A stretch of 37,507 bases of DNA from Candidatus Brocadiia bacterium (GTDB taxonomy: Bacteria > Planctomycetota > Uabimicrobiia > Uabimicrobiales > JABWCH01): positions 1 through 37,507 of the forward strand of contig JABWCH010000009.1 in assembly GCA_013359215.1 (NCBI GenBank). The letters are read 5' to 3'. Each line of letters opens with the position of its first letter. Positions within the stretch are counted from its first letter, which is position 1. Positions 1-37,507 of the stretch are shown here, one piece after another. Below the pieces are notes generated by a model. It was not told the origin of the DNA. It searched no databases and saw nothing but the letters and a program-made list of their open reading frames with translations. The translations under genes and the position numbers were made by a program.

Positions 1-357
1 AGAGCTTTCAAAACTAAATAGAGTCAAGATTTTAATCGTTTGCAAGATAGATATATATTGTATTTCAATATGTTAAGAATACCTGCGTAACTCCTATAAT
101 TAAATAACTTCCCCATTTCAAAAAAAATTTACCGCAGAGGCGCAGAGAAGAGAGAGGGCGTTGCATATAAATCCTTGATTTTTCAAGGAAAATAATGCCA
201 AAAGCATCAAAATATTTAGCAAATTGTGATTTGCCCTTAGTCATTTTTTTTCTTTGACAAGAAGTTTTAAGTCATTAAAATAGTTTATAGTAAAGAAATC
301 GTAGTTTATACTATAGATGGACAAGCATTTTTTATTTATTAGAAAAGGTTGAATTTT
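1..357. other. AT-rich leader region without a gene
   Basis: I see no credible coding sequence here. The stretch is AT-rich. Around 131-156 it contains a short purine-rich motif made of GCAGAG units, resembling the degenerate short-unit repeats seen elsewhere in this window (CACGAA and CACAAAA types). The last 110 bases hold a plausible promoter and the ribosome binding site of the first gene. Confidence 0.6.
254..281 (+). promoter_or_regulatory. Candidate sigma70-type promoter for wbpE-like gene
   Basis: A perfect TTGACA at 254-259 is followed after 16 bases by TAAAAT at 276-281, five of six matches to the -10 consensus. It lies about 75 bases upstream of the aminotransferase start. In such AT-rich DNA chance matches are common, so this is a prediction from spacing and consensus only. 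Confidence 0.4.
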
Positions 358-1443
358 ATGAATTTTATCGATTTGAAAGCCCAATATGCTAAGTATCAGA
401 AAGAAATCAATGCTCGTATTCAGGTCGTTCTGGACCATGGTGCTTATGTTATGGGGCCTGAGATTGTTGAAATCGAAAATAAAATGGCAGAATACGTGGG
501 CGTGAAACATGCTATTACTGTTTCTAGTGGAACAGCAAGTCTGGAAATTGCTTTGCGTGCTTTAGGAATTGGGCCTGGGGATGAAGTCATTACTGTTCCT
601 TTTACATGGATCAGTACAGCAGAAGTCATTTCCGCAGTAGGCGCAATACCTGTTTTTGTAGATATTGAGCCTAAATACTTCAATATTGATATAAAAAAAA
701 TGGAAGCGGCAATCACTCCAAAGACAAAGGCAATTATGCCTGTAAGCCTTTTTGGGCAGATGCCTGACTACGATGCTATTAACGCGATTGCGAAAAAATA
801 CTCTTTGCCCGTTATAGAAGACGCAGCCCAAAGCTTTGGTGCTACCCAGAATGGCAAACAAAGCTGTGGAGTTACTTTAATTGGCAGCACAAGCTTTTTC
901 CCCGCAAAGCCATTAGGCTGCTATGGAGATGGAGGCGCATTGTTCACAAGCGATGATAGCCTTGCCGCTAAGATGCGTGCTATACGCAATCATGGCGGAG
1001 AGAAACGCCATTTCCATCAATATGTTGGACTGAATGGCCGCTTTGACACTATCCAGGCTGCTGTTCTTCTGGCAAAATGGCCTCACTGGCCTTCTGAAAT
1101 AGAAGCTCGAAATAGAATCGGCGCTAGATACTCAGAGCTTTTAAACAACGTTTGCGTTGTTCCTGAAGTAATGCCTGGCAATACCCATGTTTACGCTCAG
1201 TATACAATTCGTATCGCTAATCGCGATGCTCTGGGCGAAAAGCTCAAAGCCAAAGGTATTCCTACAGCCGTTTATTATCCTAAATGCCTCCATGAACAAC
1301 CCGTTTTTGCCCCTTATGGTTGCAAACTTGGCGATTTTCCTGTATCAGAAAAAGCATCCCAGGAAGTCATAAGCCTTCCTATGCATCCTTTCCTGTCAGA
1401 AAAAGACCAGGATGGAATCGTAGAAGCAATCAAACAAGCCTAA
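358..1443 (+). CDS. wbpE: DegT/DnrJ/EryC1-type PLP aminotransferase, WbpE-like
   Basis: PLP-dependent sugar-nucleotide aminotransferase, expected to transfer an amino group from glutamate to the 3-keto sugar of a UDP-2-acetamido-3-keto-glucuronic acid intermediate in the cytoplasm. It is full length for the family (361 residues). Visible landmarks are the GPGDEVI segment, EDAAQSFGA with the PLP-ring Asp155, and FFPAKPLGCYGDGG with the Schiff-base Lys184. The similarity to Pseudomonas WbpE, as I remember that sequence, runs through the whole protein, including PTAVYYP and SLPMHP near the end. An in-frame TTG lies at 349, but AAAAGG at 343-348 is spaced correctly for the ATG at 358, so I chose 358. 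The next gene supplies the preceding oxidation and following acetylation steps, which supports a Wbp-type pathway over the related ArnB or DesV roles. Confidence 0.9.
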   Translation: MNFIDLKAQYAKYQKEINARIQVVLDHGAYVMGPEIVEIENKMAEYVGVKHAITVSSGTASLEIALRALGIGPGDEVITVPFTWISTAEVISAVGAIPVFVDIEPKYFNIDIKKMEAAITPKTKAIMPVSLFGQMPDYDAINAIAKKYSLPVIEDAAQSFGATQNGKQSCGVTLIGSTSFFPAKPLGCYGDGGALFTSDDSLAAKMRAIRNHGGEKRHFHQYVGLNGRFDTIQAAVLLAKWPHWPSEIEARNRIGARYSELLNNVCVVPEVMPGNTHVYAQYTIRIANRDALGEKLKAKGIPTAVYYPKCLHEQPVFAPYGCKLGDFPVSEKASQEVISLPMHPFLSEKDQDGIVEAIKQA

Positions 1444-1478
1444 AAACTTTGCCCAAGATATTACTCCATTGCTGTTAA

Positions 1479-1605
1479 GGAAGTTAGATTTTTGCCAAAA
1501 AAGCAAAGATTTTGATCACGAATAAGACGAATGGTCGAATGGCACGAATCGTTTTTATAAAAATTTCATTCCCGTAATTTGTATATTCGTCTCATTCGTG
1601 ATTAA
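1479..1605 (+). repeat. CGAAT-rich palindromic repeat, copy A
   Basis: The unit begins with GGAAGTTAGAT, continues through AAAGCAAAGATT and an arm of repeated ACGAAT words, then a TTTTTATAAAAAT centre, and ends with the complementary arm TATTCGTCTCATTCGTGATT. Near-identical copies occur at 17488-17608 in the same orientation and 33246-33362 inverted. The two arms would form a long imperfect hairpin in DNA or RNA. Nothing in it is coding. Confidence 0.85.
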
Positions 1606-1607
1606 TT

Positions 1608-1632
1608 CCAAAAGGATTTTTCGGATAGGCTC
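1608..1632. mobile_element. Orphan terminal fragment of the MITE-like element
   Basis: These 25 bases repeat the right end of the adjacent element (compare 1788-1810) and finish with the full terminal sequence ATTTTTCGGATAGGCTC. They are separated from the start of the next copy only by TAA. This looks like the remnant of an earlier insertion, or of a tandem insertion sharing a three-base TNA-type target. Confidence 0.65.
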
Positions 1633-1635
1633 TAA

Positions 1636-1810
1636 GAGCCTATCCGAAAAATAATTTTAGGCGAAAATTTTGAGGCACTCGGAGAGCGAGGAGAAAGTGA
1701 CAAAATTGTCGCAAGTGTAGCCGTAGCTACTCTGAGGACAATTTTGTCACTTTCGACGAAGCTATCCGAGATGCATCGAAATTTGCAGCCAAAAGGATTT
1801 TTCGGATAGG
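1636..1810 (+). mobile_element. MITE-like palindromic element, copy 1
   Basis: A non-coding element of about 175 bases that matches the inverted copy at 10993-11170 over its entire length with few differences. It starts with GAGCCTATCCGAAAAAT and ends with ATTTTTCGGATAGG, lacking the last three bases of the perfect right terminus. Inside it, AAAGTGACAAAATTGTC and GACAATTTTGTCACTTT are perfect complements, so most of the element can fold into one hairpin. It has no coding capacity and would depend on a transposase elsewhere. The ends and the three-base TNA-like flanks recall IS5-type elements, but I cannot assign a family by reading alone. Confidence 0.75.
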
Positions 1811-1873
1811 AAGCACTGGTCTTTTATGCAAAAATTTGCAAAACTATAGTATAAAATCTAAGGAGTTGAATGA

Positions 1874-3523
1874 ATGAAAGTAGCAGTTGTTGGCTGTGGA
1901 TATTGGGGAAAAAATCTGGTTCGGAATTTTTATGCTTTGAATGCATTGGCTGTTGTATGCGATTCGACTGAATCAGGAAGAAAAACAGCCAATGAGGTCG
2001 CCCCTGGAGTTTTGGTGGTATCCTCGCTGGAGGAAGTTCTTGCCAATAAAGAAGTGAATGGGGTTGTGATCGCTACTCCTGCTGAAAAGCACTATGCCAT
2101 GGCAAAACAATCCATTATGGCAGGCAAAGATGTTTATGTAGAAAAACCCCTTTGCTTATCAGACAAAGAAGGCGAAGAACTGATTAACCTTGCAAAATCC
2201 CATTCTCGCATTCTTATGGTCGGGCATATCTTGCAATACCATCCTTGCGTGGAAAAAATCCAGGAAATGGTTTTTTCAGGCCAGATCGGCAAGCTCCACT
2301 ATATTTCTTCTAACCGCTTGAACCTGGGAAAAATTCGCCAGGAAGAAAACGCGCTGTGGAGTTTCGCACCCCATGATATTTCCGTTATCCTTTCTTTAAC
2401 AGGAAATGCAATCCCCCAATCTGTCTCATGTTCAGGAGGCGCGTATATTCAGTCAGGAATATACGATACTACCATGACAACCATGCTTTTTGCACATGAT
2501 GTCAGAGCGCATATCTATGTTTCATGGCTCAATCCATTCAAAGAACAAAAGCTGACTGTAGTCGGATCACAGGGCATGCTGGTATTCGATGATACCAAGC
2601 CTTGGAATGAAAAGCTTTCTTTTTATAAAGACTATTTGAAATGGGACAATGGAAATGTGCCTGTGCCAAGCAAAATCAAAGGCGAATTGATTGTTGTGCC
2701 AGAGCAAGAACCATTGCGCAAAGAATGCCAGCATTTTTTGGATGCCTGCAATGACCGAAGAGTTCCCAAAACCGATGGCAATGAAGGGCTAAGAGTTCTG
2801 CAAACATTGAATCTTGCGCAGCGTAGCCTGGATCGTGCTGGAACACCTGTTACACCATCGGCAATTGCCCCTCAGCCATCCTATTTTGTCCATCCCACAG
2901 CCGTTGTTGATGAAGGCGCGGAAATAGGAAAGGGAACAAAAATTTGGCATTTCTGTCATATCATGAAAGGTGCTAAAATTGGAGAACGCTGTGTCATGGG
3001 ACAAAATGTCAATGTAGACGGTGGTACAATCATGGGCAACAATGTTAAAATCCAAAACAATGTTTCCATCTACACTGGTCTTGTAATCGAAGACGATGTA
3101 TTTCTTGGCCCAAGCTGTGTTCTGACAAACGTAACCAACCCTCGTTCTCAGGTTCTAAGACATTCTCTATATGAAAAGACCTTGCTTCGCCGTGGCTGTA
3201 GCATTGGAGCAAATGCAACCATAGTTTGTGGCGTTGAAATTGGGCGGTATGCTTTTGTGGCAGCAGGAAGCGTTGTCACCAAAAATGTTCCTGATTATGC
3301 CCTTGTGATGGGCAATCCAGCAAGGCAACGAGGTTGGATGAGCCGACATGGTCATGTTCTAAAAAATCCTGATAAAGAAGGAATTATGGTTTGTCCTGAA
3401 TCTGGTTATCGCTACAAAGAAGTACAACCTGGTGTATTGCGATGCCTGGATCTTTCAGAAGATGCCCCTTTGCCTGCCGAGCTATCCAAAGGCACAAAAA
3501 CCTATGATGAATTTAAAAAATAA
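1874..3523 (+). CDS. Fused sugar-nucleotide oxidoreductase (WbpB-like) and hexapeptide N-acetyltransferase (WbpD-like)
   Basis: A two-enzyme fusion of 549 residues. Residues 1 to about 330 are a Gfo/Idh/MocA dehydrogenase, with the Rossmann motif GCGYWGKN at 7-14 and the EKP motif with Lys91 at 90-92. Residues 335 to about 490 are a left-handed parallel beta-helix acetyltransferase built of hexapeptide repeats such as EIGKGTKIW and AKIGERCVMG, ending in the acceptor-site-like YALVMGNPARQRGW. The first part should oxidise UDP-GlcNAcA at C3 and the second should acetylate the 3-amino group made by the upstream aminotransferase. In Pseudomonas the two activities are on separate proteins (WbpB and WbpD). 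The ATG at 1874 has AGGAG eight bases before it. The last 60 residues after the beta-helix have a CPESGYRY segment typical of WbpD/WlbB tails. Confidence 0.88.
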   Translation: MKVAVVGCGYWGKNLVRNFYALNALAVVCDSTESGRKTANEVAPGVLVVSSLEEVLANKEVNGVVIATPAEKHYAMAKQSIMAGKDVYVEKPLCLSDKEGEELINLAKSHSRILMVGHILQYHPCVEKIQEMVFSGQIGKLHYISSNRLNLGKIRQEENALWSFAPHDISVILSLTGNAIPQSVSCSGGAYIQSGIYDTTMTTMLFAHDVRAHIYVSWLNPFKEQKLTVVGSQGMLVFDDTKPWNEKLSFYKDYLKWDNGNVPVPSKIKGELIVVPEQEPLRKECQHFLDACNDRRVPKTDGNEGLRVLQTLNLAQRSLDRAGTPVTPSAIAPQPSYFVHPTAVVDEGAEIGKGTKIWHFCHIMKGAKIGERCVMGQNVNVDGGTIMGNNVKIQNNVSIYTGLVIEDDVFLGPSCVLTNVTNPRSQVLRHSLYEKTLLRRGCSIGANATIVCGVEIGRYAFVAAGSVVTKNVPDYALVMGNPARQRGWMSRHGHVLKNPDKEGIMVCPESGYRYKEVQPGVLRCLDLSEDAPLPAELSKGTKTYDEFKK

Positions 3524-4089
3524 AAATTTACCCATAACGCTGTCAACTTAAGGACAGCGGACTGTCCTAATACAGATAAACAGGAAAAGTATTTTATCAC
3601 GAATTTCACGAATGACCGAATGGCACGAATGAATAATTTTATCTTTATTTCTATAGTTTTGCAGATTTTTTTAACTAATTATAATCCAATAAATTATATC
3701 ATTAAATTTTAACACAAAAACACACAATATCTCAAAAGGCACAAAAATATAACTATATATCAGATAATATCTTATATTTCTTTTGTGCTTTTTGTGTTCT
3801 TTTTTTTGTTTTTTGTGTTTTTTATGCAAAAATCTGCAAAAGTATAGTTTATTTGTTTATTTGTTTTATTCGTATCATTCGCGATTTCAATATTTTTCTT
3901 TTCCGTCCTTGAAAAATCTTTACACTTTTACACAAGATTTCACTCGTAAGTGACTAAACCTAGACCTAAACGCCTTTATATCTATCATCATCCGTTTAGG
4001 TTTAGGTCATGCGTGTTAATTTATAAATACTGCTGCTTAAGTTGACAGTGCTATCTTTTTGTCTGTTGCTTTTGTGTATAGGAAATAAA
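3524..4089. other. Long intergenic region dominated by nested palindromes
   Basis: No gene is supported in these 566 bases. From 3597 to 3893 there are three inverted repeats one inside another, described separately. At about 3956-4010 a further inverted pair occurs: CCTAGACCTAAACG faces CGTTTAGGTTTAGGT. The words GCTGTCAACTTAAG (3539-3552) and CTTAAGTTGACAGTG (4036-4050) form an outermost, widely spaced inverted pair, and a similar TTAAGTTGACAGCG occurs at 17652. The AGGA before the next ATG is at 4080-4083. Confidence 0.7.
3597..3893. repeat. Nested three-layer palindrome including a degenerate CGAAT repeat
   Basis: The outer arms carry the CGAAT words of the dispersed repeat: TCACGAATTTCACGAATG on the left, TTCGTATCATTCGCGATT on the right. 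Inside them CTATAGTTTTGCAGATTTTT (about 3650-3669) faces AAAAATCTGCAAAAGTATAG (about 3828-3847). Inside those, CACAAAAACACACAA plus GGCACAAAA faces TTTTGTGCTTTTTGTGTT. The arrangement looks like palindromic elements inserted into the loops of earlier ones. Confidence 0.7.
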
Positions 4090-5133
4090 ATGCGATATTC
4101 TCGTGTGTATTTAGAATCTATGGCGTATGAACTACCGCCTATTGTTGTGACATCAGAAGAGTTAGAAGAGCGAATTGCTCCTGCTTATAAAACATTGAAT
4201 ATACCCCAAGGTCAGCTTGAAGAATTGACGGGGATCGTAGAGCGTCGGTTTTGGCCTGAAGGGTTTCGGGTTTCTCAGGGGGCTACTTTAGCAGCTAAAA
4301 AGCTTTTACAATCATGCCATGTTCCTGCTGGAGAAATTGATGTTCTGATTTATGCAGGAGTATGCAGAGAAGGCTTTGAGCCTGCTACAGCGACTTTTGT
4401 CGCTTCTTCATTGGGAATAAAAGATAGTAGCCTGGTTTATGATATTAGTAACGCCTGCCTTGGTGTTCTGAACGGAATTCTGGATATAGCCAATCGTATT
4501 GAGCTAGGCCAGAGCAGGGCAGGGATGGTGGTTTCTTGCGAAAGTTCTAGGGAAATCAATGAGATAACGATCAAAAAGCTTCTTTCTCAAACCAACATGC
4601 GTGTTTTTATCCAGTCGCTTGCTACCTTTACGGGTGGATCAGGTGCTATTGCTGTTTTGCTTACAGATGGCTCTTTTTCACGTGAGCATAGACCCAAGCT
4701 TTTGGCAGGTGCGGTTTCTTGTGCTCCTGAATTCTGTGAGCTTTGCCAGTGGGGCATTCTTCCAAAAGAAAATGGCTTGTATACGCAGCAGATGCATACA
4801 GATTCTGTAGCAGTCTTAGAAAATGGCGTAAAATTAGGGAAAAAAACATGGGACAGATTCTTGGAATCCATTGCCTGGACTCCCCAGATGGTGGATAAGA
4901 CCATTTGCCATCAGGTTGGATCTAAGCATAGAGAAACCATTCTTAATACAATTCAAATTTCCCTGGAAAAAGACTTTGTTACCTATCCTTTTTTAGGAAA
5001 TATAGGGACAGTATCTCTTCCCATCACATCTGCCATTGCAAATGAAAGAGGTTTTCTAAAATCAGATGACAAGGTTGCATGGTTAGGGATTGGCAGTGGG
5101 CTGAATTGTATGATGATAGGATGGGAATGGTGA
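4090..5133 (+). CDS. OleA-like thiolase-fold condensing enzyme (3-oxoacyl synthase III family)
   Basis: A ketosynthase III-fold enzyme of 347 residues that most resembles OleA, which joins two fatty acyl-CoAs head to head to give a beta-keto acid. The nucleophile is Cys123 in SNACLGVLNG, with His274 in ICHQVG and Asn304 in GNIGTVSLP completing the triad. Glu97 in FEPATA sits at the position of the OleA-specific catalytic glutamate, 26 residues before the cysteine as in OleA. The C-terminus AWLGIGSGLNCMM is also OleA-like. A TTG-initiated extension from 4042 is possible, but the ATG at 4090 has AGGA seven bases upstream and begins where family members begin. No OleB, OleC or OleD gene is nearby, so the final product cannot be told. 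The downstream gene starts 27 bases after the stop and is probably cotranscribed. Confidence 0.82.
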   Translation: MRYSRVYLESMAYELPPIVVTSEELEERIAPAYKTLNIPQGQLEELTGIVERRFWPEGFRVSQGATLAAKKLLQSCHVPAGEIDVLIYAGVCREGFEPATATFVASSLGIKDSSLVYDISNACLGVLNGILDIANRIELGQSRAGMVVSCESSREINEITIKKLLSQTNMRVFIQSLATFTGGSGAIAVLLTDGSFSREHRPKLLAGAVSCAPEFCELCQWGILPKENGLYTQQMHTDSVAVLENGVKLGKKTWDRFLESIAWTPQMVDKTICHQVGSKHRETILNTIQISLEKDFVTYPFLGNIGTVSLPITSAIANERGFLKSDDKVAWLGIGSGLNCMMIGWEW

Positions 5134-5160
5134 CATACAGTAACGATCAAGGAGAAAGAA

Positions 5161-6459
5161 ATGCAATTAAAAAGATTAAACTATTTCAAAGGACAATTTT
5201 TAAAAGCTCAGGATTTTAAAGACGAGCAACAATACCATATAGAAAATTTCAAAAAATATGGTAAAAATCTATATACCTGGGGTATACTTAAAGGGCTGGC
5301 TGTAGAAGAAAGAGGAACAGGGCTTCTGATTAAAAAAGGAGCGGCCATCGACAGTGAAGGAAGAGTGCTGGTTCTTTCCCAAGATGAAGTCCTTGGAAAT
5401 TTTCCTGGAAAATTTTTCTATGTCGTTCTTTTCCAGCAAGAAAAGTTTATGGACAATGTAAGCGAAACAGGCATTTCTGGAGACACCCGCATTCTGGAAA
5501 CAGCCGAAATCAAAACAAGCATGACATCTGATCCCAGGAAGGAAGTTGTCCTGGCAAAAGTAACCATCAGCGAACAAAATAAAGCCGAAATAGACACAAC
5601 CCTCAGACGATATAGCGGCATTCCCTTTTTTTCCGAAGGCGATGATGGCCCAGAAATGACGGGCAAAATTTTCGAAAGCAAAGAGTATGGTAAAGAGTAT
5701 GGGATATATTGCAAATCATCCTGGCTTGAAGTAGAAGGAAGAATCAAGACTTTGGGTCTGAAAGTTTCAGGCAATGCTGTTCTAGGCGAACAGGATAAAG
5801 ACGATAGTGTTTTTATTTTTAGCGTAGTTCAGCCAAGGCGCTCTTCCAATAAAAAATTGCCTCCCAATTCTGTTCCTGGAAGCAAACTTCAGGTTTCTGG
5901 CGATATAGAATTCCAGCAAATTCTTACAACTCCCAATGATATGATTATAACATCCGCAGGCGATATTTCTTTGATTAGCCCCAAGGGTGTATATATTAAA
6001 AAAAACAGAGAAAGAAGTAGCCTCAGCGGAAATCTCGCAGTCGAAGGAGATATAACAGTTTCAGGAAAGATTAGTGCTGTTTCCAAGCAGTTTGTTATAC
6101 AGCATCCTTTAGATCCTCAGAACAAATGCCTGGTTCATTCTACCCTGGAAGGCCCAGAGCTGGCAGTATTCTATCGTGGAGAAGCCCAATTGAATCAGGG
6201 AGAAGCGACCATAGAGCTTCCTTCTTATTTCGAGGCTCTAACCCAAAAACAGCATCGAACGGTTCTCCTGACTCCCATACATGAACAAGGTTCTTCTGCT
6301 ACGTCTTTGTCGGCTTCCCACGTAAAAGAAGGGAAGTTTACGGTAAAGACGATAGGCAACTGCAATCCTTCTCAGAAATTCTATTGGGAAGTCAAAGCCA
6401 TAAGAGCAGATATGCCAGAGTTAGAAGTAGAAACAAAGCTTACGACTTGTGCCAGATGA
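5161..6459 (+). CDS. Uncharacterised fibre-like protein with N-terminal LNYFKGQFL module
   Basis: A 432-residue soluble protein without a signal peptide. Residues 1-85 (LNYFKGQFLKAQDFKDEQ, then LYTWGILKGL) resemble a module I associate with large phage-like or surface-assembly proteins. The middle is rich in beta-strand repeats with residues such as SGDIEF, AGDISLIS and VEGDITVSGKIS, like the shaft of a trimeric fibre. Residues 309-432 (QFVIQHPLDPQNKCLVHST, then ELPSYFEAL) match a C-terminal domain I recall from tail-fibre-like proteins in many environmental bacteria. AAGGAG at 5149-5154 precedes the ATG. It follows the OleA-like gene directly. I cannot assign a function; a structural role in an extracellular or injection-type particle is an inference. 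Confidence 0.7.
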   Translation: MQLKRLNYFKGQFLKAQDFKDEQQYHIENFKKYGKNLYTWGILKGLAVEERGTGLLIKKGAAIDSEGRVLVLSQDEVLGNFPGKFFYVVLFQQEKFMDNVSETGISGDTRILETAEIKTSMTSDPRKEVVLAKVTISEQNKAEIDTTLRRYSGIPFFSEGDDGPEMTGKIFESKEYGKEYGIYCKSSWLEVEGRIKTLGLKVSGNAVLGEQDKDDSVFIFSVVQPRRSSNKKLPPNSVPGSKLQVSGDIEFQQILTTPNDMIITSAGDISLISPKGVYIKKNRERSSLSGNLAVEGDITVSGKISAVSKQFVIQHPLDPQNKCLVHSTLEGPELAVFYRGEAQLNQGEATIELPSYFEALTQKQHRTVLLTPIHEQGSSATSLSASHVKEGKFTVKTIGNCNPSQKFYWEVKAIRADMPELEVETKLTTCAR

Positions 6460-6558
6460 AGAAATGTCCACGAAAAAACACGAAAGGCACGAAAACATAT
6501 AGTTCGGACTGCTTACACACTATCACAGAATTTATGCTAACCCATTGTTAGAGTAAGA

Positions 6559-6698
6559 TCAAAAATTACGCATTAAAAAAAATGCCACGAAGTACACGAA
6601 GGTAGGAAAAAAATTTTTTTTATATTTTCTTTTTCTTCTTCGTGTTTTTCGTGTTTTCTCTTCGTGTTAAGATTTTATGAAATGTGTAATTATTTTTA
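6559..6698. repeat. CACGAAG-type palindrome between convergent genes
   Basis: GCCACGAAGTACACGAAGG on the left faces CTTCGTGTTTTTCGTG on the right, across an AT-rich centre of about 40 bases. Outside this pair AAAAATTACGCATT faces AATGTGTAATTATTT, so the structure is again nested. A related, less regular stretch (CACGAAAGGCACGAAA) lies at about 6472-6500. It sits between the stops of two convergent genes and could act as a bidirectional transcription barrier. Confidence 0.65.
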
Positions 6699-6716
6699 AG
6701 TACGTTTATATAATCT

Positions 6717-8672
6717 CTATGAATGAGTTATATCTAGCAGAAACATTTCCCAGAAAAGAATCATGGCATTGAGATAGTAGTCACGATTGACTTTTTTGCG
6801 GAAACCATGCCCTTCATTCTTAGCTAGAAGATACCATACTGCTCCATTGTTTTCGCGGATTGTCTTTACCATTTGCTCGGATTCGCTGGCTGGCACGCGA
6901 GGGTCATTGAGCCCTTGTACAATGAAAAGAGGGCTGGTGATTTTTTTAGCATTGGTTGTTGGCGCAATCTTGATGAGATATTCTCTCATCTGAGGATCTC
7001 TTTCATCGCCATATTCTACACGTCTAAGATCACGTCGGTATTCCTGGGTATTTTCCAAAAAGGTCACCAGGTTGCTGATTCCTACAATATCAATTCCTGC
7101 TTTGATTTTATCATGATAAAGGTACATGCTGGAAAGTACCATATAACCACCATAAGAACCGCCATAAACAGCGATTTTTTTAGCGTCTAGTTGATCCTGG
7201 GTGTGTATCCATTCTATCAAAGAGCCAATATCTTTTACAGAATCTTCTCTTTTAAAACCATTATCCAAAGTAAGATAGGTTTTCCCATATCCTGCTGAAC
7301 CGCGAACATTAGGTGCAATCACGGCAACGCCTAATTCATTTATAAGGTATTGGTAGTATGAATTAAAACCTGGCAATTCCTGGGATTCTGGGCCTCCGTG
7401 GATAGAAATGACAACAGGTATTTTTCCCTGACTTTGTTTAGGATGGTAATAGAAAGCAGGGATCATCCTTGCTTTTCCGTCTATGCTGTCAAAAGTGGGG
7501 TAATGGATGAGCTTGGGGGTTACGAAATTTGCTTTATTCAAACCGCCCACTTCGCTATAAGTCCAGCGAATTAGCTCTTGGGTAGCCAGACGAATCGAAT
7601 AGGCATCGCTAGGGGATTGTGGGGAATTGATTGTCAAACCCAATTGTGTATCATCCTGGTTGAAGCTAATTCCTGAAATCAGACAAACTGGCAATTCTGG
7701 CAAAGGAAGCTCGGTCTTTGTGGCAGCATCAATAAGTCTTAGCTTGCTAATTCCGTCTTCATTGCTTACATAAACCAATTTTTTGCCATCTTTAGAGAGA
7801 TGGAATTCTTCTATATCCCAGGAAATATGGGCAGAGAGGTTTTCTTTTTTTCCTGTGGCAAGGTCATGATAGTAAAGGTTTTTGAATTCTCCTGATTCAT
7901 CAGAAGTATAATAAATGCCTTTCCCATCTCCACTCCAGCAGGCATCGCCATAAGAAATTTTTTGGTCGCATTTTTCGGCTACAGGGCTTAACTTTTTAGC
8001 AGGTATATCATACCAATAAAGATAAGATTCATTGATAGAAATGTATTCTAAAAGGAGTATTTTATTATCAGAGGATGTGTCTGTCACTCTCCATTGGCCT
8101 TTGGTTTGCAAAATGATTTCTGATACGCCTGGCCGATCCAAGGACAGGATGCGAATATCCATATCCTTTCCATTGCGCAAGTTGCTGGAAAAAAATACTT
8201 CTTTGCCACTGTGGGAATAGGTAGCTCCTGTATTGCGGGCTTTTCCGTCTGTCAGGAGGGTGCTTTTCCCTGTGTTTAAATCAAAATAAAACAATTGGTA
8301 GAATTCTCCACCACCAATATCCATAGCAAAAAGAAAACCTTGTTTTTCTTTGCCAGGATAGTATTTGGCACTGCTCACTGGCTCGCGAAAAAAGGTAACC
8401 TGCTGTCTCGCTCCGCCAGGGCTCTGCACAAAATGGATTTGGTTTGTATCACCAAAGCGTGTTGTTATAAGTATTCCTTCGCCCGAAGGATTCCAATCCA
8501 AAAAAGAAGCACTGCGTACATTTTGGTATTGGTTCATTCTATCTATGATACGTGAAGGGATCTCAGGGATTCCATCGCTTACCAAACTTCCAAACTCTCG
8601 AACTTGTGTTAATGCAAAAGGTAGCATAATGATGTTTATTATAAAAAAAAGAAATAGTGTACGGAACAACAT
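6717..8672 (-). CDS. Secreted prolyl-oligopeptidase-family (S9) serine peptidase
   Basis: A 651-residue exported peptidase. A hydrophobic N-terminal segment (about residues 3-24, ending near FALTQ) is a signal peptide. The following 350 residues are a TolB/DPP-type beta-propeller with repeated blades such as YSHSGKEVFFSS and CWSGDGKGIYYTSD. The C-terminal 240 residues are an alpha/beta hydrolase with Ser506 in GGSYGGYM, Asp590 in GLNDPRVP and His622 in EGHGFRK, the complete S9 triad. The likely role is cleavage of peptides in the periplasm or outside the cell. A TTG at 8684 would add four residues, but the GAGG there is the ribosome binding site of the ATG at 8672, so I chose that start. It stands alone. 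Confidence 0.9.
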   Translation of the reverse strand: MLFRTLFLFFIINIIMLPFALTQVREFGSLVSDGIPEIPSRIIDRMNQYQNVRSASFLDWNPSGEGILITTRFGDTNQIHFVQSPGGARQQVTFFREPVSSAKYYPGKEKQGFLFAMDIGGGEFYQLFYFDLNTGKSTLLTDGKARNTGATYSHSGKEVFFSSNLRNGKDMDIRILSLDRPGVSEIILQTKGQWRVTDTSSDNKILLLEYISINESYLYWYDIPAKKLSPVAEKCDQKISYGDACWSGDGKGIYYTSDESGEFKNLYYHDLATGKKENLSAHISWDIEEFHLSKDGKKLVYVSNEDGISKLRLIDAATKTELPLPELPVCLISGISFNQDDTQLGLTINSPQSPSDAYSIRLATQELIRWTYSEVGGLNKANFVTPKLIHYPTFDSIDGKARMIPAFYYHPKQSQGKIPVVISIHGGPESQELPGFNSYYQYLINELGVAVIAPNVRGSAGYGKTYLTLDNGFKREDSVKDIGSLIEWIHTQDQLDAKKIAVYGGSYGGYMVLSSMYLYHDKIKAGIDIVGISNLVTFLENTQEYRRDLRRVEYGDERDPQMREYLIKIAPTTNAKKITSPLFIVQGLNDPRVPASESEQMVKTIRENNGAVWYLLAKNEGHGFRKKVNRDYYLNAMILFWEMFLLDITHS

Positions 8673-8834
8673 AAAATTCCTCAATTTGTTTATTGGACTA
8701 ACAAGAAATAAAAACTAGCGTGAATGTATCTTATTGCAAGGAAAATTTCAAGTTTTTTCTATAAGAAATTTTGATAGTCAATAATTTGGCAATGTTACAT
8801 GAAAGCAACCGCCCAGCATAAAGTAGCTACAGTG

Positions 8835-10865
8835 CTACTTTTTACTTTTGCTTTCCAATGGCTTTTCTTTGCTGGTTTCTTGAGAAAGATGGGAAATAGA
8901 TAAAGGGCAAATCAAAGATTTGTCAGGCGCAAGAGCAAAGAGGCAATAGTGTTCCAGAAAGCTTTGTTTTCTGCTGGCAATTTCTTGTAAGGAATAGCGC
9001 AATTTCTTCCATGGGCTTTGTGATTTTACTGTTGGAAAGGGAGAATGTGGCTTGTGCTGCTTTAGCATTCCAGCAAAAGCCCTCTGCCCAAAGCGCAAAA
9101 AATAAAGGAAGCTATGGTGTGTGGAAATAGCTCCTGCCCATGGATAGTGCATTAGAGTATATTGTCTGGCTATCTGAGAAAGTTCTGCATCCAAAGTTTG
9201 CGCATAGTTTCTGGATGCTTTGGGGTTTTTTTCCTCGAATGCAGGATAAAGTTTAAATTCATCTCCCGCGAGATAATAAACATTTTTCAGCCCATATTGG
9301 GATGGATGGCAGGCAATGTGTGAGCCACTTGTCAGGCCAAATTCGCCCACAATGAAAAGATCCACATATTCTTTTTGTCTTTCTATCCAATCTATTGTTT
9401 TCCTGGCTTCTGGAAGGGTTTCACCAGGATGGTAGTGGAAAGCCATCCATGCTGTAGCAATGCCTGCATTATGGAAATTCTGGTTGATTTCTTCTGTTAG
9501 CTTTGTCTGGATGCCTTTGTTCATACAAGCCAGCATTCTGTCAGAACCACTTTCAACACCAAAAGCCACGGCTCGCAATCCAGATTGGTAGAGAGTTTCA
9601 CAACGTTCTGGAGTGTAGTATTTTTCAATCCGAAGATCCGTGTTCCAGTGGATGGAAAGCCCTTTTTGGGAAATTTCCTGTGCCAGCTTCAGCGCGTAAA
9701 CAGGAGCTAAGACATCGCAGGAAAGATAGAAATTTTTTACATCATATTGTAGCGAAAGGGCTTCTAGTTGTTTTGCTGCTGTTTGGTAAGGGATCTCTCT
9801 GTATTGGTGAGAAGACAATCGGCTAAAGCCATAATCACAAAAAGAGCATTTATTCCAATAGCAACCTCTTGTGGGCGCATACAAAAGGATGCGTTCTGGT
9901 GCTAGATAGCTGTCCAGGCTCAAATCTGTGAAATCAGGGATGGCAGAATCATGCAAATCGGCTATCCAGGAAGGAGAGAAGTATGTCTGCCTTGTATGGG
10001 GATTCTGTATGGCGAGGTTGGGAATATTTTGGATAAGATCGAAACGCTCACGAGCATCTTGAGATTTTTGCCACTGAGGCAAAATGCCAAAAAGGCGGAA
10101 CAGGGTTTCTTCGCCTTCGCCTACGCAGGCAGCATCTACGTAAGTAAAAAGCTGCTGCCATGTTCTTTCCTCTGCCATGGAAAGAATCTGGTGCAAACAA
10201 GATCCGCCTATCATAAGAAAGGCATGAGGAAACCAATTTCGCAGCAAACGGCATAAATAGAAAGACTCTGGTATCTGGCTCACAAAACTTAGGGAAATGC
10301 CGATAAAATCGACACAAGAAGATTGGTTCTGGAAAGAGTCTGTGTAGAAATCGTGCAAAGGGCTTTTGTTCTGGCTACAGTATTCTTCCAGCATCTCGAA
10401 ACTCCAGGGAATCAGAAAATGGCCTGCTTTGTTGAAGTGGTATTGGTAAGGGAAATGAGCAGCTGCGAGTGCCTGGAAAAGCCCATCTACCTTTTCTCTT
10501 GCCCAGGAATAGAATGAATAGTTATAAAAGAAATCAGGATTTTGAAAAATTTCCACCAAAGATTTTTCCATTCCCATCAGTGGCTCTAAAAATTGTCTTG
10601 ACTGAACGATCTCCTGGTATTCCCATTGTTGGGGTAAAGATAAAGATGATTTGTTGTTCAAAGCGTTAAATTTTTTTTCGAGTAAAGAATCTAGCCTTTT
10701 TATATTTTCTGGTGCAAGTAGAAATCGTGCTGCCTGGATGTTAAGATCCATAATCCTGGCATCCATGCCCTTACTTTTTAAATGCCCTTTTAATACAGGA
10801 AGAGAGATATAGGGTTGTGTAGGGTCGGCAAAGGGGGGATACAAAAGCAAACGTTCTGGAATCAT
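8835..10865 (-). CDS. B12-binding-type radical SAM protein of unknown substrate
   Basis: A 676-residue protein. Residues 1 to about 260 have the fold pattern of B12-binding radical SAM enzymes (ISLPVLKGHLKSKG near the start, FIGISLSF and MIGGSCLHQI later, CVGEGEETLFRL at 248-259), but without the DxHxxG cobalamin ligand motif. The radical SAM centre is RGCYWNKCSFCDYGF with Cys335, Cys340 and Cys343, a CX4CX2C spacing common in this subgroup. VAFGVESGSDRMLACMNKG follows, as in related enzymes. The last 11 residues are Lys-rich. A GAGGAATAGGAAA stretch precedes the ATG. No precursor peptide or obvious pathway gene is next to it, so its substrate is unknown. Confidence 0.85.
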   Translation of the reverse strand: MIPERLLLYPPFADPTQPYISLPVLKGHLKSKGMDARIMDLNIQAARFLLAPENIKRLDSLLEKKFNALNNKSSLSLPQQWEYQEIVQSRQFLEPLMGMEKSLVEIFQNPDFFYNYSFYSWAREKVDGLFQALAAAHFPYQYHFNKAGHFLIPWSFEMLEEYCSQNKSPLHDFYTDSFQNQSSCVDFIGISLSFVSQIPESFYLCRLLRNWFPHAFLMIGGSCLHQILSMAEERTWQQLFTYVDAACVGEGEETLFRLFGILPQWQKSQDARERFDLIQNIPNLAIQNPHTRQTYFSPSWIADLHDSAIPDFTDLSLDSYLAPERILLYAPTRGCYWNKCSFCDYGFSRLSSHQYREIPYQTAAKQLEALSLQYDVKNFYLSCDVLAPVYALKLAQEISQKGLSIHWNTDLRIEKYYTPERCETLYQSGLRAVAFGVESGSDRMLACMNKGIQTKLTEEINQNFHNAGIATAWMAFHYHPGETLPEARKTIDWIERQKEYVDLFIVGEFGLTSGSHIACHPSQYGLKNVYYLAGDEFKLYPAFEEKNPKASRNYAQTLDAELSQIARQYTLMHYPWAGAISTHHSFLYFLRFGQRAFAGMLKQHKPHSPFPTVKSQSPWKKLRYSLQEIASRKQSFLEHYCLFALAPDKSLICPLSISHLSQETSKEKPLESKSKK

Positions 10866-10937
10866 GGTTTCCTATTCCTCTAAAAAACATCATGGGTGTA
10901 ATTCAAAAAGTTTTAGGATTGCTTTGCTTTCTGATAG

Positions 10938-10987
10938 AAAAAAAGCCGAACATGGTATGCTATAACAACAACCATTTCGGCTTTTTG
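10938..10987 (-). terminator. Rho-independent terminator, probably of rpmB
   Basis: AAAAAGCCGAACATGG at the left pairs with CCATTTCGGCTTTTT at the right around a 16-base loop. Both ends are A/T tracts, so it can work in both directions. Reading on the minus strand it would end transcripts from rpmB, though the MITE-like element now separates the two. Confidence 0.75.
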
Positions 10988-10992
10988 GCTTA

Positions 10993-11170
10993 GAGCCTAT
11001 CCGAAAAATCCTTTTGGCTGCAAATTTCGATGCATCTCGGATAGCTTCGTCGAAAGTGGCAAAATTGTCCTCAGAGTAGCTGCGGCTACACTTGCGGCAA
11101 TTTTGTCGCTTTCTCCTCGCTCTCCGAGTGCCTCAAAATTTTCGCCTAAAATTATTTTTCGGATAGGCTC
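10993..11170 (-). mobile_element. MITE-like palindromic element, copy 2 (intact ends)
   Basis: A 178-base non-coding element with perfect 17-base terminal inverted repeats (GAGCCTATCCGAAAAAT at one end, its complement at the other). TTA directly precedes the left end and directly follows the right end, consistent with a three-base target duplication. It is the inverted counterpart of 1636-1810. The internal complementary arms around the TGGCAAAATTGTC and GGCAATTTTGTCGC words allow the element to fold into a long hairpin. Since only these ends are intact, this copy best defines the element. Confidence 0.8.
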
Positions 11171-11233
11171 TTATGTTTCTTGGTATCCAGGATATTGCAT
11201 TTTGATCCTGGATAGAGATTGTTTTTAAAGAAA

Positions 11234-11497
11234 TTAAGCTTGGACTTTTTCTTGGAAAGCTACTCTCTTGACAGGTTTGGTTACAAAACCAGCCTTGAGG
11301 CATTTGGCGCAAATTTTTACTGTTTTTACAGTCCCTGCAACCTCAACTTTGAGATTGTGGACATTGGGTTTGAATTTGCGTATTGTAATTCCTGTAACTT
11401 TTTTACCAACGCCGCCTTTTTTCTTCGCCATACCGCGTCTGGAAATGGACCTGCCAGCTACTGTTTTTTTTCCACAAAATTCACACATTCTGGACAT
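11234..11497 (-). CDS. rpmB: 50S ribosomal protein bL28
   Basis: An 87-residue basic ribosomal protein of the large subunit. It carries the cysteine pairs CEFC at the N-terminus and CAKC near the C-terminus, so it is the zinc-binding (C+) form. The RFKPNVHNLK-like segment (here KFKPNVHNLK) and VKICAKCLKAG are family hallmarks. The insert before KKVTGITIRKFKPN is usual. AAGGAG at 11504-11509 lies six bases before the ATG. It is transcribed alone, with a hairpin terminator about 250 bases downstream. Confidence 0.95.
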   Translation of the reverse strand: MSRMCEFCGKKTVAGRSISRRGMAKKKGGVGKKVTGITIRKFKPNVHNLKVEVAGTVKTVKICAKCLKAGFVTKPVKRVAFQEKVQA

Positions 11498-11974
11498 AAT
11501 ATACTCCTTGAATCAATCAAAAATGAACAAATTTTTTCTAAATTTTCACACTATTGCAGACTTTGTAATAGCAACGGCTTGAAAGGTGTCGCTCGCTAAT
11601 TTTTGCCTCGTTTAGCGTTGCTAATACAAAATAAGAAAGTGTGGATTTTTATTTTGGCAATGTCACATTTTGTCTGGTCAAGAGACAAGCGGAGTGTAAG
11701 CCTTCTGTAAGGAATCCAAAATAGTACTACTTGGTGAATCAGAAAATTTTACTTCCCTCTTAAACTTTGTATAAAAAAAGCTTGATACCTGTTTTTTTCA
11801 TTACTGAGAGAAGTCTTACACGGAGCGTCCGCTTCAGATTAAGACATTGTCAAATTATTTCCTAATTTTAAAACAAAAAAATACCATGTTCCTTAACGAA
11901 TTGCAAGTTTTTTTCTTAAAAACAGCAAATTATTTTGGCAATATTGTCTATAACATCCAAAAGCAGACTATTTT
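11498..11974. other. Intergenic region, no gene seen
   Basis: I see no coding sequence supported on either strand; the readable frames are antisense or low-complexity. At about 11821-11857 there is a GGAGCGTCCGCTTC word followed by ACATTGTCAAATT. Related wording occurs at 17624-17660 and 21590-21635, so it may be another small dispersed motif. The rpmB promoter presumably lies near 11520-11560, but no convincing consensus stands out. Confidence 0.55.
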
Positions 11975-13246
11975 TTATGAATGTTCTATTGTCTGGTTTC
12001 TTTCAGGCCCTACAGAAACGAGGGTGACAGGAATTTCTAAAAATTTTTCTATTTTTTTTATATATTCCTGGCAGTTTTTAGGAAGGTCTGAAAAAGAAAT
12101 GCAGGAAGATATATCTTCATTCCACCCATTTACTGTTTCATAGATTGGCTCTATTTTCTGGTATACTTCATCCGATGCTGGTATGCTTTCCAGTCTGCTT
12201 CCTTTGTAGGAATAGCCCGAACAAATCTGGATAGACGATAGACCTTTCAGAACATCTAGTTTTGTAATGCACAATTCATTAATACCATTGAGTCTTATTG
12301 CTGTTTTTAACATGACCAGATCCAGCCATCCACAACGTCTTGGCCTACCTGTTGTTGTGCCAAATTCCTTACCCTGACTGCGCAAAGTATCGCCAATAGC
12401 ATTTTTAAGTTCAGCAGGAAAAACTCCTTCGCCTACTCTTGTTGTATAGGCTTTTGCCACGCCTAAGACTTTATGGATTTGTGTAGGGCCAATTCCTGAA
12501 CCAGAGCAGGCATTGCCAGCAAGAGTATTGGAAGATGTAACAAAAGGATAGCTGCCATAGTCTATATCCAGGAAAGTCCCTTGCGCACCCTCAAACAGCG
12601 CGGTCTTTTTTTGTTTTAAAAGCTTTTCCAAAAGAAGGGATGTATCGACAATATGAGATTGAAGTTGTTTTCCATAGGATGTATATTTTTCTACCAGATC
12701 ATCCAGAGAAAACGGCCATGCTTCTTGCCATGCCTGGAATATTTTTTCTTTTGATAAAAACACGCTACGGAGCTTTTTACGGAGTGTGTCTGCCTCTAAG
12801 AGATCCACCATTCGGATTCCACATCGGGCGACTTTATCGCTGTAAGAAGGGCCAATGCCTCTGCCTGTTGTTCCTATCTTGCTATCACCCTTGATTTTTT
12901 CTTCGAGAGCATCCATCGCTCTATGATAGGGCATGATAACATGCGCTCTTTCGCTGATATATAGAGAATCCATAGAATGCCCTGCTTGAACCAGGGATTC
13001 CATTTCTTGGAGAAGAGCGTCTGGTGCGATCACGACACCATTTCCTAAAATGCAAACTTTTCCAGGGTATAGGATTCCTGAAGGGATGAGATGAAGCTTG
13101 TATGTTTTATCTTTTACGACAACAGTATGGCCTGCGTTATTTCCTCCCTGAAAACGAACAACAACGTCATTTTTCAAGGCAAGCAGGTCTACAATCTTTC
13201 CTTTGCCTTCATCTCCCCATTGGCATCCTATAATTACAGTATTCAT
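11975..13246 (-). CDS. purA: Adenylosuccinate synthetase
   Basis: Joins IMP and aspartate using GTP, the first committed step of AMP synthesis, in the cytoplasm. The 423 residues match the usual length. The N-terminal QWGDEGKGK loop holds catalytic Asp12, and His40 lies in NNAGHTVV. GTTGRGIGPSYSDK, ACSGSGIGP and TTTGRPRRCGWLD are the other family signatures. It follows the 2-epimerase gene by only 16 bases on the same strand, with no strong Shine-Dalgarno of its own (AAAGAAAG), so it is probably the last gene of the glycan-related operon. That is an unusual location for a housekeeping purine gene. Confidence 0.97.
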   Translation of the reverse strand: MNTVIIGCQWGDEGKGKIVDLLALKNDVVVRFQGGNNAGHTVVVKDKTYKLHLIPSGILYPGKVCILGNGVVIAPDALLQEMESLVQAGHSMDSLYISERAHVIMPYHRAMDALEEKIKGDSKIGTTGRGIGPSYSDKVARCGIRMVDLLEADTLRKKLRSVFLSKEKIFQAWQEAWPFSLDDLVEKYTSYGKQLQSHIVDTSLLLEKLLKQKKTALFEGAQGTFLDIDYGSYPFVTSSNTLAGNACSGSGIGPTQIHKVLGVAKAYTTRVGEGVFPAELKNAIGDTLRSQGKEFGTTTGRPRRCGWLDLVMLKTAIRLNGINELCITKLDVLKGLSSIQICSGYSYKGSRLESIPASDEVYQKIEPIYETVNGWNEDISSCISFSDLPKNCQEYIKKIEKFLEIPVTLVSVGPERNQTIEHS

Positions 13247-13262
13247 AAAATTTCTTTCTTTG

Positions 13263-14342
13263 TCAAATTAGATTCAGTAGTATTTCTACGATTCTCCTTG
13301 CTGCATGACCATCCCAGAGATCTGGGATTTGTGTTTGGGATTTCTTTCTTTCCAAAACTTCCAGGGCATGAGAAAGTATCTTTTCTTTGTTTGTGCCTAC
13401 AATGGTATTTGTGCCTTTTTCAGCAGTAACAGGACGCTCTGTGTTTTCTCTTAGAGTCAGGCAAGGAATTTGGAGGATCGTAGTTTCTTCCTGGATTCCG
13501 CCAGAATCTGTCAATACGAACTTTGCCTGGCTCATAAGATGTAAGAAATCCCAGTATCCTAGAGGGTCGGTAATTTTGAAATTTTTGGGCAAAAGGCCAA
13601 ATTCTTCCAGTTTATTTTTGGTTCTAGGATGTATGGGAAAAACCAGTTGTATCTTTTTACTGATTTCCATCAAAGCGTCCAGAATTTCTTGCATTGCAGA
13701 TCGGTTATCAACATTTTCTGCTCGATGCAAAGTCAAAAGTGCGTAGCTTTGTTTTTCAAGCTGGAGTTGTGATAGTATAGTGGATTGTTTTGCCTTGTCA
13801 AGATTCTGGAGCAAACTGTCAATCATCACATTGCCAACAAAGAACATTTTGTCTTGTGCAACGCCTTCTTTTTCTAAATTTTTTACCGCACTTGCTTCTG
13901 TTAGAAAAAGGTAGTCTGAAATAGCATCTGTAAGTAGACGGTTGATTTCTTCTGGCATTCTTCTGTCAAAGCTACGCAAACCAGCCTCTACATGCGCGAC
14001 CTTGATGTGGAGCTTAACTGCGGTAAGAGCGCATGCCAATGTAGAATTTACATCGCCTACGACTAAAACCAAATCAGGCTTATTTTCCAGCAAAATAACT
14101 TCAAATTTTTCCATAATCTTGGCTGTCTGTTGAGCATGAGAACCTGATCCTACTCCTAGAAAAATATCAGGTTTTGGCAAACCAAGATCATCAAAAAAAA
14201 GGTCGGACATATTTTTGTCGTAGTGCTGTCCAGTATGAACCAGCAATGGATGTATTCTATCAGGGTATTTTTTGATTTCATACAGAATAGGGGCCATTTT
14301 CATAAAATTGGGTCTTGCCCCAACAACAAGAATGATTTTCAC
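13263..14342 (-). CDS. wecB: Non-hydrolysing UDP-N-acetylglucosamine-type 2-epimerase
   Basis: Epimerises C2 of a UDP-N-acetyl sugar. Landmarks are GARPNFMKMAPI at the N-terminus, HTGQHYDKNMSD, VGDVNSTLA, HVEAGLRSFDRRMPEE, DSGGIQEE and RENTERPVT. An open frame extends upstream to 14483, but the conserved start is the GTG at 14342, which overlaps the glycosyltransferase stop as GTGA, a sign of translational coupling; this gives 359 residues, a normal length. It could be WecB (UDP-GlcNAc to UDP-ManNAc) or a WbpI-like enzyme acting on UDP-GlcNAc(3NAc)A. The presence of WbpE, WbpB and WbpD functions 10 kb away makes the WbpI role attractive. Sequence reading alone cannot separate the two. Confidence 0.9.
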   Translation of the reverse strand: MKIILVVGARPNFMKMAPILYEIKKYPDRIHPLLVHTGQHYDKNMSDLFFDDLGLPKPDIFLGVGSGSHAQQTAKIMEKFEVILLENKPDLVLVVGDVNSTLACALTAVKLHIKVAHVEAGLRSFDRRMPEEINRLLTDAISDYLFLTEASAVKNLEKEGVAQDKMFFVGNVMIDSLLQNLDKAKQSTILSQLQLEKQSYALLTLHRAENVDNRSAMQEILDALMEISKKIQLVFPIHPRTKNKLEEFGLLPKNFKITDPLGYWDFLHLMSQAKFVLTDSGGIQEETTILQIPCLTLRENTERPVTAEKGTNTIVGTNKEKILSHALEVLERKKSQTQIPDLWDGHAARRIVEILLNLI

Positions 14343-15547
14343 TTTTTTGTTCCTAGCAATTTTTGGTAAAGCCCTACATGCTCTTGGATAATGCGATCCC
14401 AACTGCGGTGCTGCAAAACATATTTTCTGGCATTTTCGCCTAAGGTTTTCCTTTGTTGGGGAGAATGGAGCAAAAGCAAGCATTGAGAGGCAAGATTCTG
14501 GATGTCTCCAGATTGAAAAATCAGACCAGTTTTTTCATTTTGCACGAGTTCCATAATACCATTGGCACTGCTTCCCAGGACAGCCTTTTCCATAGACATG
14601 GCTTCTAGTGGTTTCAACGGAGTTACCAGGTCAGTGAGCCTGTTTTTTTCCCTTGGATACACAACAACGTCCATAATAGAATAGTAAGAAAGTACATCTT
14701 TATGCTCTATTTGTCCAAGGAAAAGTACATTTTTTTGAATCTGGAGTTTGTCCACCAAATCTTTAAGCTCTTGCTCTTCTTCTCCTTTGCCGCCTAAAAT
14801 AAGAACCGCATTCTTTTCTTTTTGCAATATACAGGGCATGGCTTGCACCATGTCGTAAAGACCTTCATATTTGTAAAAAGAACCTAAGAACCCTATAATT
14901 TTTTTCCCATTTAACTGGTGTTTTTCGATAATTTCTTTGCTGGCAGGACGAGGCAAAAAAGACTGGGCATCTACCCCATTGGGTGTTACGTGTATCTTTT
15001 CAGCGGGGATTCCTCTTTGGATGATCTCTTGTCTTAGCCCTTCACATATAGTCACTACCTGGTCTACTTTTTTCATCAAGACAGTTTCATAGCCCTTACT
15101 TAAGATATATCGAATGCTGTTTTTTCGTGTAGATCCAGCACTAACAGCAGAATCCTCCCATAGCCCTCTTACCTCATACACAACAGGAATTTTTCTTTTT
15201 CTGGCAGCATTGAGAGCGGGAATGCCGCAAAGTATGGGAGAATGGCTATGAATGATATCAGGAGGGTTTTCTTTTAAAATTTCTACAATTTTATTTTTAA
15301 AAAATTGTAAAAAGTGATATTCTTTTAGATATGGTATTTTTCCCCAAAGTCCTGAATTAATATGGATTCGAGTGCAAGGAACCCCCTCAATGGTTTCTTT
15401 TTTGGCTAAATTTTGCGAATGTTTGGGAGAAACAATTGCCTGAACCTCTAATCCACATTTTTGCTGAAATTGCATGATATACTTGCTTCGGAAAGTATAT
15501 CCACTGTAAAGAGGGATAAAATGATCCAAAACATGATAAACTTTCAT
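14339..15547 (-). CDS. GT4-family glycosyltransferase, exosortase-system-associated type
   Basis: A 402-residue GT-B fold glycosyltransferase. The N-terminus VYHVLDHFIPLYSGYTFR closely follows the pattern I know from the PEP-CTERM/exosortase A-associated glycosyltransferase family. The C-terminal half has TPNGVD, GFLGSFYKYEG, VLILGGKGEEE and PLEAMSMEKAVLGS, the acidic donor-binding signature of GT4 enzymes. It probably adds a sugar during synthesis of an extracellular polysaccharide co-occurring with exosortase sorting. An AGGAA lies before the ATG. The upstream exported-protein gene ends 25 bases before it, and the 2-epimerase overlaps its stop by four bases, so the three form one operon with purA. 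Confidence 0.88.
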   Translation of the reverse strand: MKVYHVLDHFIPLYSGYTFRSKYIMQFQQKCGLEVQAIVSPKHSQNLAKKETIEGVPCTRIHINSGLWGKIPYLKEYHFLQFFKNKIVEILKENPPDIIHSHSPILCGIPALNAARKRKIPVVYEVRGLWEDSAVSAGSTRKNSIRYILSKGYETVLMKKVDQVVTICEGLRQEIIQRGIPAEKIHVTPNGVDAQSFLPRPASKEIIEKHQLNGKKIIGFLGSFYKYEGLYDMVQAMPCILQKEKNAVLILGGKGEEEQELKDLVDKLQIQKNVLFLGQIEHKDVLSYYSIMDVVVYPREKNRLTDLVTPLKPLEAMSMEKAVLGSSANGIMELVQNEKTGLIFQSGDIQNLASQCLLLLHSPQQRKTLGENARKYVLQHRSWDRIIQEHVGLYQKLLGTKK

Positions 15548-15572
15548 GATGTTCCTATTCTAGCCTTGCAAA

Positions 15573-16430
15573 CTAAGGTTTTTCTGGTGCAAATTTTTCT
15601 TCAAAAGGGTTTTCGTTTCTTGGTTGATAAGGTCTGTAGATAGGCTTGGGATAGCCAAAATCGTAGAAAATTTTTAGCATATCGCGATCCTGATACATAC
15701 CCATGTTATAGTCGAAGTGTACAGATTCCACAGGGTGAGAATCCTTTTCTCCCATGCCTGTTCCTGCACGGTTTTCTTCTTGGTGCATCATCTTGTCTTC
15801 CTTTAGCATTTCAGGAGATACACCTTTTCTGCTGTAAGGAACAACAGGCGATGGCTTTCTATAGATGGGATTTTTTGCAAAGTATTCTTCTAATTCATCT
15901 TTGCTCCAAAAATAGGCTGCTGAAATCACACCGCACTTTATGGTTAAATTTTGTCCAAGCCGATGGGATTGCCACAATGCGTAAGAATCTTCTATTGTCG
16001 TAAAATAAAATCGACGTAGTGCGATTTCGTTTACCTGCCATCCTCTGATAAGAATAGAGGAATGGGGATCCATAAGCCATTTTGTGCCTGATGAAGGCGA
16101 AGAAGGGTTGCCGCTAATCGAATTCAATCCATCGATCATGAGGTTGACTGCAACTCTTACAGGCATAGGATTGTGAAGCCTTATGGCATATCTTTCTTCT
16201 GGAATTGCCTGGATAAAAGTATAGCCATACTTTTGATATTCATGCTTAGTCCCTTCACTATCGCTTATGATTTCCATGGAAAAAAAATAGCTATGAAGAC
16301 GATTTTCATAATAAGCGGAATTTCCATCAATTACCTTTTGCTTACACCTTACAGAAAAATGCTTTCCCGCGCCCCAGGATTCCATATTCAAAAGGAAACA
16401 AAGCAAAAGAAGCAAAAATTGTATCCTCAT
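15573..16430 (-). CDS. Exported protein of unknown function
   Basis: A 285-residue secreted protein. A signal peptide covers about residues 1-20 (MRIQFLLLLLCFLLN, then WGAG). The central region with YAIRLHNPMPVRVAVNLMID, then ISG, GTKWLMDPHSSILIRGW and FYFTTIEDSYA has the layout of a beta-rich domain I know from many uncharacterised bacterial exported proteins. The last 90 residues are Pro-, Glu- and Met-rich and probably disordered. An open frame begins at 16469, but GGAG eight bases before the ATG at 16430 and the signal peptide point to 16430. It is the first gene of the operon with the glycosyltransferase. I cannot assign a function. Confidence 0.75.
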   Translation of the reverse strand: MRIQFLLLLLCFLLNMESWGAGKHFSVRCKQKVIDGNSAYYENRLHSYFFSMEIISDSEGTKHEYQKYGYTFIQAIPEERYAIRLHNPMPVRVAVNLMIDGLNSISGNPSSPSSGTKWLMDPHSSILIRGWQVNEIALRRFYFTTIEDSYALWQSHRLGQNLTIKCGVISAAYFWSKDELEEYFAKNPIYRKPSPVVPYSRKGVSPEMLKEDKMMHQEENRAGTGMGEKDSHPVESVHFDYNMGMYQDRDMLKIFYDFGYPKPIYRPYQPRNENPFEEKFAPEKP

Positions 16431-16501
16431 AATAAAATCTCCTATCTCGGACAAGCCGAAACCTAACATGGATAATTTGTTTTATTTGTGGAGAATTTTT
16501 A

Positions 16502-16537
16502 TTTGGGGGAAAATTTTTGTAAAAATTTTCCCCCAAA
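16502..16537. terminator. G5/C5 hairpin behind tagged secreted protein, copy 1
   Basis: TTTGGGGGAAAATTTTT and its perfect complement form a 17-base-pair stem with a two-base loop (GT). It lies 45 bases beyond the stop of the minus-strand PEP-CTERM-like gene and in front of the next minus-strand operon. There is no strict U-tract after the stem on the minus strand (AAATAAAAATT), so it may be a processing or stability element as well as a terminator. A matching hairpin is at 24231-24265. Confidence 0.6.
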
Positions 16538-16581
16538 CCACCTTTAAAAACTTTTATACATTTATTTTTAAATAGCTTATG

Positions 16582-17214
16582 CTAAAAATTTTTATAAGAA
16601 AACAGGACAAGTAAAGATATGCACATGAGTAGCAAGCTATTCATCTCAGGCACAGGAGCAGAATCAACATAGAATTCCACTTCGTTGACACTAATATGGC
16701 TTTTATTTTGCAAGGCAGTCAATCGAACATACAGGAAGGATTGCTGTGTGGTATGGCTATGGTACTGGCCTAATAGATCCTGTTGGGTATTAACATAGCC
16801 ATCGGTGATAGCAGTGTAATTAACTCCATCCATAGATCCTTCTAACTTATAATCCGATGATCGGTCGCTGGAGGCACTGTTTGTATAGTTTGCAGAATAG
16901 ACTCTTATCGAATCTACATAGTAAAGTTGATTGAAAGCAAAAACCAAAGTAGCAGAACCGCTGGCGATTGGCAGCCAATAGTCTGTATGTGATCCATTGG
17001 CATAGCTTTGGTTGAACATATACTCCATGTAATAGTAGTTTCCATTGCTATAAACAGGAGAAGAAGATGTAACCACAGTCCCGTTGGGTGCAGTATAAAC
17101 CGTTTGGCCTGTCCTTCCGCCAGAACCACCTGATAAGCTCAGTCTATAGGGAACTGCATCTAAAAATGAAGAAAATAACAAACATAGAATAAAAAAAAAT
17201 AGAATTGGTTTCAT
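16582..17214 (-). CDS. Secreted discoidin-like protein with PEP-CTERM-like sorting tail
   Basis: A 210-residue exported protein. Residues 1-19 are a signal peptide. The middle contains SIRVYSANYTNSA, YKLEGSMDGVNYTAIT and VRLTALQNKSHISVNEVEFY, the pattern of an F5/8 type C (discoidin) carbohydrate-binding domain. The last 23 residues are VPE, a 16-residue hydrophobic helix and the basic end SYKNF, the three-part layout of a PEP-CTERM exosortase signal, with VPEM in place of the canonical motif. It is probably cleaved and displayed or released at the surface. The minus-strand neighbour downstream is the glycosyltransferase operon of exosortase type. Its small size and Ser/Asn/Tyr-rich composition fit this class. 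Confidence 0.78.
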   Translation of the reverse strand: MKPILFFFILCLLFSSFLDAVPYRLSLSGGSGGRTGQTVYTAPNGTVVTSSSPVYSNGNYYYMEYMFNQSYANGSHTDYWLPIASGSATLVFAFNQLYYVDSIRVYSANYTNSASSDRSSDYKLEGSMDGVNYTAITDGYVNTQQDLLGQYHSHTTQQSFLYVRLTALQNKSHISVNEVEFYVDSAPVPEMNSLLLMCISLLVLFSYKNF

Positions 17215-17700
17215 AGGTCATATCTCCTTGTTAAAATGGCAGAAACCAAAGAAAAATTTTATTGGATTCAAAAACTCACGTTTATGAATCGCAAAACAAT
17301 ATACAATGAATTATAAATAAATTCGAACTTTTGTCAAAAATTTTTATAAATTTCTAAACACATAAATAAGTTTCCAGGAAAAACCTTTGCAGTGTATGGA
17401 AAAATTTTATAAAATACTTGTGTTTAAGACTTGTGCTAGTTGAAAAAACTATTAATATATTGCTCTAACTTATTGTATAGAAACTAAGAAGTTAGATGTT
17501 TGTCCAAAAAGCAAAGATTTGATCACGAATAAGACGAATGGTCGAATGGCACGAATAGTTTTTATAAAAATTGCATGCATAATTTGTATATTCATCTCAT
17601 TCGTGATTCATACCTTTTTGGTTTTGGAGCGACCGCTTCCATTTGACATTGTTAAGTTGACAGCGTTGTTGGTATAGAAAAAAAATTAAAAGAGATGAAA
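17215..17700. other. Divergent intergenic region with CGAAT repeat
   Basis: This 486-base spacer separates divergent genes and so should hold both promoters, but no clear consensus stands out in the AT-rich DNA. It contains copy B of the CGAAT palindromic repeat (17488-17608). GGAGCGACCGCTTCC followed by TTAAGTTGACAGCG at 17625-17664 is shared with other spacers of this window. Confidence 0.65.
17488..17608 (+). repeat. CGAAT-rich palindromic repeat, copy B
   Basis: This matches copy A at 1479-1605 from GAAGTTAGAT through AAAGCAAAGATT, the CGAAT arm, the TTTTTATAAAAATT centre and the closing arm ending in CTCATTCGTGATT. It is in the same orientation as copy A and is closest to copy C after inversion (both read GTTAGATGTTTG and CACGAATAGTTTTTATAAAAA). 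Confidence 0.85.
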
Positions 17701-18063
17701 ATGATCGATTGGGAAAATATTAGAGAAGAATGCTCTAAAAACAATAAGGTAATCAAAGTTCCAAAGGTAGGGAAAATAGATTTACCTCCTGATTTTCATG
17801 AGGCCAATCTTGGCATATCCAAAGGGGCCATCCGCCAATACAGAGATGAAAAAGCTACTTATAGCCTTCATGTTCACGAATTTGAAGACCACTTTCTAGC
17901 TCATGTTGATACCTTTAATCCCGAATACCATCCTTTGGCTCATGGTATAGTGGATACGCCTGGTATGACATTAGGAATAGTAACAGGAGCTATTGCTTTG
18001 TATTGTGTTATGAAAAAAGCCAAAAATTTGAATTTTTTTGCAGAAAACGAATGGGAAGAATGA
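17701..18063 (+). CDS. Small protein of unknown function
   Basis: A 120-residue protein without a signal peptide. It is mixed charged in the first 80 residues, with LPPDFHEANLGISKGAIRQY and a His-rich LHVHEFEDHFLAHVDTF, followed by a hydrophobic stretch MTLGIVTGAIALYCVM near residues 88-103 that may be a buried helix or a membrane segment. A second ATG exists at 17695, but AAGAG at 17689-17693 is spaced properly only for the ATG at 17701. It lies 75 bases upstream of the sensor kinase on the same strand. I do not recognise the family. Confidence 0.65.
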   Translation: MIDWENIREECSKNNKVIKVPKVGKIDLPPDFHEANLGISKGAIRQYRDEKATYSLHVHEFEDHFLAHVDTFNPEYHPLAHGIVDTPGMTLGIVTGAIALYCVMKKAKNLNFFAENEWEE

Positions 18064-18138
18064 AGATTTTTTTTCCCCATTTAAATGCTTTGACAAAAAC
18101 TAGGAGAAAAGCAGGAATCACCTTTTAGTGAGATTTTC

Positions 18139-19773
18139 ATGGTAAATGAAGAGCCGATCCGATGTTTGATCGCAGACGATGATCTTTATGTTGCTGATTT
18201 TTTAAAAGAAGCAATTTCTGACCCCGATGTTGTAGCCAGCATTGTTCACGACGGAGAGCAAGCCTTGGATGCTTTAGCTCAAGGCACTGCGTTTGACATT
18301 CTTATCACAGATTTAAATATGCCAAAAATGAGCGGAGAAGAGCTGCTTAAGCAAGTCCGCAAAATTTCTCCAAAAACATTGATTATTGTCCTTACTGGCT
18401 ATGGTTCTATCAATTCTGCCGTTTCCTTGATACAACAGGGAGCTTTCGATTATCTAACAAAACCCGTTGAGTTACAAGATTTTTTTAATGCAATGGAAAA
18501 AGCCGTAGATCATGTAAAGTCCATTCGTAAAAAAAAACTAAAGGGTGATATATCTAAAGTATGGCACATAAGCCAGTTGATAGATAAAACGCTTTCTCCC
18601 AATCATTTATTGGAAGGTATTATTGAAAATGCGATTAAAGTTACTCATGGTACGGCAGGGGTAATTTTTTTAAAATTAGAACAACATCGATGGCGGGAAT
18701 GCGCCCAAAAAAATTTAGATTCTGATAAAATCGCACAAATCCTCGCTAAAATACAAAATAATGTCGATTCATGGCAAGAAACGTGCCAGGAGGAAATCAA
18801 TAAAAATACTCTCCGTATTTTACCTTTAAGCCACAATGAGCAGATTATTTTTTGTCCATTTACAGAAGAAAAAAATGTGGTTGGTATTTTGGCTATTTTG
18901 CTGGATGAGAACAATGTTATCCCTCATCTTGCTGGACTTTTGGCTATCTTTTGCTCTCAGGTCTATACCATTGTAACCATGGCAATTCGTATCCACCAAC
19001 TTTTGCATACAAATGAAGAAATGATTAAAACTCATGTAGAGTTAGAAAGACTGCATGAGGAGCTGAAGCAGTCTGCAAAGCTAGCTTGCATTGGCGAGCT
19101 TTCTGCTAGTATAGCCCATGATATAAACACCCCTCTTACATGCATCATTGGGTTTGTAAAATTAGCCATCAGGCTTATGGAAAAACCAAATTTCGAACAA
19201 GAAGATAAAAAAAAGGTAGGCGATTATTTAGATAAAATTGGTAGTGAATCCACACGATGCCAGCAGATCATCCGCGATTTGCTTTTATTTTCGAGAAAAG
19301 AGAGCAAAACCTTTGAGCCAATCCATATTCAAGATGTTATCTTAAAAACTATGGAAATATTAAAGGAACAGTTTTCAGAAAAAAAGATTCATTTTAGCAT
19401 GGACATACACGATTCTTTTCCTAAAATAATAGGAAATTCTAATCAGCTTCAGCAGGTTTTTATGAACCTTTTTGTCAACGCAAAAAATGCAATGGCAGAA
19501 GGCGGCAGCTTGTATGTCAAAGCAGAGGCTGCAAACAATTCCCAAATGGTGAAAATCTTTGTTATGGATACAGGCAAAGGAATTCCACAAGAAAATCTCA
19601 ATAAAATTTTTGAACCTTTTTTTACGACCAATCCTAGTGGAAAGGGAACAGGTTTAGGTCTTTCTATTAGCAAAAAGATCATAAAAGAGCATGGTGGAGA
19701 TATTCAGGTGGACAGTCAGGTAAATAAAGGAACAACATTTATTCTATCTCTCGCAAAAGAAGAAAAAAAATGA
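18139..19773 (+). CDS. Soluble REC-GAF-histidine kinase hybrid
   Basis: A 544-residue cytoplasmic signalling protein with the receiver domain first. Residues 5-125 are a response-regulator receiver with the acidic pocket DDD at 13-15, phospho-acceptor Asp58 in ITDLNMPKMSGEE and Lys108 in YLTKPV. Residues 145-285 look like a GAF-type sensor. A coiled coil leads to the HisKA motif SIAHDINTPLT with His327. The HATPase_c domain has NLFVNAKNAM (N box), DTGKGIP (G1), FEPFFTT (F box) and GTGLGLSI (G2). No membrane segment is present, so it receives its input either from a phosphotransfer partner or through the GAF domain. No DNA-binding output regulator is adjacent. The ribosome binding site is weak (AGTGAGA). 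Confidence 0.92.
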   Translation: MVNEEPIRCLIADDDLYVADFLKEAISDPDVVASIVHDGEQALDALAQGTAFDILITDLNMPKMSGEELLKQVRKISPKTLIIVLTGYGSINSAVSLIQQGAFDYLTKPVELQDFFNAMEKAVDHVKSIRKKKLKGDISKVWHISQLIDKTLSPNHLLEGIIENAIKVTHGTAGVIFLKLEQHRWRECAQKNLDSDKIAQILAKIQNNVDSWQETCQEEINKNTLRILPLSHNEQIIFCPFTEEKNVVGILAILLDENNVIPHLAGLLAIFCSQVYTIVTMAIRIHQLLHTNEEMIKTHVELERLHEELKQSAKLACIGELSASIAHDINTPLTCIIGFVKLAIRLMEKPNFEQEDKKKVGDYLDKIGSESTRCQQIIRDLLLFSRKESKTFEPIHIQDVILKTMEILKEQFSEKKIHFSMDIHDSFPKIIGNSNQLQQVFMNLFVNAKNAMAEGGSLYVKAEAANNSQMVKIFVMDTGKGIPQENLNKIFEPFFTTNPSGKGTGLGLSISKKIIKEHGGDIQVDSQVNKGTTFILSLAKEEKK

Positions 19774-19958
19774 CCTTAGAAAAGGACGCTATGTCATTCC
19801 TTGGGGACACACAGCCATGATGGCAAAGCCTTACTCAAAAGAACTGCATGGAACTTTTTCATAAAAAAAATTGGCATAGCATTTGCTAAAATTTAGTCCA
19901 TAGCAATTTTAGTACCTTAACCAAGAATTATAAAGAAACCCATAAAAGGAGAGAGGTT

Positions 19959-21542
19959 ATGAAAAGATTAGCCGCATTTTTTGTATTTTTTGGCATTTGT
20001 GCTGCCATTTCTTTTTCTCAGGAGAACGATGTTCAGTCCCAAAAAAAGATGATGGTGAGAAGGGCTGCTATTCTCGATGCTTATAGACAGCTTGTGGAAT
20101 CGATCAAAGTTTTCAAAATTTCTTCCAAGTCACTGGTAAAGGATTTTATTCTACAGAATGATTCTATAGAATCCAAGCTAGGAGAATGCACTTTAAGAAG
20201 TGCACAGGTTGTAGCCACAAGATATATGCCCGATGGTAGCTGTGAAGTAGATATGGTCTTGAACCTGAATGATCTGATTGCTTTTTTAAAAACAACGCAA
20301 AGCGAATATTCTTTCCCCTTATTTCGAGAAACTAACTTTGATGAAGTTGCGCAGCAAAGTTTATCAAAATATATACGAGCCACGGGAAAAGGCATTCTTT
20401 TAGAGAGCATGAGTACAGCACAGCTTCAAAATCTCCAAAACGAAAGCTCTATTCTCAAAGAAGAGATTATAAGGCTTAAGAAGCAACTTGCTGACTTGCA
20501 AACATTCCAGCAAAATTTTCTAGGCTTTTTAGAAGAGAATAAAGAACTCAAAAAACAGATACAAACTTTAGAGGACAAAGGGACGAGCTATACCAAAAAG
20601 GATGTAGAGGAATGGAGTTCTTATAAACAAAAATACCAGGAATCTCTAAAAGAAATAGAAAATTTGAAGAAAGATATCCAACGATCCCAAAATATGCTTT
20701 TAATCTATCAAGGCTACCAGGAACAGGCACAAAAATCTTTTGCAGAAAATAGAGAGCTGAAAGAGCAGATAGCACAGAGTAAGGCAAAGTGCCAAGAACA
20801 GCAGACGCAGGTAGATAGCTATGCTGAATATAAGATCAAGCACGAAGAAATGTTGAAAAAATACCAGCAAGCCTTAGAAGAAATAGAAGCTGCTCAAAAA
20901 CAAATTTTAGAGGTCAATGATCTAAAAACCAAAATAGGCCAGATCACGCAAGAGAACAACAGGCTGAAAAAAGAGCAAAAAGATTTAAAAAATAAGCTAT
21001 CCAGCCAGGATCAATCCTTGAGAGAGCTAGAAAACCTCAAAAAACAAAAAGAGCATTTTATTAAAGAAAAAGGCAAGCTAGTTTCTCAAATGGAACAAGA
21101 CCAGAATAGCATGGTACAACTTCAGATTCAGAACGCACAGTTGCAGGCAGAAATAGAATTGCTGAAAAGAGTTCCCGTTGGAGTTTGGGTAGATGCTAAT
21201 CCCGAACAGAAAATTATGGCAAGAAAAGCAGCAATAAACGATGCCTATCGCCAGATCATGGAAAGCTTGAAAAATATAAGGGTTGATACAAAAGCAGCCA
21301 TAAAGGATCTTTTGGTCGAAAACGATCCTGTTCATGTTGCCCTGGAAGGATTTATCCAGGATGCTAAAATCATTGATACAAGATATCTGGCAGATGGTAC
21401 ATGCGAAGTCGATATGATGGTGGCATTGCATGATTTCATAAAATTTTTCAAAGATGTTTCCAAAAACCAGAATTTAGAACAAATCCAAATTTACAATCCT
21501 GCAAAGTATATCAAGGTAACAGGATGCGGAACTTTCAAATAA
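19959..21542 (+). CDS. Exported coiled-coil protein with duplicated terminal modules (LPP20-like)
   Basis: A 527-residue exported protein. Residues 1-20 are a signal peptide (AAFFVFFGICAAISFS). Residues about 31-155 and 418-527 are two copies of one module: MVRRAAILDAYRQLVESIK matches MARKAAINDAYRQIMESLK, VKDFILQNDS matches IKDLLVENDP, RYMPDGSCEVDMVLNLND matches RYLADGTCEVDMMVALHD, and KYIRATGKG matches KYIKVTGCG. The pattern resembles LPP20-type outer-envelope modules. Between them lies about 250 residues of Gln/Glu/Lys-rich coiled coil. The most likely picture is an elongated periplasmic protein with a globular module at each end. Ribosome binding site AGGAGAGAGG precedes the ATG. Confidence 0.8.
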   Translation: MKRLAAFFVFFGICAAISFSQENDVQSQKKMMVRRAAILDAYRQLVESIKVFKISSKSLVKDFILQNDSIESKLGECTLRSAQVVATRYMPDGSCEVDMVLNLNDLIAFLKTTQSEYSFPLFRETNFDEVAQQSLSKYIRATGKGILLESMSTAQLQNLQNESSILKEEIIRLKKQLADLQTFQQNFLGFLEENKELKKQIQTLEDKGTSYTKKDVEEWSSYKQKYQESLKEIENLKKDIQRSQNMLLIYQGYQEQAQKSFAENRELKEQIAQSKAKCQEQQTQVDSYAEYKIKHEEMLKKYQQALEEIEAAQKQILEVNDLKTKIGQITQENNRLKKEQKDLKNKLSSQDQSLRELENLKKQKEHFIKEKGKLVSQMEQDQNSMVQLQIQNAQLQAEIELLKRVPVGVWVDANPEQKIMARKAAINDAYRQIMESLKNIRVDTKAAIKDLLVENDPVHVALEGFIQDAKIIDTRYLADGTCEVDMMVALHDFIKFFKDVSKNQNLEQIQIYNPAKYIKVTGCGTFK

Positions 21543-21862
21543 GCATCCTTTTGACCCAGGGCGTTGCCCCATAGATTTCAATTTAAAGGATAAGCGATCG
21601 CTTCAGCATAACCTTACATCTTAAATTGACAGCCATGGGGCGTTGCCCTGGGCTGGTATTTTAAACCCATACAGGGTAAAGAATTATACGAAAAGTTAAC
21701 ACCTATGACGCTCCCTTAGTAATCGCTTGCCTAGATTACTCTTGCTTGAGTTAGCAGTGTTATGGGCGAGTATATAAAACCCTTTCAGAGTATAGAGTTG
21801 CATCGAAGATTTACACGCATGATCAAAACAATTTATAGTTATTCCCAGGAAAGAGGATCATT
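21543..21862. other. Intergenic region with GGGCGTTGCCC palindrome
   Basis: No gene is seen in these 320 bases. The left part is an extended palindrome (21556-21653, listed separately). The right part contains GGGCGAGTATATAAAACCC at 21763-21781 followed by CTTTCAGAGTATAG. This reappears inverted at about 29765-29790, so the spacers before this gene and before the pseudokinase gene share a second repeated block. An AAAGAGGATC stretch before 21863 serves as ribosome binding site. Confidence 0.65.
21556..21653. repeat. Palindromic repeat with CAGGGCGTTGCCC arms
   Basis: CCCAGGGCGTTGCCCCATAG plus TTTCAATTTAA on the left faces, after inversion, a right arm ending CCATGGGGCGTTGCCCTGGG preceded by TTAAATTGACAG. 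The centre includes the small palindrome AGCGATCGCT. A single arm of the same element (GCAGGGTTTTGCCCCATAG with TTTCAATTTAAGA) is present at about 29658-29693. Confidence 0.7.
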
Positions 21863-23146
21863 ATGTTTGGCAGCATTCTTTTTAATGGAAATATAGTCAA
21901 GGAAACCGATTTCATTTATAAATTCCGAGAGCGTATTTTACAGAGCAACCACATTGACCCAACTGTTAGAGAAAGAAAAAAGGCACTGCTCATCACGGGC
22001 GCATGGGGAAAAGAAGAATTTCAGGAGGCTCATGTCAAACAAGCACTCAAGGATATTGGCATACCTTCTCATTTCAAAAATGGCTTTGATGAAAATATAC
22101 AAAATCTCAGCGTCTACCATGAATGGATGCAATTCCAGGAAAAGTATCCTGAGGTACAAGAAATGTACTTTGGATCTTTGAACAATCTGTTTAAGATAAA
22201 AACATTTTACCATGAAAGAAATGCAGAATTAGTAAACTTGCTTCAGCACCACGTCCGTATGGTAAAAAAAGACTATCCTCATCTTAGCCTATCCGACTTT
22301 TTTTCTTATAATGCGCAGCAAGAAGAATGGCGTGTGCCTCTAATGAATGATCGCGATCTGCTTATGCACTATTCTTGCCTTGAAATGCAAAAAACAATGA
22401 GCTTTTTAGTCGGTGGGGACGAACTTCAGGCAAAAATTTCGGCAGAAATTCAAGACTATGCTAAAATACGCTCTGGCTTACCAGCAAATCAGGACTACCA
22501 CATCAAACGCAAAGAATTGATCGACAGGATTTTATCTTCTAACTCAATCTTCATTTTTGGCGGGGATGTTGCCTCTCTCTATTATTCTTTAAAATTCTGG
22601 GAATTGGAATGGGCTTTGGGTGAAGCTTTGGTACGAGGCACAAATTTTTATACTGTATCTGCTGGCTCTATCGTTCTTTGCAATAAAATCATTGTTTATG
22701 TTGAACTTCCTGATAAAAATGGCAATAAAAACCATCATTTTGTTTTTTTCGACAATGGAATAGGTCTGGTAAGAAAAATCAAGCTATTTCCTCATTGTCG
22801 TGATCGCATACAAACCCATGATCCTGATAACCTGGCTTACCTGGCAAATCGATTCCAGGGGCGCGTATGCGTTGGTCTGAACGAAGAAAGTTTTCTATTG
22901 ATGAATGCAGAGCGCGGCCCAAATGGAAGAATATATCCCAAGTATACTTCCGTAGGGGAAAAAGATGGGGTATATGTTTTTGATCTTTCTGGAAAGAAAA
23001 TTTGCGTAAACTATGGCGAACAGCTTATGGTTCCAGGCACACTCCTTTGGGAAAAAAACCTCCAGATAACAAGAAAAACAGAAAACGTGAAAACTCTTCT
23101 TTCTCAATATTCTGGAAGCACACTTTGGAGAGATAATGAAGAATAA
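21863..23146 (+). CDS. Divergent S51-type (cyanophycinase/dipeptidase E-like) peptidase
   Basis: A 427-residue cytoplasmic protein. The region 228-350 carries the S51 landmarks: SIFIFGGDVASLYYSL (the GGN-like turn), TVSAGSIVL with the nucleophile elbow Ser266, LFPHCRDR with a candidate catalytic His311, and VCVGLNEESFLLM near the end of the core. The N-terminal ALLITGAWGKEEFQEAHVK resembles the first strand of the fold. Residues 75-225 are a long helical insertion absent from typical dipeptidase E (about 230 residues) and cyanophycinase. The expected activity is cleavage next to Asp or of an Asp-containing polymer, but the insertion and divergence make the substrate uncertain. AAAGAGGA lies before the ATG. 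Confidence 0.68.
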   Translation: MFGSILFNGNIVKETDFIYKFRERILQSNHIDPTVRERKKALLITGAWGKEEFQEAHVKQALKDIGIPSHFKNGFDENIQNLSVYHEWMQFQEKYPEVQEMYFGSLNNLFKIKTFYHERNAELVNLLQHHVRMVKKDYPHLSLSDFFSYNAQQEEWRVPLMNDRDLLMHYSCLEMQKTMSFLVGGDELQAKISAEIQDYAKIRSGLPANQDYHIKRKELIDRILSSNSIFIFGGDVASLYYSLKFWELEWALGEALVRGTNFYTVSAGSIVLCNKIIVYVELPDKNGNKNHHFVFFDNGIGLVRKIKLFPHCRDRIQTHDPDNLAYLANRFQGRVCVGLNEESFLLMNAERGPNGRIYPKYTSVGEKDGVYVFDLSGKKICVNYGEQLMVPGTLLWEKNLQITRKTENVKTLLSQYSGSTLWRDNEE

Positions 23147-23273
23147 GGAACGAAAATGAAATAAGTTCCCCATTTACTGATGCAAGGGGAGTTTTTATAA
23201 ATATTTTTAAGCAGAAAACATGGCATTGCCAACTAAAATGCACAAGATCTTTGAATTGCGAAAGGCAGATTGC

Positions 23274-23429
23274 ATGAAAAATATATATAAGTTAATTTTT
23301 ATTTTGGCTATCATCTCGGCTATTGTATGCTCATGCCAATCTTATGAAATAAGAAAAGGAGACACTGGCATTGAGATAGGAGATACAGAGCAGCCTGATT
23401 TAGAAAAAAAAGTACCATCCAAAGAGTGA
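23274..23429 (+). CDS. Small lipoprotein
   Basis: A 51-residue predicted lipoprotein. The N-terminus is MKNIYKLIFILAIISAIVCS followed by the lipobox cysteine, after which 30 polar residues follow, including KKGDTGI-like KGDTGIEIGDTEQ. A longer frame opens at 23220, but AAAGG just before the ATG at 23274 and the signal sequence define the start. It precedes another lipoprotein gene by 43 bases on the same strand. No function can be read from the sequence. Confidence 0.6.
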   Translation: MKNIYKLIFILAIISAIVCSCQSYEIRKGDTGIEIGDTEQPDLEKKVPSKE

Positions 23430-23472
23430 TATGGTGGCAACACTCGTCCAATATTGAATTAAAGGAAAGCGA

Positions 23473-24138
23473 ATGCTATTCAAAAAAATTCTATTTTTTT
23501 TTATCGTCTTTTTATCTGCATGTTCCACAGGAAACATTGTGATTGAAAACGTAATTGTTAGTGGTGGGGATCATGGTTTAAAGGCATCTCTTGACGGTAA
23601 CATAGCACACAATATCAACTATACAGATACTGTTGCTTTTTACAAAAATTTACAAGATAGTAAGTTCCAGACAATAGAATCTAATGCCATCCGCGTTTAT
23701 CTCATGAAACAAGAAAAATCTGGCCAGGAAAGCATACCCAAAACTATGGCAAGGTCTGTACTTGTAATTCAAAAATACATTATCGAGCATTCTTTCTGGA
23801 CAGGAAAGCAGCCTGCAACCAATATTTCTTTTGAAAAAAAAGAAATAGACTTAAAGCCATTCAATTATAATATGCGATTCTGGAATATGGGGCCAGGGGA
23901 CATACATGAAATTGTTTTTATCGATGCACTTCCTAAAGAATTTCTTATAAAAAAGCTCCAATACTATAGCGAAGAGCGTTCTCATATATGGGCTTCTGAT
24001 TTCGATGATATAGTGTGGGAAATCAAAAAGAAAAATGGTGTTGATTTCTTGATTGTGCGTTTCCAAATGAAACGTCGCCCTATGCGGCCAGAAGAAAAAT
24101 TTATTTTAAGGGTCTCTGGCGATCTGAGCTTGAAATAA
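23473..24138 (+). CDS. Lipoprotein of unknown function
   Basis: A 221-residue predicted lipoprotein. Residues 1-17 are a signal sequence ending in the lipobox FLSAC. The mature part is beta-rich and polar. MGPGDIHEIVFIDALPKEF at about 141-159 and the closing RPEEKFILRVSGDL suggest an immunoglobulin-like or OmpA-neighbour-type domain, but I do not recognise a named family. AAAGGAAA precedes the ATG. It probably shares a transcript with the small lipoprotein upstream and ends at a hairpin between convergent genes. Confidence 0.72.
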   Translation: MLFKKILFFFIVFLSACSTGNIVIENVIVSGGDHGLKASLDGNIAHNINYTDTVAFYKNLQDSKFQTIESNAIRVYLMKQEKSGQESIPKTMARSVLVIQKYIIEHSFWTGKQPATNISFEKKEIDLKPFNYNMRFWNMGPGDIHEIVFIDALPKEFLIKKLQYYSEERSHIWASDFDDIVWEIKKKNGVDFLIVRFQMKRRPMRPEEKFILRVSGDLSLK

Positions 24139-24230
24139 GCCACTATATTAGGCTTTGCGTAACTTTTTTCATGATGAAACTTTAGGGATAAGTAGAGCGT
24201 AGTGTAAGCCTGGCAAAAAAGAAATTTTTA

Positions 24231-24265
24231 TTTGGGGGAAAATTTTTACAGAAATTTTCCCCCAA
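24231..24265. terminator. G5/C5 hairpin behind tagged secreted protein, copy 2
   Basis: TTTGGGGGAAAATTT pairs with AAATTTTCCCCCAA around a short loop. The flanking GAAATTTTTATTTGGGGG matches the flank of the hairpin at 16502-16537 (GAATTTTTATTTGGGGG). It lies 24 bases beyond the stop of the minus-strand PEP-CTERM-like gene and also between convergent genes, so it could end transcripts from both sides. Confidence 0.6.
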
Positions 24266-24288
24266 CCCCTTATATTAAGGATACCAGC

Positions 24289-24900
24289 TTAACGCCTATA
24301 AAACAATAAAAACAATCCAATCAAACAAAGAAATAGTGTAGATGTTTCTGGAACAGTTACATTCGCTACCTCAATTGTATGAAGTCCAAAGGCACTGTTA
24401 GGTGGGCTATAGTTATCTCTAACTCGGATTTCATCGAATCCTCCACCTGTGAAACCCAAATAGCCTTTACCAGTAGAATAGTATGAATGGTTTGGGTTAT
24501 AGCCGCCATATCCGACATAGAAAGTTCCGCTGGCGACAAGTTGTCCATCATTGTAAAGCGACCAATCACCCCAGTTGGAGCTTCCACCACTACCATGCAA
24601 GAAACCAACCGATTGGAAGTCTTCGCTGTTTGCCATTTTTAATCTTACATATCCAGTATTTCCGCCGCCCATATAAGCAAACCCTGCATTAAAAGTGTTG
24701 CTTCCATGATTTACTAATTCTATGGTAATGCCATTTTCTGTATATTTGGTATTGCCATTTTCTAATATTCCTGTTCCATTCATTGCCATAAAATGACTTC
24801 TGCTATTGTCTGCAATGATGTCTGTTGTGGAGAGAACGGGAACTGCATAACTTTTTGAAAAGAGTAAAAGGAGAATAAGAAAAAAATATTTTAAAATCAT
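24289..24900 (-). CDS. Secreted protein with PEP-CTERM-like sorting tail
   Basis: A 203-residue exported protein. Residues 1-19 are a signal peptide ending near SYAVP. The mature part is Gly/Asn/Ser/Tyr-rich and beta-rich, with FAYMGGGNTGYVRLKM, WSLYNDGQLVASG and GFDEIRVRD, in the style of secreted adhesion or lectin-like domains. Residues 183-203 are VPETSTLFLC, a hydrophobic helix and the basic end FYRR, a clear PEP-CTERM-type signal (VPETS instead of VPEPS). The substrate would be processed by an exosortase, which is not in this window. GGAG precedes the ATG on the minus strand. Its 3' hairpin is shared with the other tagged protein. Confidence 0.82.
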   Translation of the reverse strand: MILKYFFLILLLLFSKSYAVPVLSTTDIIADNSRSHFMAMNGTGILENGNTKYTENGITIELVNHGSNTFNAGFAYMGGGNTGYVRLKMANSEDFQSVGFLHGSGGSSNWGDWSLYNDGQLVASGTFYVGYGGYNPNHSYYSTGKGYLGFTGGGFDEIRVRDNYSPPNSAFGLHTIEVANVTVPETSTLFLCLIGLFLLFYRR

Positions 24901-25187
24901 GTGTTTCTCCTAAAAATCGATAATGGTTTATTGACTAAATCTCTTGACAATGCCATGCTGGATTTTCATTCTATTTTAATATGACATTGCCAAAATACCA
25001 TATTAAAAAATAGCAAAAAGGCTTTATAATTGCAATAATATTTCAAAAAGGAAAAATTTAACAAGCAAACTATTTTTTCTTGCATACCTATTTTTATTTG
25101 CTATATTTTATTTTATGATTTTACCTAATTTTGCTATTTTGAATGTACAATCAGGGTTTTGAATATATTTGAAAGGTAAAAAAATCT

Positions 25188-26204
25188 ATGGATTTTATGC
25201 AAATTTCCAAGAAAGATTTTCAGAAATTTGTGGAAAATTTGATCCAAAGCAAAGAAGAGGTTGTTGGTGTTGTAAAAAAAGGTAAACATTTTGCTTATGA
25301 TATTTTGGAAAAATCAGAGCAGCTTTGCCTGGACTACACAGAAACCATTTTGCCCCCTAAAAAGTACTTTCTTCCTGTGGAAGAAACGCTGCTAAAGTAT
25401 AAAACAGGCGTAGCCTCTTCCTACGAGGCAACCTATGGAAAATCTCCCAAGGTTATTATCGGTATCCATCCTGGTGATATGGCTGCCATTGCTCTTCTGG
25501 ATAAAAGCTTTTCCGAAGGGGAAAAAGATAGCCATTATCTGAATAAAAGAGCCAATAGCACTCTGATTGGAATTTACCCCACACAGTCTTTTCCTCACAG
25601 ATTCAGCAATTCTATGATAGAAAAGGATGCTTATAAAGCAGCAGATTGTTTTTTAGTGGATTTAGGGAATGATTATGGTATAGAAGTTGTTACAGAAAAA
25701 GGCAAAAAGATTGCTTCTGCGATGAAGGCTGTAGCTGGAGAAAAGGGCTTGAATGAAAAGATTGCCCAGGCCAAGGCCAAAATCAAAGATGAAGTTTCTA
25801 TGCCCTTTTCCCGCAGAGAGCTTTCTGAATTTTTGCATAATAAAGAAACTCATGCTGAATGGAAAAAACGCGCTGAAAAGTGTTTTTCTTGTGGTTCTTG
25901 TGTTCTTGTTTGCCCCACTTGCTATTGCTTTGACGTAAAAGATACAGTAGCTTTGTCCTTGCAAGAAGGCGAAAGAAAAAGAATGTGGGATGGCTGCATG
26001 TTGGAAAAATTTGCCAATGTTGCTGGCAACCACAATTTCCGTAAACTTGCGGGGGATCGCCTGAAACACAGAATCTTCCGTAAAGGCAAATACATAATCG
26101 ATAAATTTGGGATGGCAGGCTGTGTAGGTTGCGGACGTTGTAGCCAGGCATGTGTAGCTAACATTGCCAGCCCTGTGGATATAGTCCAGGAACTCAAAAA
26201 ATAG
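25188..26204 (+). CDS. hydB: [NiFe] hydrogenase (group 3b-like) iron-sulfur beta subunit
   Basis: Electron-transfer subunit of a cytoplasmic NAD(P)-linked hydrogenase, 338 residues. Two [4Fe-4S] motifs are clear: Cys232, 235, 238 and 242 in CFSCGSCVLVCPTC, and Cys312, 315, 318 and 322 in CVGCGRCSQAC. The family pattern continues in WDGCMLEKFANVAGNHNF. Compared with archaeal HydB as I remember it, the cysteine of the HxCD segment is Gly here (IGIHPGDMAAIALLD), and the CX6CFC-type segment has no cysteine (IGIYPTQSFPHRFS), so one further cluster seems lost. The start is at the first ATG of the conserved frame; AAAGG lies 11 bases earlier and a second ATG is three codons in. Confidence 0.9.
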   Translation: MDFMQISKKDFQKFVENLIQSKEEVVGVVKKGKHFAYDILEKSEQLCLDYTETILPPKKYFLPVEETLLKYKTGVASSYEATYGKSPKVIIGIHPGDMAAIALLDKSFSEGEKDSHYLNKRANSTLIGIYPTQSFPHRFSNSMIEKDAYKAADCFLVDLGNDYGIEVVTEKGKKIASAMKAVAGEKGLNEKIAQAKAKIKDEVSMPFSRRELSEFLHNKETHAEWKKRAEKCFSCGSCVLVCPTCYCFDVKDTVALSLQEGERKRMWDGCMLEKFANVAGNHNFRKLAGDRLKHRIFRKGKYIIDKFGMAGCVGCGRCSQACVANIASPVDIVQELKK

Positions 26205-26223
26205 TAGAAGGAGCGAAAAAAAG

Positions 26224-27054
26224 ATGTATCCTGAAAAATCCATTTATCTTCCTCAAGTCGCTACCATTACCAAAGCCAATATGATGACCAAGGTAGATAG
26301 ATATTTTGAATTCGAACTAGAAGGGGGCAAAGATTTAGGACATAAGCCAGGCCAGTTTGCTGAAATTTCGATTCCTGGTATAGGCGAAGCCCCGATTTCC
26401 ATTTCTTCTTCTCCTAATCTCAAGGGAAAATTCGAAATGGTGATTCGAAATGTTGGTGTTGTTACCAATGCTTTGCATAATCTTTCTGTTGGCTCAACAG
26501 TAGGCGTAAGAGGGCCTTATGGAACTCATTTTCCTATGGAAAAGCTAAAAGGAAGAGATCTTGTTTTTGTTTCTGGTGGTATTGGACTTGTTCCCATGCG
26601 TTCTGCTATCCATTATGCTTTAGAAAACCGCAAAGACTATGGCCGTATCATGATTCTTTTTGGAGCAAGAGACATAACTCAACGCCTCTTCGTTGATGAA
26701 TTAGCAGCCTGGAGCAAACAAAGTGACATCGAGTTTCTGGAAACAGTTGATGTCGGGAATCCTGATTGGAAAGGCAATGTAGGGGTGATTACCACTCTAT
26801 TCTCCAAAATTAAAGATTTCCACGCAGCAAACACTACAGCTTTTGTTGTAGGCCCTCCTGTGATGTATAAATTTGTCATTGTAGAGTTGTTTAAAATGGA
26901 TATGAGCAAATCAAACATTATCGTTTCTCTGGAAAGACACATGAAATGTGGAGTTGGCAAATGCGGACATTGCCAGATCAATCGTGTGTATGTTTGCCAG
27001 GAAGGTCCAGTATTTGCTTTGGATGCAATCAGCGAACTTAGGGAGGCAATCTAA
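26224..27054 (+). CDS. hydG: [NiFe] hydrogenase FAD/NAD(P)-binding gamma subunit
   Basis: Flavin subunit that passes electrons between NAD(P)H and the iron-sulfur subunits, 276 residues. It has a ferredoxin-reductase fold, with the FAD-binding PGQFAEISIPGIGEAPISIS, VRGPYGTHFP, the NAD(P)-binding VSGGIGLVPMRSAI and ILFGARD. Near the C-terminus Cys242, 247, 250 and 258 in KCGVGKCGHCQ and VYVCQEGP bind a [2Fe-2S] cluster. Length and domain order are normal for the sulfhydrogenase gamma subunit. AAGGAG at 26208-26213 precedes the ATG. It lies 19 bases after the beta subunit gene and two bases before the small subunit gene. Confidence 0.93.
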   Translation: MYPEKSIYLPQVATITKANMMTKVDRYFEFELEGGKDLGHKPGQFAEISIPGIGEAPISISSSPNLKGKFEMVIRNVGVVTNALHNLSVGSTVGVRGPYGTHFPMEKLKGRDLVFVSGGIGLVPMRSAIHYALENRKDYGRIMILFGARDITQRLFVDELAAWSKQSDIEFLETVDVGNPDWKGNVGVITTLFSKIKDFHAANTTAFVVGPPVMYKFVIVELFKMDMSKSNIIVSLERHMKCGVGKCGHCQINRVYVCQEGPVFALDAISELREAI

Positions 27055-27056
27055 AT

Positions 27057-27800
27057 ATGAAGCCAAAGGTAGCTTTTTTTGACTTTGCCTGTTGTGAAGG
27101 ATGCCAGCTTCAAATCGCAAACTTAGAAGAAGAGATTCTCGGTGTAGTTGCTCTGGTAGACCTTGTAGAATTTCGCGAAGTTCTTACAGGCCATGCTCCA
27201 GAATATGATATTACCTTTATCGAAGGTTCTATAACTCGCCCTGAAGACGAAGAAAGATTAAAAGACATTCGCAAACGTTCCAAAATCTTGATCGCTTTTG
27301 GTGCTTGTGCCACAACGGGTGGCGTGAATAAAATCAAAAATCTGCGAAATCTGGAAACGGTCAGGAAAGAAGTATATCAAGATGATTGGAATAAACCACA
27401 TCTGAATACTGCCCCTACAAAAGCCGTAGACGAAGTGGTCAAAGTGGATTACTATCTGCATGGCTGCCCTATCAACCGTAATGAATTTCTCAGCGTTGTA
27501 AAAGATCTGGCTATGGGGAAAGTACCCAGAATTCCTGATTATCCTGTTTGTGTAGAATGCAAGCTAAGAGAAAATGAATGCTTGTACGACTTAGGAAAAA
27601 CATGCCTCGGCCCTATTGCAAGAGCAGGATGCGCTGCTATATGTCCAAGCAACAAAAGCGGTTGTGAAGCATGTCGTGGAACTGTCCCTAATCCCAATAA
27701 AAACGCAATGCACGAAGTTCTTGCAAAGCGTAATCTTACTGTTGAAGCTATTATTCAAGAATTTACCATGTTTGCTGTCAATCCGGAGGTTTCTAAATGA
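27057..27800 (+). CDS. hydD: [NiFe] hydrogenase small (delta) subunit
   Basis: Iron-sulfur small subunit carrying electrons from the Ni-Fe site, 247 residues, cytoplasmic (no Tat signal). The proximal cluster ligands are CEGC at 13-16, the cysteine of FGACATTGG at 84 and HGCPIN with Cys137. Further cysteines at 165, 168, 175, 183, 192, 196, 203 and 206 match the two additional cubane clusters of group 3 enzymes. GGGAGG in the end of the previous gene serves as ribosome binding site. The stop overlaps the large subunit start as ATGA, indicating coupled translation. Confidence 0.93.
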   Translation: MKPKVAFFDFACCEGCQLQIANLEEEILGVVALVDLVEFREVLTGHAPEYDITFIEGSITRPEDEERLKDIRKRSKILIAFGACATTGGVNKIKNLRNLETVRKEVYQDDWNKPHLNTAPTKAVDEVVKVDYYLHGCPINRNEFLSVVKDLAMGKVPRIPDYPVCVECKLRENECLYDLGKTCLGPIARAGCAAICPSNKSGCEACRGTVPNPNKNAMHEVLAKRNLTVEAIIQEFTMFAVNPEVSK

Positions 27801-29098
27801 ACAATGACTCCATGAAAATCCATGTACACCATGTTACCCGTATCGAAGGGCATGGAAACATAGAAGTAGACATTCAGAACGGAGAAATCCGCAAAGTAGA
27901 GTGGCAAGTCCCAGAAGCCCCTCGTTTTTTTGAAGCAATGGTAGTAGAAAGAGATTGCGATCAGGTAGCCCCTATTACTTCCAGAATTTGCGGCATTTGC
28001 TCTATTGGACACACTTTTGCCTCTCTCAAGGCAACAGAAGCAGCCATGGGCATCCAGATTACAGAACAAACCAGAAAGCTCAGAGAACTCCTCCTTCACG
28101 GAGAAACGCTGCAAAGCCATATACTCCACGTATGCTATCTTGTTGTTCCCGATTTATGCAGAGTCAATAGCGTTGTTCCCCTTGCCTTTACCCATAAAGA
28201 TGTTGTTTTGCTCGTGACCAAACTGCACAGACTTGCCAATGAACTATGCGATGTGATCGGCGGACGCACGACCCATCCTATCCGTGCTGTCATCAATGGT
28301 TTTACCATGCTTCCTAAGCCAAAAGAACTCGAATCCTTGAGAAAAAGGCTTGTGGAAAGCGTTGAAGATCTAAAAACATTAGCTGGATTTGTCAAAACCA
28401 TTGCCAATGGATTACCCAACTTTGTTCGTGAAACCGAATACATCAGTCTGGCAGACCAAAAAGACTATGCTTTTTACGATGGAGACATCAAATCCAGCGA
28501 TGTAAAAGGCAACATTCCTATAAATGATTACAGAAAAGTCACCAATGAATATATATCGCCACAATCCACTGCGAAATGGACTAAATACAACAGAGAAGCC
28601 TATTTTGCTGGTGCTTTGGCAAGATATAACAACAATTATAAACAACTGACACCTTTCTCTTATGCTGTTGGTAAAGATTTAGGACTCGATGGCGTAAGCT
28701 ATAATCCTTTTATGAACAATGTTGCCCAGGTTGTGGAAGTTGTCTTTGCTGTAGAAAGATCCATCCAGATCATTGATGATCTTCTTGGCAATGGAATGAA
28801 AGAAGAAGACAATTCTTTCAAGAGAAGAGCAGGTCAAGGCGTTGGTGCAGTAGAAGTACCAAGAGGAATTCTCTTCCATGACTACACTTACGACGAAAAA
28901 GGAAAATGCGTAAAAGCCAATTGCATCATTCCTACAAACCAAAATCATGCCAACATCCAGTTGGACATGGAAAAGCTTGTTCCTGAATTTAAACATGAAG
29001 GAAAAGATGAGCTACAGTTCAAACTGGAAATGCTTGTCAGAGCTTATGACCCTTGTGTTTCCTGTTCAACACACTTTATGAAAGTCAAATTTATATAA
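27797..29098 (+). CDS. hydA: [NiFe] hydrogenase large (alpha) subunit
   Basis: Catalytic subunit for reversible H2 oxidation, 433 residues. The L1 motif RICGICSIGHT supplies Cys65 and Cys68, and the L2 motif DPCVSCSTH supplies Cys420 and Cys423, the four Ni ligands. HHVTRIEGHGNIEVD at the N-terminus is typical. Only seven residues (FMKVKFI) follow His426, the expected site of C-terminal processing, and the protease gene lies just downstream. Gene order beta-gamma-delta-alpha is that of group 3b (sulfhydrogenase-type) operons. GGAGG is at 27785-27789, seven bases before the ATG. A hairpin terminator follows immediately after the stop. Confidence 0.95.
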   Translation: MNNDSMKIHVHHVTRIEGHGNIEVDIQNGEIRKVEWQVPEAPRFFEAMVVERDCDQVAPITSRICGICSIGHTFASLKATEAAMGIQITEQTRKLRELLLHGETLQSHILHVCYLVVPDLCRVNSVVPLAFTHKDVVLLVTKLHRLANELCDVIGGRTTHPIRAVINGFTMLPKPKELESLRKRLVESVEDLKTLAGFVKTIANGLPNFVRETEYISLADQKDYAFYDGDIKSSDVKGNIPINDYRKVTNEYISPQSTAKWTKYNREAYFAGALARYNNNYKQLTPFSYAVGKDLGLDGVSYNPFMNNVAQVVEVVFAVERSIQIIDDLLGNGMKEEDNSFKRRAGQGVGAVEVPRGILFHDYTYDEKGKCVKANCIIPTNQNHANIQLDMEKLVPEFKHEGKDELQFKLEMLVRAYDPCVSCSTHFMKVKFI

Positions 29099-29118
29099 TG
29101 CAGACTTTCCTTGGCAGA

Positions 29119-29142
29119 GGCGGGGTTATTCCCGCCTTTTTT
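29119..29142 (+). terminator. Rho-independent terminator after the hydrogenase large subunit
   Basis: GGCGGG and CCCGCC form a six-pair GC stem around GTTATT and are followed by six T. It lies 20 bases after the large subunit stop and 16 bases before the protease gene, so it separates the structural operon from its maturation gene and should lower expression of the protease. Confidence 0.85.
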
Positions 29143-29157
29143 GGGAAAAGATAAAGC

Positions 29158-29634
29158 ATGAATCCCAATATCCCTTTGATTGTTGGAATAGGAAATCCCT
29201 TGATGGGAGATGATGGGATTGGCCCTTATGTCATAGAAAAATTGCAAGAAAAGCACCCTGATTGGGAATTTTTAGAACTGCATACCCCAGGATATACTAT
29301 ACTAAGCTATATCCAAGAAAAAAAAAGTCTGATTCTGGTCGATGCAGCCGACTTTGGAGGGAAGCCAGGCGAAATCAGAAGGGTTAAAAGAGAACAAGTC
29401 CAAAGCATAAAAGAACCCTGTTCCTTGAATCTGCATGGAGCTGATATTCTTACTGTTTTGGAAAATGCACCTTCCTGGGGCATATTCATAGACAATGTCA
29501 TCCTCTATTGCATCCAGATCGAATCCATCCATCCAGGGCATTCACTAAGCCATCTCCTTAAAGCCTCAGCCATAGAAGTAATTAGCAGCATTGAAAGAGA
29601 TATGCTGAATTTTAGGATGCAGGCAATATCTTAA
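29158..29634 (+). CDS. Hydrogenase maturation endopeptidase (HycI/HybD family)
   Basis: Nickel-dependent protease that removes the C-terminal peptide of the large subunit after metal insertion. The 158 residues are of normal length. The N-terminal GIGNPLMGDDGIGPYVIEKL contains the first metal-binding Asp18, Asp62 lies in LVDAADFGG, and His93 in NLHGADIL is the third ligand. IHPGHSLSHLL near the C-terminus matches the family. The substrate is presumably the hydrogenase encoded just upstream. The ribosome binding site is weak, and the intervening terminator suggests low-level readthrough expression. Confidence 0.9.
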   Translation: MNPNIPLIVGIGNPLMGDDGIGPYVIEKLQEKHPDWEFLELHTPGYTILSYIQEKKSLILVDAADFGGKPGEIRRVKREQVQSIKEPCSLNLHGADILTVLENAPSWGIFIDNVILYCIQIESIHPGHSLSHLLKASAIEVISSIERDMLNFRMQAIS

Positions 29635-29657
29635 AAAAACTTCCCAACCCATTTTTA

Positions 29658-29800
29658 CGCAGGGTTTTGCCCCATAGCTTTCAATTTAAGATATAAGGCT
29701 ATGCTATTTATAAACTTAAACCTAAACCTCATACTTGTTAACTTTTCGATGCAAATCTTTACACTGAAAGGGTTTTATATACTAGCCCATTGGGTAAAGA
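29658..29800. repeat. Shared spacer blocks also found at 21556-21800
   Basis: GCAGGGTTTTGCCCCATAG with TTTCAATTTAAGATATAAGG (about 29658-29697) matches one arm of the palindrome at 21556-21653. CTTTCAGTGTAAAG-type sequence (here inverted, CTTTACACTGAAAG, then GGGTTTTATATACTAGCCC) at about 29757-29788 matches 21763-21800 in inverted orientation. Both blocks lie in spacers directly upstream of plus-strand genes. Confidence 0.6.
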
Positions 29801-29842
29801 TTTAAGAGAACAGTGTTGTGGGTAAAATTTGGAGTAAGAAAG

Positions 29843-32080
29843 ATGCCTATGTTTCCAGAAAAGCATGTTGTTTCAGGGAGATACCATATTCTTCAAAGTT
29901 ATCCTGATTCCTATTTTTATGGTTTTTTACATGAAGCAATGGATAAGAGGAAAGACAATTCTTCTGTGCGCCTGGCTTTATTGCATAACCATCTCCATTC
30001 CTATAAAAATCAGAATTTTCCTAAAAGCTTTTTTCTGCCTTTAGAAGCAGGACAGGCAGGGGAAGTGCCTTTTGTTGTCTTTCCCAAAGAGAAAAAAATA
30101 AGCTTTGGCGATTTTATTTCTTCTATACAAGGACAACCTAGAAAAAGAGACCGATTTTTTCTAAAGCTCCTGGACTGGATATACAATCTGCATCTTCAGT
30201 CTTTTACCATGCCTTATCTAAACCCTGATTTGATTTTTGTGGATGAATCTTCTCCTTATGTCTTAGGCCCTTTTGATTTTGTTATGGAGAAGCTCGACCC
30301 TAGCATAGATGAAATAAGGCGTTTTTTCTCTCCAAGGTATTTAGGCCGATCTTATAACACGAATATTAAGCTAGGGCCAATGGATGATTACTATCCTTTT
30401 TTTGTCATGTTTTTAGAAGCACTACAAGGCAGCATGGTTTCCTGGGATAGCATGAGCTGCCATCTTAGAATACAAGAAGACAAAATTCCCATTGAATACC
30501 AGTGGATGATGGAATATCTTTCTGTTAAAAAAATGCCAGAAAAAGAAGAAGATCTCTACTTAAAAGTGCGTTCCTTCCTGGAAGCAAGACTAGGCTGGAG
30601 CTTAAGAATACAAGGAAGACCAGGACATCTGAAATCTACTTTTTTATGGGATGGACAGGAAAAAATTTTTCCTGCTGTTTATAAAATCCCCTACACAACC
30701 AGCAGGATTTCCCTGGAGTTTATCGAAGAGATACCAGACGAGCAAGAAAACGATTGCTGCTATCACCTATGCGATATTCAGACAACCCCTGGGGCTTTTT
30801 TCCATAGATACGAAAGCAATCGTATAAATTGGCTTGCTGTGGAGGACACGGCAGATTCTAAAATAGAATTGGAATATGAACAGAAAACAAAAGTAGAGAT
30901 GATTCTATCTATACCCAAAAATTGCAATCCTGATGTTATGCTGAATAAAAAAATCTGGGAAGGTTTCAAAAGCATCTCTCTAAAAGAAAGCAAAATAGCA
31001 TTTTCTTCCTGGATTTCTCCTCAAAGTTCTGTTTATATCCAAATAAATCCTGGAAATGGGTTTGAGATCGCCTCCTGGAGTGTGGATGGCATTCCTAAGT
31101 TTGAGATGCAAAACAGCATTTCTTTAGATCCTTCTTACAGAGTACGCCAGGTACATTGTCAAATCAAGTCTTCTGGCGGATCATGGACAGCAGGAATAGT
31201 GTTTTTATCTTTTCTCCTTGTATCCTTGATAGTGGGAGTATCCTGGCTTTGCTACCCCTATTTTTTGAAGAAAGAAAATGAAAAAATCGTTCCAAAACCC
31301 CATAAAATCTTGTCTGTGGATATTCCTGAGAGCAAACAGCAAGAAAATCTGCTTCCATTGGAGAAGAATGCACAAGGGTTTATGGAATATAAGAGAAAAC
31401 AGGATGGCATGGTTATGGTGGAAATACCAGAAGGCAAATCCCACTTAAAGATGGGCAACCAGCCAGTGAAAGAGTATGTTCATGATACATATTGGATAGA
31501 CAAATATGAAGTCACTTATGGGCAATTTTTAAAATTTTTGAATGCTGAAAAAATCGAGGTTGCAGTCCATGAAGAAAAAATGTATTCTATCCAATATGAT
31601 GGCACTTTATATATCCCTGGCTCAAATTTTGATGCAGCAAAGCCTGTAACCAATGTCAGCCTTGATTTAGCCAAGAAATATGCCCGATGGGCAGGAGCGG
31701 ATTTGCCTACAGAAGCAGAATGGTGCAAAGCTGCTTCCTGGCATGAAGAAAAGCAAATGCAATACGACTATCCCTGGGGCAACAAAAAGCCTGACTCCCG
31801 CTCTTTATCTAAATATTTGAATTCCATAGAAAATGGAAAGAAAATAGGAAAAGCTGATATGGCAGAAGAAGGCAAATCTCCTTACGGCCTTTTCAATATG
31901 GCAGGAAATGCAGGCGAATTTTGCAGGGTTTCTTCTGCAAGCAACGAATACATTGTCAAAGGTGGCTCTTTTTATGAAAGCATAAACCATTGTCAGGTAT
32001 ATTTTCAACAGCACATTGGGCCAGAAAAAAAATATCCCCAAATTGGATTTCGCTGTGTTATTCGTAAAAAAATAGAATAA
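29843..32080 (+). CDS. Membrane protein: pseudokinase, TM helix and FGE/sulfatase-modifying-factor-like domain
   Basis: A 745-residue protein in three parts. Residues 1 to about 235 follow a Ser/Thr kinase fold (GRYHIL, DWIYNLHLQ, YLGRSY then DDYYPFFVMFLEALQG), but the catalytic HRDxKPxN loop reads MPYLNPDL, and the DFG site reads GPFDF, so it should be inactive. A single transmembrane helix is at about 449-473 (GIVFLSFLLVSLIVGV). Residues 523-745 are a formylglycine-generating-enzyme-like (SUMF1/EgtB/PvdO superfamily) domain, with YWIDKYEVTYGQFL, PVTNVSLDLAKKYARWAG, LPTEAEWCKAA, GLFNMAGNAGEF and GFRCVI. A GTG at 29813 is possible, but GGAG eight bases before the ATG at 29843 is better. The downstream gene starts 12 bases after the stop. 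Kinase-FGE fusions are typical of Planctomycetota. Confidence 0.8.
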   Translation: MPMFPEKHVVSGRYHILQSYPDSYFYGFLHEAMDKRKDNSSVRLALLHNHLHSYKNQNFPKSFFLPLEAGQAGEVPFVVFPKEKKISFGDFISSIQGQPRKRDRFFLKLLDWIYNLHLQSFTMPYLNPDLIFVDESSPYVLGPFDFVMEKLDPSIDEIRRFFSPRYLGRSYNTNIKLGPMDDYYPFFVMFLEALQGSMVSWDSMSCHLRIQEDKIPIEYQWMMEYLSVKKMPEKEEDLYLKVRSFLEARLGWSLRIQGRPGHLKSTFLWDGQEKIFPAVYKIPYTTSRISLEFIEEIPDEQENDCCYHLCDIQTTPGAFFHRYESNRINWLAVEDTADSKIELEYEQKTKVEMILSIPKNCNPDVMLNKKIWEGFKSISLKESKIAFSSWISPQSSVYIQINPGNGFEIASWSVDGIPKFEMQNSISLDPSYRVRQVHCQIKSSGGSWTAGIVFLSFLLVSLIVGVSWLCYPYFLKKENEKIVPKPHKILSVDIPESKQQENLLPLEKNAQGFMEYKRKQDGMVMVEIPEGKSHLKMGNQPVKEYVHDTYWIDKYEVTYGQFLKFLNAEKIEVAVHEEKMYSIQYDGTLYIPGSNFDAAKPVTNVSLDLAKKYARWAGADLPTEAEWCKAASWHEEKQMQYDYPWGNKKPDSRSLSKYLNSIENGKKIGKADMAEEGKSPYGLFNMAGNAGEFCRVSSASNEYIVKGGSFYESINHCQVYFQQHIGPEKKYPQIGFRCVIRKKIE

Positions 32081-32092
32081 TGGAGAATATCA

Positions 32093-33238
32093 TTGTCTAA
32101 AAGCTTGGGTAAAAAATATTTATATCAAGGTATGGATTGGGAGAGCTTTGAAGAAAAATTAGAAACCCTCTCTTTACAGCAAAGCCTGTGGGATAGCTTT
32201 AAAAATGGAGCAAAAAAGTGCTTCCAATTTCTAGGTGTTGCATTTTTGGTTATTCTTGCTATTCTTTTGCTTTATAGCTATCAGAATCAGGAATATGTCT
32301 GGCAAAAATATCTGAATCCACAGGAAACAGAAAAAACAGCAGAGACTGATACGTCTGCAATCCCCCAGGAAATGGGGCAAATGCTTTATGAATACCATCA
32401 GCAAATGATTAAGCATATAAATCAAAAATACCAGGAGATCCACTTACAGCTCATTAAACTGCAATCTAGCGTAAAAGAAAGCTCTCAGGAAAAAACAAAA
32501 CTGCAAGAAATCTTGAAAGAGGTTCAGTCTATTAAATTGCAATCTAGCATAAAAGAAGACTCCCAGGAAAAAACAAAACTGCAAGAAATTTTGAAAGAAG
32601 TTCAAGATCTAAAGCGAGAAAGCAAAGAAAATAGCCAAAAGTATATTGCTTTACAATCCCAAAAAGACAATAGCGAATCTATAGCAAAAGAACAGAAAGC
32701 CTGGAAAGATGAAATCAAAAAAAGTACAGAGCAAATCCTTGCCCTTCAGACTTTATTAAAAGAATGGCAGCTTTTCATTAAAAGCAATGGGCAAAAAGTC
32801 GAGGAATACCAGCAAAAGCCCAAAGAATCCTTAGCCGAAAAAACAAATGCAGAAAATATCCAGATGTACCATTATAGAACTTTATTTCCCCCTTCTATTT
32901 TGGTATATCTGCCGCAAAACTATCATAAATTTTTTCTTGGCTTCCAGATAGCAAATCGTCCTTATACAGTAAAAGAAAAATACTACCTTTACCAAAATTT
33001 TATAGCAAAAGGATGGTATCAAATACGTCTGGAAAACTGGTATAAAAGAGAGTATTATATTAAAATTCTATATTCTTATCCATTTGATCTTTTGCCATCA
33101 GACTATAAGATTCTAGAGTTGACTGCGGACTACTCTATGCCTCAAAACATAAAGACATTACGATCTTTTCCTGTAGACGAAATTTTAAATACAGACCCAG
33201 GCTATGGTTTTGTTGAGCTTCTCAAAAGAGAATTTTAG
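32093..33238 (+). CDS. Single-pass membrane coiled-coil protein with 26-residue repeat
   Basis: A 381-residue protein. The first 43 residues are cytoplasmic, followed by a TM helix at about 44-63 (FLGVAFLVILAILLLYSY). Residues 90-250 are a long Gln/Glu/Lys-rich coiled coil that includes two tandem 26-residue units (IKLQSSVKESSQEKTKLQEI and IKLQSSIKEDSQEKTKLQEI and their continuations). The C-terminal 110 residues are aromatic and folded-looking (PSILVYLPQNYHKFFLGFQI). The start is TTG at 32093, seven bases after GGAGA; a less likely ATG lies at 32132. Together with the FGE-like membrane protein it forms a two-gene operon. I do not recognise a family for the C-terminal domain. Confidence 0.72.
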   Translation: MSKSLGKKYLYQGMDWESFEEKLETLSLQQSLWDSFKNGAKKCFQFLGVAFLVILAILLLYSYQNQEYVWQKYLNPQETEKTAETDTSAIPQEMGQMLYEYHQQMIKHINQKYQEIHLQLIKLQSSVKESSQEKTKLQEILKEVQSIKLQSSIKEDSQEKTKLQEILKEVQDLKRESKENSQKYIALQSQKDNSESIAKEQKAWKDEIKKSTEQILALQTLLKEWQLFIKSNGQKVEEYQQKPKESLAEKTNAENIQMYHYRTLFPPSILVYLPQNYHKFFLGFQIANRPYTVKEKYYLYQNFIAKGWYQIRLENWYKREYYIKILYSYPFDLLPSDYKILELTADYSMPQNIKTLRSFPVDEILNTDPGYGFVELLKREF

Positions 33239-33245
33239 GAATCAG

Positions 33246-33362
33246 TTGAGACGAATATACAAATTATGCGAATGAATTTTTTATAAAAACTATTCGTGCC
33301 ATTCGAGCATTCGTCTTATTCGTGATAGAAATCTTTGCTTTTTCGGCAAACATCTAACTTCT
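33246..33362 (-). repeat. CGAAT-rich palindromic repeat, copy C (inverted)
   Basis: Read on the minus strand it runs GAAGTTAGATGTTTGCC, AAAAAGCAAAGATTT, the CGAAT arm, TTTTTATAAAAAATTC and TTTGTATATTCGTCTCA, matching copies A (1479-1605) and B (17488-17608). The last ten bases of the closing arm are diverged. It begins eight bases after the stop of the coiled-coil gene. Confidence 0.85.
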
Positions 33363-33523
33363 TAATTTTTATACCTCTGGTGGATTCCGCGTATAAAAAA
33401 AAAGACCCAATCTAAAAATTTTTGTAGTATTTTTCTGTTATTGAAAATAAGATTTGGTAAAATAGATATTGTTTTTCTTGACAACATCATATCTCATAAG
33501 ATCTTCTTGAAGGCGATGATTCT

Positions 33524-34651
33524 ATGAATGAAAATCCTTGTTTGGTAATAAAATATTGGGGGGTAAGAGGAAGCATCCCTTGCCCTTTATTGCCTGATCA
33601 AATCAAAGCAAAGCAAATTGCCTTGATCCATAAAATGATCCAAGATGGTGGTATGGAAACAATTTTGGGAAAAAATCCTTCTGGCGAGCAGATAGAACAA
33701 TATCTTGCGACTTTGCCAACCTCTATTTCCAGTACTTATGGAGGCGATACCACTTGTTTTGAAATCCAGGCAAAAAATTCTCCTTTAATCATTTTAGATG
33801 CAGGAACAGGCATTCGCATGCTTGGCAGAACTCTTTTGGCGAGACTCTTTAGCGAACAAAATCTAAACCCTCTCAGTGCCAATTCTGAAACAGCGCAGGA
33901 TATCCATTTGTTTTTTACCCACTACCATTGGGATCATATTCAGGGATTTCCTTTTTTTGCGCCAGCTTTTGTGCCAGGAAAGAAAAAAGTGGGTATGCAT
34001 TTTTATGGCAAAAGAGATGCCAGAGTAGAGCTCTCTGAAGTACTAAAAGGCCAGCAGCAGTTTCCGAATTTCCCTGTGATTTGGGAAGATATGCCTTGCC
34101 AGAAACATTATCTGGAATTGAGAAGGCTCAATCCCAGGAAAATAAAGCTAGGCGAGTTAGAAATCAGCTATCAGGAACTCACTCATCCTGATTTTGTCTT
34201 TGCTTACCGTTTTGAAGTCGGGGGAAAAGCATTTGTTTGTGCTACAGACACAGAACACAAGGACACTCCTGATCCCAGGCTGGTAAAACTAGCCCAGGAT
34301 GCTGATATATTATACTATGACGCACATTATACACCTGAAGAATATAGAGGAACACCTGGATCTCTTACAGGTGCGATGAATAAATTCGATTGGGGGCATA
34401 GTACATACGAGTGGGGAATCAAGAACGCATTGGCTGCTAATGTCAAGACAGTGGTATTGGGGCATCACGAACCGCTTCGCGATGATTTCCAATTGCAAGA
34501 ACTATGGGAACGAGCACTCTCTTATACGGAAAAACAGCTAAAAATGCCTCAAAATGCAGATAAAAAGTTAGAAGTAGTAATGGCTTATCAAGGGTTGGAG
34601 CACAAACTTTATGCAAAATTCGATGAAAGTTTACATCAAGAGAATAGATAA
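33524..34651 (+). CDS. Metallo-beta-lactamase-fold hydrolase (PDE/RNase Z-like)
   Basis: A 375-residue cytoplasmic metallohydrolase. The N-terminus WGVRGSIPCP and STYGGDTTCFEI are typical of a cyclic-nucleotide-phosphodiesterase-like or RNase Z-like branch of the superfamily. The metal motif is FTHYHWDHIQGF with His133, His135, Asp137 and His138. ATDTEHKD and VVLGHHEP supply the later Asp and His ligands. An additional helical segment (residues 25-65) separates the first two strands. The substrate is not evident. GAAGG lies ten bases before the ATG. It is the first gene of a tightly packed operon; its end overlaps the dUTPase-family gene by 41 bases. Confidence 0.85.
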   Translation: MNENPCLVIKYWGVRGSIPCPLLPDQIKAKQIALIHKMIQDGGMETILGKNPSGEQIEQYLATLPTSISSTYGGDTTCFEIQAKNSPLIILDAGTGIRMLGRTLLARLFSEQNLNPLSANSETAQDIHLFFTHYHWDHIQGFPFFAPAFVPGKKKVGMHFYGKRDARVELSEVLKGQQQFPNFPVIWEDMPCQKHYLELRRLNPRKIKLGELEISYQELTHPDFVFAYRFEVGGKAFVCATDTEHKDTPDPRLVKLAQDADILYYDAHYTPEEYRGTPGSLTGAMNKFDWGHSTYEWGIKNALAANVKTVVLGHHEPLRDDFQLQELWERALSYTEKQLKMPQNADKKLEVVMAYQGLEHKLYAKFDESLHQENR

Positions 34652-35057
34652 ATCCTTGCCTTTGCCTGTTTATTATACAGAAGGATCTGTAGGGTTTGAT
34701 CTTTACTCGCGTTTAGATATTTTAATTCCGCCTAAAAGTTTGTATCGCATTCCTACCAATCTTGTGATTGAAGTCAACCTAGGCTATATGCTTTTTATCA
34801 AAGACCGATCTAGCACAGCCAATAAAGGTCTTTTTGCTACAGCAGGCATTGTAGACCAGGATTTTTGTGGGCCAGAAGATGAAATCCTTTTTCAGGTATA
34901 CAATTTTAAAGACGAGCCTGTAATCATATCCAGAGGCGAGCGCATTGCACAAGGCGTTTTTGTCCAGATTGCAAAAGCATCCTGGCAAGAAGACGAGATG
35001 CTCTCTAAGAAAAACAGAGGAGGATTTGGCTCAACAGGCGATGCAGATTTTAAATAA
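34611..35057 (+). CDS. dUTPase-family protein
   Basis: A 148-residue homotrimer-type nucleotide hydrolase, expected to turn dUTP into dUMP and pyrophosphate. The five family motifs are present in order: GSVGFDLYS (1), KDRSSTANKGL (2), AGIVDQDFCG with the catalytic Asp in VDQD (3), RGERIAQGVF (4) and RGGFGSTGD (5). Motif 2 reads DRSS instead of PRSS, and motif 3 carries FCGPEDE in place of YRGE, so the substrate pocket may be altered. The ATG at 34611 has GGAG ten bases upstream within the end of the MBL gene; an ATG at 34623 is the alternative. The synthase gene starts 46 bases after the stop. Confidence 0.85.
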   Translation: MQNSMKVYIKRIDKSLPLPVYYTEGSVGFDLYSRLDILIPPKSLYRIPTNLVIEVNLGYMLFIKDRSSTANKGLFATAGIVDQDFCGPEDEILFQVYNFKDEPVIISRGERIAQGVFVQIAKASWQEDEMLSKKNRGGFGSTGDADFK

Positions 35058-35103
35058 AGCACTTGTGGTTTCGGCACTTACTCCAAGACAAAGAGAGTTC
35101 ATC

Positions 35104-36183
35104 ATGGGAATCCAATCTGTTTTTAAAAATGCCAGGGTTTCTGGAATTGTTACTATTTCAGGGCAGATCAAAAGATCTATTGATGAAGAGATAGATCTTT
35201 TTGGTGGAGATTCTGCTCAGATTGAGCGAATCAAAAAAACTATAGGAATCGGCACAAGGTATATAACCGATGAAAAAACCACTACCTATGATCTGACCAG
35301 GGAAGCTGTTTCAAAGCTCATGGAAATGGCACACCTTAAGCCAGGAGAAATCGAAGGCATAGTGTTTGTGACACAAACCCCTGATTATAGAATGCCAGGG
35401 AACTCCCATCTCCTGCACAGAGAGTTTGGTTTTCCTAAAAGCTGCGTAGCCTTTGATGTTAGCCTGGGCTGTTCTGGATATATTTATGGACTATGGCTGG
35501 CATTCAGCATTCTGGCTTCCAGCAAATGCCAAAAAATTTTGCTTTGCGTAGGGGATACCTTAAGCAAAATAGTCAATAAAAAAGATAGAGCCTGCGCTCC
35601 TATTTTCGGAGATGCTTCAAGTGCCACTTTAATAGAGAAAACTCCAGAAGAATCCCCTACTTATTTCATTCTCTACTCAGATGGATCTGGGTTTGGACAA
35701 ATGATTCAGCCAGCAGGCGGATACAGGCTTCCTTTTTCGCTAGAAACCCAAAAAGAATCCGCAGATAAAGATGGTAATATAAGAAACTTAGAAAATTTCT
35801 ATATGAATGGGTTTGAGGTTTTTAGCTTTACCATGACAGAGCAGCCGCCTCTTTTAGAAGAAATATTGCTATACTCGCAAAAAAACATAGAAGACATTGA
35901 CTATTTCATATTGCATCAGGCCAATACCTATATTATCAAAACAATTGTCCGAAAAGCCAAAATACCCATTTCCAAAGTCCCCTATAAAACCTTTGAAACA
36001 TTAGGAAACCATTCTTGTGCCTCAATACCAGCCACTATCTGCCACGAGCTATATGATAAAGTCTCAAAACAAAATTTGCAGCTTGTTCTCCAAGGCTTTG
36101 GATCAGGTCTTTCCTGGGGTGCATGCTCTCTCAATGTGAACAATATCCTCTGTCCTAGCGTGGAATTTTATAAAAGCAAATAA
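35104..36183 (+). CDS. Ketoacyl-ACP synthase III-type condensing enzyme, first of a pair
   Basis: A FabH-like condensing enzyme of 359 residues. The triad is Cys123 in SLGCSGYIYG, His271 in ILHQAN and Asn302 in LGNHSCASIP. A longer open frame starts at 34945 inside the dUTPase gene, but the alignment of MGIQSVFKNARVSGIV with the start of the following paralogue places the beginning at the ATG at 35104; AAAGAGAG upstream can serve as ribosome binding site. The N-terminal SIDEEIDLFGGDSAQIERIK is unlike FabH of the fatty-acid pathway and like synthases of secondary or surface-glycan acyl pathways. The next gene is a paralogue and starts one base after the stop, so this arose by tandem duplication. 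Confidence 0.88.
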   Translation: MGIQSVFKNARVSGIVTISGQIKRSIDEEIDLFGGDSAQIERIKKTIGIGTRYITDEKTTTYDLTREAVSKLMEMAHLKPGEIEGIVFVTQTPDYRMPGNSHLLHREFGFPKSCVAFDVSLGCSGYIYGLWLAFSILASSKCQKILLCVGDTLSKIVNKKDRACAPIFGDASSATLIEKTPEESPTYFILYSDGSGFGQMIQPAGGYRLPFSLETQKESADKDGNIRNLENFYMNGFEVFSFTMTEQPPLLEEILLYSQKNIEDIDYFILHQANTYIIKTIVRKAKIPISKVPYKTFETLGNHSCASIPATICHELYDKVSKQNLQLVLQGFGSGLSWGACSLNVNNILCPSVEFYKSK

Positions 36184-36184
36184 T

Positions 36185-37327
36185 ATGACAACTTCACACT
36201 TCCAACACGCCAAAATTACAGGCATATCTGCTGTTGTCCCAGACTATAAAAAATCCATTGATGATGAAATCGAATATTTTCAGCAAGATCGGAAAAAGCT
36301 GGAACGGGCAAAAAAGATGGTTGGTTTTGGTACACGATACGTTGCCCCCAAAGGCTGTACAACTGTGGATCTATGCCAGTCTGCTGCCTTACTTTTGCTC
36401 CAGGGGATGAACATAAATGTCCAGGATATAGATGCCCTGGTATTCATGATCCAAAAGCCTGATTTTTCTCATCCTGGCTCTTCTTCCCTTGTGCATAAAT
36501 TTCTCGGATTACCGACGACATGCGCTGCTTTCGATGTAAACCAGGGATGCGCAGGGTATGTCTATGGACTTTGGCTCTCAAGCTCCTTGATTGAAAGCAA
36601 AGCATGTAAAAAAATCTTGCTTCTGGCAGGGGATAACCCCAGCACGACTACAGGTACAAATCGTATAACAGAGCCTGTTTTTGGGGATGCAGGGACAGCT
36701 ACCCTTATCGAATATACCCAGGAGGAATGCAGCTCCTATTTTTCTTTAGGAGCGGATGGCAAAGGATATGACTCTTTGCTTGTTCCTTCTAGCGGAGAAA
36801 GGCTTCCTGTGGATAGAGACATTTTAGATCTTAGCATTGATGATGGAAAAGGAAATCTATGGAAATTAAACCAATGCTTCATGAATGGAATGGACATCTT
36901 TCATTTCACTTTATCCATTGTGCCTGAAAATATTAAGGAAGTTTTGCAGTTGGCTTCTTTAACCCAGGAAAGCATAGATTTTTTAGTTCTCCACCAGGCA
37001 AACAAGCAAATCGTGGAAACAGTAGGAATGAAATCAGGTTTTAGTAGCAAACAGTATTCCAGCGAAACGTTCAGCACCTATGGCAACCAATCTACAGCAT
37101 CTGTGCCTTCCTGTATATGCCATTTGCTTAAAGATAAAGTATCCCAAGGTAAGCAAAAATTACTACTCTCTGGCTTTGGGATTGGCCTGTCTTGGGGAAG
37201 CTGTATAGTGGATTTAAACCATATCTATTGTTCTGGAATTGCATTGCAAAAATTCGATAGCATTCGATCTCGTGAAGAAGAAATCCAACATTGGATCAAT
37301 AAAATCCTTGGGAAATCGAATTCCTGA
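36185..37327 (+). CDS. Ketoacyl-ACP synthase III-type condensing enzyme, second of a pair
   Basis: A FabH-like enzyme of 380 residues, clearly homologous to its neighbour throughout (SIDDEIEYFQQDRKKLERAK compares with SIDEEIDLFGGDSAQIERIK). The triad is Cys122 in NQGCAGYVYG, His270 in VLHQAN and Asn301 in YGNQSTASVP. Asn-Gln-Ser replaces the usual Asn-His-Ser beside the catalytic Asn. It has about 25 extra residues at the C-terminus (FDSIRSREEEIQHWINKIL), helical and charged. The two synthases could form a heterodimer or act in turn on different acyl chains. No acyl carrier protein or ketoreductase gene is visible before the end of the window. The start ATG lies one base after the previous stop. 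Confidence 0.88.
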   Translation: MTTSHFQHAKITGISAVVPDYKKSIDDEIEYFQQDRKKLERAKKMVGFGTRYVAPKGCTTVDLCQSAALLLLQGMNINVQDIDALVFMIQKPDFSHPGSSSLVHKFLGLPTTCAAFDVNQGCAGYVYGLWLSSSLIESKACKKILLLAGDNPSTTTGTNRITEPVFGDAGTATLIEYTQEECSSYFSLGADGKGYDSLLVPSSGERLPVDRDILDLSIDDGKGNLWKLNQCFMNGMDIFHFTLSIVPENIKEVLQLASLTQESIDFLVLHQANKQIVETVGMKSGFSSKQYSSETFSTYGNQSTASVPSCICHLLKDKVSQGKQKLLLSGFGIGLSWGSCIVDLNHIYCSGIALQKFDSIRSREEEIQHWINKILGKSNS

Positions 37328-37352
37328 GAAAAACTTTAGGAGCAGAAAGAAT

Positions 37353-37507
37353 ATGAGTGAATTCATTGAAGAATTGACAATTGAACAGTTTGAAGAAGGC
37401 GAGCAGTTGATTGAGGTCTTGGAAAAAGAAATTTTAAGCAAAGGTGCATGGGCAACCATTCTCTACCTTTATCGCGAAAAAGACAGAAAAACCATGGAAT
37501 TTAAAGA
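37353..37507 (+). CDS. Small conserved protein, 5' part only
   Basis: The window cuts this gene after 51 codons. The ATG at 37353 has TAGGAG (AGGAG at 37338-37342) ten bases upstream. The product begins MSEFIEELTIEQFEEGEQ, followed by a Leu/Glu-rich helix and SKGAWATILYLYREKD. I have seen this pattern in small uncharacterised bacterial proteins but know no function for it. It lies 25 bases after the second synthase gene and probably belongs to the same operon. Confidence 0.6.
   Translation, partial: MSEFIEELTIEQFEEGEQLIEVLEKEILSKGAWATILYLYREKDRKTMEFK

Follow-up and report, generated by a model that had tools for sequence, protein, structure and literature searches.

The viosamine island of Pseudomonas syringae pv. 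tabaci 6605, comprising vioA, vioB, vioS, vioR, acp, vioM and vioT, has been proposed to lead to dTDP-N-(3-hydroxybutyryl)-2-O-methylviosamine for flagellin, and has its counterpart in the flagellin glycosylation island of P. aeruginosa PAK (PMC3927599). The genes described below resemble this island in having a beta-ketoacyl-ACP synthase III (KASIII), an ACP, a 3-oxoacyl-ACP reductase and a putative sugar N-acyltransferase as a set. They differ, however, in that two tandem KASIII of other clades are present, the set is distributed over two contigs, a GNAT-like acyltransferase takes the place of a NeuD/VioB-like one, and no aminotransferase is linked to the set. Literature searches on tandem KASIII enzymes at glycan loci turned up nothing specific other than the viosamine island. 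The comparison makes an odd-looking operon understandable as, probably, a glycan-acylation gene set of known kind that has spread between phyla; what appears to be new here is a conserved pair of condensing enzymes, which we did not find described, and a cassette that is broken in two in a genome whose close relatives are without it.

A run of five genes at a contig end

The stretch of DNA analysed (the window) is an entire contig of 37507 bp (G000:C5, hereafter C5) of a 6.39 Mb draft genome in 576 contigs that is 84.7% complete, and the last gene is therefore cut at position 37507. Five ORFs were confirmed, all on the forward strand:

33524-34651, + strand: MBL-fold hydrolase (PF12706, Lactamase_B_2, 7.2e-11)
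34611-35057, + strand, probable start 34623: dUTPase (Dut; PF00692, 2.2e-22)
35104-36183, + strand: KASIII-A, FabH-like, first of a tandem pair (PF08541, 2.1e-20; PF08545, 1.6e-18)
36185-37327, + strand: KASIII-B, FabH-like, second of the pair (PF08541, ACP_syn_III_C, 2.7e-21)
37353-37507, + strand, open at the contig end: small gene, 5' end only (relative in G001 57% identical)

The Pfam identities of the dUTPase, both synthases and the MBL enzyme are far above chance. Successive ORFs overlap by 41 bases and are then separated by 46, 1 and 25 bases; these places, strands and distances agree with a sequence-only reading made earlier, and only the dUTPase start is doubtful. Orthologues of this protein align from the equivalent of Met5, so translation probably begins at 34623, which would reduce the overlap with the MBL ORF to 29 bases. 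The spacing makes cotranscription of the five genes a plausible prediction. No terminator-like site was seen on the + strand between them, and promoter-like matches around them in a promoter scan were at chance level and uninformative. Close spacing alone is, at any rate, no proof of a pathway.

The sequence-only reading had taken the dUTPase-like protein to be altered in motifs 2 and 3 and possibly to act on another substrate. These motifs are indeed variant but not disabled, since RSS and the catalytic Asp82 are retained in the ortholog alignment. Like Dut, the trimeric dUTP diphosphatase, the protein keeps all five motifs (GFDLYS at 28, RSSTA at 66, GIVDQDF at 79, GERIAQ at 109 and GGFGSTG at 137) and is the sole dUTPase found in a search of this genome, differing in an extra CGPEDE stretch in motif 3. 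It scores 79.6 bits against PF00692 (gathering score 22) and 97.3 bits against TIGR00576, just under the cut-off of 102.55. Orthologues with 63-64% identity, located among unrelated genes in G002, a genome of the same family, and in G004, one of the same order, have the stretch in the form CGPxDE, and a synthase search of the nearest genomes detected no orthologue of the synthase pair (none in G002, at most 30 bits in G004). As the odd motif also occurs in genomes without the synthases, it is unrelated to them, and with five intact motifs in a single-copy protein the idea of a changed substrate is not supported; judged by its motifs, the protein appears to be an ordinary Dut. Phage sequences among the matches listed were 36-38% identical, with no sign of a phage origin.

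The MBL protein exceeds the cut-off only for the general Lactamase_B_2 domain and reaches 43.2 bits against the RNase Z model TIGR02651, below its cut-off of 292.95. Its orthologues, 72% identical in G001 and 53% in G002, each have other neighbours, being followed by a 477-aa protein or a glutaminyl-tRNA-synthetase-like ORF (recognised by eye) and by no dUTPase. The small protein is a member of an unnamed family, about 100 aa in length, that occurs in 9 of the 294 genomes of the phylum, this one included; besides the G001 protein there are seven weaker relatives elsewhere, and those examined have other gene neighbours. The family pattern GAWATI..RY.K..G.YR.QS.FNI is seen in the fragment at 37353-37507 and in L131, L134, L135 and L136. 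Neither Pfam nor NCBIfam matched the fragment, and Pfam did not match two full-length relatives. An identity as the ACP was considered for this protein and rejected, as it is without carrier-protein features and database matches and its relatives adjoin other genes. The neighbour genomes in these comparisons are 59-86% complete, with flanks of about 1.5 kb.

The synthase pair and its partners

KASIII-A and KASIII-B are 41% identical, and in both the ACP_syn_III and ACP_syn_III_C domains score over the cut-off. Alignment bears out the Cys-His-Asn triads noted previously (Cys123/His271/Asn302 in KASIII-A, Cys122/His270/Asn301 in KASIII-B), and with triads and domains kept both enzymes are, as had been proposed, probably active. 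The best NCBIfam model for both, over the full length, is that of the beta-ketoacyl-ACP synthase III PRK12880 (NF009519); the scores of 281.7 bits for KASIII-A and 260.6 bits for KASIII-B, however, lie under its equivalog cut-off of 436. At the position aligned by eye with Phe87, the primer-gating residue of E. coli FabH, Met is found in all four A members of the pairs described below and Gln in nearly all lone A types, while the B types are variable; the two synthases therefore probably use different primers. A plasmid search with KASIII-B detected, among the matches listed, only relatives with 34-35% identity.

On scanning 84,980 species genomes with a two-sequence alignment of the synthases, 80 loci from other genomes were obtained. 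Near the synthase and on the same strand, an ACP was present in 67 of the 80 loci, an SDR in 65 and a NeuD-type acyltransferase in 60; a DegT aminotransferase was near it in 21. None of the 80 contained a homologue of the other three genes of the run, for MBL enzyme, dUTPase and small protein (E 1e-5; some loci have short flanks). Adjacent synthases in the order A then B, overlapping by 4-20 bases, were identified in four loci:

L051 and L052, Gastranaerophilales (Melainabacteria): tandem A-B, ACP, SDR, then a GNAT-cluster protein
L053 and L055, Acidobacteria MAGs: tandem A-B, ACP, SDR, then NeuD

These loci share with the present genome the orthologous pair, its order, the ACP and the SDR, and differ in that the cassette is contiguous there and split here. 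L051 and L052 differ further in having FdtA-type and other sugar genes; L051, with FdtA, FkbH-domain, DegT aminotransferase, capsule and glycosyltransferase genes, is by its gene content a glycan locus. The synthase tree places the window's KASIII-A with the A synthases of L051, L052 and L053 (support 100/99; the A fragment of L055 was too short and was left out) and KASIII-B with the B synthases of L051-L055, L057 and L058 (support 98/99). The grouping of A with A and of B with B implies co-inheritance of the pair, apparently in three or more phyla, two of which are named according to the record labels. Synthases of both types are also found singly, with an ACP and SDR of their own; neither type, then, is strictly dependent on the other in all cases.

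Another layout with two KASIII of other clades, an SDR and a NeuD was observed in L104, L110, L115, L119, L120 and L130 (Oxalobacteraceae, Caulobacter and Pseudomonas), most of which include a Rieske-type oxygenase recognised by motif. In Pseudomonas viridiflava (L120) the genes encode 338, 213, 253 and 1182 aa, near the published sizes of VioS, VioB, VioR and VioT, which ties the synthase superfamily to the viosamine pathway, although the A and B types are of other clades.

An ACP and a reductase had been predicted to the right of the window. Both exist in the genome, but on another contig, C25: a search of this genome with the cassette SDR detected C25:23460-24194 at 308 bits, the next match reaching 98.6. 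The genes concerned, all on one strand, are:

L196:10412-10191, contig C25, same strand as the SDR: ACP (22 bits with PP-binding; PEWDSLAMM)
L196:10194-9454, contig C25, same strand as the ACP: SDR (308 bits)
L196:9499-8717, contig C25, same strand, overlapping the SDR: 260-aa acyltransferase-like protein (weak WecD-type match)

The three form a tight overlapping operon, flanked by genes for a peptidase C25 and a DNA ligase. The weak match of the 260-aa protein is to the model of the WecD-type dTDP-4-amino-4,6-dideoxygalactose acyltransferase (25 bits, E 1.2e-5), and no sequence match was found for it among solved structures (PDB). For the ACP, the SDR, KASIII-A and KASIII-B alike, the best match among the ORFs of the 80 loci comes from L051 and the second best from L052. 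The SDR falls into a clade of 17 (support 100/99) in which every other member derives from a locus that has a B-type synthase. Among the six genomes of the order, this one alone has the cassette-type SDR (the SDRs of the other five reach at most 126 bits, against 308), and the same is true of the KASIII pair. The DNA ligase on C25 is 51-58% identical to that of four members of the order and about 30% identical to those elsewhere, which marks the contig as native to this lineage. Since the operon is located about 8 kb from the nearer contig end, the two halves are genuinely separate loci rather than the two sides of one assembly break. An ACP and SDR adjoining the KASIII, as in four of the four orthologous pair loci, are thus absent here. 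No sugar gene was found adjoining either half, and no DegT-like aminotransferase is linked to either, the nearest such ORF in the window (349-1443) being more than 33 kb from the pair. Two terminator-like hairpins occur directly upstream of the ACP gene (L196:10412-10620), the second of which ends some 20 bases ahead of the start codon.

Competing explanations

The explanation we favour, with a probability of roughly two in three, is that the genome holds a horizontally acquired acyl-ACP/N-acyl-sugar cassette with two KASIII, split over C5 and C25, and that the other three genes of the run (MBL enzyme, dUTPase, small protein) are no part of it. The original order would have been KASIII-A, KASIII-B, ACP, SDR reductase and acyltransferase; after the split, the synthases would have come to lie behind dut on C5 and the remainder to form an operon of its own on C25. 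One acquired cassette that later split would be the simplest history, and two separate gains are possible. On the analogy with VioS, VioR, ACP and VioB (PMC3927599), the set should make a 3-hydroxyacyl-ACP and acylate an amino sugar. The KASIII enzymes would join a short acyl-CoA primer to malonyl carried by the dedicated ACP, giving a 3-oxoacyl-ACP, the SDR would reduce this to the 3-hydroxyacyl-ACP, and the GNAT-like acyltransferase would transfer the acyl chain to an amino sugar that is probably nucleotide-linked and destined for a surface glycan, provided that both halves continue to work jointly. By the same analogy the acyl chain would be 3-hydroxybutyryl; as pocket residues differ between KASIII-A and KASIII-B, the product may not be this one. 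It can be suggested, tentatively and with the odds against it, that the tandem pair is a co-inherited two-enzyme unit, acting as a heteromer or in successive condensations with different primer pockets, whose acyl product would be longer than, or otherwise unlike, that of single-KASIII cassettes, and which would still work though its partners have been relocated. If so, the pair would offer a testable case of division of work between KASIII enzymes in surface-sugar decoration.

That the pair might instead be the organism's own FabH for fatty-acid initiation, duplicated and unconnected with sugar modification, is suggested by the PRK12880 KASIII model, which no other protein of the genome matches as well (70 bits for the next), and by synthase searches of G001-G003, which found no FabH, so that the family may lack a standard one. 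Against the fatty-acid FabH model TIGR00747, however, the two score only 180.4 and 163.5 bits, below the curated cut-off of 292.1; moreover their relatives accompany dedicated ACP, SDR and sugar acyltransferase genes, and the nearest genomes manage without the pair, all of which makes this explanation unlikely. An assembly or binning fault, by which foreign synthase genes were joined to C5, could be imagined for a region at a contig end in a draft of so many contigs. We regard it as very improbable, for native family genes flank the pair at 46 and 25 bases and two false joins would be needed, the GC content of the pair (0.41) is near that of the contig (0.39), and the other half is present independently on a contig with native genes.

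Just as improbable is the pathway of all five genes that the sequence-only reading had entertained, specific to this lineage, in which the dUTPase-like and MBL enzymes would process a nucleotide-linked compound made by the synthases. The tight arrangement on one strand is compatible with a single transcript; nevertheless, none of the 80 synthase loci includes any of the three other genes, their orthologues in G001, G002 and G004 have other neighbourhoods, and the dUTPase, its motifs kept and its copy the only one, groups with ordinary single-copy Dut. The neighbourhood comparison thus finds the homologues scattered, and together with the dUTPase motifs it led us to reject a pathway of five genes that includes a neofunctional dUTPase. 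The genes for MBL enzyme, dUTPase and small protein are best regarded as ordinary genes of the family that became neighbours by chance or through loose operon formation, and their adjacency to the synthases is almost certainly accidental, outside the acylation cassette.

Other features of the window

Another KASIII, of PRK09258 type (451.5 bits against a cut-off of 285), is encoded at 4042-5133, downstream of sugar-nucleotide-like genes and adjoining a 432-aa protein without a Pfam match. By eye, the gene run at 25188-29634 reads as a cytosolic [NiFe] hydrogenase with iron-sulphur, FAD/NAD, small and large subunits and a maturation protease, and 29813-32080 encodes a 755-aa protein with a kinase-like N-terminal part and a C-terminal sulfatase-modifying-factor (FGE) domain. 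Finally, a dispersed repeat, about 125 bases long and in part palindromic, is located at 33248-33375, 17475-17598 and 1475-1593, and in part at 3586-3630. With about 40 copies of 91-94% identity across the contigs of the genome, it resembles a small, non-coding element of mobile or REP-like type.
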